Source: Diprion similis
Lineage: Eukaryota; Arthropoda; Insecta; Hymenoptera; Diprionidae
Reading direction: 5' to 3'
NCBI RefSeq assembly: GCF_021155765.1
Contig: NC_060118.1
Coordinates: 5,766,001 to 5,830,000 of the forward strand
DNA: 64,000 nt
Under the pieces are notes generated by a model, which ran no database searches, was not told the origin of the DNA, and worked only from the letters and a program-made list of their open reading frames with translations. Positions within the stretch are counted from its first letter, which is position 1. Each line of letters begins with the position of its first letter. Both the position numbers and the translations under genes were made by a program. Shown piece by piece: positions 1 through 64,000 of the stretch.

Positions 1-3000
1 TAATGCTTGAATTGTATTAATGATTGATTGCAATTAAGCCTTTGAAAAAAAGTGTCGCCACCGGTGGGCGGGAACCTCGTATTCGAGCATCAATTATGTA
101 ATCATGAAATAGTTAGCAGGAAGCTGGGTATTTCGTATTTGCTAAAACATTTAGGGCGTTTTTTTCATACCAGCATGGCCTTGTAGTCTACGAGGACACT
201 TTTACTACACTCGAATCGATTATCGACTATAAGACCGTCTCGGAAACTGATCAATTTCTTTATCGTAAATTTCCATTACGGCGTTTGGAGCAAGATGATT
301 GTTTTTTAAGGACATGTGAGATTTCTTTTTTATCGACCAAGTATAGTCTCATTCCAACTTTTCGTTACCATTAACAAACTGATGAATGGATCTTTTTCAT
401 TCCAACAAAATATTCCTCTTTCATAATAGAATTCGTAACTTTCATTGATATCCGACAAGTTGTTGAAAAAAAATTTTAATTTTCTATATGCCTGATATTT
501 TCGCGATTCCTAGATTTATTGGTCAATGAAATGTGTACGTGGTCGAAAGACTTTTCATCATTCTGGAAATAATGAGAAATAAAATGAAGCCTCGTAAGAC
601 CATTTTCATGCAATATCAAACTTTTATCGCAATTTTTCAAATTTTCACAAATTGTCCAAACTCGAAAACAAAAGAGCAATACCCTGCTGAAATTAGACCA
701 AATTCCATACACTAATTTATCAATGGTAGTAAAAAATAAGAATCTACCGACTCGGTCGGTAACAAAGGACCGTCACATACCCTTAAGGGATGAATATCGT
801 CCCACATAATTTAAATAGCTGTATAACGTGTTACATAATAAATATAGCACTGTCTAGAGTTTCGTTCAATGCGTAAATTTGCAAGCATCGAAAAAATAAG
901 TATAAATGTGATTCATCTCGCGAGGAAGTCGTTATAGGTATATCACATACATATATAAGATACGTATAATAATAAAATCGGTGACCCGGCATTATGTGCA
1001 CAGTGCAAAGAGAATAGGTCAACTCCCGCCAATGAATGAAATGCTCATGCACATAGGGTATGACAAATTTCTTACTTTACGTACTTAGAGTACGCGCATG
1101 CGTACGTCAACGCCATATTGAATTTTAACAATGGATATTACCAGAAAAGTCGGACATATATTTAAAGACTCCAGTTTCTTCTCCCGAGACACCGACGTGT
1201 CTCAACTTTCCAAACTTCCAAGGATATAACCTCATGTGTGCAATTTTACATATTATTATCAGTATTTCGCTTGGAAACAATATGCACGTAAAAATCTTGT
1301 AGATGTGAATGTATACCTACCCCATCTCTTAAATTCAATTGCAAAAGATCGCCTTCGGAATTCGAAATCTTGACGTAATTCAAATAACGTGAGATGGGGG
1401 GGGGGGGGAAGTCATTTTTTTTTTATTTGTTACACTTCTCCAGAAAGTTTTCCGTTAAACAAAATCCGTGGCTCTAACGGTTCACCGTTTCTATACCTCG
1501 AAAATGAATTTTGTGTAAAATTTAATTTTCGAACGTATTTAGTGACTAAACAGTCAACTTCATGGTAAAAATTGAAAATTACACTTTTGTATAGAATCAA
1601 TTGCTAATGGAATGGCAGAATTTCTTATCTGACTCAGTTTGGAGATTCGATTTGTAAATAAAATTGTACTGAAATCTCTCAATCGACTTATTGCGTTTAA
1701 AAATTTTTTTACCATCCTGATTCTTTTACCTACATAACTCTCAATAAACATATGAATGAAACATTTCACATCATGCTGCATGCAGCAGCACGTTTGCTAT
1801 TTCAAATACCTGATACAACTTCAAATTCGGCACAATATTTCTTCTGAATATGTATATATATATACGTATATTACACATACCTATATACACTTACGAATGT
1901 CGCATATAGATATTATATGTAACGTGTCTTCCACACAATGCCACGCGTCCGATTTGAATCAGAATTGTAAAAGTTGGGTCGTCGATGCAGGAGGCAAGCA
2001 ATCGGGTACGTCGCTCGAGTAGTTTCTTTACTTTTCAAATGGTAAAATTGCCGTGCTATACACGTCAGTTATCGGCGCAAAACAACTTTATTTATTCCGC
2101 AGTTGTATACCTAAGACGTGTGCAGTTAAAAATAAAATATCTTCAACCTTTGAAATCGTTATACACTTTCGTTTATTTATTTCACATTTTTTTTTTTTTT
2201 TTTTCATACCTCGTTTCGTCAGTTTCTTCTAAAAAATTCTCTCTCTTTCTCTTTCTCTTTCTCTTTGATTAAAAAACAAATTTCTTTCCCTATATTTTGA
2301 ATTAAAACTTAGAAAACTGAAAAAAATTTCATCACCCTTTGAAAGTATAAGAAATTCGTACTACCAATTCTATTAAATACACTTTGATTATTTGAAGAAT
2401 AAAATTTTATTTTTTAAATTTCTATTCCAACCTTGAATTTATTATCATACAATAAAAGTGATTCTTAATTTAATAAAAGTTATATTGTTTTACAATGACA
2501 CAACCATGAAAGAACTTAATATCGATTTCAATACCCGAATTATTTTAGGATTATCGTTATAATTATTTATTATTTTAGAAATAATTTATACAATCAAAGA
2601 GTTGAAGAGCGAATCACGATGCTGAGTAGAGATCGGATTGAAACACGTGCGCGGTTCGTTGTTACATACTATGTGAATATATATATAGGAGTCAACAGGA
2701 TTTTGGAGAAAAAGAAAGTCAGTCTTGCACAGAATGCGCAGTTATAGCAAGCATGTAGAGTATCGACATAGGCGATTACACAAGAACGAAGAGAGAGCAA
2801 AACGAAAAAGAAGAGTATAGAAGAAAAAGGTTTATGAGTCGAGAAAAAAAAAAAAAATAAAAATAACATACCTACGAGTTTTGTAACGAATGTAAATTTT
2901 TTTTTACTATGCGCGAATGGAAATGCAAATGCTAATATAAATTTTTAAATCTGGCGCCATTTCTCACACGGCTAAGAGTTGACAATCTATTGAATGACAG

Positions 3001-4689
3001 GTAAATACATACACGATGCAGGTCACACGCACACATTAAAGCCGTTTGAATCTTATTCCCGAAAATTGCCGAGCAAATCCGAATTTTTTGTTTGAAAAGA
3101 TTGATAACAGAAGTAAATTAATTTTGAGGTTAGAGTGTGATTAAAGCGTGAAAACAAAAAATTTTTAATACAAGTTCATTATCAAACTAATGTTTGTTGC
3201 CTTGTTTCATATGATTTTCACAATTTTTATAAGCAAAATATATAAAAGTATTTTTTACAATCAAATTCGCAAAAATATTCGCACAACTTTTACAAATGCA
3301 AATGTTAAGAAATAGGCGAATATTAGCTAATGTCAAATAGGAATGCGAATATTCGTTGTATACGAAATTATATGTATTATTCAAGTGAATCAACTTTCGT
3401 TTTATTCAAATTTCGAAACTAGTTATGCGTGTTTTGTATATTTCATCCAAAAAAAGAGAGATTTTTTTATCTCTACCTAAACCGGCGAAGTATTGCATGT
3501 ATTAAAAGCTTCTTATTTCTTTATTTAATACACATAATAATCTACCTGCCAACGACCTAATCATAAAAAAAGAACGTCATGCTCCGTTGATGCGTTGTGA
3601 TTTCAGAGCAAGATGCAGCAAAAATTACAGAGAGAGAGTGAGAGAAGAAAAGACAAGCTTTCAGATGCACGAGAAACGTGTTCCATGATTCACCACACCA
3701 CTTAGATTTTATGCAGATCAATATTTTTACTACTTTGAAACTCTTTATCACTCACAATCAAATTATTTGAAGTTTAAGTTTTCATTTTAATCACACTAAA
3801 TCCGCCACATCGATAAACCTACTAATACTTTTTAATAAAGATGAAGTTACCTAGTATTATACATATATATATATATATATAAAATTTGATAAGTACTCAT
3901 CGTACGACCATCTCACAATACGATGAATAAAAAGTATCAATTTTTTAACTTTTTAACACTAATTTTCAGTATTACGTCATCAAAGTTTTACACACTCCGA
4001 TTATTTCGGTTCAAATTGTTGATGAATAAAAGTATCGATCGTAAAAAACGTTACATCGCTTATTATAACAATTATTCATATATTCCTTATAATTTATAAA
4101 AACCTACATACATATAGGTATGTACATGTATACCTATATCGTGCAGACGTCAACTTTCTTGTGATGTTTGTAGAATAATGTGAGTGCATCATGAGACCGG
4201 TACCTTATAGTATAAGTAGTATCCATCTATATATCTATCTGTACATGCGTAGGCATCTCTTACGTAAATACTCGTCCAAAAATATCCCCCCCCTCCCACC
4301 CTCCCTCCCGCCCCTGTCACAGATTTCTCCTTCTCGCCATCTCTCGATACCCTATTTCTCTATCTTTGTCGTGAATGAAAAAGAAAAAACGTTTAATTTC
4401 TATTTCATGTTTGACAATGAGGGGGGAAAAAATTTTTAGCGTTGTTTTAAAATTTTAAGGTTTGTTATTATATAGTCAGAAGCAAAAAGTGTGCATGATG
4501 CATGGTTGCTTACGGTAGTTGGATGGATGGATGGATGGTTGGATTGACGAATGTATGTAGCAGCAGCTGAATGGCTTAACAGTTTTTGAAAGACGTCATC
4601 GGCCTGCCACTGTTTCGAATCCAACGTTCACGATAGTGGAGAGTCGAAAGAAGTCCAAGTGAAAAAAAGTCTCTCAGGATAAAATTCGT
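1..4689. other. Gene-free AT-rich stretch
   Basis: I see no coding region here: open frames are short and show no recognisable domain or splice-linked partner. It holds simple-sequence tracts only: a run of 13 G at 1396-1408, CTCTTT-type pyrimidine repeats near 2240-2265, an (AT)n tract near 3863-3881, and a GGAT tetranucleotide tract near 4520-4540. It may be intergenic or part of a very long intron of a gene outside the window. Confidence 0.6.
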
Positions 4690-5339
4690 CGAGTGAGAGT
4701 TGAGGAAGAGACACGCGCTACACTACACTCTCTCCTCAGCTCCTTCATCATCTGTCTTTTATTTTTCTTACGTTATACTCTCCTCATATACGGCGAATTC
4801 CACACACTTTTTACAATACCCAGATTATACGACCCATGTACTACTACCGGCTTACAAACCGAATCGACTGTCCGACTATAATTGTGAACGAACGATTTAC
4901 GGCTCAGACCCGGTGGCTCACCTGCCAACTGCCAACTTCTTCCAACTGCTAAGTAACTAATGGACGAATGGACGAAGCCAGTGAGCGATCGTTCGGTACG
5001 GCGCAGCACGGTGCATAGCACACTACACGACACGTCAAAAGCTGGGCTACAATGTTTGGGTGAATCGGGATGGATGTAGGAGGAGGAGGAAAAGCAGGAG
5101 GAGGAGGAGAAGTGGCCGCAAGTCCTCCCCGATTGTCTCCCCTCCAATACCGATCGCCGGAGATCGCTTGGTTCCGGAAGTGTTCGGGGTACCGAACCCA
5201 TGCTCACCATGTACATGTAGTAACGACGTCTCATTGGCTGTACCCCATGACTCGTCAGGACATCATGTTCATGGGCCATGTCCTGATGGCCTCGATTCTC
5301 TCGAGGAAGTTGGGTTTGTGTGATGTATGGAGGGTGAAG
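4690..5339 (+). other. GC-richer block, candidate first exon/promoter
   Basis: This block stands out from its AT-rich surroundings by base composition, with GGA and CGG-rich stretches near 5068-5115. An open frame runs from an ATG at 5070 to 5390 and contains a strong splice donor (AAG|GTAAGG) with the exon side ending at 5339, so a spliced first exon is conceivable. The 5070 frame starts with a glycine-rich run and continues with several Met and His residues; I recognise no domain. An open frame of similar length also exists on the opposite strand (4773-5279), so coding status is uncertain. It could be a non-coding 5' exon and promoter of a gene whose body lies elsewhere. Confidence 0.25.
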
Positions 5340-5889
5340 GTAAGGAAGGAGGAAACCTTGCGTAGGATAAAGTACCTACAATTAAGATGATGTTGCTGTA
5401 GCACAATTTCCACGGAAGCGTAAATCAGATTGAAGTCTTATTACTTGTTAGCGTTATTTTGGTGACTTGTTGAAGCACTATTTGTCGCTTTTTGGTGGAC
5501 AATCTTTCAGTTGAAAACCCATGCGAAATACTTCTCCTTACCTCTATCTTCCATAGTGTGATGAATAGACGGCTGAAAAGTGGGTGAAGTAGGAATCTAG
5601 ATTGTAAAAAATTGACCAAAAGTGCCCGGTGTGGACAATTTTTGTGATCGATTCAGAACTTGAACATCAGATGATGTTAGATTGATGATAAGTAGCATTA
5701 TATTGACATCAAATAACGTTGGATCGACGCCGAAGAATATTCTATAGATTTCCACACTGCATTTTTTTTACAGAGTATCAGTCCCGACATCCCATTTTTC
5801 AAAATTCGATTAAGGTTTTTTTATTCGAAAGTATGAAGACCGAGCTTCATTCACGTACTTTGTTCTAATAGGATCAATTTATAGGAAGC

Positions 5890-5985
5890 AATGGTATTGC
5901 CAATAACGTCGACTTTGTTTAGCGGTTGGACGATATCTCGAAAATAGCTTGACCGATTTACTTAAATTCTGGAAAATGAGGCTGA
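5890..5985 (+). repeat. Dispersed repeat family, copy 1
   Basis: This segment resembles segments at 47497-47605, 56171-56285 and 63043-63115, plus an inverted copy at 63353-63448. Shared landmarks in order are ATTG(A/C)CAATAAC, a GTCAAC/GTCGAC block, then ATATCTC(G/A)AAAA and GATTTACTT. It carries no coding capacity and is probably a fragment of a transposable-element family. Confidence 0.5.
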
Positions 5986-6746
5986 AGCTAGCCGACGATT
6001 CAGAGAAAGTTCTTTAAAATAAATTTCCATGATCAAACTATTTGAATCATCAGTCAAGTATCAGTAATGTTAAGTCGCCATCGATTCGAGTGGTTTTTCC
6101 GTGGAAATCGCTGCATGGAAGAACTTTTTGGGAATCGGCTGGTCCGTACCAAAATCATTGGTGGAAACAGTATTCTCGAAATAGATAGTTCACAAATCTT
6201 CTTTCCCGTTATCTCGGTGTTTTTTCAATTACCATTTCAACCACATGTGTGGCAATTTTGGAAACACTAAAGCATATGCAACTGATTTTCATTCAATTTA
6301 TGGGTTATGATACACTATTGAAACTGAATTAGATATTTTTTGTAATACGACATCCATTTTCCTAAGTTTTCTGCGTCAACCTACTAACAAAATCATACTT
6401 CCGTCAAGCCCTCCCCCCTCTGCCCCTCCTCCACAAAATTTTTGAAATCAGAATATTTTTCGACGTAGATCATTCGTTTGTTATTTGCTTATTATTACTC
6501 ATATATTTTCTTCATTTGCTCGTCATTTTGCAACGTGAAAAAAAATCAAAAAAATCGACCTAATCCTTTGGACTTGAAAACAGTCAGCCTTGAGAAAAGT
6601 GCTATTCTTGTTCATTTTGGTAAGCCTTCAATCAATTTTTTTTTAATTTTAACCTCAAAAAAGAACGACCAAACCGAAAGAAAAGACGAGCAATCACGAG
6701 CAAACGATCCGCGTTGGAAAAAATTCAAGTATTGGTGATTGGGGGC

Positions 6747-6767
6747 GGGGGGGGGGGGGGGGGGGGG
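6747..6767. repeat. Poly-G run of 21
   Basis: Twenty-one consecutive G residues follow a GGGGGC block. The exact length of such a run is prone to sequencing error. Confidence 0.9.
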
Positions 6768-6875
6768 TCACAATTATACGCACTATCATTTACCAAAATT
6801 TGAGGAAATCTGATTCGCTCAGAAAAAGTAAAACGTGTAAAATCCAATTTTGCCATATTTGACGGAGGGGCAACA

Positions 6876-7795
6876 TTAGGGTGGTCCTTGATTAGGGTAC
6901 GGACTAATCATTTCAAATTCGCCGCTCCCCCTTTCCTCCCAAATCTACTCAAAATGATACAAAAATAGTTGCCAATTTTTTTTCAGATTTTTATCTCAAC
7001 TCTTATACTGTCCCAGAAGGCTTTTACTTCACCATAAGAATAACACAGGATTTTTTGACCACTTTACAGTTTATTTATTTTTCTCCAGTATATATTTTGC
7101 ATGGGAAGAAACTGAATCAAACGGGGATTTGTCAAGTATAAGTAGCTTTTTCCGAAGATATTTTTTTTCTGATACCTTTATTATTTTTCTCAGTCATTTC
7201 CAGTGGATTTTAGGTAAACGATGCTTACAAAATTTTTTCATCATATATATGGTGAATGTAACAAATGACATTGATGTAAAATTGATTTTGTAAGAATTTG
7301 TTTCGGCAATTACATCGTTAAAAAAGTTGTTTCCATAATATGTTCTGCCAAAAATGATCGTATTTGTGGCAAACGCCTCGTCTTTAATCTTTTTCATCGT
7401 GACTGGATCATCCATGATCTTTGATCCACTGATACGTACACCTGAAATGCGGTTTTTACAATTTGTAGCTAAAATCCATTTCAAATTATCGAAAAATAGA
7501 GGTATTTAAAGAAATAAAAATTTCTTGGAAAGAGCTAGTTATACTTGACAAATTTCCGTTGGAATTAGATTTTTTCCACGCAAATTAGCGGTGAAAAAAA
7601 ATAAAGTATAAAGTGATTACAAAATCCGATGTCATTCCTATGGCGGAACGAAAGCCTCGTGGGACAGCAGAAGGAGTTGAGATAAAAATCTGAAAAAAAT
7701 TCGTAATTGTTTTTGAATTATTTGAGCTCGATTTGGGGAGGAGTGAACCTGAAAAAATCTTTAACACCCCATTTAAGGTGCACCCTAGTTTTTGC
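6876..7795. mobile_element. Long fold-back element with ~300-bp inverted arms
   Basis: The left arm (about 6876-7210) and the reverse complement of the right arm (about 7465-7795) align over roughly 300 bp. Matching landmarks in the same order are AGGGTG at the outer ends, CAGATTTTTATCTCAACTC, CTGTCCCA then GAGGCTTT or GAAGGCTTT, GTCAAGTATAA(G/C)TAGCT, and TGGATTTTAG toward the centre. A centre of about 250 bp separates the arms. A 96-codon open frame on the minus strand fills the centre but matches no family I know. This is the structure of a non-autonomous fold-back or long-TIR DNA transposon; the superfamily is not identifiable by eye. Confidence 0.75.
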
Positions 7796-9022
7796 AAACA
7801 ACCATTATTATATTATTAGCTCCTATTGCTAAGGAATATGCTGTATCATTATGTCATCGTTAATATGGTAATAACATAGGCATTAGGTTCTTGCATGATC
7901 TATTTACTGAGGATTGAAACTGTTATAGGGAAGATTATTTTCAGTATTTAACCACTCTTAAGAGGATAAAAATAGTTTAATAAATACTCAAGTTCAATCA
8001 CTATGACCATTAGTTTTTATTCGTTTGATAGACTATAGAAATTATGAACGACCATCGAAGATGCTTTTTACATGTTACAAATAGTGAAAGAGACAGAAAG
8101 AGAGAGATAGAGAAAAAAGAAAATATATAACTGAAGCTTCATAATTCGGTTGTGCAATTTAACTTTGGCCTCTATATCGGTATTCAATTTTTATCTCTTC
8201 GGAAGAATCCGAGGCCGGAGGCTATTCATAGGATATAGTTGTAATGTGTGTATCCTTATATCCAGAGAGGAAAACCACGAGAGTTCAATTCGCAATGAAG
8301 TTATAGGAGTTTACTGTCAACGACAAATATGGTAAAATCAATTTTATTATAACAGCATTCACATCATGAAGAAAATAAACTTGAGTTTTCTGTACGCAAA
8401 ATTATGGTGGTTCTTTGGTAACTCCGGAGTCAGTAGAACATCTTTCTGGGAAGTGTATAATTTACATTAAAGTTGTTGGAACAGTACGTGAAAATAAAAT
8501 TTATCATCAACGTTTTCATCTCCATTTTTTTTATTATTAGCATTAAATCAATCCAGGTTATGTGAAAATACGATTCACGATATTCAAATTACGCGCCATA
8601 TCATCGGATCCCGGACGCGAAATTCCTAACCTATAATAAACCATCGTTTTTATCATTAAAAATCGTTTCGAAACGGTCGACAACGTCTCCTTTTCAACAT
8701 ATGGTTGGAAAAATCATTATTCCAACAACCGTTATTTCGTTTTTTATCAAGGTCAATGGATTTTGAGAAATAATTGTGATAGCATTGCCGTTGAAAAAAC
8801 TCGAAACGGCCAAAAGTGCTAGATTAAAAATCCAATTTTCAAAAGGGTCGTTTTGGAGTTTTTGACTGGTAACCTGGTCTCATATTCAACGAGGGGATTC
8901 AGTTGGTTCCTATTAACATCAGTCCAAGTATCATTTTTTAATGCGCATGCGCTACATTCCGAAAGCAATTGTTTGGCAGGGTGACCAACCGTCATAGAAC
9001 ACATTTTGCCGCAATGTATTGG

Positions 9023-9097
9023 TATAACCTCAAGAATTTTGACAGTTGTCAGTTGAGTACAATTGCTACCAAAAACTGTCAAATTTTTGAGGTTATA
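9023..9097. repeat. Short inverted repeat (24-bp arms)
   Basis: Arms at 9023-9047 and 9074-9097 pair as TATAACCTCAA...TTTGACAGTT with its reverse complement, with a 26-bp spacer and a few mismatches. It may be a very small MITE or a structured RNA stem; no function is visible. Confidence 0.5.
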
Positions 9098-9347
9098 TAC
9101 ATCACGGCTGACTTTATACTTTATATCTAAAGAAATTAGAGTTCATTCAAAGAAAAAAGAAGTTGTTTCCTAATCAAGAAATGTAGTCATTTAGGCCAAA
9201 ATCTGAAGTTAATTTGAAGATCTTTGACGAAATCTCTTAATATCGTCTGTGAAATCGAAACAACAGACTAAAAATCAACCAAGTTGTGAGATTCCTGAGA
9301 AAATATGCAAGAATTTTCAAAGGTGCTTATTTGAAAAGTTTGTGATC

Positions 9348-9946
9348 TTAAGGTGCCGCTGACCTGACTTGAAAATATCAAATCGTGACGTCATAAATAC
9401 GTGCAGCGCCTCTGAACGTTGAACGGTGAACTAAGGCCGCTAATTTCATTGGCTTGTTCTGTTAGATCCAACCAATGATGTCAGTTACAGATCGAAACAT
9501 ACTTCTTGTGGACCATAAACGGGCTGCTGTCATATGAAAAACGCGTATACGAATCGAGCCATGTTTACAAAAAAATAACTGATAGTATAAGTTTTCCCGG
9601 ATAACGTGTGTGCTTTTGTACGTGTGAATCTCCCTGGCGAGGGTGAGAGAAATTGTGGAACAGTGCAATCAGTTAATATTCAACATGCGGTAGCTCCGAT
9701 CGGCCATGTTTGTTGTCGCGTGATTTTATTCACTTCATCATTCTTTATTATAAACATTATCAGCTATTTGCCTGAGCAGTGACTGAGATTCACACGTACA
9801 CTATTATTCAAGCTACGATTTAAAATATTTCCGAGTAAGATTCATACTCTCGTTATCACAGGATTCGTATAGGCTTTTTCACCCAATTTCCCCGCTTCTG
9901 ACGTCACGAAATATATATATGACATGCCAGGTCAGCGGGGCCTCAA
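9348..9946. mobile_element. MITE-like element with imperfect terminal inverted repeats
   Basis: The left end at 9348-9368 and the reverse complement of the right end at 9926-9946 share GCTGACCTG within a 21-bp imperfect terminal repeat (TTAAGGTGCC... against TTGAGGCCCC...). The ~600 bp between them is non-coding. I read this as a non-autonomous DNA transposon copy. Confidence 0.5.
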
Positions 9947-10666
9947 ATATTAAAAAAAGACATGTTATATAAGTAAAAGTTCCTAATATCTTTACACTTA
10001 CAATTCAGATTGTAGGATATAAATTACCTGTCTGTGTTATCTGTAGTTATCTATAATTTTTATGTTATTAAGCGAAAACATTAAATATATTATGTATTTC
10101 TGTACTTATTGAGTTTTAATACCGTCAAACATCACTCTTAAAAATGAGAAATATGAAGAATTATTATCGTGCCATCTAAATAATAGTTGTTTTGGCGACA
10201 TTCAAAGAAATATTCGTCTGATAGGTTGGCAACCCTGCGGCGGATCATGCGGTCGTTAGAAATCACTCTATGTACCGAGCGAAAGATGGTAATCAAGAAT
10301 TGTAAACGTTGCCACAATAAATTACCATACATCGCATTTTTTAGTGGTTGCACACTACACGGACCCCTAATTATAGGCAAGTCGAGGTACAAGTCCACTA
10401 CTTTTTGTTACCACTGCATCAGTTATATCATTTAAGAATATACAAATATCTAAATTGTACAATCAATCATCGTCGTTGTATTTTTCCACGGTATAAATAA
10501 TGACCTCATTAGCTTGTGTATTATTGTATATTATTCTGGAACTATCATTTCGGTCTTTCAATAAATTCACCGATAATCAACCGAGAGCGTCAAATCGTTC
10601 GAATTTTATTGGCTGACAGTTACCGCCTGATTAAGCAGCCGACGCGATACCAATCGCGACTGTCAC

Positions 10667-10716
10667 AAAATATCCCTAGGAGCCCACCCTTGGCTGTGGG
10701 TTCCTAGGGATATTTT
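10667..10716. repeat. Near-perfect 50-bp hairpin
   Basis: Arms of 21 bp (10667-10687 and 10696-10716) pair with a single mismatch around an 8-base loop; both arms contain ATATCCCTAGGA/TCCTAGGGATAT. It could be a tiny palindromic MITE, a recombination palindrome or a structured RNA. The stem is too perfect and too short for a confident pre-miRNA call. Confidence 0.6.
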
Positions 10717-13359
10717 CTAAGTTCGAAGTGATTACAAACAATTTTAAAACGTTTACAAACGGTTTCAAACTAATTTCAAAGAGTTTCATGCGATTTCGAA
10801 GCGCTTACAATCAAAATTGGTTGTGGACCTTCAACGAGTAAATACCTAGCCCCTGAGTTTTTGCACAATATCGTGCACGAACTTACAAATTCCATATAGA
10901 TTTCTAGCCCAAATTTCAAGTTCAGCCCGGGATATTCAAAAGTCTTTTTAAACAACTGACAGGAACCTCGAAGAAACACTTATTTACTGTCGAAATCCCG
11001 ATCGTGAGATGAAAGAAAATTTTTCGTACACAACACACCATGGATAACGGAGAAGAAGACTCAATGCATCTGGAATAATAATGTACTAGGAAGCGTTTAG
11101 GCTATCTATACACGACTCTTTCGAATATTGGAACAAAAGTTACAATCACAAGCAGTATGTAATGCGTAATGTGTGCGAAGGAAATCCCCAGACTTAAATT
11201 GATCGCAAACGAGGCATCAAGACATCAGCATTACCGACTAAACCAGCTATATTCATAGGACGCAGGGCCAATTGGTGAAACAATTCAGGCACATTATTTC
11301 CTCGAATTATTAGGAATCGCATGGGTACGACTATGCGTCAATGTTATGGGGTCGTGGAAGTTCTTCACCATGTTACATATCTACGTTAATTTATTCTCGG
11401 AAGAGAATATAACGATGATCGTATTATAATTTATAATTTATACACATTGTCAAGTCAAGACAGTCGCAGTTTGTCCCATTAATACACCGCATATAATAAA
11501 ACTATAGGAATAGCGCTGCAGCGAAGGAATGACGTCACAGGCAAGGTTTCTCCGGTATGCCTACATAACATATCCCACCATACCTACTCCCATGTACTTT
11601 TTATGCGAGGCATATATTTGCGAACGTGCTTAACATTTCATATATGATTTACACTCTGCTTTGAAAAATCGTGTGACGTGTTATCATGTATATCACATTC
11701 TACGTTATTCAAGTTTGCTTAGATTAGAAGCATGTATAACCTAACTATCGGGAATTATTTTTTAAATCGGATAAAACTTTTAGGTTATACCTACTTTTGA
11801 TATGCTTCATTTGTTTTTCTTCTGTGATTCTATACATCTATAGTAATCAGCCATCGTGATACGTTACCGTACTGTGATATTATCAATATAAAATTATTTA
11901 TTTTCTCCTGTTGAAAAATAAGATTCAAGTAATTAAGATATGTAAATTAAACTTTTTACCAAACGAAATGTTCAAACTAGTTTTTCTCAAAAGTATATTT
12001 TTCAATACCGTATTCACGACATCTCGAGCTGTAATAGATCGATCAGCTTGACATTTGGTAAACATATTCAAAGGAACAGTATTTCCGTCAAGATAGTCTT
12101 GTTTGTTTTTCTGACGAAAAAAGACAAATTTTTAACCAAGTATCATTATGGACTGATCAGTTGTTATATTTCGATTTGTTTAGTTGAATATAAATTTCAT
12201 AGAATATCAGTGTTTAAAAAAAAGATAATAATCCGTCCAGTGAGAAATCAATTACTATAAAATTAAATAACCTAAATTATAATTATAAACAAATTATTAT
12301 GAAATTTGTAATTGAGTGAAATATACTTTGTAAGATTGGAAATAAAAAAAAAAAATCGTGTCTCATAAAAAGTGTTGTTCTTTCAACTGAAAACGATCAC
12401 ATTCAAATAAATAGTGAGAATCTAATGAGTAATCGTTCCACATACATTTTATTACGAATAAAAAAACCAACACTTCTGAGAATATTTTGCGCAGCAGAAT
12501 GAAAGGAACCATCGCGATGAAAGATGTTTTTTTTTTTTTTTCTTTTTGCAGAAAATTGAAAAAGTTAATGATTTCTGTGAGATACAATTTGTTCACACTT
12601 TTTATGTTTCCATAATTAAAGATGAACAATATCATACAATTGACTATTTCGAATAGCTCTTAACGTTTCTGAGTCATATGGGTAATTGTCAATGTAATTT
12701 TTTAATAATGAATAAAGTAAAAAATTCGATCCTAAAATCACATCCAACTTAAAAAATAATGCTGTTCCGTGTATATAGTTAGTTGGCTGATGAGTAAAGG
12801 GAATTTGTGAACTTCGCTGCAAAAAAATATTTGAAGTAATTTTCAAAATGACCTTTTTTAAAATTATCAAAAAATTCTCTGAAACTGTATTTTCTATTCC
12901 AAACATTTTAAAACCGAGCCCATGATGGGCCGATTTTTTTCCATTTTTTTGTTCAACACTGAATTTTTTTGGTTAACTAACAACCTTGAGCGGTTAGAAA
13001 ATTCCTGAAAATTTTTCAAAACTTCTATTTTTCACTAACAATAAAAACATTTCTAGACCGGTTCCATTATGCAGCTATATTCATCTAATTTTTTTTTTTT
13101 TTTTTTTTTTTTTGCACATTCAACTTTTTTCATCACATTCAGAGTTGAAATTCCGGGAACATCTTATTTAAGACACAAACTGATCCGCTGGCCACTATGA
13201 GCAGGAAAAAAAATCGTTTACAAACAATTACTCACCATAATTTCGATAAAAAGAAACAAAAAAAAAATGAAAAATCAAATACGCCCGATCTTTCACTCAA
13301 CCGAAAATGCCCATCTTTCGTCAGAATTTTGGTTTCTACGAAAACTAACTATTTCAGGT

Positions 13360-14082
13360 GTGGCCCGTTGGAAAATCGATTTTTTATTTTTATTTTGAAA
13401 CACCCTAATATATATTATGTAGATTAAGCAGTTGAGTAAAAAAATCTGAAAAAAATTCAGTGTACTGTTTCAGAATTGGAACAATCGCAGAAAAAATATT
13501 GAACAAAATAAAAAATGGTAAGAGTCAGGCATTGGTTGGGTTCGCATGGAATTCCCCATACATAATAACGAAAACTTTCTGTGACAAGTGATCTGCAGAA
13601 ATGAAAGTAAACGTAGTAGGCTACTCGGACGCTTTCGCGAATATCAATGTGCCAGCTCGCACTTTAAATCGCGCGTCGACTGAAGAGCCATAATGTATTA
13701 CTGAATAGTCAGTGTGTACAGAAACATTACTGTACCTACGCTTATAATATATGTAAGTATGCATTACGTCACGTGGGAATAATAGGTATGAGAAGTGGTT
13801 TTAGGAACGAGGTACTATATATACCACATTAGGGTGTTTCAGAAAAAATAATTTCCGATTTTCGACCATGGCAACCCCTAAAAAGTTTCTTTAGGTTAAA
13901 AGAAAGGTTCTGTGAAAAAATGAGCGTTTTTTAAGTTATACGAAAGATATTTTTATAAGGCGTGTTTCTTCACGAATTCAAAAAAGTGTGAGAAAAAAAG
14001 TAAAAAATCAACGAAGCTCGATCTTTAACATAACGTAGAACGTTCATGTTTTTACAAAATCTTTCTTTTAACCTAAACAAAC
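13360..14082. repeat. Paired transposon ends and a 55-bp inverted repeat
   Basis: A 13-bp sequence, ATTAGGGTGTTTC, occurs at 13828-13840 and in inverse orientation at 13397-13409, each followed internally by an A/T-rich segment and CGATTTTC. The two look like outward-facing ends of one repeat family. Within the right-hand member, 13885-13946 and 14029-14082 form an inverted repeat sharing TTTAGGTTAAAAGAAAG. No coding capacity is seen. Confidence 0.45.
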
Positions 14083-15553
14083 TAATACCACATAAAAATA
14101 GTTTGCAAAACCAGTTTTTGAAGTTCTGTCACCGGTTCCGATGAAATGACCACAGTTCCCTGAAGCAATGAAGGAAAACATTTCATACAACTCGAATAGC
14201 ACCTATAGTAACTTTTCATGAATGGATTGTCTTCTTTTTTTTCAAAGGCTTCAACACTGGTCGATGACGTTAGCAGAGTTTACAAGTACTTTTTCAGTCT
14301 CTTCTGGCATAGACAGCTTCACAGACATCGTCAGAAACTGTGTGAATGTCTTTCACCTAAAACTTCATGAGACCACCCAATTGAATATGGTTTGAATGAA
14401 ATTCATGCCGCAGATCACGTATCCGTCGAAGTAGCGAATGTATGACGGTGCATGCGTCATCGAATCTTGGAATCAGTCGGTATAGTAGAACTCTTATATA
14501 CACATTCGAAGCTACGAGGCCGAGAATTCTGAGAATCAAAGTTTACGGGTTACCCTCTCCATCAAAATAATCCCCTTCCCTCCAAAGTAAGGGAAGTTGA
14601 TTGTAAGTGGTTCGAATAAGAATTCTAACAGGCTAAAGTTTTTTGTAACGTTACTGTAATGATGCTTCTTTAGAAAATCTCGTTATTGTGTAAAGTAAAT
14701 TCAACTTGAGTTATTCTAGAGGTGTAAGATAGTCATTTTTTTAACCTTTCGATACAGTGACGTTACTAACTTCGTTAAGTTACTGTAACTATTCATTTTT
14801 CGGAAAACTCGCGTTGATTCGAAACCTATGGATGGTCTGAAGTTCAAAATAAAAATTCTTTTGAGTTATTCCTTCGCACAGCGATTACCTTGCACATTCT
14901 TTTCTGCAAAGGGCCATGGAGATTATTACATCAGATCAAGTTCTCACCTTGTGAGTTTTTAAAAATCGAGTCGTTCGATTTGCTATGAGAAATGGTAATT
15001 CGTTAGTTTTAACGCTAATATCGTAAAAAAACAGGAAGATCAATGAAGTGAGACGAGCTTTAGAGAGTCCCTTTTAGTGTTCCCGATACCATTAGATAGA
15101 TGAAAACCTTCTTCCGGCATCCAAGCTAATATAGTTGATCAACCTTGGCAGCGAGTTTTAAGATTTTAACCAGTAAATCCGAGCCCTTGAGCCATATGTG
15201 ATCGCGATTCGTCAGTGAAAAACAAAATTACATGTGCGCAGTTTGTATAACAATGCGACACGCGGACTTGTAATATTCGCATCCGCAGGACGATTGCGCT
15301 AATCTAATGACAAGGTCGTGAACCTTGACCGCCTTCGTTTTACAAATCGAAAGTTATATGATTTGGCTGTTATTGCAGCAGAGCACGGTTATTGTATTAA
15401 AATGATGAATTATCACTCTAGTGCAAATGGGCCAACCTTGGCTTACATTTCTCCGTAATGGTCGAAACGGCGCGACGTGCAAGCTGTACGAAGTGCGCGA
15501 ACTAATTCTGAGAGGATGAACGGGAGAGTGAAGTTGTCATTAAATTAAACGGT

Positions 15554-15638
15554 AAGGTCATGTAGTGCTCTTGTCTTTACCGACCGAGCAAACTCGCCCG
15601 TTTTCTACTCGGTAGAGGTGTAAGTACTACATAACCTC
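15554..15638. repeat. Inverted repeat (33-bp arms)
   Basis: Arms at 15554-15588 and 15605-15638 are imperfect reverse complements (AGGTCATGTAGTGCT against AGGTTATGTAGTACT, then TACCGA). The loop is 16 bp. It resembles a minimal fold-back MITE. Confidence 0.45.
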
Positions 15639-18600
15639 AAAAGATTCAAATACTCTAGCACTGCTCGGAACCCCTTGTAGTAATGATAAAATTTTGCCGA
15701 CAAACCGTCAATTCGTCACTTTCTTGTTTCAAGTTGACGATTCATCGAGTGTCCAAAGTTGCTGCCACTAATTTTGAACCCACGTGAAGTTGGTTTTCCA
15801 CTTTCGACACATTAATGTTTTGAATATTGTTCGAAGTTGTTTTAGGTTTGGTCCTAACCTCAACTAACGTAACCTGACCTTTGGGTCGTTAAATTCCCCA
15901 ACTTTTCCTCGTTTTCCATATCCAACGTTGTCATTTTCCAAACACTATTGTAGCGATAAAAATGAAAATACTTAACCGAAACTAGTTAAATCTGCGTGTA
16001 TTTCGCGGAATGTAAGACTATAATATTTATATGGTAACACTTTGAGCTTGGGGTTTCAATTTTTCCAGAAATTCGACGAAATTTATTTGCTTTCCCATGA
16101 TCTTTTGAGATGGAACAAAGAGCTAAAATAATGCTTGGTCGGATGTATATTAACGCTGAAATTACTTTGCCAGGACAAAATTTTCGGCACGAGCACCAGA
16201 TTTTTTTATGATTGTGTTGCTAATTTCAACCTCATAAAAAAAAACTGTAGAAAGGAAAAATTGAGATACCGAACTTCAGAATAAATAACTCAATCAAGCT
16301 CCGATATTTCACGTTTTATCAGAAAACTATTTTGTCATTACGGCAAAAAATGGAAAACCGTAAATCCGGATATAACTAATACTCAAATAATAAATAATCT
16401 GGGTTGCATTATCACTTGTGATAACGTAAATCTATTTTCAATGAAGCATTAGTTTTTTATATGCAGCCAAGTGTATTAATTTCACATAAATTATTCGGTC
16501 AATTAAAGAAGAGCATAAAAACAATTTCAATTCAGGCTATTCGTGCATAATTAGTGGAAAAAAATCGGCGCGAAAATCTTGAATCGAAAACTGAATTAAA
16601 AATCAAACGATAGGATTTCGAAAGTCAAAATTATGGACTCATTATATATTTGGTCGAAATTAAAAATAAAACTTGATTTAAAAGAAAAAAAATTTCAACA
16701 GGAATGAAAAATTTACTTACTGAATAATTCAGTTGAAGGCCTTAAAACAATAATTGACTATCCTAATTTACATTTCAAAGAATTCTGATATCTAAATTGG
16801 CAAATACGTTATTTAATACGCCATACTTTGAATGTCCGATTCGTGGATATCAAATTCGAACTAGTAGCAACCGCAAAAGCAACTAGAAATCACAATAGTA
16901 GAAATGCGTTTGTTTTTAAAATGCGCATATTACATTATATGTCAAGTGGAAAAAGTGGCACAACTGTTTTCACCACTGTAACAGCGCGAGTTCCTTGCGA
17001 TAATGTGAATTTTGTTTCGAGAAAATATGTGATTGAAATGACTTCAAATTTCATTGAACGCACTTCAATCGTTTTTTTTTTTTCACAAATATAAAATTTC
17101 TGTATTAAAACTAATTGGGCTTCTTCTAATTCATATTTCTTTTCAAAAATCTTTTGCATTAACTGAACATTAGAGTTATTCAAGGGGGATTAGTTAGAGG
17201 GATTACCAGATATTTAATTGGCAAAACCCGAAAACTTATTGTTGTATAATATGTAGAAGTATAAATTGAACATTTGTCAATAGTTTTTGTTTATTTGTAG
17301 TCAATAACAATTTAGATGATTCGAAACTTGGAATTATACTTTCTTAGTTTCTAATAGATCTGATCGTGATGTGAGTATACATGCTGTGCCTAGGAGGGCA
17401 GCTTCTGGACTAACGATAAGAGTAAGATGTGTGCGAACGGCGCCAAAATCCCCTAGATCGGTGGTGATTAATTGTTGCGACGTGGAATCTTCGTGGGGAA
17501 AACATGAGCGAGACTTTAAACACCTCAACCACAACTATACATGACGGTATTACTGAGCAGAGTAGCGTTCGCCAGAAAAATAATTCCCTAACAATGTAGG
17601 GATTTCTTTAGACAGTTGGTACACATCTCACTTGAAGGCTTTAACCTCGAAGAGAGGGACATGTCGTAGGAGTTCTAGGCACACCATGTATACTCACAAC
17701 CACGGGTTTAATGGCAAATTTGCCTTTCGTTATTCGGATCTGACGTCCTATTCAACTACCCGGTTTTACAACCGTCTCTGAAGCTACTTCCGTACCGAGA
17801 AAATTCACCGCCAAGTGGCCGTTTATAGAACTAGTATAGACCTTTGTGAGGTTGGCCTGCAGCCTTTGAATTTCTTAGAAATATTTCACACCAAAAAATT
17901 GCTCCCGTATTACTCTTAATTGCTGTCTATTTTTTATAATTTGCTCCCGCATGGTTTTCGGAAAAACCGAAAAAAACGTTTCGCGTACCGGAGATCCGAA
18001 GAATTTCAAGTGAAATTTGAGTGATATTTAGTCGACTCAATTTCGGAAACACATGAAAAGGTTCATTCGAGTCAATACTTCAATCGATCGGGACAAGAAA
18101 GACTTTTCTTGAATCAAGGACTTCGCCTGACTAAATCATCTTGACCAACTAACTGAATAGAAATTGTTGAATTTAAAGTCAACGTGATTGGAAGAAATAA
18201 GAGATACTAGATTGAAGTGAATGGACTCCAACAAAATTTATTTTGGGTCAAGTTTGGGGTGAAGAACAAAAAAACAAGCAGAAAACACCGAATTTACCTC
18301 ATTGTTACACAATCTACTAATATGCTAACTGACAGAAAGTAGTTGGAAAAATTTCGATGATCAGACATAGCTAAATTAGCGTGAATCATCCTCAAAAACA
18401 AATCGTTATGCCACAGACAAATGTAAATCGTGACTCGCACATTTTTGGCCAAATTTTTGTATTCGTTATATCCATAAAGCATTGCACGTAATTATAAAAT
18501 CAATTTTCTCCATCTTTAAGACAGTTGAAGTACCTACGTTCGGTAAATCTTACATGCTAACTAGTCAGCTTCGAGCATGGAATGTAGGGGGGCATCGACT

Positions 18601-20159
18601 TGTCGGTATTTTAGAAAGTTTTCGGGTTCGTCGCGAGAACAAAGCATAGCGAAGGGCTCGGAACTTCAAAACAATTTTAGGAACTTCAATACGGTAAATA
18701 ATAATTTTGGAAAAGAGTTAGGCGTAAATTTTCGCGTGTAAAAATCATACCTTCGTAGAAATAGAAAGTTAAATATATAAGTTTCAAAATTTAAACTGAA
18801 GTTGATTGAATTGTATTTCATGTAAATAATATCCCCTCGTCATGAGAAGAAATAGAAAACTGATCGTTCAAATTAGCAAAACGTTTAGTTGTTAATAACT
18901 TTATTAACGTATCGGTACTTTTGTTTTACATATTTTTCTCAGTAGCAAGAACGTATTATTATTCAAATTTTTATATGGATCAATTCCAATTTGTTTTTTT
19001 TTTTTGTTTTTTTCTCCACATAGATTATTATACTTATTAATTGATGAATACCTTGAATAAATTTTGAATTTTTATGTTATCTTATTATGAGGCTAACGTT
19101 AGTAACATTTTAACGCAACGAAACATCAGGGAGAAAATTATTATTGCTCAATATTAGAATGACTTTCAAGAAGTTGACTTTTCAAAGTAAAAGTATGTTT
19201 CGTTTATAATGTTTTAACAATTTATACCGATTTATACTGATTGAATTGCAAGACACTGTAATTGTAAAACTCATTTCGTAATTGATTGCATATATATATA
19301 TGAGGCATTCCACGCCAATTCGACCTGGATTTTACCCGCCTCGACCTTTTTCAGATTTCGTAAGCGATTTTTTTATGATTGTTCTCACTTTGAAAGATAG
19401 TTTTGTTTCGACTCAATTTGGATTTTTTACAATTTTTAGGAACGATTTCATCGACCAACCAAAAATAAAAATTTGAACAAATTCTGAAAAATCCTGCGTC
19501 AGATATGAAAATTTTTAATCTTAGACTCGGAGTGGTCCGATTTTTTCTTCTTACTGTTTTCAAGCTTTTCCAAAAACAAAAAAAAAAGTTAAAATAATCA
19601 GAAGCGAAAGTCATTTTACTATGGATGGTTGCTGAAACATTTTTATATATCACATTGGATTTAAAAAAAAAATTTCAGATTGATTCTATCGTGTGAATAA
19701 AATGTCGGAGAATTTGTAAGATTCCAGTATTAATATTTGAATCACAATTTCGGAAGGACATTGAGTTGAATCTTCTTTATTATTAACTTTTTTCAGTCTC
19801 TCAGCGACTTTTTCAAAACCCGATTTTCAAGAGCGTGTATCTCAGCAGCGAATAAAATTTTTTCAGATTTTCAAACGCGACATGAAAGATTTATTCTTCT
19901 ACTTTCAGAAAAAATAAAGTTTTTATAAATCGATCGACGCGTTCGTATTTCATTAACATTTGAAATTGGCCCCGTATACTTTTTTTTTTTTTTTTTTTGC
20001 TCACCCTGTATAGTATTTCTGTAAGAAGTGGGTAAAAAAAATTCTTAGTTAAAAAATTTGTTTCGAACACACCATATTCATCAATGATTTATTTATAGTT
20101 AATAAAAGTGAAAATATCTGGACAATATCACGAAAGCTATTAATATACTTATATAAATA

Positions 20160-20445
20160 CGAATGCTAGTTAATTAATTAATCATAATCGGTTGATTACA
20201 AATCGAACATGAATTTTGATACTTAAAAGAGAAAGTAAACTGCTAATTTTGTCTAAAGTGTGATTAAGCTGTGAACACTGTGAATCGATTAATCGTAGGC
20301 TTCAGTCGACTGTTTTTTTTTTTTTTCAATTATTCGATTGATCGTTTTACCGATTCCGATAGATCATTTCTCCGATTAATAGGCAATTCCAGTTAATCGT
20401 TTTCCCGATCAATCAATTGATCGAAGTGTATATGATTAATCGGTG
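20160..20445. repeat. ATTAATCG/CGATTAAT motif cluster
   Basis: Variants of ATTAATCG and its complement, together with GATCAATCAATTGATC-type palindromes, recur many times in about 280 bp. No tandem period is obvious. It looks like a degenerate low-complexity or transposon-derived repeat. Confidence 0.35.
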
Positions 20446-22742
20446 AAACTTTAGCCTCCGTTTCTTTTTAAAAATTAATTCATTGTATTTATCCATTTAA
20501 TTAAATTCTTTATTTTCCAAATCACTACCCGTCACCACAAAGTGATAAATAAATCCCAGGTCAAGAGAAAATTATTATTATCATACATATAACAACTATA
20601 AAGTAACTAACCAACCCACGTTGTAAAACCACTTGAGAATATTCGATATATCAAATTGAAATCGGGCATCTGGCTGGCGTGTGAGGATAAAAATACCGTC
20701 GCATCTTTTTTCCAGTTATAGGTGGGCTGCTATAAGCCGAATAAAAAAGAAAATAAGATCATGTATGATTCTCCGAAAAATAGCATCTGTGTATCTGCAC
20801 TCGCTCACCTTCCGTTCGCCGAATTTCCAACGTAATCTGCTGTACCCGTTATATTATAATGAAATAAAGATGAATTGTTAAACAGAATATTCTATAAAGA
20901 GTGATGTATGCTGTGGTTAAGTGGGAATAGAAACTGTTAAGATTATTTTATTTCCCTCTATTCTCGGTTTGTCGTAGAATTCCTTTGAAATCATAATTGC
21001 ACGTCACGTTTCAAGATAAGCTAATTGTCTGTAGTAATTAAAGAATATTAAACCGATTTTTCTTGATAGACAGATGTTTCTTTGTTTCTCGCGTTTTTTT
21101 GTAGCAGTTTTCAACATTTTTTGAATGAATCGATACTTTCCAATAACGGGTTAACCCTTAATCGCAGTTTATTTACAACTTTAAATTATCTTTGTTGCTT
21201 CAGATAACCTCGTTTCGGCCAAAATGGTCGAATTGGAATATTGTAACCGCCATCTTGGATTCAGTAACTATCAGATTCTGACTTCAAATTCGTGATCAGC
21301 GATCACAAAAACCCCCGAGTAACCGAATGCAGGCCAAAATTCTGAGTTGAAAAATGTGTGATTGAAAGGGTTAATCGATTAATTCGAGAAACTATGAATT
21401 GTACATCATACGTGATAATCTTGAATGTGTAAATTTCAACTAGAAGACATGGTTTTGAATTTCTGCAGTATGTGATAAAAAAAATTTTATCATACCAACG
21501 GAAATAATTTTTGGAGATATTAGTTGCACATTGTTAATAAATTAAAGTTCAACAACGAAATGTGTAATGAGTGTGCTGATGATTGCATTTACTTCCTCGT
21601 TCTAGTTCCCTGTAAATTATCTGCCGTGTGACAAGATAATATTTAAAAAATATGATCATTGGTCATCAATGATATCCAAACAGTAATTTTCTATTTATCG
21701 TACGAATTGACGTAAACATTAAATAAAAACTAGGAAATAATTTCTTAAAAATGTTTGTAACAGGTAACAATGACTCAAGCAGATTGTTTTATCGCTTATA
21801 GAAGACTTTTGAAATTGAATATTCTATTTTGAATATAACTGAAAATAATAAACGACTCGAGTGAATTTAAAAAATTATTCATTTACAGGCTGATATTTTG
21901 TCACATGACATATAGAATAAATGGAGGGTAAAATCTGCGACAAGTTCAGACGAATATTACTAAATCAATTTTTGAATCAAATTTAATTTCCTCTGCTTAC
22001 GATGTTTGCTAAATATTTAAACAGGACGCAGGGTTATTTGTGAAAAAATGAATAGCAGAATACCGTTAAATTAATCGAATTTCTAACACTTAAATACTCT
22101 TTTATTATCACGTTTGCATCGTTGAATATTCAATACTGAATACTTTAAAGTAAGATGAAAATCGGAAAAAAATCAACCACAATAAAGGCGATAAGGAAAT
22201 TAAATATAAATAATAATCATGCCCAAGATTTATCAATTGTTTAGTCAAAACATTGTTAAACAAATTTTCAGAGAATGTTTTCTTTTTGTCACGTGAAATG
22301 AATTCGTTGATTTAGCTGAATACAGATGAATTTTTAGACAACTTTGTCGTTATTTTGAAATTTCCGTTTTCGAAAATTTAAAATTTTGAAAAATGGTGAA
22401 AAATTCATGATTTTTGGATAAGTTTTCGTACAAACGTTGTACAGTACAATTAAAAAATTTCCGGGGCATTAAACGAATAATTTCGTAAGTTATAAACTAC
22501 AGCCTTTACAAATTTTCGAAAACAGAAATTTGAGGATATTAAGAGAGCAGTAAACACCCTGTAAATAAAGATAAAGATAGACAGATAGATGCAGAGAAAG
22601 GGAGAAACAAAGACGTAAGAAAAAAATTCGCGCGGACAAGATGATCTGCAGATGTTCATTGTGTTCCATTTCCGGCTCGTTCCGGTGTCAAGTCACAAAC
22701 GCTATGCGGTTCAAATTTGAAGATTACGGATTACATAAGCTG

Positions 22743-22818
22743 ACGTAACGTAACGTAACGTAACCTGAGGTAACCTAACCTAACTTAATCTAACCCGACC
22801 GGGTGAACCTAACCTGAA
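22743..22818. repeat. Telomere-like CCTAA/CGTAA tract
   Basis: Four copies of CGTAA are followed by degenerate (CCTAA)n, including TAACCTAACCTAAC, then by AACCTAACC again near 22806. The canonical insect telomeric unit is TTAGG, whose complement is CCTAA. The tract is short and interstitial, so it is not itself a telomere. Confidence 0.6.
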
Positions 22819-24405
22819 AACGGTAAATGGTAAGAAACAATATCCATGCGTGTATAATATAAAACTCACCACTTGACGTGCACAAATCAGTGGAGCTGGG
22901 ACTGAACTGTATCAATCACTATATAAAAGTTCTTACTATCGGACGAGAGAATTCGATGAACGAAATGTTAAAGAAAAGTTTATAGAACTTCATAGTATAG
23001 TAAGTTCCCAAAAAAGCGTGTTTTCAATCTGTAGCGTTAACGATCCATGTTTGCTTGTGGTTATCATAATTTTTAGTTTTTTGTTTTGTTTGTTTTTATA
23101 CAGTCACTGGTCACTGCACAATTGATAATTGTAAACATACATGTGATGCAATGGTGAAAACTTAACTATCAATCACTACTTCACGGCTTCACGGTATGTT
23201 AAGAAAAAACGATTGTGAAATATCGTCTGCTCTGAACATAGGCAAAAAAAAATACTTGGTTGGAAGTCGTGACAACGTTTCCATCTCGTGGTTGAATCTG
23301 GATTTGCGATAAATGTGCCGTGGAAATATCTTCAGTTCGAGTGATAAGAAACATGCGAGAGATACCGACCGAAATCAGAGCCGTTGTTGAGCCTGTCGGA
23401 ATTTTCTGGAACTATTAAAACTGGACAACATTAGACCGACCATGAAGAATACGAAGAATACAGGGGATAATTCAGCCCGTTGAAATAGTTGAATATAAAT
23501 TTTGTAGATATGTTCAGCCATCTTATCACCGTTGATAAGGAAGTCTCTTGCTTAAAACTGATTTCTGATTGGTTGATGTTAAACGTATCACTTTTAGGTG
23601 AATTTTTCTGGACAAACTCGTGCGAATTATTATGAGATTAACAACTGAAAATATTAGATCTTGACTGAATAATCTACCCATTTTCAGTATACTTCCATTT
23701 AAGGAGAATTTAAATAAGGCAAATTTTTCAGTTACGCACTACGTGTGCATGATGTATTTGCTTGTGTGAAGAGTAGTTGAATGAGATTGTTTGATTTATA
23801 CTTATCAATGAGATTTTTTTTTAAATCTATCAATAATAAATAAATGCGGATAAATTACAAATATATCATTCAAAGCGAGTATTATTGGTTACTTGATTAG
23901 GATAGTATCGATGATCTCCATGCAGATCTCGTCTTGTTTTTTAAATTTATTTACATGCGTATAATACGGTTCGATACACATATGATCGACTGAGAAGATG
24001 AATTTTCAAAAAAAATTATTCTTTTTTGCGATGTTTCTGTTTTGCGATTTTTTTCGTTATATTTTATTTCGATATACTTGGTCGTCGTAGATCCGGTTGA
24101 CAGCACTGCACCAAGCATGCATTTAATAAGCTGGTAGCGTTCTTCCAAAAAAGAAAAAATAATTTAAATTCAATGTGGGGTCACTATTATTAATCTGAGA
24201 CTTAAATTATCATTCACTTTTATCTAAGCCCATCGAGCAACAAATTACCAAGAATATGTTTTAAAAAAATGTATAACTGTCTGGAAATTGGCTACAAGAG
24301 CTACTTGAATAAGAATGATAGTCGTGTTTCAAAAAATTGTTCACATTCTGAGTCAACGTGGATAGTTTACATAACTCAATATACCTATGTTCAGATTAGG
24401 AATAA

Positions 24406-27400
24406 TTACCGTGAAAAGTCGGAGGCGGAGTCAGCAAATTTATGTCTGATCATAAACGTCGCTACAGCCTCCGCCACTTTATCTGGAACATCCTCGTGTA
24501 CCGCGTGACCACAGGCGGGAAGTACTTGCATTTGAAACTTGCCTAGCAGAAAAATAGAAAATATTGAAAAGCGGTTAGTAAGGCACCCAAATTCCTATAA
24601 AATAAACAACATCAAACAGTCTACAACGTGAACGACACTCTGCACTTGCAACATTAATTACAGCAGTTACTGTTTTTGTTTTCTATTCAATGTTAATGCA
24701 AGAAATTTCAAATATCTAATATTTTTACGACACAACGAATTTACTAGCATTGTTTTATGTCAGAGTTGAATTTCTACCTTGCATTTGACCAACTGTGAGC
24801 TCCCTGTCGAGTCTATCTACTCCGGCTAGAAGCAGCATTTTGGGAGCTGAGACATTCAGAAAGGCTGCAGACAATCCTTGGAACCAGCCTGACCAATGTT
24901 GTTCCGTTTTTCCCAGATCTATTCTCCACGTGTAATTTTTATTGCTGGAAGTGGCAGCCGTTGGAGAAGTGGCTGTTGGTGGCGACATGGCTAGCGGTTC
25001 TTCTTCCGGGATTGCGTCGTCCCGCTGTGGCACTGGTTCTACATCATTAGAGTGGTCGTGAGAGGCCAATACTGACGCGATGTCGTGTGTTGCTAACTTG
25101 CCAGTCTTTGTACTGAAAAATTATTGACGTAAATTCATTAGCCTCCTCTTAAAGTATAATATTTGCATATATGAGTAGGATTTATTTGCATCACTGCACA
25201 CATTCTCATTTTTCACCTCAATTTACCATGCGTTAATTTTTTTTGCAATGTTATGTTGCATGCTAAATGTCTTTTGGTACATAAATTTATTAATAAATTC
25301 ACAATATGCTGCTGGAGTGGCTTAGGAATTCCTGCGAATAACTCCTGAGTAAAGTTATTGGTTTTCTTCCTTAAATGTTGGTATTTGATTTTCTTTAGAA
25401 TACACAAGGTGACCCATGATTATCGCCGGATAAGCTACCGATGTGTTCTTTGTAAAAATATACACCAAAAACATTTTTTACTTTTATCACACATTTTGAC
25501 AAAGAATTCATTGGTATCCTATGGGACGATAGTCCTAGGCCACTCTGTATAATACTGTAGTGAAATTCCTGTATTTTATCTACTACTGTAGACAGAATAA
25601 GTGTAAATGATTCGATTATAAAAGACAAGACTCGTTCTATAAATTGTTTAATCTCCTATACCTTACTTTTTTATTTGCCCAGGAACAGATACTTTGGCTG
25701 AATCAATATTACGGATTTGTCCACTACGTATGCTAAAACAAAGAGAAAAAGCATGAATAAACAGTCACAGCTACCAATTCTTAGTGAGAAATTCCATTAC
25801 CCATAGATTTTTTTTATCAAATTCCCCGTGAAAAAAAATCCCTGTTCATCAAATGTAAATAAAATAAAACTGACCACCACTCAATTGCTTGAGGTATAGT
25901 ACTGAAACTGTTTGGTCGAGATCTGAGGAAACTTTGCATAGATGTAAGCGCATCCATAGCTGTTCCTTCAACAACGTCAATTACAGCCATCCCAGCAATG
26001 TTTGGAATCAATGGAGCCGCGCGAACTGCTACAGCGCCTCCCATGCTGTGACCAACTAATATTACAGGGGAATTTTCGGTAGTTGCCTCTATAATTGCTG
26101 CTACGTCACTGTATAAAAATGTATTCGATTATTTCTCAGTTAAAATATTGGTGTGGAAAATTGAATGCATGCAACCATCCCACTAAATAAACCAAATCTC
26201 ATTTTTTTCATTACCTTGCTAACGAATCTGCCGATAGATCATCGTCGTTTGACGTGTGTGAATCTCCGTGACCTCGCAAATCTATTGCCATTACTTTACA
26301 TATCACCATTGTCGTTATTGACTTCTGAAATAAATAATTATCATTCATATGTCAGAATATAGGTTGAGACATGGATAGATAGTAATTAACGAATGATGTT
26401 GGAGATCAGTGAAAATTTTGATATAGCATATTAATAAGGCTGATCCCTCGAACATTAGATTTTAATTTTTTAAGGACAATTACGATAATCAAAATGTTCT
26501 AATGGTTAAAAATCAATAAATCAGAACTAATACATGTATTTCATTATAACATCGAACGTCTCTAAATCAGAGTATTGATATAATTTTGAAGCTTTTTGCT
26601 GCAAAAGAATTTACCTTACTTTGCAAAAACATTTTCATTTACAAACTATGATGAAAATTATAGTTTTGATTAAAGACAATTTGGGATAATAAGAAAATAA
26701 TATATCAGCTCTTACTTTCATGTTTTACGATCACTTTGACGCATTGCAAATGTTGAATAGAAATGGGAATAAATTTTGCACATTATAACTACTCGTCAAA
26801 ATGTAAAACTTTCGTCTTTGGGTATAGCAGAAGATGTACATCGGTTAATCGAAACATTACAAATCAAGATATTTTGTTCAGACAATGTGGCCTACGCTGA
26901 TTATTCAGCAGCTGAAGAAAGTATGGTAATTGTTATATTGACGAACCGTAAACTCCGCCCATGTCAAAGCACTGAAACCCCCGCCATGAAGTAGAACTAA
27001 AATTGGGCCTTCGTTGCCCTTGGTATAAATGTGGAACGTGTTCTCCTGAATTTTGACATCCTTAGACTCGTCGAAATATGGTTGCCACTCGACAGGATCG
27101 TAGTCACGCTTTCGCTGAAAGGCTCTTGATTTGCAGGCCCTGAAGAATCCAAACACAATCAAACAGAGTAAATCTAAAAGTGAAAAAATCAAGTTGAACT
27201 AATCCAAGATAATTCTTTCTTTACCACATTAGTTTTAAAAAAACCAGTTAGTTATCATAATGTAACTTTGCATATTGAGGATGGACTTACATACGAAAAT
27301 TATTATGCATAGCGAATATTGAATAGATAGAAATCTGTGACTTACTAATTCTTATTTTAGTATCTTAAAACTATTCAGATCAATAAATACTAGAGACAAT

Positions 27401-27701
27401 GAGTGAGAATGTGAAAAAAAACAGGGACCAGAGAAAATTGGCTAAACGATGCACAGCTAATGACTGGATTAGACATGTTATTGCAATATAGGTATATAAA
27501 CGACGTACTGAGACTGGCATTTTTGTTGACAACAAGCAGGAAGCTTGTGTGCGTTCATATTAATGAATATGAGCAACGAGTTTGCGGTAGGTTATGGCAA
27601 ATAAAGGTTGTATGTGTGAAAACTAACCTAGAAGGCATACCGAAATCAAGGCCTGATGGTGGCAACTTGGATTTCAAAATCGATTTTTGTAGTGAAGACA
27701 T
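24406..27701 (-). CDS. Ppme1: Protein phosphatase methylesterase 1
   Basis: This alpha/beta-hydrolase removes the C-terminal methyl ester from the catalytic subunit of protein phosphatase 2A and so controls holoenzyme assembly. I assemble seven exons (27701-27628, 27139-26947, 26324-26215, 26108-25875, 25732-25667, 25112-24778, 24542-24406), which join in phase into 382 codons; vertebrate PPME1 is of similar length. The start gives MSSLQKSILKSKLPP, like the animal N-terminus. Visible motifs are LLHGGG (oxyanion region), DLRGHGDS, the nucleophile elbow GHSMGG, VIDVVEGTAMDAL with the acid residue region, LLLAGVDRLD, and CGHAVHED with the catalytic histidine. A Ser/Thr/Pro- and acid-rich linker lies before YTWRIDLGKTEQHW, where vertebrate proteins also have a loop. 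Two donors are weak (GTTCGT, GTCAGT). It is head-to-head with Tert, 781 bp between start codons. Confidence 0.95.
25401..25551. mobile_element. 151-bp MITE in a Ppme1 intron
   Basis: The left 47 bp and the reverse complement of the right 47 bp align with many matches, from TACACAAGGTGACC against TATACAGAGTGGCC at the ends to TTCTTTGT at the inner side. The ends of TA(C/T)ACA are compatible with a TA target site and a mariner-like MITE, but the family is an inference. It sits inside the intron between Ppme1 exons 5 and 6 and does not disrupt the frame. Confidence 0.65.
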
Positions 27702-28482
27702 TTCCGCCGTACTTTCCTAACAATTATCTCCAATTATTATCGATTGATATTCACGGATTAATGTGATATCTCAATTGTTTCGCTTCTGATATCCACTCGA
27801 ATCCAAATGACAGAGATCAACACAAGACAAATTATCCTGCAGATATCAAACGTATGTGACGTGTTATGTATACATTCAATACACAGGTGTGTGCTTATAA
27901 CTGCATTACCGACCGTTGGTAAGAAGACTTTCTTTTTACACCAATTCACTTTATCTGAAAATCAATATGTCAAAGTGACGCACGGCGAAATAGTGGACTC
28001 TTCTCGTAACTTCCGTAAGCATCTTTAAATTATTGGCTGTTGATAAGGCAGGATTACTTTTGCCCACAAACTTCTTTGGTACACAATTCCTTCAGTCATA
28101 AGCATTTCATGCATACCTATAAGTTTACTGCATTCATTTTTTTTAGTGTGCGTTCCGAAACTGGCTTGCAACGTTGAAAACTCCCTAGGACAGAGACAGA
28201 GCTAGTCACGAACTCGGTAGTGCAAAAGAGATAAAAGATTGTTGGTAGCACTGTGAGCTAATTTCGGAACGCACCCGTAATTTAACAATAAACACCAACA
28301 TGTGATCTTTTGAATTGCGCCAAAACAAGGGGCGTGAGGAGGGACGACAGCTGAAGCCGTGAACTTGAAGTTGCTTGAAGAGTATTGGATCCAGTCACAC
28401 TGACTGAATTATATTTCAGTGAATGTAAGGTGGACCAACAGAGATTCGTGATCCAATTATATTTCTATGAAAATTGAAAAGG
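27702..28482. promoter_or_regulatory. Shared intergenic promoter region of Ppme1 and Tert
   Basis: The two start codons diverge from this 781-bp interval, so it must hold both promoters and 5' UTRs. No TATA box stands out. A MITE occupies 28148-28274. An in-frame TGA at 28468-28470 fixes the Tert start at the ATG at 28483. Confidence 0.6.
28148..28274. mobile_element. 127-bp MITE with 13-bp perfect terminal inverted repeats
   Basis: GTGCGTTCCGAAA at 28148-28160 is exactly inverted at 28262-28274. The 101 bp between are non-coding. Its position about 210 bp upstream of the Tert start codon places it in the Tert 5' flank. Confidence 0.7.
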
Positions 28483-28556
28483 ATGTTGGGAGAATTTCGC
28501 GAGTTTGTAAAATTTATCCACGAAGTAACAGGGGATTACCCCGTCAAACTGGTTGA
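28467..28556 (+). CDS. Short uORF overlapping the Tert start
   Basis: An ATG at 28467 opens a 29-codon frame ending at TGA 28554-28556, out of frame with the Tert ATG at 28483 and overlapping the first 74 nt of the Tert CDS. The uORF ATG has T at -3 (weak context) while the Tert ATG has A at -3 (better context), so leaky scanning would be expected to reach Tert. It is meaningful only if the transcript starts upstream of 28467, which I cannot see. Confidence 0.35.
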   Translation: MKIEKDVGRISRVCKIYPRSNRGLPRQTG

Positions 28557-31500
28557 ATTTTTTCGGGATATATTTATTTACGTTTGTGACGATAAAATAC
28601 CGCCAATATTTGAATATCCGTGCTCTGCAGTTACGAAACCCACACCGTTGACTACTTCACTTGAGAAATATTTTACTAGCCAAACTAATGACTTCTATGA
28701 ATTAACGTACAACGAAGGGTGGGATCAGTTGGAAGAACACTTGGGACCTGATCTTCTGCGGTTTGTTGAGATTTATCTAGTTTTTCAGATCAAATGAACA
28801 ATAGCATTTCCATATGAGTGTTTATATGAGAATTTTTGTAGTTTGTTTCTTTTGCTAACAAGACGTCAAACCTCTATAGTATTTTTTTTAATGATTACAG
28901 CATCCATGGTGAATAATTTTAGCATTTATGTTCATTATCGCTAATTACTATCGTACATTTGATCGTTAGTTAACGATCTGCTTTTGAAGTATTTATAAGT
29001 TGTATTGATTTGTACATTTATATTTTATATATATTTTTTTTGTTTTATAGATTCTGTCTCACTGAGTGTGTATTTGCTAGGAAAACAAATGCCGGTGCTT
29101 TTATGGTATCAAACTTATCAAATTTGCGCAACAAAATACCAGTCAACTCGTCTGAAAAACTAAACAAATGCTTTTATCACACAGCTAAATGCCAAGAAGG
29201 TAGTATTTAAATATTTAAAAGTGTCTTAATAAAATTTTGTAGACATGTATATTTATCAATTTCAATTAAGCAACAACAGGAGGGAGGACGTAATAACTGG
29301 CACATGATCTATACAAAGAATGAAATTTTCTTCACATTACAGAAAATACAGACGTTGTGGTCGTTTCCCAAGACGATAAGATTAGAGATTGGGAGAAGCT
29401 GCAGAAAAATCTGATTCACTTATTTTGTCTTGAGGAAATAGATATCTCGACGGATGCAAGTTTGTTCAAAACTTCGAATAGTCGAAAGTTTCCAGATAGT
29501 CATATACTAGTCAAGAAAAATAGTACGACGACTATATTTTCACAGGTCATCAACACTCGAGTAGGATGTAACAAAATTGTTGAGTATGAGGATTGCATTG
29601 AGCCGCTAGAGCTGGTGCTCAAGAAACTGAAGAAAGCTCATTCCAAATACGATTACGAAAAGGCGCTGAATAGACTGACTACTTCAAACGCAGTAGTTAC
29701 TAGTGGTGAAAAGACGATCAAGCACCACAATTCTGGAAATCAGCTACCACTTCCGGTCTTAAAAAAATATTTCACAAATATTTTTAACCATGTGATTCCA
29801 CGGGAATTGTTTGGTAGTAACAAGAACAAAAATACTGTGATAAAAGTGATTTGCCACTTGCTTGAAACACCTCAGTATCAGTCCATTAATTTGAAGTCAT
29901 ACATTCTAAAAATGAGAGTAAGGAAACTAAGCTAGACTAGAGTACATATTTAGAAAAGAAAAGAATGTGAATTACCAATGAAATGAGTTAATGATTCTTG
30001 TAAAGCACTGGAACTTGAAGTATTTAAGAAGAAGTAACTTTACAGTGAACTGACGATTTCATAAGAAGATAATTTTTTCAAGGTATGTGAAATCCGTTGG
30101 CTGGACAGTGTCAAGAACAGTGACGCACAATGGACAATATTGGGAAAATTACTAAAATGGTTTTTCAAAAACTACATACTAGAAATATTTCGTACTCAAT
30201 TATATGTAATGGTGACAAACAGTAAAAAGAAAATTTACTTCAAACAAATGGATTGGCAAAAACTGACCGCTGAATTTATCAAGAAAATGTGTCAGGACAA
30301 AGTTATCGCCAGAGTCAATGGCGTCACTACAAAGGTCTCCTGCGACGGTAGGTGGATTCTATTTCCAAAGAAGGATGGAGTGAGGCCTATTATGTCTCGA
30401 GTTAGGTAAGATTTTTTTTTAATTTTTCAATTGCTCATTGTGCAGACAAATTTGATTCAAGATTACGCAACGTCAATAGGGGCAGCGAAATAGGGGAATA
30501 TACAAAACTGGCTCTCTGCTTTCTGCAGCAGCTGCTCATGACAAAGTATGGGGAGTCAGGAAATCAAATTTTCATTGAAAAGTGGCGAAATCTGGTACAT
30601 AAATTTCGGAATGAAAAGAACAAAACTATGTACTTAGTGTGTTGTGATATCCAGAATGCGTATGGGTCCATAGATCAGAGTGAGTTTCTTCCTTCTACAA
30701 GTTGTTCAATGAGCAAAGTAAAAAATGTAAATCTCATTCTCTTAGATTGCAGTTTAATTGACGTTATTTTTTTATCAGATAAACTTCTGGCAATTGTGGA
30801 ATCACTTGCTAATTCAGCTGGTCCGCAACTGAACCTGAAATGGTATAAAATATGCAAAAATATCAAGGCAGTAAAGTCGGACTGCTCTAGATCCAAGAAA
30901 TGTTTCAGGTATCCAGATCTCGAACTACCGATACGCTCGAAATCAATATTTTCCTGCAGATCTGATAGGGTGGTCAAAGTCAGAACAAAAATGTTGCTTC
31001 GTGAAATTAAGAAAAATGTACTAATGCAGAATGTAGGTATTTCATTTACACGTAAATAAAGCTGGTAATAATCATAATCATAATAATGTCTGTACCGTAC
31101 TGTAGACTTGAACATAAACCAAGCTTTTAAAGTTGGAATTTGAAAACTGAAAGTGATGATTTGTGAATACTGAATGTTTTGTTACACGTTCTGTAATTAA
31201 AAATGAAAGATTTTTTTTTTTTATGAAAAAATTCACGTCGTTCTACAGATACTTATATTGAATCAAAGGTATTTACTTCAAAAAGGAATTGCTCAGGGAG
31301 CTATATTATCAACTGCGTTATGTGACTTGTATTATGCACACATGGTAGAAGCGAATATGGCAGAATTCAAGGATAAGGGTTTACTATGTCGATATGTCGA
31401 TGACTTTCTATTCGCAACAGAAGATAAAGACTCGGCTGAACGGTATGTGTTCAAAGTACAAAACAGGAATAATTCATAAGTTTGAGAAAATTGTATTACA

Positions 31501-32529
31501 TGATAATTCTGTTCCTTGGAATATTGCAGATTTTTACAGCATGTAAATAAAGGATGCCCAGATTATAACTGCAGTTTCAATGCCGCTAAGACAAGAACAA
31601 ATTTACCAGGACATGAGCATACTATGAACGATATCACCTATCTTGGCTACAATATCCACCCTAAAACTCTAGAGGTAACGTCAGATTTTTCAAAAAGCCC
31701 ACGATACACGACCATGCTGTCAAAGCCACGCTATCAAATATTACAGTAAGTTTAGACGAGTTATATTTGACACTGATATGTGTTCTTATTGAAGGATCAA
31801 ATCGTAACCAAAAGATGTTATTAATATGTTGAAAATCTTTCCGCATTTTCATGTCACTAATATGAATTTTCATTTATAGAACATTTCGCAAGCGATTATC
31901 GAACCTGGCTTCACTTAAGATAGATGGAATGGTTTTGGATCCTAAAATAAACAGTGAAGATACTATAATACACAATGTAAATTGCATGTTCAAAAGGCAA
32001 GCCGGACGCTGTCTGTGGCTTTTAAGTGCGCTGTTTGACGATATACCTAGTCAGCGCAGTGAAATCTTTAAAATAATAAGGTTGAATAATCTACACATCT
32101 TTCGTCGCATGCAACGGTATTTTCTTACGCGTAAGTCACTCTTCATTAAACGAATAGTGATTTAGATATTGAAGATACCAACGATTTTTTGAATATTTGC
32201 AAAACATCCTGATTTGTGTTATTTCACTTGGGTATTCCATTAATGAAATACTTCTGAAAACAAATAATTGTAAATTTTCTTAAAAACATTCTAGTTAGTT
32301 AGTTTATTATTATTTCAATAGCAATAGCAATTGTACGCAGTTGTTCATTGTGCAATTTTTTTCAGATGAGTATAACTTTGAAAGCCTCGTCCCACGACTG
32401 TTGGTGATACCATGGAAATCATATCGACAAGTATTCGGCAAGATGCCAAATATTCACGTCCATTTTCGGTCTCTGTTTCTCAAGACCATAAAAATGAACG
32501 AACATGCAGGGGCTAAATTGAACCAGTGA
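28483..32529 (+). CDS. Tert: Telomerase reverse transcriptase
   Basis: This is the catalytic protein of telomerase, copying telomeric repeats from the RNA template at chromosome ends. I assemble ten exons (28483-28760, 29051-29199, 29343-29917, 30083-30405, 30462-30679, 30779-31032, 31249-31442, 31530-31745, 31880-32130, 32366-32529) into 873 codons. Residues about 70-120 (GPDLLRFCLTE...) resemble the GQ/TEN motif. The RNA-binding domain contains VIPRELFGSNKNK...SYILKMRVCEIRWL and a T-motif-like ILEIFRTQLYV. Reverse-transcriptase motifs follow: WILFPKKDGVRPI (1-2), CCDIQNAYGSID (A, catalytic Asp about 504), GIAQGAILSTALC (B'), CRYVDDFLF (C, Asp about 650-651), and NAAKTRTNLP...YLGYNI (D-E). 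The C-terminal thumb extension ends at TGA 32527. All catalytic residues are present. The acceptor of exon 5 is uncertain (30462 or 30480; see findings). Confidence 0.95.
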
Positions 32530-32619
32530 CAAAGCAGCCGCGTCATTATCCCTCCTTATTGTGAAAATGTTACTACAGTACAAAATTTTCTATTGGCATA
32601 ATACAAGATTTTATATATA

Positions 32620-32625
32620 AATAAA
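32620..32625 (+). terminator. Candidate Tert poly(A) signal
   Basis: AATAAA lies about 90 bp downstream of the Tert stop codon. Confidence 0.5.
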
Positions 32626-32831
32626 TAAGATGTGTTTACTGAGACTTTTTTTTTAATTATTTAAATAAATGCATTTTATTTGCCACTTTCGGAAACGAAT
32701 TAAGATTTAAATATACAAACTAGTAGACATAGACTGCGCGGGAATGAATGGCTATTTTTAGTTTTTGGTAATAGTGCTCAAAATGACGTCATGAGGATTG
32801 CTTACCCATTGGCAGAATCAGCAGTAATGCG

Positions 32832-33244
32832 CCACAACCACATACAGGTCTGGGGACTCGTCGAAATTTGCGTGGTGGGGGAAGTACGCTTACGCTATAG
32901 TTTTTGTTTTTCAGCGCTACCGCTAGTTGGCACTAATGGTAAAGTAATGTGCGCAAACATAACCTCAAATTTCTCAAACAAAAAGGGGTGTGCGATGACG
33001 AAGTGATAATGGCACCCGTTATTCTTAAAAATATATAACCATGTACGATTTATGCGATTTTCAATATTTTTACGTACATTTGGACCACGTCATTTGCAAA
33101 GTTTGAGAAATTTGGGGTTATGTTTGCGAACGTTACTTTACCACTAGTGCCAACTAGCGGTAGCGCTGAAAAACAAAAACTACAGCGTAAACGTACTTCC
33201 CCCACCACTAGAGTCCCCAGGCCTGTATGTAGAACCGTGGCCAC
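32832..33244. mobile_element. Fold-back element with ~145-bp inverted arms
   Basis: Arms at 32832-32979 and 33101-33244 are highly similar reverse complements, sharing TTTTTGTTTTTCAGCGCTAC, CGCTAGTTGGCACTA and GCAAACATAACC. The spacer is about 120 bp. Direct copies of TAGACATAGACTGCGC lie just outside on both sides (32724-32739 and 33258-33273). This is a non-autonomous fold-back transposon in the Tert to Cwf19l2 interval. Confidence 0.8.
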
Positions 33245-33255
33245 AACCATAGACT

Positions 33256-33415
33256 TATAGACATAGACTGCGCACCGAGTTGAAGCTTTAATTAGAAAGA
33301 GAACGTGGCAGCGAAAATGTATCTCTATGCAGCAAAATTCCGACCTGTTGCCTTCTCTTTTTAATTAGAGCCTCAGCTCGGTGCAAGGAGATCGCAGTCT
33401 CTCTATTGTCTATAG
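33256..33415. mobile_element. Second fold-back MITE, ~160 bp
   Basis: The left arm TATAGACATAGACTGCGCAC and the right arm, read in reverse as CTATAGACAATAGAGAGACT, pair imperfectly and then share CACCGAG, GCT(T/C)TAATTA and AAAGAGAA. It abuts the preceding element and shares its flanking TAGACATAGACTGCGC sequence, suggesting nested or adjacent insertion of related elements. Confidence 0.65.
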
Positions 33416-33620
33416 TTGTCATGCTAATGTTGCCAGCCTGCAAATACTATATCCCCACACCCTAACCTCAAAAACAGGAATGCTTTCATAATATAACCTA
33501 TAATCCAATTTACGTCAACTCGACTACAACATCAAGAAATAACTGCGAAATATCTTTGTAATCTTCAAATTGCATATCATCGTGCAAAAATTGAACTACT
33601 AATACTATATCTCTGCTACA

Positions 33621-36600
33621 ATGTCTTGGATACAATTTGAAAGCGGTAGAGCAAAAGATGCTGCGAGAAATGCACTTCGAGAATCACGTAAAAAAATATT
33701 GGAAAAGGTAAACAAACAAACAACGAGTTTAATTTTACTCTATACTTATTATTTTATCTTCTCTTATATCTAATCATCGTGATGAAATTTTTGACAGTAT
33801 TCAAGCGTAGTTAGAAAAGTTGGCTATAATGATTTTTCCACTTCAATTATTTAATTCCCAACTTCGAACGAAATTAACGTTTTTTCTCCTCAGGCGGAAA
33901 CTGAATATCACAAAAAGCAGATGCGAGAGGAACAATCTAAACTCAGAGGCGACAATAAATGGATGCTGCCCACTGTTGAGGCTAAAATAAAGGGGGATAA
34001 GAAAGCAGCAAAGAAACGAAAAAAGGCGAAAGAAAAGAAGTCAAAGAAGAAGAAAAAATGTCGATCGAAGTCAAGCTCGGTAGGGTTGAATTTGCTTTTG
34101 TAATGCATAATTTGATACATGATTGTACTTCAGACCTGTCCTTAATAGAATCTAGCATTTCAACAACTTGTTATATCAAAATAGACTGAAAACAATCAAC
34201 ACTACTAATTTTTCTTGCAGTAGAAGCTTTAATAATTATTGTGAAATAACGATGAATGCTTGAGACAAATGCACATCTTTCAACAAAATACAATCCAAAC
34301 AAATTCCTTGTTTTTAATTAGTTATTATTGTTGAGAATAAAGTAAATTCGTAGAGACAAAACGAAAAAATTTTTATTCTGTCTCAAATTATTTCACCAGA
34401 GTTCAGAATCGAGCAAAGAAGAAGAAGAAGATGAGGAATGGGTTGAGAAGACTGATTCAATTGAAAATAAAAGTTTGTCAATACTGACGCAGCCCAAGCC
34501 TGAAATTCTAGCTCCTGCTGTCAGAGATGAATGGATGAATCTGCCAGGTTTATTTCCCTGCATTAATCACAATGAGGAAAAAAAATCAAAAAATGAGGAA
34601 AAGGCAGCAGAAAAAAGAGATAGGGCAAGCATAGAACAGCTTGGTAAAAGTGAAAGAGAGCTCAATCCGTATTGGAAAGATGGTGGGACAGGATTACCTC
34701 AAACTGAGAACCAAAATAACAGTGATAATAGAAGCAAGATCGATGCCAAATGGTTAAGAAAAAGTCTACAGAGAGCTGAAGAACAAGCCAATGAAGAGGG
34801 AAGGAGCTTGGAAGAAGTAGCTGCGGAAAGATGGGGGGTATGCATTATATTTGATTTAGTAAAGTTGCATTTTCTCCCCCACAAAAAATAAACCCTAAAT
34901 TACGTTTTTTTGTTTCAGTCTTTGGCAAGGCTACAGTCCTTGATAGTCCAAGCTGAAAGCAAATCGCACTCTATAACAAAAAGTAGGTATGATCAAGAAC
35001 AGGGCAAACGCCATGTTAGGAACAGAGAAGAAACAGCCGACAGACATCATCAGGGACGGAGAAATCGAAGTGGTAGTAGAGACAGCAGGGATTCAAGAAG
35101 ACATACGAATTCTGAAAGACATAAACGAACGTCACGATCCAAAAGCAAAGAGCGACACCGAAAATCGAGAAACGAAGAACATACAAGAGAAAGGTCCAGA
35201 AGTAGAGAGAGATATGATCGACAAAGCAATTCCAGGTTTCATGAGCGTAAATTGGCATTCAAGAAACCAAGCCAAGACGAGTACTCTAATGTTGCAAGTA
35301 CAATTAAGTCAACATTGTCTTCTCGTTCGAAAAACTGGAAGAAACCTGAAGCTTTGACTAGAGAAGCCGAAAAGCAAAGTAAAGTTCCACCATCCAGACG
35401 CAAGTCAATATCAGAAAGCGAGGAGAGTTCAGATTCAGAGACTAATGAGAATGCAGTTGAAGAAACCATTATGACTGAGGCAGAGATGAATCAGTTAGGA
35501 GCTAAAATTGTTAAATGCGAAATAATGGGAGACGATGTTAGTTATTTTTTCATTCTATAATAATTGAATAACAGCAATCAACTTTTAAATTACCTGTTTC
35601 TTAAATTTTTCTTTAATTTCAGGAATTGGCGGCAAAATTAAAAGCCCAGCTTGAAAAAGCCCGAGAAGCTCGTAAAAACGCTCCGGCGAAACGGACTGTA
35701 GACCGTGAGGAAACAACCGTAATTTTGACGAAAACCGATTCCAGAGGTACCATATATTATTGGTTGAACACTATTCCATGGGAAAACTTGTTGTTTCATT
35801 AATGTGAATCTGATTTTTCCTACTTTAGGAATGACGAGACCTGTGGAACCCAGAAGCGAGTATCCAGAATCTAAAGATCCCCGTGGTAAAAACAAGAAAA
35901 AGAAAGTTGACACTCACGAGGCGGGACAGAGAGTTCGATACTTTGCTGACGACGACAAATATTCATTGAAAGAAATGGTAATGTATCGGGTTTTCTATGT
36001 TGACTGGATCACGTTTATACAGATAATCACAAATGTTGTTGCGTAAACCAATTGTGTAAGTGAAGAGGAAACCATTCCAGAGCCGTAACTTGTCAGTAGT
36101 TTTGTATTAAAACACAGGACACGCTGTACAATTGTGTCATAAGAATTTGCGACTATTAAAATCGTTGAGTGTGCAGTCTAGCTATCGTTCATAAGTAAAA
36201 TCAGATGATTAATAACCGAAATTATCTTATAGTTTCAGCAAGAAAAAGGCCGTTCGACCAATGAGGATGACGCGATGTTTACGAAGATTGCTTCAAAGGT
36301 ATTACGTTACTAAAAAGCAAACATGAAATTTTGAAAATTTTCACTATAAAATGGTTTTGTTTTTTTCCTTTCAGACAATGGATATGGATGAAATGTTTGA
36401 AGACACAGTACGTTTCAAGGAAAGGGATACAAAAGAAGACGAGCGCGATCGTTTGCAGGCAATAAAACAACACGAAAAAATGACCAAGAGTCTAGACAAC
36501 TGCAGGTGGTGCATAGATTCTAAGCAAATGCTTAAACACATGATTGTTGCAATGGGTTCCAAGGTCTACATGAGTCTACCCTCTCACGGATCTCTTACTA

Positions 36601-37676
36601 CTGGCCATTGCATTCTCGCTCCGATACATCATGTTGTTTGTCAGACACAACTGGATGAAGATGTGTGGGAAGAGCTGCAGGTAATAAAACTGTAACTTTT
36701 ACAGGCTACTTTCCCTCGATAAGGCAAATGTTGGATACGAATTTTGTTATTTATTACACTTGATTCCAGATTTTTAGAAAAGCCATTACCAAAATGTTCA
36801 TGGACCAAGAAGAGGACGTTATATTTTTCGAAACTTCTATGATGCATAGGAAATTTCCTCACATGCAGTTGGAATGCATACCAATGCCAAAGGAGATTGG
36901 AGATTTGGCCCCCATATATTTCAAGGTAAGTGTATAAATTTTTTGGAATGCAACGGAATTGCAAAAAGGCATGATTTTGTTAAACTATCACTTTTTATGT
37001 GCCTTTTGGCCACGCAAAATATCCTGTTCATCATTAAAAATATGTGAAAATGTAACTTTTCAGTTTACACATATTCTCACATTTCTCTTGAGTATAATTA
37101 ACGCAATCATTTGAAAATCACTGAGTTACACAACAATGCGTTTTGTCCCTCCCTTAACGACGATAATTTTGTAGGTAACAAAACGCGTAATTCATCTAAT
37201 TATTTTTTCCGTACAGAAAGCTTTGTTGGAATGCGAAACGGAATGGTCTACTAACAAAAAAGTCATAGATCTCAGTGCAAAAAATGTTAGAAAGTCCATA
37301 CCAAAAGGCTTACCTTATTTCGCAGTGGATTTCGGTATGGAAGGAGGTTTCGCGCACGTAATTGAGGATGAAGAAATGTTCCCTAAGAACTTTGCACAGG
37401 TAAGAATGACCGATATCATGATCGGAGCCTCTCTGTTCCTGAAATGGGATTCCAAAATTCAAGTCAAATTCCAGACTACCGTAATAAATTTTTCCGTCTT
37501 CTCATTTTATTGATACGCTTTACCGTACTTAGGAAATTATCGGTGGCATGTTGGATCTGGATCGCAACACGTGGCGGAAACCAAAACGGGAAAATTTTGA
37601 TCAACAGAGATCAAAAGTGATGGAATTCGCTAAAATGTGGAAAAAGTATGACTTTACCGTCGGCGATTCAAACTAA
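33621..37676 (+). CDS. Cwf19l2: CWF19-like protein 2 (spliceosome factor)
   Basis: Members of the CwfJ/Cwf19/Drn1 family associate with the intron-lariat spliceosome and debranching in the nucleus. Eleven exons (33621-33707, 33894-34079, 34400-34837, 34919-35536, 35623-35746, 35829-35977, 36239-36298, 36375-36680, 36770-36925, 37217-37399, 37533-37676) join into 816 codons; the human protein is somewhat longer. The N-terminus [19 protein letters not shown] is family-like. A lysine-rich stretch (about residues 60-90) and an RS-type region rich in RSRSRER repeats (about 260-330) precede the conserved C-terminus. There the CwfJ domain shows [32 protein letters not shown] (HIT-like), [20 protein letters not shown] and [11 protein letters not shown]. 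The conserved tail is [11 protein letters not shown]...[11 protein letters not shown]. The exon-2/3 and exon-4 regions overlap other long open frames, which are compositional shadows. Confidence 0.95.
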
Positions 37677-37882
37677 TTTTACTCGTACAAAATCACCGTA
37701 ATGATTAAAATGTACAGTAAACAAAAAAAAGTTCAAAAGAACATTGCGTAATAATTTTATGTATATACTTTACGTGAATGGTGAATAAGTTTTAGAATTA
37801 GCAGTGTAAAATGGAAGTAAAACTCGATTAAAGGTCCATCAAAATTCATCAGTGACGAAATTATTCTGGATATAGTATATAG

Positions 37883-37888
37883 AATAAA
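37883..37888 (+). terminator. Candidate Cwf19l2 poly(A) signal
   Basis: AATAAA lies about 207 bp after the stop codon, and about 40 bp from the opposing Rbbp5 signal. Confidence 0.5.
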
Positions 37889-37928
37889 AAATTCTATATA
37901 TAATATCGATGTTAAAATTATGAGACGT

Positions 37929-37934
37929 TTTATT
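37929..37934 (-). terminator. Candidate Rbbp5 poly(A) signal
   Basis: AATAAA on the minus strand lies 37 bp downstream of the Rbbp5 stop. The two convergent transcripts would end within tens of bases of each other. Confidence 0.55.
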
Positions 37935-37970
37935 TAGAAAATTTTACATAAATTTGGCTAATAAATATAT

Positions 37971-40900
37971 TCATTTTCCTTTTCGATGTTCAAGCCTAGG
38001 TCTACCTTTTTTTGCTGCAGGTTTGTCCTTTCCTTTGTTTAAGAGTGGATGAGTTTCTGTAAAGAAAAATTATACTCCTGTACTATTCAATGACAATACG
38101 AATGTATTAGATATAATATTTCCACCCATACAAAATGATAAAATTGTTAAAAGTGGATGAAAAGTGTCAAAAGCTATTCTAAAACTACAGCAATAACTCA
38201 TAAGTGTTTTCATCCACTCTGTAAAGAACATTTCTTGGAATATTGATGTAACAAAATGTTTCCACTGCTTATAAAATCTTACCATCAGTTGGTGCTCCTT
38301 GTAGATTGATATCATGGGAGCGATGTTTTTTCACTGGAGGTTCTTGAGGTGCTGATTGTGTGTCTTCTGATTCTTCAACATCGGGTGAAATTGGCAAAAA
38401 TTGAAGCGACCCAATGTTTTCAGTTTCTTCGTCAGAACTACAGAAGGCAGCCACCCTGTCAATTGCAGCTACGTCAACTTCAATTTCTTCATCTTGCGCC
38501 TCTTCCCCTTGGACCACGGACTTATCTTCGTCGCTCAAATCGAACTCGCTTTCTCTTTCTTCGTATTCAACATTTTCATCTAGCTCTTTGAAATCAGGAG
38601 CAAATGCTGACCAATTTTCAACCTGATTTTGAGCCCAGATCGAAACCACTCCGGATGATATTGAAGCAATTATTGGTCTCACCGGATGCCACTAGTGAAA
38701 ATAATTTTGACATGAAATCACTTTTTACTCAATCATTGACAGCAATCTAGTTTATAATGGATCTGTAATGAAAATTTGTTTATTATGCAAATTTGTGGGA
38801 AAACATTTTCTGATGGTAATTGTTTGATAGAGAAAAACCAGTAAAATATAGATCAAATATTTCTATATAGTGATAAAACATGAAAAAAAGACTTCAGTCC
38901 GGCATTGCAGAACTGAAAATTGGTTCAGATTGACGTGTTCTTACCACAACATCAAGTAGAAGCTCTCCTTTGGTTCCGTGTAATATTTTTACCAAATTTC
39001 CAATACTTTTTTCCCAAATATAGAGAGCATGCTGCCTTGCAGAACCGGCACAAACATATTCACCGTCTCCTGAAAAGCAGCACTTCTTCCACATAGTTTT
39101 GTTGACCAAATCTTGGAGTTTTTGGATAGGTTCCGGCTCCCCATCCTTTCCACAGGCCAGAACTTCCGTACTATCGTAAACTCTTATAACTCTGTCGGAA
39201 GTGTTGACGAGATAACAGTCTCCTCGTCTGGCAAACTCGATACTTTTTACAGCCGTATTACTGGCTGTGCCTTGAGATATTTTGTAAGAGGCTTTGACAG
39301 CCAGACTTTCTGAATTTAGAACTAGAATTCTTCCTCTAGTATTACCCGTAAATATGTAATCGCCTCGCCTGTTAAATGATGCCACTATATTCAAGTCACT
39401 CTGTAAAATAAGTAAGGAAAACGGTTGATAAGGCTTTCTTGCTGTTGATTTGGCCTAAAAATATTTAAATCATGGCCTTATATTGTATTGATACAGCTTT
39501 GATACTACACAGGCAAAAGAGAGCAAACTTCTATAATATTGCTCACTTTTCAGTTTTTATTTGCATTTTCAGACCAAAACAAGGTACCTTAAAAATTCTT
39601 TCAAAAGTAATTTTTACATCATGGTACTATGTGTTTTCTAGCAAAACTTTCAGCCTTTTGATATGAGAGAAGATGGGCAAAGTATTTTAAGGCAGTTCTT
39701 CTACAAAGTCGATCAAGGGATCAATAATCGTAGGAATGCTACTGAGCTGTTGGGTAAAATGGTCTGTTAGGAGAGAAGAAGAAATTAATAAAAACGGAAC
39801 CGTTAACAACTTTGTCAAAGTTCCCACTCAAGAGAGTTGATTCAATTTCATTTGAGTCTATAGAATATTAGAAAATTTTCATGAACATTTCACTAAATTA
39901 ATCAACAAATGGGCCAATAACTATTAAGTTCCAGCCCTAATTTCATGCATAACATCAAAAAGTAAAGACTGGTGATATGAGAATGAGTAAATATCAATCC
40001 TGATGGTATTTTGAGTTTTGTTTCAAGCTCTGATAAAAAATGTAAGTACATACATCTTCATCGAGAGGTATGACCCTGTGTGTGCCTTCGATTTTTACCA
40101 AAACAGCAGCATGTCTCATGGGACAAACCAGAAATTTGTTAGCATTTCTTGGGTGAAATTGAACCTTTAATATAGGTGATGGAAATCTATATTTCTGGTC
40201 GCATTCTCCTGAGAGAACATCCCAGATGCAAACATTGTTGTCTGTAGAAGCACTGAGAAGTTTATGTCCGTTTCTTGACCAGCTGTGCACACATAATATT
40301 CAGTTAAAAAATATGGCAAGTATGTATAAATGATAGAGGAAAGCAAGTGCATATTAAATGCTATGTATAGCATATATGTATATAATTGTAATGTTATTTC
40401 ATAATATGTTTCTAATAGTCTTTAGCCAATTATTCCAGGAATTTAAAAATCCACTAACTTTGTCTATTTTCCAATCTCATTGTGACTTGCCAATTTTGTC
40501 TACAAATTATATTTAATTTATAAATCAGTTCTGTTTTATGATTATATAGAAATTTCATAATTACTGTATTGACGCCAGGATATTATCTATCATTCAAATT
40601 TACATGCGAAGAATTTAAAAGTTTTTACGAACACTCAATGTAACATGAGATTAATTTATGTTAGTGAAACTTATAGTCGAATTTGTTCTCTTGCCTTATA
40701 GAACAAACGGGATGCACATGAGCACTGATTATCTTTGCTATGCCGCGAGTTAGAAAATCCCAAATTACTATCCTTCCATCATTGCAGCCTACGGCGAGCA
40801 GCGTTCCTCTTTTATTAAATGCACAGGTCACTGCAAAAGATATGCAATCCAAAGTTCCATCAAATTCCTAGAAGAGAAGACAGAAATATGATTTGTTAAG

Positions 40901-41097
40901 ATGCAGATGAATATGCAATTGTCTATCACGTATTACGATGTTAGGTTATGATACTAATAAAGTTTTACGAGAAAAAACAACTTACTTCGGGATAATTCTG
41001 CCCAAAGGATTCTGAAAATATATAAATTAATTAGAGTATTTTGTGAAACGTTTACTGACGGTATGTAAGTTACCTTACCTAATAATTCTAAATTCAT
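37971..41097 (-). CDS. Rbbp5: Retinoblastoma-binding protein 5 (COMPASS/MLL core subunit)
   Basis: RBBP5 is a nuclear WD40 scaffold that, with ASH2L, WDR5 and DPY30, activates SET1/MLL histone H3 lysine-4 methyltransferases. Seven exons (41097-41079, 41011-40986, 40867-40695, 40282-40054, 39400-38945, 38691-38283, 38056-37971) join into 465 codons. The N-terminus MNLELLESFGQNYPE, the blades ISAHVHPVCSISWSRNGHKL, CIWDVLSGECDQKYRFPSPI and KKCCFSGDGEYVCAGSARQH, and the hinge FKELDENVEYEERESEFDLS are nearly as in vertebrates. The hinge includes the region that contacts ASH2L and the methyltransferase. The C-terminus is short and ends with KKGRPRLEHRKGK. The first coding exon has only 19 nt. The exon 3 donor is GC rather than GT. 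It is head-to-head with the Jerky-like gene and tail-to-tail with Cwf19l2. Confidence 0.97.
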
Positions 41098-41335
41098 TTC
41101 TCCTCATTCAATATTCTGTCAACAAATTCCTAACAAATTTTTGGTATCTGTCGATAGCAGGTATAACCGTAAACAGTGGTGTGAGTGTGTATTAAGGTGT
41201 GTATACCTTTGTATACTCAACCACGGTCCGTATGAAGCTTTCTACGGACAGCCAATCAGATATGCGTGAGGGAAAGCTTGATCGGGTATTCGTGTAGATG
41301 CAACCAATAGCTAGGTGTAGTCGTCATTGATAGAA

Positions 41336-41830
41336 CAAATTCATCTAGGGAATTCGAGTGACGTCAGCCCCTTACACTAGCAATTCAAGATCGAATTTAG
41401 TTCTGTCTGTGCTAAATCGTTTGTAGGTCATTTGCAGGTAATTTTTTGGTGATTTCGCGATGTTTTTGAGACAAGAGTTCAGTCGTTATTAATAAAACAA
41501 GTTTTTATCGTTTTAATTTTTGCGAATGTACCGTACCGGCCCAGCTGATCGCGAAAGCATCTCTTATGACATCACTCGAACTCGCTAGACGAATTTGTTT
41601 CATTAATAACTACTGAACTATTGACTTACAAATGTCAGAAAAACACTACAATCGCCTACAAACAATCTAGAATTAATTTCGCACAAGCAGAACTTAATTA
41701 GAACGCAAATTGCAACTATGAGGGGCTAACGTCACTCGAATTCCCTAATCAGATTTGTTTTATTAATAACAATTGAACTATTGACTTACAAACGACAGGA
41801 AACGACTTACAAACAGCTACAAACGATTAC
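41336..41830. repeat. Inverted/direct repeat complex in a divergent promoter region
   Basis: A segment at 41336-41505 recurs in inverse orientation at about 41566-41757; shared landmarks are GGGAATTCGAGTGACGT, AGCCCCT, AAGTTCTG or TAGTTCTG, TTTGTAGG, and GTTATTAATAAAACAA. A third partial copy at 41752-41830 repeats the TTTGTTTTATTAATAAC and GACTTACAAACGACAG part in the same orientation as the second. The copies include TGACGTCA-like (CRE/ATF-type) sites. The complex lies between the divergent Rbbp5 and Jerky-like starts. Confidence 0.65.
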
Positions 41831-42104
41831 AAATAGAATCAACTTATTCGGTTGTTACGGTATATACTTAAGTATACGGAGCTTTGTGTCTACATACATA
41901 CACCTACCAATAGCAAAGTCACATTGTATTTACCAAGCGTTTGGTGATCTCTTTACTGTCTAGCCAATGCGTCGATTTAATAACAATTGTTTACGGAAGC
42001 GATGGAAAAGCGAATTGTTTACTGGATACTGTCAAAACTTTAATTTGTGTACGCCTATAATTTTTATTACAATATACCGCAGCTACGAATCGAATAATAA
42101 GAAA

Positions 42105-44773
42105 ATGCAAGTTAGTAATGAAAATGAGTTAAAAGTCAGAAAGCGAAAAAACCTGACTGTCCACGAAAAGTTGAAAATTTTGAAAACACTAGACAACGAT
42201 GTTGAATCTTCGACAACGACTATTGCACAAGAGTATGGTATTGATCCAAGGACAATTAGAAATTGGCGACAGAATCGGCAAGAATTAGAAAAATTGAGCG
42301 ACACTAGATCGATGAAAATAAAACGAGTTCGAAAATCTCGGTTTGAACAACTTGAAAAAGCCTTGTACACCTGGTTTCAGGAAATTCGATTCAGAGGAGT
42401 CCCTGTCAATGGCCCAATTATCAGAGGTAAACAAAATCTGTACATTACAAATCATTTTCCAAAACCGCTACCTGTTTAATGCACCTTTCTACACGTAAAA
42501 CAAATTTTTATATTTTTGTATATATGATAGATATCAATGCTCATAATCAGAACTTTATTTTATTTCATCAACTAAAATTAATTTTAATTCATTGTCTAGC
42601 AAAAGCATTGGAACTGTCCAAGGCAATGGAAGATGGGACTATGATGAACTTTGTAGCAAGTGAAGGATGGCTAAGCAAATGGAAATCCAGATTTGATATA
42701 CAAAAACTTACTTCTGATAATAAAGCTGAAGATGAACCAGGTGACGAAATATTTGTAGAAGAGTTTCCCTTAATCATAAAGAAGGAAGAGCCTGGGATTA
42801 AAAATGTTCATGTCGACGAAAATGATTTATATTATCAAATGTTATCTGCATGTACTTCGATAGAGGACCAAGAACGTGAAGCTGTGCATTTTAAGCAAAA
42901 TAAAGTCCACAATAACAAAGCTGCCCCAGCAGAAAAAAATTTTATTCAAGAATTACCGATAATTGTAAAACAAGAAAAACTTTCTCAGAGCGAAATTTAT
43001 ACCAACGATGAAAGCAATTTAAATCACAAAGCGTTACCTTCAAATACTATGGCGAAAGAAAAAAATTGCCAACCTGCGGGCTCAAAACAAAGTAAGACAT
43101 GCAGTAACACAGTTGAACCAACAGAAAGAGTTTTTCTACCAGAATTTCCTGTAATTGCCACACAGGAGAATCGAACCGAAAACGAAATTTTAGACGCCAA
43201 TGAAACTGGTTCAAATTGTACAATATTATCACAAAAAGCTCCAGAGGGGGAAAATGATCCCATGGATACAAGTTTGATGCAAAGTAAGAACCACGACCGA
43301 TTAGCAGCTTGCTCTAATATAGCTAAATCAACGGAAAGAATTTTTTTATCAGAATATCCGTTGATAGAGAAAGCAGAGTGTGAAATTGTAAACACAAATG
43401 AAAGACAACCTTCGAGAACTTTGGCAGAGGAAAATGATTCCGAAGACCTAAAATTTATTAGACGAAATGATAGCCGAGTCAGGGTAACAGGTTACAATCA
43501 TATCGAAATAGCAACAGACAGAATTTTTATACAAGAATATCCATTACGAGGCAAGGATGAAGAGCTTGTACCTAGTCAAATTTTTAATGCCACTGAAGCT
43601 GATTTATATTACAAAATGCTCCCATCTCGTAATTTAGCGGAAGAAAAAGATCTAGAAGCTATGGCACTTCATCAAAATAAAGACAGAGTTACAGTAATGG
43701 CCTGTTACAACTCAGATGCTTCGTTAAAACTCCCATTGATCGTCATTGGAAGGTACCCTAAACCCAGGGCTTTGAAAAATATGTCTAAATCCACGCTTCC
43801 GGTTTACTATACGGGTGAATCAAGCGCAATGATGACCATTAATCTTTTTAAAATTTGGTTCAAGGAAGTATTCGTACCCCAGGTTACAACTTTTTTAAGA
43901 GAACGTGGTCTTCCTTTAAAAGCTGAGCTTTTAGTTAACAATGCTACGTCTGATTCTAGGAATGAAGTTATTTCATTGAATGATATCAAAGCATATTATT
44001 TACCACATAATAAAACATCTGTCGAGCTGTCAGATCATGGAACGACTGATAACTTGAAAAGACATTACACATCGGCGCTTCTGAGGTCAATTTTATATGC
44101 CCAACAAAGTGGAACTTCAGTTGGTACACATTTGAAGTCTGTAAATATCAGAGACGTCATATATTGGTTGAGCGACGCTTGGGACGAAGTAAGTCCTAGT
44201 AAAGAGATCGTATGCCATCAAAATCCACTGTCCGACAATCAGATATGTGAGATAAAGACCGAAACCACAAACTTGAATCAAGGCGTAACTGATCAAGATC
44301 TTTTGAATCTTTTGCAACAAATTGATAGCTATAAAACTGCAAAAAAAGAAATTGTGCATGAGTGGATTAAAAACAATGATAATGCGTTCGCTGAAATGCC
44401 GACGAATGAAGAAATAATTAAAATGGTTGAGGAGAACGATGAACTTGGTAAATGAACTTGCACAGTACTTTGTAAAAATATTTTCAGTATGGTTTTTGTA
44501 CATTCATTTACGAACATAATTTTTGACAAATTTTTAAATACACAATATATATATATATATATATCTCTTTCTTATTGTTTTTCAGAAGAGGACGAGGCCA
44601 ATTTAGGCGAGACTGTGGATGTGAAACCAAAAGATGTAGTAACTGCAGCTAATACAATCCTTGCATTCTTCGAAAGACATAGTTTTTTGACAAAGGCAGA
44701 ATTAGCCACGATAAGAAAGGTCAAACGAATAGCCATGCAAATAAGAATTTCGCAACAAGTTTCAAAGAGTTAA
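42105..44773 (+). CDS. Domesticated CENP-B/Jerky/Tigger-like transposase-derived protein
   Basis: This gene derives from a pogo/Tigger-class DDE transposase of the CENP-B/Jerky group; the present role is unknown but probably DNA binding. Three exons (42105-42426, 42600-44447, 44586-44773) join in phase into 785 codons; an upstream in-frame ATG at 41967 would add 46 residues. Visible in order: a CENP-B N-terminal helix-turn-helix (LTVHEKLKILK...AQEYGIDPRTIRNWRQ), a Tc5-type HTH (FRGVPVNGPIIRAKALELSK...SEGWLSKWKSRFDI), five tandem 61-70-residue repeats each beginning with IF(V/L/I)xE(F/Y)P-type sequence (42749, 42938, 43130, 43340, 43523), then the transposase core (DRVTVMACYN...PKPRALKN...VYYTGE). 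The first two catalytic positions look changed (NATEADLYY, LLVNNATSD), the third remains (LSDHGTTDNLKRHY). A typical Jerky-type C-terminus (DLLNLLQQIDS to ATIRKVKRIAMQI) closes it. No terminal inverted repeats flank it. Confidence 0.85.
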
Positions 44774-46971
44774 TAATATATAATATTCCACTTACGTACA
44801 TATTCATGTAAATACAAGTTAATAATTAATTTATAGAAATCTTTTTTTTTTCGAGGTAAAGTATTTTATGTTACGATTGTAAATATTTTACATTTACATC
44901 TGTTGTTGCAGCCCGCAATTTTACTTGCTTATATTTGGGGACGAGTTATAAAATGCAGGCATTTCTTAACTTTCCGTTTTCTAAAATTTTAGTCTTCTGC
45001 AGCCTGTAGCCAAAAAACTAATTAACAAAACACTGCAGAAGAACATTCATTGTGCAATACGAGAGTTTAGGAAAATAAAAATTTTATTAGAAACTCACCA
45101 GAAACTGAGAAAATAAAATTGTCTCAGTACGTCAAGGACATATCTACTGTGGACCAGGAAATGATATTTCAACAAGATTTTTTTCACACTCATTCAGAAT
45201 TGGGTTGTAGAAATTACCTTTCATTGGCACTGCAGCTACGGTGAGTAAAAAAATTAGTAAAATAACCAGGTATCGCGTCATTCAGTCCCAATGTTTTCTG
45301 TTTTGGATGGGGAATTTGCAATAACAGATTCGCACAAAGCATTGAAAAACTACATCACATCTGGAACAAATACATACGTCGAAAACTAATCCATTTTTGA
45401 CGGACGGTATTTATCTAATCATAGATGAAGGTATCTTGAGATTTTAGAATAAAAGATTGCTATATAATATGTGTATTACTTCAAGTCTCTAAATATTTTT
45501 ATTGTATTTTATTACATTTTGATCTTGTTTCTACATACCTACATCATACACACTAGTACCGCCTGGATGTAAAATAGTACTCATACAATATAATAATGTA
45601 TTTTCTGTATACATTGTTAACATACTTTACAAATTTAAATTAACTGGAGCATCTAATATAATATATGTTCAATATAATGTAAACTCTGAAAGTATAATAT
45701 AAATGCAATATTATTCTCTAAGAGAAGAAAACAAAAAATCGAAACAAAAAAAAAAAAAAAAATTCTCGTTATGTTTGTTATTTAATACAGTGTATAAACA
45801 TTGGCCCCAAAAATACATATCGGTGTTCTCAAATACATATCTAACAGTTTTAGCATATATTATGACATCTATATTTCATGTATATTGTTTATATACACAC
45901 TATAATATAAAGATGCAGAGGATGATTTGTTCGCCTGTGGTTTCGAGTTCATTCGTGTTGGGCGTTACTATCAAAACCTGTTCGTAGAATTAAGTCTTTT
46001 CTGATAAAATTGAAATTGGACTCAAACAGGAGGAATCATAAGATATTGTGGACTAAACGGCTTCAGTTACTTCTCTGTCGAAAGTAGCAAATTAATAAGT
46101 TTCTGTAATAACAATAAATGCCATGGAGTCTTTTACACTTCAGCAAATAACTGTGATATAATTAATCACGAAATGGAGCAATATGTACAGACCCATGAAC
46201 ATATGCGGAACTAGTCTTTTACTACATATTATATTACATTGTGTATATATATGCATAATTGTATATTTTATTGTGTACACATATAAACTTCACAATGATT
46301 ATCATGAAGACTTATCGTCGACATACATGTCTTGACATTCTGTATATTCGATTGATTAAACTCATTATTTATTCCTTTACCCGATATCAAGTCAGGTACG
46401 TTTCAAAACACACCATAAGGATTATTGATTATGATCCTTGAGACAAGATATTGAAATCAACCGCTATTCTCACGACCATTTGTTTTGTGTTTTTAGTTTT
46501 GTAATGTAATACATAACTTGACGTCAATGAAATACATTTCGTTTCAAAGTTGTTAGGATATATAAATAATTATAAACAAATTTATATATCGCAATGCAAG
46601 TACCTCGATAGATACTATAATATTGAATTCTCATCGGTATCTCAACAAATTTCCATGCTGAAGAATTACGCTCCTATTTTTATCTGTGAGAAGGGTACTA
46701 CTCTCTTAGTCTCTATCCAACCGTTCATCTTCTCTTACAAAATAATAGATGAAAAATAATATGTGAAAAGAGGAAAAAAAAAATTTGAAAACGGAGTGGG
46801 TTCTACAAATTGGCGAGAGAATAATGAAAAACGGTTTATGATATTTATAATATTGGTGCATATAACTTACTGTTCAAAATGATGAATGAATTTTTTTTGT
46901 TAACGTTTAAATAATCTTTCAAATAACTAATGTTCATTTATTAATTCCTGATTTTTCTTCTTTCTCATTGG
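44774..46971. other. Intergenic region, no gene seen
   Basis: Beyond the Jerky-like stop, AATAAA at 45074-45079 is a possible poly(A) signal. The rest is AT-rich with short (AT)n and poly-A tracts and open frames under 100 codons without domains. Confidence 0.5.
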
Positions 46972-46977
46972 TTTATT
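46972..46977 (-). terminator. Candidate karst poly(A) signal
   Basis: AATAAA on the minus strand lies 41 bp downstream of the spectrin stop codon. Confidence 0.5.
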
Positions 46978-47017
46978 TTATGTTTTTATCTTCTTTTTTC
47001 TTCATTCCGTCAAATCG

Positions 47018-50000
47018 CTACGATTGTGATGGCTTCTTTCTTCTACCGAATAAGTTACTCAGTACTGAGCTGCGTTTGCTATCTCTATCCTTACGACTTC
47101 CTGTACTCTGTTCACTCTCCGATCCACTTTCCGACGCTCTTCTACTGTCGACAACGGACAAACCCTGTGCACCTTGGGCACCAGCTGGTGGCGGTGCTAC
47201 ATAAGGAGGTAGCGAAGCTGGTCTTCCGGTAAAAGAATTGACCGTTTGTTGATTTCCCTATGGATAAGAAAATCGATCAATTAGGGTGTTGAAAATATGC
47301 AATCATGGAAAAGCTTTATATGGCCAATGAAAATATATATTGGGGGGGTATACAGGATTAGACACCTGAGAAAGTCGGTAAATTTTGTGCAGAGACACGA
47401 CGACAACTAATGATTCAATTCTATGGGAGTTTGTTTTGTTGACAAGTTCGTAGTCGAACTACATTCACATATTATAGAATCAATCAATGGGAAACATTGC
47501 TACTGACAATAACATCAACTATTTTGCTCCATGACATGTTTTGCAGTCGTCACAGTATCTCAAAAACTACTAAAGGATTTACTTCAAATTTGGACAGTTG
47601 GTAATTACACAATAGTCATGAATTTTATTATAAATAATTGAATTTGAAGCTCAATCGGTTGTCATTTACTTAGAAATAAAAATTTTTGATTGTGGCAAAT
47701 AATTCAACACTTTTCTTCCTGTATAGGCTAATGTATATGTGTAAAAAACAAAATCTCACCTGTCTTACGTGTATTGGTACATTTCCATAAGCTGAAACAT
47801 AAATTTGAACAAAAAATTAAAGACAATCCAAGGTATTACGAATTATGTCGTCACAGTGCCAAACACTCTTCAAACTCATGCGTGATTTGACTATGGGATT
47901 TATGATGCTATTTACAAGAATCGGTATGATTGTATGTACAAATGGAGTGAGATAAATAATGGCAAAAAGTAAACTGGAAAAAATGTATCCATCCCATGCC
48001 GAATTTACAACGAATCTAAAATCTTAGGCCTGAAATATGTATAGGGGAAAGGAGGGAGGGACCTGCTTTGTAGGTTTTAGGTGCCGATCTAATCTATTAA
48101 AAAATGATAAAATCGTAATGATTATGGTATCGATGTAGTAATCCTCATAACTGAATATTTCGGGGAATATCTTATTTGGAACAAAATTGTTCTTTGGGAG
48201 TAACAGAAGGTTTTGAAGTATAGGTAAACATGCGCTGTTGAAATATATAGAGAAAAAAATGTGGGTAATACGGAGAAAGACGCAGGCAAGGTAGAGAAAA
48301 TGCTTTTTTTTTTGCATTCTCATTCGTGCTTGACTGACCGGGATCATTTTGGTTGTTCCACTTGCCCATTCTTGTCGGCGGAGGGGCTGTCGATGGCAGG
48401 GGAGGTGCTACTTCTAGATTAAATTTGAAAAATTATTTTACGGAAATGATACGACACACTTTTGAGTAAAATATTGAACTAGGGTACTCAGTAGCTTTGA
48501 AAAATTTCTATTAATTCCTCAAAAAAAAAAAATGTAACTCTTCACGCATTTTCACCTTGTTGTTGTTGCTGCTGCTGCTGCATGGTAGCATCTATACTGC
48601 TTTGCCTTCTCCAACCGTCATTCGACGAATGCTGGCTCGACCCGTTATGATTTGAATTTGTACTTCGAGGTTGATATGACTGCGGTCTACCTTGCTGCAC
48701 GTACGGCTCAAAGTCTAGTTGAAGAGAAACATGAAAATTAAGGTAATGATCGTTAGTGCATACAATTTAAGATAGTAAGCCACAAAGAATATTAAAGGGA
48801 CTTTGAATTGTATATTGACCCACTGTTTGTAAAATGAATGAGATGTTGACCTTAATTGTTACGTAGAAGTAGGGGTCTCGAATTTCCAACTTGGAGATTG
48901 AAATCAGTTCTCTACAATCAATTCATTTCTCAGTTTCAAAAAGTTATTCAATGCGTTCAGTTCTCACTAAGGGTGTTTTCTTTTTCTTGTGAATGAATTC
49001 GTGATATTTCACGTCAGGGAATTTCGGGAAAACCGTTATTTTATATATTTCGGTTTATTAAAGCGAATTTTGTCTTATTTCTTCCTATTTTAGTACGGCT
49101 CTAAGAAAAATATGTCGGTCAGTATGTACTACGTTTATAAAAATCATTTATGTGTAAAAAAAAGAATATACGTATGTATGTATAGTATATAAATTAAAAT
49201 TATATTTCTGGTAATTTAATGAGAAATTTTGAATTTTTCCAACATTCTCATAGAAAAACTAATTCACACTGTTCAAATCACCAAATTCCTGTATTGAAAC
49301 GATGGCCACATACGATTTCTTTTTATGCAAATACACATATCATGATGTATTTTCGTCAAAGTAAGAATGTTTAATGTTTATTGAAATGTTAGGGAATTGA
49401 GATTCCAGGAGAAAACAAGAAAAGTTTTGAAAAAAGTTGCCTATTTTAATTTACATTAAAGACACGTATTATACCCTATAGCTCAACAAGTTTGCACGGA
49501 AAAAAATAGCTTGTTCAGCTAGTTAAAATGTGCCTTTAAAAGAAATCAGTATTCTTGCTGTAAAAATGAGCAAACGTCAGAGAATTTGATATGCCCTTGA
49601 CACTGGGCATCCTCACTGTCATCTGTGTCCTCCTTTTAATCATGGAACGTGAAATTTTTTAAATATAATGTACATTTTTTGATATATCATTCACGCAAAA
49701 GAATCTCCAAAATCAATTCTCGGTCAATATTGAAAAACTATTCAAAACATAATATTTTTTAATACATCAAATGAAACTCTTTGTCAGTTTTTTGTATAGG
49801 TTTTCTCCAAACATTTAAATAACGTGCAATTTGTATTTACCGTTGCGTCTCATTTGAACTGGGTTATCGATGCTTGGTGTTCGCATAGGTATTGGAGGCG
49901 GAGCACCCCTCGGTGGAATGGGTGGCTTTTCGATTGAATGCGGACTGTATTGTTCCCTCTGACTGGCAGCTTGTTCATGTTGTATCAGTTGGTGCTGTTG

Positions 50001-53000
50001 GGCAAGCAGTTGTTGTCTATGCATTTGTAAGAACTCCGTTTGAGTCTTTGGGGTGTCAGAAGATTTTTGCATCATTATGAAATCTGATCCCCGTGGGTCG
50101 TGATACTGATTCTGTCTATGCATTTGTAGAAATTCAGTTTGAACATTTGCCGGTGATTGTTGATGCGACAAGTCTCGCTTGATGACAGAATTTTTACGCT
50201 CCAGTTCAGGAGTCGAAGCTCTACTGCTACCAGTTGACGCATTGTCGTCTGCGTTTTCTGGCGTTGATTGTTGTAATCGATCTAAGCCCTCCTGCAAATA
50301 AAACAAAGTATCGTGAAACGTTTTTCATTCTGAAATTGACTGAAAATTCAGACTGGCATTATCAATAATAAGATCAATAAAAATAACACTGAACCGTTGA
50401 GCTTGAAATAAGTGACGACTTTTCTTTTGCAGTACAAACCTTTTGGGACTCGTCATAGCTCAACAGTTGTAAGCTTGGAGGTAGTTTGGCATGGAATGAA
50501 ATTTTGTTAACCCATTCTTCTAGATCCTGCGCGCTGGGTGCCAAGAACAAAAACTCTGAACCATCAGAACACTTTAGCCTGAAAACGTTTTTCTTCTTAG
50601 TATAATCATCGGCTCTTTCGCACGTGGCATTGAAAATTGTGATCGGTGCTGTAGCTGCTTTGCTGGCTGAAAAGTCTTCTGTATCTTTGAAGAAGCATAG
50701 CAGTTGGCCGCAAAGTACTGAAAAATATTTAAAGAAATAAAGTCAGATTACTGTTAGGGCTTCTGATTAATATCTACATATATTCAACAAACGTTCTTAA
50801 TTAAGGAACAATGTAAATCAATTATTACCTGTATAATACTGCTTCCAAGAGCGTACAGCTGCCTTTTTGCCAGCACTCTGTAGCTCGTGTTTCCTTTCAA
50901 GTAGACCTTGTTTTTCGACCGGTGGCAAAGTGTCCAAGTTTTCCATCCGCTGGTGTTTTCTAAAGCTTTGAGTTCGTCTTCTGGTTGTAAAGCTCGGTGT
51001 TCGTTTAGGCTTTTTCGTATCCACTTTCATGCTCTCAGCACGCTTGACGTCAGTGTTACCTACAATACAAATAATAATTCATATGAAATTATTTATTTAA
51101 GGCACAGAAAAAAGATGACAATGCTGACGGATATGATATATTTTTAATTCAACGATAGTTATGTATTTCCAAAAAGTTACTCACTCCTCCTCAGTCGGTC
51201 GCCGAACATGTGCGAAATGCTGTGAGATTTTTGGACAGTCGCATTCTCTGGAGGTTCTACCATGGTTGTACTTTTTAGAGGTGGTAGCCTGAAATTTGAG
51301 TGAAATATTATGAGCTTTGCTGTGCTAGATGCTTTTGTAGAATTTGTTGATGAATTATCGCTTGAAACAGATAAATATAAAGATAAAAGAAAACCCAATC
51401 ATCAGTGCAGTATGTATGAAGTGCTATGTATAAGTAAATACGTTACCTTGGCTTAAAGAAACTGCTTTCGGTCTGTCGCAGTCTGTCCGATGACGGCTCA
51501 GGTTTGACATCTTTAAATTCTGGCTCTCCAAAACTGAACATGCATTGCCAAGCAAATACCCCAGAAAATATCAGTGCATATACCGAGCAATCTTGGTAAT
51601 TTTTCACCACGAATAACAACTCGGAATACACGCGGAAAAACGATTAAAGTATCATTTGCGGATTGAATTTTTAAAGAATCAAATGCATATTATTCTGGTT
51701 CTGTGAATGCATTAACTCGATAGAGATGAAACATAGTTTCTTTTGTCAAATGCTGCTTTTTGTCTTTCAGCATCTCTCCGGGAGCATTGACTTTTTAATT
51801 TAAATGGATTACCAGAAAATTTTATTCAAAACGAAATTATTGACGAAATATATAGAATAACTTTTGCTAAAAAGGGTGAAGAAAAAAATTCAACATTTCG
51901 TATGATACTTTGATTTTGGATACCATTAATGGAAAATCTCATCAATTCAACTTATAAGCCCTTGTATCAATCTTTATTGTTTAGAATTGACTGACAAAAC
52001 TTTAGTCGCATTACTCCAGCATTTCACTATCGTGTATTTCGTTATTGTTATTCAAAGTTCATTGTTATTCATAAGCGTGATCCAGATTCAAAGTGATAAG
52101 ATTAGATTCTCAAACTTTCTTCGTCTTAAACCACTCATTTTAATGAACATGCATGGGAATTGGGAATTAAAGGATATGTGCATTTTGTGCATTTTAATTA
52201 TTGACGTCAAAGAAAAGACGCAAAAAATTATTAAAAACAAAAGTGTGATGCTATGAACGAGAAAACAAATCTTCAAACCAATCCATTGTGCATGTAAAAT
52301 ATGCCAAGAGTGATATTCAACCGAATTAACAATAATCATGCAGTATTATTTGTAATTGCAAGCAATTGGAGAATGCAAAAAGTAAAAAAACAACTCACAA
52401 AGCACAAAAGTATATCTACCTGTTTATTGACTCGTGTTGTTCGGAATTTCCATTTAATTCTTGATGAGGTACACGGTGAGGACTGTCTAGCAAACGTCTG
52501 CGTTCTTCCTCTCGCTTACGCTCCTCTGTAATCCTCTGTACCTCTTTGCGTTTCCTCTCTTCAATTCGAGCCTTTTCTATTCTCTCTTTCTCAGCATGTC
52601 TCGCAGCAAGTTCAGCTTCCTGTTGTTTTTGGAATGCCTGTTCAAGCTGAAAACAAGAGAAGAAAGTTTATTTAACAAGTTATCTAGTCGTACACTCATC
52701 ATTTTCCGGCATCAAAATTATTGTTTCATTCCTATCAACGAGTAGATTCGTTTCCATAAAGAAAGCAACAAAGTCATCAAGTTTTTGTTTATAATTATGA
52801 AATGTTTTCATAACACACAAAAAACTCACCATTGTAATCCTCCTCAGCGCGCTGAACTTTTCTTCTTGGGCTTCGATTGTCTTTTCGAAATCCTCGTGTT
52901 TCCTTATCAAATCTTCAACCTGTGGAATGGTCTCTCCCAATTTACCATCGTTCAGCATCGGTTCCCTGCTCACTATCCAGTTCTCCAGCATTTCAGCTTC

Positions 53001-54077
53001 TCTCTTAAACAATTGCGTGTCCAAATTCTGTTCGTAAATAAGCTTTCTCTGCTCCCAAGTATCGTTGAGCAATTCCTTTCTCTGCTCGAGAACAGATATT
53101 TTATCCTCGATCTCTTTGGCTAAGAAATGTCCCTGTTGAATTAGGCCTTTGCCGGTTTTAGAAAACTTGGCAAACGCATCTCGCCGCGTGTCAATCTCAG
53201 CTTTGTACTCGTTGTGTCTTGAAATCAGGGATTCAGCTCCAGGCACATCTCTTGCAAGCTCAGGTGCTGTCACTTTAGCAACCATTTCATTTATCCACGC
53301 CATCAAGTCTCTGTACTCATCAAAGTAGGCTTGCAGTTGTTCAGCTTGAGCGAGCTTTCCTCTGCGTTGAGCAGCCTTTTCTAACAGGTCATTCCATGAC
53401 TCTTCCGCTTCCTCATGCTTCACTGCTATATGTTCACGAGCGTCTGGAAACAATTCTGCCAATCTCGAAGCTTCTGCCATCACAGACTCGACCTGAAATG
53501 AAAATCGATAAATGAAAGTAGTTTTTATTGTAGTAAAAATAATTTAAAACTTAGAATGACGAACAACAGAGATACGTGTAAAAAAAAGTTTGAAAAGCCG
53601 GGTAAAATGTTTTGGAATAAATTATCTACATCTAAATAAGTAACAATGAATTATAGTAAATTGGGAATGAAAGATTATAGAGAGAGTTTCAGAGATATTA
53701 AAGATATACAAGAAAAATTGAGTCATCTCTTCATTGAATAGCTAATTTCTTCCCAAATTTCTTTTGAATTGATTTGGCCGGTTATTCAGAATTTGAGATA
53801 TGCGTGATTGGAAATAATATGAATTTTAAAATCTTTGTGACAAGTTTCTACAGAATATTTGATGTATCACTACTTTTGAATTTCGCTCAACTTTTATGTA
53901 AATCGATGAAGCCGTTTTCCCTCAATTCATTATGCAACACTTTTTGCGTATAAACATGTATAGATTGTAAAATGGTGGAAAAAGGGTTCTGCGGCAGATG
54001 AAATATTTTTTATCGAAGCAATGTTTTTGCATTGAGAAATACTGTAGGTAGTACGCTTTATAATCTCCATTAAAGAC

Positions 54078-54171
<94 letters not shown>

Positions 54172-57100
54172 TTATTATTATTATGTATTATCACCGAATT
54201 AAAAGCTTGGCCATTACCTGTTCTTTGACAGCAGCTAAATCCGTTTCAAAGCCTTGATGTTTTCGGACTAACGCCTGAATGGTTTCCAAATCATGTCCGT
54301 ATCCATCCGAACTTAAACTGGCCTCTTTTTCTTGTATCCAAGAAATAGTTTCGTCAGCAGTTCTGTCGAACATGTGAACTTGTTTTGCTCCTGCCAACGC
54401 CTCTTGTCTCGCGTGTGCCAACTCCTTAAGATCGTCCCACTGCTGTTTGATTTCATCAATTTTAGCATGAATTTTACCAGCTTCCGGGTTGTCTTCATCC
54501 AGCAAGTTGCGACCTTCGTCTATCACTGATGATACCCTGGACTCACTCGTTCCTAGGCCACCCAAAAAGTTGTCAAAAATTTGAATAAGCAACTCGACAT
54601 GCTCGACGTCGCGTCCGTAATCCTCAGAAGCCGCTACCTGAATTATCGAAACAAAAAAGTAAATTTAGCATTATGTAGAGTTGGAACATGCATCACAGTG
54701 CTAGAAATAATGAGTGGAAGAAAGAAAAATTACCGTTGTTTGATCCCCAATCCATTCGATGACTTCGTCTGCCTCCCTAATGAACTTGTACAACTTCTCG
54801 CTCTCGAGGAGCCGCTGTGCTCTAAGTTCACTCAGCTTTTGTAGCTCCTCAAATTTAGCTTCGATCTCCGATTGTTTCTGAGCTATGTTTTTACTGTCAA
54901 AATGATGTCTGTCGATCAGCCCTTTAGACAGCTTTTGCAAGTTATCAATCGTGTTTTTGAAACTCAGTAAATCTCGGTCAATTCCTTCAAGTTTTTTCAG
55001 CAGTGTTTGAACGGAATCTTCATCTTTCCCATAATCTGGTGACGCCAGTTGTGGTCGCTTTTCTTTTATCCATTGCTCAGCTTCCGCTGCTTCGGCGTAG
55101 AACTGTAAAAAAAAAGGGTTTGTTTTATTTGTCCTTCATCATTTACCGTACCAATAATTAGCTATTTACCATTTGTGACTCAACGGCGTCCAGCAATCTA
55201 AGTTTTCTGACACTAGCCAGATCCCTCAAGTGAGCCAACTTCTCTTGCAGTTCTAGCGATAGTTTTTCAATCTTCTCTGAGGCAAAATGTCCGCTCCTGA
55301 TCATAACGGCACCTCGATTAACCAATGAGGAAACGACGGGGTCTCTCGAAATCAACTCCGCTTCTAGGGTCTGATGTTTTTTCTGGAGTCTTTGTACAGT
55401 AGACAATGAGTTGCCTAAATCGGTGCTTGAAGCCAGTGGTTCTTTCTCACTTAACCAGTGTAGTTCGTCCTCCACATCTCTCGCAAACTGATGCAAAAGT
55501 CTAGCATCTTCAAGATTATCCCTGCGTATTTGAATAGGTTCTTGGAGGCTGTAATATCTGTTAATAGCCGCCAAAGCTCTGTCCTGAATTTCGTCGGACA
55601 TGAAGTGATTTGACTTTTGGAAAGTAGATGCAGTTTCTTTGATCGATTCGCACGCTTCGTTATGTCCCAATACATCATTTTCCAAATTTGTATGCCTTTT
55701 AAGCAAATTGGCTACGCTTGATAAGTCCTTTCCGTGATCCTCTGACTGGAGCTGAGTTTCAATGTCGTCTATCCATGTCTCGAACTCGTCTAATGTACGA
55801 CCGAATAGCAGCGCTTGATAAGCGTCATTCAAACGATTTTTTTTCAATTCGCTAGTTTCTTGCAGTAGTCTCCATTCCGCTTCTAACTCTTCTACACGTT
55901 CGTGTATCTCTTTCGAAGCATAGTGATTTTCTTCCATAAGCACCTCACCTGTTGCATTTACAATCAATTTCATGCATATCCAACAAATTCTAAAAACATT
56001 AAATTCTTAAGGAGTACGTACGAGAAGACGGCTTTAAAAGTGGTTGAATTTTGGGACATTATATCCCAACAGCTAATTATTTAATTATATTGGGATCTGT
56101 TTCATTCAAAACTAAGTAGATCGAGTTTCATTTGCACATTTTTTCAATCAGAGGCAATGAATAGAAAACATGTTAATTGACAATAAAGTCAACCATTTTG
56201 CTCACAATCAGCGATATATAAGTTTTGCAGTGACCACAATATTTCAAAAACAACTGAATCGATTTACTTGAAATTTGTCGAGAATATTCTTCAATAGTTT
56301 ATCCACTTTACCACAATTCGAAACTAATTTTTTTTCTTCTTTTCAACGAATTTGCGACTGTTCGAAGTTGAAATTCAATATTGCGTGCATTTAAGACTTT
56401 TTCATTCAAGTAACAAAATAATATAATAATTAAGAAATAAGTTCAGCCATCTACTCGTACATTAATTCACCTTGAAAGGTGATTAATATGTCAACTGAAA
56501 ATACATAATCGATGTAAGATCACTGATTTTACGAATCGGGATTGAGTTTCTCTCACTTTCAAGAATATATTCTCAATACCGATGAAGAAAGTTGATGAAT
56601 CTAATATGTGTAGTTTCCTTGTACGGCTAAATAGACGAAAGTATTGTAAACAAGAAAGAAGTCGTACCTTCTCCGACAACGGCGCCAACTCTTCCACGAT
56701 TGGCAGTTAATTCGCTATCAAAAGCAGCATGTTTTTGAATTTTGCTTTGAAGATTGTTGGAATCTCGATAATTTTCGTCATTAGCAACTTGTTGTTTTTG
56801 ATGCAGCCATCCTTCAACTTCGTATAAGTTTCTGAGGAATTGCTGAAGCTGATAACTTTCAAACAATTTCTTTCTTCTTGCCGCTGCACTGTTCTTCAAT
56901 TTGTCTCGTCTGGCACAGACGGCTCTCAGCCTTTGCCTAATAACTTCCTCATCCGAATGTTGCTCCTCCAAAATTTCAGCAGCAAATCGTTCGAGTTCTT
57001 CTATTCTGACCAACTGGGAGCCTAGCATTTTCTCAAATTCTTCATGCTTACGGACCAAGGTTTCTACCCCGGACAATGATTCTCCTAGATCATCGTTGTT

Positions 57101-60100
57101 CAGGAACGCTTCCTTTGTAGCTAACCAACTGTCTGCCTGATCAGCCTGCAATTGAATTTCAATTTTCAACATCAGATTACAACAGTACTTTAAATACAAT
57201 CACCGGATTCTGGGAGAAAATAAGCTGTCATCTGTTGTTTGTCATATGCGTTGAGTTGATTTGCACTTGTATTTTTTCTACCAATCTGATTTACTCTACA
57301 ATAATATAAACAGAAGCTCTGGTAACTAATTGATACTACAAATACCAGGTAGTAATAAGCATATTGTTTTGAATGTCAAATTAGTGAATGATCTATCAAA
57401 AACATGTACATTATATTCAAGAATTTAACTTTTGATGATGAAAAGAAGAAAATTAACAGACGATATAAATTTATGTTTACCTGTTCCTTGAACAATTGTA
57501 ATTGATGCGCCTGTGTGAGTCGCATTCTCCGACTGTCCCAGGCATCAGCTAATCCTTGTCTCAAGTCTTCAAGGTATTCTAAATTGGGTTTGACGTCTTC
57601 GGTAAGAGGAAGAAGCCGCAGGCCATGTTCTTTGAGAGCTTTGAAAGTTTCCTGCCTTCCGTCAATTTCAGCTTTTCTTTCTTGATGTAGTTCAAGCAAT
57701 GCCTCAGCCTCGGAAATAGTAGTTGGAGCTTCGGAATCGTTCATACGCTTTATTGTATCAGCAACCCAAACTTCTAGCTCGTGTAAATCAGCCTGGAACT
57801 TGTGCAGTGTATATGCCTCCTTCAAGGCCTCGCGACGTCTTTGCGTCAACTTCTGCAGTGAATCCCAATTCGATTGAAGATCGTGCAAAGTAGCGGTTAT
57901 AGCTACAGCATTTTCCGGATATCTGTGAGACAGTTGTGTTGCTTCTGCTTTGTGACCCTGTTATCAAATAATAAATAGCATCATGATACTATTAACAAAG
58001 AATTTCATTCATGTGTGACGAACACTATTTCTAACTCTTTTGAGAAAGTGGTAGATAACAATTTAGAGAAAAGAAACTGTTCGCTTTGAAAAGGAAAAAT
58101 CATTTGAAATCAGATTTTTCAAATGATGATTAAAAAATTTATTTACTGAAATCTTAAGAGGCAAAAGAAAAAAATACGGTTTTTCTTCGTATGTATTCGC
58201 AGATGCTTGTTAGAGGTGTCTAACACTCATTTTTACACGTCTTGTCTTGAGCTACGGTAACAGGAAAATTTTTACGTAATATTCTGAAATTAAAAAAAAA
58301 AAACCGATCTGAAGAATTCAAGTTATTTGGTTCTAGTAAAAGCATAACACGTGAGATCCATACCTGAATTATAAGAAAGCACACTCACAACCATGTATTA
58401 CTTATGCAGAAGAATCTTTTCTATAAATCTTTATGTTAGTGAACATTCAGATGAAACTGTAATGTGTGTAACGTAATAACTGTAATAACTAAAGTAATAA
58501 AAAATTATAAAAAGTTTAATATCTTTGGCAAATTTGTTAGTTCAATACTTGAATGACTGCACAATGTATTCTTTTCAAAGCGCACGTATTTTTTATCTAG
58601 ACAACAATCTAATAAACTGAGTGAATAAAATATACGAATCAATTTGACACTAAACTATATATATATTATTCAGTTTATATTGAAATGGAATTGTAGATTT
58701 ATTCACGTTAAGCCTTTGAAGAGTAGTGATGTTCAAAGTTTAGATGGAACAGACTGACTGACCGGAACAGTTGCTAAAAATAGATAGGGCAGGGCTTGTG
58801 AGAAGTTAATTATTATAGAAGGTATTTATTTGCCCTTTATATTTGGCTGGGTTTTCTCTGTGGTGCTGAATTTCCAAAAAGTTATCATCCAAACAATATC
58901 GCATGATGAGAAACTTCTTTTTTTCAACATGAACTAAGTTACTCATGGAAATATTAATTTACTATTGAGTATTGGTCCAGGAAGTAATACCTTCAATTTT
59001 TCTTCAATCGCAGTCATATCTCGTTCCATGGCTTCTTGTTTTCTCTGTAATTGTTCAACAGCCAACAAATCTTTACCGACATCCGTTGTATTCATAGCTA
59101 CTGCTTTCTCAGAAACTCTTTGACTGGTGTCATCCACATCTCGATTGAATAAATGAATTTCTAAAGCGCCAGCCAAAGTTTCTCTGTATGCACTCAACGC
59201 TCCTTGCAAGCCCTTCCATTTGTTGTTGAAGTTATCCCGACGTTGTTGAACGGCTTTTGACTCGCTGTCTTGTCCCTGATGATTGAAATAAGAATTATGG
59301 ATACAGTGATATGACCAAAATTTGACAACACTGGAACGATAAAAGAAGCATCATTCAGTACCTGCTTTATTAGCTTGTCGGCCAATGCATTTATGGATTT
59401 TATCCTCGAGTCGTCAACTCTCATGTCGCTGTCAACGTCGTCCAGTTTTCTTTGAAGGCTCAAGCAATGCTCGTAATCTTTGCCAGTGTCACCGGCCTGG
59501 ACCATCATTTCCTTATCTCTAATCCAAGCCTCAATCTTCTCAACTTGATTATTGAACTCAAGTATATCCTGTGCTTCCTCAAGTCCACGTCCACGGTTTT
59601 CTGATTCAAGTAACAACTTTCGCCAGGACGCAAGTAGATGATCCAATTGTTCTCGAATTTCGTGACTGGCCGGGTGCCTCTGCCTAAGCAACGTTTCTCC
59701 CTTACCTACAAAATCATTATACTCAATTCAATTTGCGTTCACCGGATGCAGCATGAATGTATACATATAAAACTTCGTATGCATATATGAAAACTTGGTT
59801 TTTCATGCTTTTTCTATTGCACAGATTTACATTTGCTAGCTTTAAACTTGTGAATTTTCAAATCCATGAAATGTTGAAATCCTAGTAATTTAATTGCGTA
59901 TAGACAAGTGTTCTTTTAAAACTATAATCAGTTCATAGGAAGGAATTATATGTCCAAGTAGTACATTTGTTTTTACATTTCAATGTACGTACCCTTAATT
60001 TCTTCAATTCTACCCTGATTGGCGGATAATTCAGCTTGGAAGGCTTGATGCTTCTGAAGCTTCTTTATCTTGTCTTCCAAACTAGAAACATCGCCCTTCG

Positions 60101-63100
60101 ATGCTTCCGCTTCAAGCTTCTTCTGCTTTTCTCCAATCCAAGACTCGGCTTCTCCAACATCTCGAACGAACTGTGCATGAAGCAGGCTAGCTTCCAATTT
60201 TTGTCTTCGAACGTCACACAAATCACGAACTTTTGCTCGTTTCTGAACAACTTCATTCAATCTCTGAGAAATTGTAGGAGAGTCGAAATGATTCTGGGTC
60301 AGTAATTTACTTCCATGTTCTTGGAGCGCTACCAGTTTTTCCTCCTGAGTAACCAACAGCTTTTCAAATTCATTGTGTTTCTTGACTTGGTTGTCAACCT
60401 CTTCAACTGAAACACCAAAGTTGTCACCGCTTAACCCGGCTTCTTGAGTCGCAGACAAATTATCTATCTGCTTCGCGTCTCTCAGGAAGAAATGTAGGTC
60501 TATCAGTTGATCTAGATGCACTTTCTTCTGCTGCCAAGCTGTGTGCAATTTCTGACGCTCTTCAAGCAGTTGATTACATTTCTCCTCTACTTCCTATAAT
60601 TAATACATACAGAAATATTGGAATATGACTTCTTGGTCTGATTATAAAAAGAGTTAAATGAACTGACATAAGTACATTAAGATAATAATAACAATAAATC
60701 CTCAACGACACACTGGAGATTTGAACTAAAATCCTCGCATTCTGCAATACTCAGTAATAAGATGCATAAGTTTGTTCGCATATTGAAATAATAAATGCTT
60801 ACCGGTGCTGCGTAGTGACCAGTTTGCACCATCGCCTCCCCAAGATCCAAAACTGCACTGAAACTATCCTCTCGAGCTTCAATTTCTCCCTTCAGGGCCT
60901 CATGTTCCGCCTTCAGAGTCTGCGCACTGGCTGCATCCCGAACTTTATCTTCAGTCGACATTGTCGCGCGTAATCCAGCAGCCCAACTCATTAGATCGCG
61001 AACCTTGTAAAGAATAGTATGAGATGAACAATGTGAGCCAAATTGATTGAAAGAAGCCTCTGAAATACGTATAAAAACTGACGAATACCTGTGTCAGGAA
61101 ACGTTGCAAATCGCAGCTGGCTTGCAGCTGGTCTCTGCGATGAGCAGATCGTTCTTGTAGCTGCTCCCAATTAGCAACAACGAATTGTTGCTGCTGATCG
61201 ATATGAGATCTATTATTGCCAGGATAGAGTACTTGAAGTCTTGATGCATCTTCGACCAAGACCTGCAGCTGCGCTTCCAGAGCAACGAGGTCATTCTCGA
61301 AACCTTCGTGGCGCCTGATCAGAGCAAGAACGGAATTCAAGTCGCGGCCTAAGTCCTCTGGGAGAGCAGCATCCTTCTCTTGAATACGAGACAAAGCCTC
61401 TGCCACGTCACGATGGAACCGATGAATCTCTCCTGCGGCTTGTAAGCGCTGTTCGCGGTGCTGCATTAAGCCAAGTAGATGCTGCCATGATTCTCTATAT
61501 TAGAAAAGTTGCAAGGAAATCATTAGTTTTCAGTGTTCCAATCCATATAACAAAACTCTCATAGCATCTTCCGCTTACTGCACTCGATATGCACCGAATT
61601 CTATTTTCCCAGACTTTAACTAATAGGACAAGTTGAGAAAATTGCATTCGATGTGCACTGAATAGGGTAAATGAAAAATACAATTAGCAAATCAGCAGAC
61701 AAGTCATTGATATAACGCTTTCAGAACGGTTATCCATTCCAATGGACAAGCATTTAAAAAATTTATAACAAAAGTTTGATTAATGAGATTTATTTTTTTT
61801 GTGTGTTTTGTCGACAGTTTTAATAACTACTTGAAATTTTACTCCAATTTTATACAGGCTATTTAACATTAATGTTTTTGCCTGGAAAAAAATTTTTGTG
61901 TTTCTAAAATAGTCTAAAATGTCATCAAAGAAATGTATAAGATCGGCACCTATTAACGCAAAGTTGCAAACTTGAAAAACGTCACATGTCCATTGGATGG
62001 ACATGCGTTAACTTTTAATATAGGTTTAGGGAAGTTTAAAAAAAAAAAAGATATCCTAGCCCAAAGATATAAAACCAAATAAATTCAAAAAAAAATTTCC
62101 ACCACTTGATTTAATTCAGTTTTGAATCAGATAATTGTAAACGATGATTGTCCAAAGGATGAAAAGAACGATTGATAATTTACCACTAATTGGACTTACT
62201 GCATAAAATGTGCTTTGAGTGCAATTCTCCAATTTTCAATTAATAGAAGCACTACTAAACTAGGGAAACTGCATTTTGGGCGCAATTGTGCAGCAAGTGG
62301 AATATACTATTCAATTTGCTAACCATAAGACGTAAGTTAAAACGAAAATATCAGTAGCTAATGGATATAATTATTACATGTATGATGATGTTCCATATAT
62401 TAGTTAATCAGTTCAAATGTATATTATACATATATGGTGACTGAAAATAAAAATAGAACAAGAAAAAAGAACAGCAACAGTGAAACGATATGTTGATTTA
62501 CACAATCTAATATTATGTTAGTAAAGTATAGTTCATCCTGAATTAGCTGCAGTGTCCTCCACGCAGGTAAAAACAGACACAACGGACGGACAAACTCATT
62601 CTCAGAATTTAAACTCACCGTATCAGAGCGTGCTGCTTTAAAACCTGTTGCACTGGATCATCTTCGTTCTCTCTAAATTGAATTCGTATTCACAGAGTTG
62701 GTTAGTTACCAGCACCAAGAAATAATGCGTTGAAATATTATTCTGTAGCTTTCAATTAAAATAGGGCTGTCATTTAGTATGAAATTAACTTAAAAAATAT
62801 TCGAATTGATCAAAAAAAACTTTATCTTTTTGTCCAACTTTCAGCAGCATCATCTGATAAATTCAAATGAAATGATACTGAGGAAGTAGATACGAGTCCA
62901 CGGCTGAAAAATTGGGACAATTTTGGGAATTCATAACTCAACAAACAATTCGATTCGATTGCAGTTTGTATTATTCAGAAGTACTGTAGGCTGAGCTCCA
63001 TTTCCGTATTTTTCTCAATCAGAATCAATTTATCAGAACCATCGTTATTGACAATAACATCAACCGTTTCATTGGGCGACATATTTTGCAGTGCCCACGA

Positions 63101-64000
63101 CATCTTAAACATAGTAAAAACATTTTCTTTCAAAGTTGGGGACAAGTGTTGTTGGGTAGTTTGACCTTTTCGCAAGAACGTCGCGTTATTTTTAAACGTC
63201 ACCTTTCTTTGTTAATAGAATAAAAAACGCGTTAATCTGGACGCAAAATCGAATTTCAACTTCGAACATTCATCATTTTGTTGAATAAATCTAAAATTCG
63301 CGTTGTGACAAGGAGAATGAACGGTCCAAAATACCTCCTACATCAAAATTCGAAGTAAATTGGTTGAGCCATGTTCGATATATATATTCTGGCCACCGTA
63401 AAACACGCCACTTAGCAAAATGGTTGATGTGATTATCAATAACAATGCTTGCTATCGATCGATTCTAATAAAAACTTAATCAAACGAAGCACATTACACG
63501 TATTTTTTAAACAAAATAAACCCCTATTGAATCGCATAATGAATTGACAAGATATTTTTGATCCACTTTTTTAGCCGTGTACTTGAACATACATCTTTGA
63601 TTTGTTCTTTTGAATCTGTTATTTCTCCCACCCATGTAAAACCCAATATTCAATATTCTTGGATCTGTTAGCCCTAAATTAAAATTTGCTATTAATTACA
63701 CTACAATGTTTTTTACATAGAAGTTAGTTAAGTGGGTGAATTTTAAAAAGTATATCACAGGTTAATATATACACACAAGGTAGAAGTAAGAATCTAGACT
63801 CATGCCACCAAAAAAGAATGTCAGAGAAGAATGAAAGAAAAATCAAACACAATCATAGATAAAACTAAGATGAGTTTTTTAAAGGAGTTTTTCTGATAGA
63901 TTGCTTTGTACTACATATGGATAAACAAAATGACCAAGAAATGACGATACTGAATTTCTTACCCAAGCTGCTCTTGACGTTTCTCAATATCTTGAATGTA
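47018..64000 (-). CDS. kst: Beta-heavy spectrin (karst), 3' part; 5' end beyond window
   Basis: Beta-heavy spectrin pairs with alpha-spectrin in the apical membrane skeleton of epithelia. The window carries 23 exons joining into 2,332 codons: 64000-63963, 62672-62619, 61494-61089, 61003-60803, 60593-59993, 59705-59362, 59275-58991, 57957-57481, 57145-56668, 55948-55170, 55102-54734, 54637-54218, 53492-52830, 52646-52420, 51533-51447, 51288-51185, 51059-50829, 50717-50440, 50291-49841, 48714-48556, 48413-48339, 47791-47760, 47257-47018. Residues 1-1705 contain about 16 three-helix spectrin repeats (recurrent W at the start of helix A and LLxxH linkers). A basic coiled segment follows (EERKRKEVQRITEERKREEE). 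The PH domain spans about 1890-2005 (RKHELQSAGKKAAVRSWKQYY to LEEWVNKI). The tail is proline/glutamine-rich and ends NLFGRRKKPSQS. I favour beta-heavy over conventional beta because of the long post-PH tail and because repeats continue beyond the window; the actin-binding and SH3 regions are not in view. Confidence 0.88.
47497..47605 (+). repeat. Dispersed repeat family, copy 2 (karst intron)
   Basis: Shares GACAATAACATCAACTATTT, ATGTTTTGCAGT and GATTTACTTCAAATTTGG with the other copies. Confidence 0.6.
54082..54166. repeat. (AT)n microsatellite, ~85 bp
   Basis: An almost uninterrupted AT dinucleotide tract in the karst intron between exons 12 and 13 (in window order), followed by an ATT-rich tail. 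Length is likely polymorphic. Confidence 0.95.
56171..56285 (+). repeat. Dispersed repeat family, copy 3 (karst intron)
   Basis: Shares TTGACAATAAAGTCAACCAT, TTTTGCAGTGACCACAATAT and GATTTACTTGAAATTTG with copies 2, 4 and 5. Similarity appears to extend upstream to CAATCAGA, which also precedes copy 4. Confidence 0.6.
63043..63448. repeat. Dispersed repeat family, copies 4 and 5 as an inverted pair (karst intron)
   Basis: Copy 4 at about 63043-63115 (TTGACAATAACATCAACCGT, ATATTTTGCAGTGCCCACGA) faces an inverted copy 5 at 63353-63448 (reverse complement reads ATTGATAATCACATCAACCA, then TTTTACGGTGGCCAGAATAT and ATTTACTTCGAATTTTG). The pair could represent the two ends of one fold-back element. 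Confidence 0.55.

Follow-up and report, generated by a model that had tools for sequence, protein, structure and literature searches.

A five-unit repeat of the first catalytic segment in a pogo/Tigger-derived gene of Diprion similis

In most descriptions, a domesticated transposase has either kept its domains or been fused with new ones, as POGK with KRAB and SETMAR with SET. A gene in a 64,000-nucleotide stretch of the 269-Mb Diprion similis genome (contig C14, positions 5766001-5830000; hereafter, the window) raises the question of what happens when a piece of the enzyme itself is multiplied. The initial annotation, made from the letters alone, held that the segment carrying the first catalytic Asp of a Jerky/Tigger-derived protein was present in five tandem copies. 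Is this repeat real, from what did its unit arise, and what could the copies be doing?

The gene and its five-unit repeat

The gene lies on the + strand and was modeled from the sequence, with introns placed by their GT/AG splice signals, as three exons encoding 785 amino acids. Exon 1 (42105..42426, amino acids 1-107) encodes a CENP-B_N domain and the start of an HTH_Tnp_Tc5 domain, and it ends at a phase-1 intron whose position is shared with two other genes of the genome, L010 and L011. The remainder of HTH_Tnp_Tc5, the five units and the DDE_1 core are encoded by exon 2 (42600..44447), and a C-terminal tail by exon 3 (44586..44773). Both DNA-binding domains score above their Pfam cut-offs (CENP-B_N at amino acids 12-61, 25.7 bits with a cut-off of 21.2; HTH_Tnp_Tc5 at amino acids 80-143, 61.4 bits with a cut-off of 22.2), and so does the core (amino acids 468-641, 43679..44200, + strand; 104.7 bits with a cut-off of 22). 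By membership in these three families the gene is pogo/Tigger-derived and encodes a Jerky/CENP-B-like protein. Its catalytic places hold Thr (amino acid 439), Asn (amino acid 554) and Asp (amino acid 586) versus Asp, Asp and Asp in L012, another relative in the genome; read by eye, they hold Glu, Gly and Asp in L010 and Asp, Asp and Glu in L011. The intact triad expected of an active pogo/Tigger transposase is absent from the window protein. The layout first proposed, with DNA-binding domains before the repeat and a DDE core lacking two of its three catalytic residues after it, was therefore the one found.

Other features of the window include a Telomerase_RBD match (29324-29932, + strand; 32.2 bits, cut-off 25), followed by a frame (30406-31059) that has no Pfam match and by eye resembles a continued telomerase gene; TTAGG arrays are present in the genome, as fits an insect. 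Spectrin repeats were detected at 52683-53543 on the - strand (119.7 bits), and together with similar frames seen by eye up to about 61 kb they are probably a spectrin gene.

The five units fill the protein between residues 152 and 468, with lengths of 63, 64, 70, 61 and 59 residues, all on the + strand. Unit 1 (amino acids 152-214, 42731..42919), unit 2 (amino acids 215-278, 42920..43111) and unit 3 (amino acids 279-348, 43112..43321), whose terminal DRLAACSN is similar to the core's second strand, were recognized both by shuffling of unit pairs and by a profile of relatives. Unit 4 (amino acids 349-409, 43322..43504), which has lost about 10 central residues, was recognized by its likeness to the other units. 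Unit 5 (amino acids 410-468, 43505..43681) is joined to the DDE core and contains the Thr that replaces the first catalytic Asp. Each unit includes one copy of a short motif on the same strand: FVEEFPLI (42752..42775), FIQELPII (42941..42964), FLPEFPVI (43133..43156), FLSEYPLI (43343..43366) and FIQEYPLR (43526..43549). The aligned unit starts, at amino acids 158, 221, 285, 355 and 416, reproduce the five motif positions and the spacings of 63, 64, 70 and 61 codons already noticed in the initial annotation.

All ten pairwise local alignments of the units beat 2000 shuffles each: nine pairs gave p = 0.0005, and the pair of units 1 and 4 gave p = 0.0045. A self-comparison of exon 2 in non-overlapping 60-amino-acid tiles, the kind of check that had been suggested for internal repeats, was also significant: the best score was 100, and the shuffle maximum was 59 (0 of 50 shuffles reached it). 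The same comparison in pieces of eight relatives (176-366 amino acids) revealed no clear internal repeat, as between 10 and 179 of 200 shuffles attained the best score, the lowest count being that of L012. Identity among the units is 22-45% and Tandem Repeats Finder detected no DNA array at the repeat region; the copies are therefore diverged, and for this reason an assembly error is unlikely. With 60 acidic and 37 basic residues, the region carries a net charge of -23, in agreement with the acidic module originally described. These results indicated that the five-unit repeat is real.

Relatives in the same genome and the origin of the unit

The same genome has at least 67 DDE_1 matches, and 25 places, including the window gene itself, match the exon-2 protein. 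Five of the DDE_1 elements (L026-L030, on contigs C1, C1, C2, C8 and C14) have equal scores and open frames of 713 amino acids, and across about 2.8 kb (56 of 70 bins of 50 bases) L027-L030 have at least 90% identity to L026; the five probably represent a recently moving Tigger/pogo-like transposon.

Ten related loci were examined and eight were aligned (L010-L014, L016, L018 and L020); L015 and L017 were excluded since their frames before the core are broken or unreadable. Four of the eight were used for the first-strand comparison and for one unit alignment. The segment occurs once in every one of the eight, as had been stated for the family, and the single segment of L012 is matched separately by units 1, 2, 3 and 5. 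A profile built from the eight single segments, with the window gene left out, gave 15.6, 40.4, 11.8 and 64.4 bits for units 1, 2, 3 and 5, values reached by 0 of 1000 shuffles in each case, while 11 control tiles taken elsewhere in the protein gave at most 0.3 bits. Unit 4 gave 2.1 bits, which 54 of 1000 shuffles equaled, and a scan of the whole protein reported four stretches and not five. Because the relatives' profile misses it, the membership of unit 4 comes through the other units, above all units 3 and 5. The count of five copies thus holds in that all five are related, with the qualification that unit 4 is without its center and is tied in by the other units only. As judged from these comparisons, units 1, 2, 3 and 5 descend from one ancestral segment directly and unit 4 does so through the others. 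No second multi-unit gene was found among the best candidates in the genome, where the four matches consisted of two to the gene itself and two to single segments.

In unit 3 the profile match continues into the second-strand region (ACSN), and a comparable tail can be made out by eye in unit 4. For this reason the duplicated piece appears to comprise the linker helix together with the first and probably some of the second strand, the helix and strand names being those of the family. The unit does span the place of the first catalytic Asp, as proposed, but it is larger than the motif-I segment to which it had been assigned. Tandem duplication of the segment around that residue, the central claim of the initial annotation, is sustained by the pair shuffles and by the relatives' profile.

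The position of the expansion in time can be approached through gene structure. When the best candidates in the genome were scored, the coding DNA had no match but itself; the remaining DNA matches all lie in a dispersed upstream repeat (window 41400-41865). This repeat, at 41323-41866, has 121-nt inverted arms and 107 further genome matches and stops about 240 bases upstream of the ATG of the gene. Inspection of the eight relatives by eye showed that the first intron of L010 and of L011 agrees in residue and phase with that of the window gene; the intron of L012 is about 5 residues earlier, and L013, L014, L016, L018 and L020 have no intron at this junction, their frames reading through. The second intron, also judged by eye, is in phase 1 in L010 and L011, as in the window gene. 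The tail exon is homologous to the last exons of both: 0 of 2000 shuffles equaled its alignment with either one, and 1 of 2000 equaled that of L010 with L011. A tblastn search with the tail exon found L010 at 2e-8, and L011 did not appear at E < 0.05. A tree, itself weak, grouped the window gene with L011 at only 82/85 and showed no firm grouping for most of the rest.

Single copy, an open frame and introns, the latter recognized by their splice signals, are features of domesticated genes, and the window gene has all three. On the simplest reading, it and L010 and L011 would be old paralogues, and the expansion would have followed their split and hence domestication. Since the coding DNA is found once, and L010 and L011 share both introns and have one unit each, the expansion is probably post-domestication. 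The earlier proposal of duplication after domestication is consistent with these intron-sharing, single-unit genes, from which the timing itself is inferred.

Conservation among the copies and its possible explanations

A codon alignment of the five units was made, the end columns of unit 5 being placed manually. The eight columns F-phi-x-E-[FYL]-P-[LIV]-I are the best-kept motif, with a pN of 0.24 and a pS of 0.59; pN/pS was 0.80 in the remainder, 0.84 in the first-strand region and 0.75 overall, at synonymous sites that look near saturation between units. Of 64 windows, the motif has the lowest pN. Random column sets were as low in 173 of 20000 cases, a figure uncorrected for choice; this rank overstates its strength because the motif was picked as the lowest of the 64. 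Its F, E and P are identical in all five units. The Pro is encoded by CCC, CCG, CCT, CCG and CCA in units 1 to 5, four different codons, and is missing at the aligned place in seven of the eight relatives, so that it looks derived. In contrast, the first-strand signature, retained in the four relatives of this comparison, has decayed in the units. What is best kept is the F..E.P motif and not the catalytic segment that the initial annotation had emphasized, and selection on this motif is suggested. Nonetheless, the Glu that follows the catalytic Asp is identical in all five units and unit 2 scores 40 bits with the relatives' profile; therefore, the helix motif is not the only thing that has shaped the copies. 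Units 1 and 2 also retain the first catalytic Asp. A psi-K-x-E docking motif, which we take to be SUMO-like, was set aside, since only these two units have it after the conserved motif. A charge-hydropathy plot put the units on the disordered side and did the same with the DNA-binding domains and the segments of six of the eight relatives, so it does not discriminate.

We propose, with about even confidence, that the gene is a domesticated pogo/Tigger transposase in which the expanded segment forms a multivalent array of docking sites on a dead enzyme that is bound to DNA. In this pathway, the ancestor would be an old domesticated transposase of the Jerky/CENP-B-like group. Within exon 2, a stretch of some 60-70 codons that begins at the linker helix, spans the first catalytic strand and probably reaches into the next would have been tandem-duplicated to five copies, most likely later than the loss of cutting activity. 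Unit 5 would still start the RNase H fold, and units 1-4 would have mostly lost the catalytic signature and retained F-phi-x-E-[FYL]-P-[LIV]-I. The two helix-turn-helix domains would bind DNA, the five motifs may present a multivalent docking surface to a partner, and the dead core may act as a scaffold.

The main rival to the docking array is that a linker has been lengthened by extra units that are tolerated and have no function; generated by slippage or unequal crossing-over, they would be decaying, with an open frame and solubility as the only things selected for. The low identity among units, the overall pN/pS at near-saturated sites and the missing center of unit 4 are all as this explanation would have them, but it does not account for the identity of F, E and P in five of five units despite four Pro codons, nor for a Pro that looks derived, being present in one of eight relatives. 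We consider it a serious though tentative possibility.

Another explanation, which we find unlikely, treats the units as spare first strands for the RNase H fold, able to swap into the core of their own molecule or a different one and to produce chains or switchable states. Each unit covers the presumed linker helix and first strand, a second-strand-like remnant is seen in unit 3 (by profile) and in unit 4 (by eye), and units 1 and 2 have the first catalytic Asp that unit 5 lacks, with the adjacent Glu in all five. Against these points, the strand signature has decayed more than the helix motif in units 1-4, and the second catalytic Asp is also lost, because of which a swap would not restore cutting. 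A related form, equally doubtful, would have five exchangeable helix-strand modules competing to complete the fold, with chaining as the outcome or with the free copies acting as a multivalent reader on DNA.

That the locus is a decaying transposon copy or pseudogene with chance repeats seems very improbable. The genome does contain relatives with broken frames (L013, L014, L015, L016 and L017), and the catalytic residues are lost, but the 310 codons of the repeat stretch have no in-frame stop, where a Markov null had a mean of 20.7 and was stop-free in 0 of 20000 runs. Both introns and the tail exon match two other genes, and the coding DNA matched only itself among the best candidates scored. 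Terminal inverted repeats were looked for at 41000-45600, and none of 17 inverted pairs encloses the gene with one arm upstream of the ATG and its partner beyond the stop. Last, the notion that there is no true repeat, and that acidic linkers are alike by chance, has almost no probability left: acidic composition inflates chance scores and the relatives' profile alone misses unit 4, but shuffles that preserve composition were beaten, which rules it out for units 1, 2, 3 and 5.

If the docking-array proposal is correct, the locus makes it possible to trace how a dead enzyme may turn into a multivalent scaffold in chromatin or regulation. Here part of the catalytic domain itself is multiplied in tandem, and a short motif, not the catalytic signature, is best kept. 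The single-unit sister genes in the same genome are built-in controls. The exchangeable-module explanation, if true, would mean that enzymes have a further, new way of becoming scaffolds.

Comparison with known systems

A phmmer search of solved structures found no match for the window protein, and NCBIfam, a prokaryote library, gave none. The viral contigs scanned held no relatives from outside the genome. The relatives' profile matched 1hlv, the DNA-binding domain of CENP-B, at 2.4e-8 among solved structures, through a stretch that comes from the relatives' rows and not from the window row. In the same search abp1 appeared at 0.88, and two chains of icaR, at 0.018 and 0.071, were taken as chance. 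The window protein shares the Pfam family CENP-B_N with CENP-B, in which, to our knowledge, there is no five-unit array.

Among the full-text literature listed, mostly open-access and available in part, no Tigger-type protein with such an array was found, which does not prove its absence; the available portions of PMC7325037, PMC8472432 and PMC10027918 do not mention one. JRK, JRKL, TIGD2 and other Tigger-derived vertebrate genes are described in passages of PMC7386202 as combining CENP-B_N, HTH_Tnp_Tc5 and DDE_1, with a catalytic triad that is partly conserved in several of the proteins. The 31 residues that separate the second and third catalytic places of the window protein are inside the DD29-36D spacing of Tigger. 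The closest parallels are in the same genome: L010 and L011 (contigs C8 and C10) are like the window gene in their DNA-binding part, segment, core, both introns and tail exon, and unlike it in having one unit each. The Tigger-derived vertebrate proteins that appear in the same passages of PMC7386202 have about 524-670 amino acids, whereas the window protein has 785, with five units and a gene with two introns.
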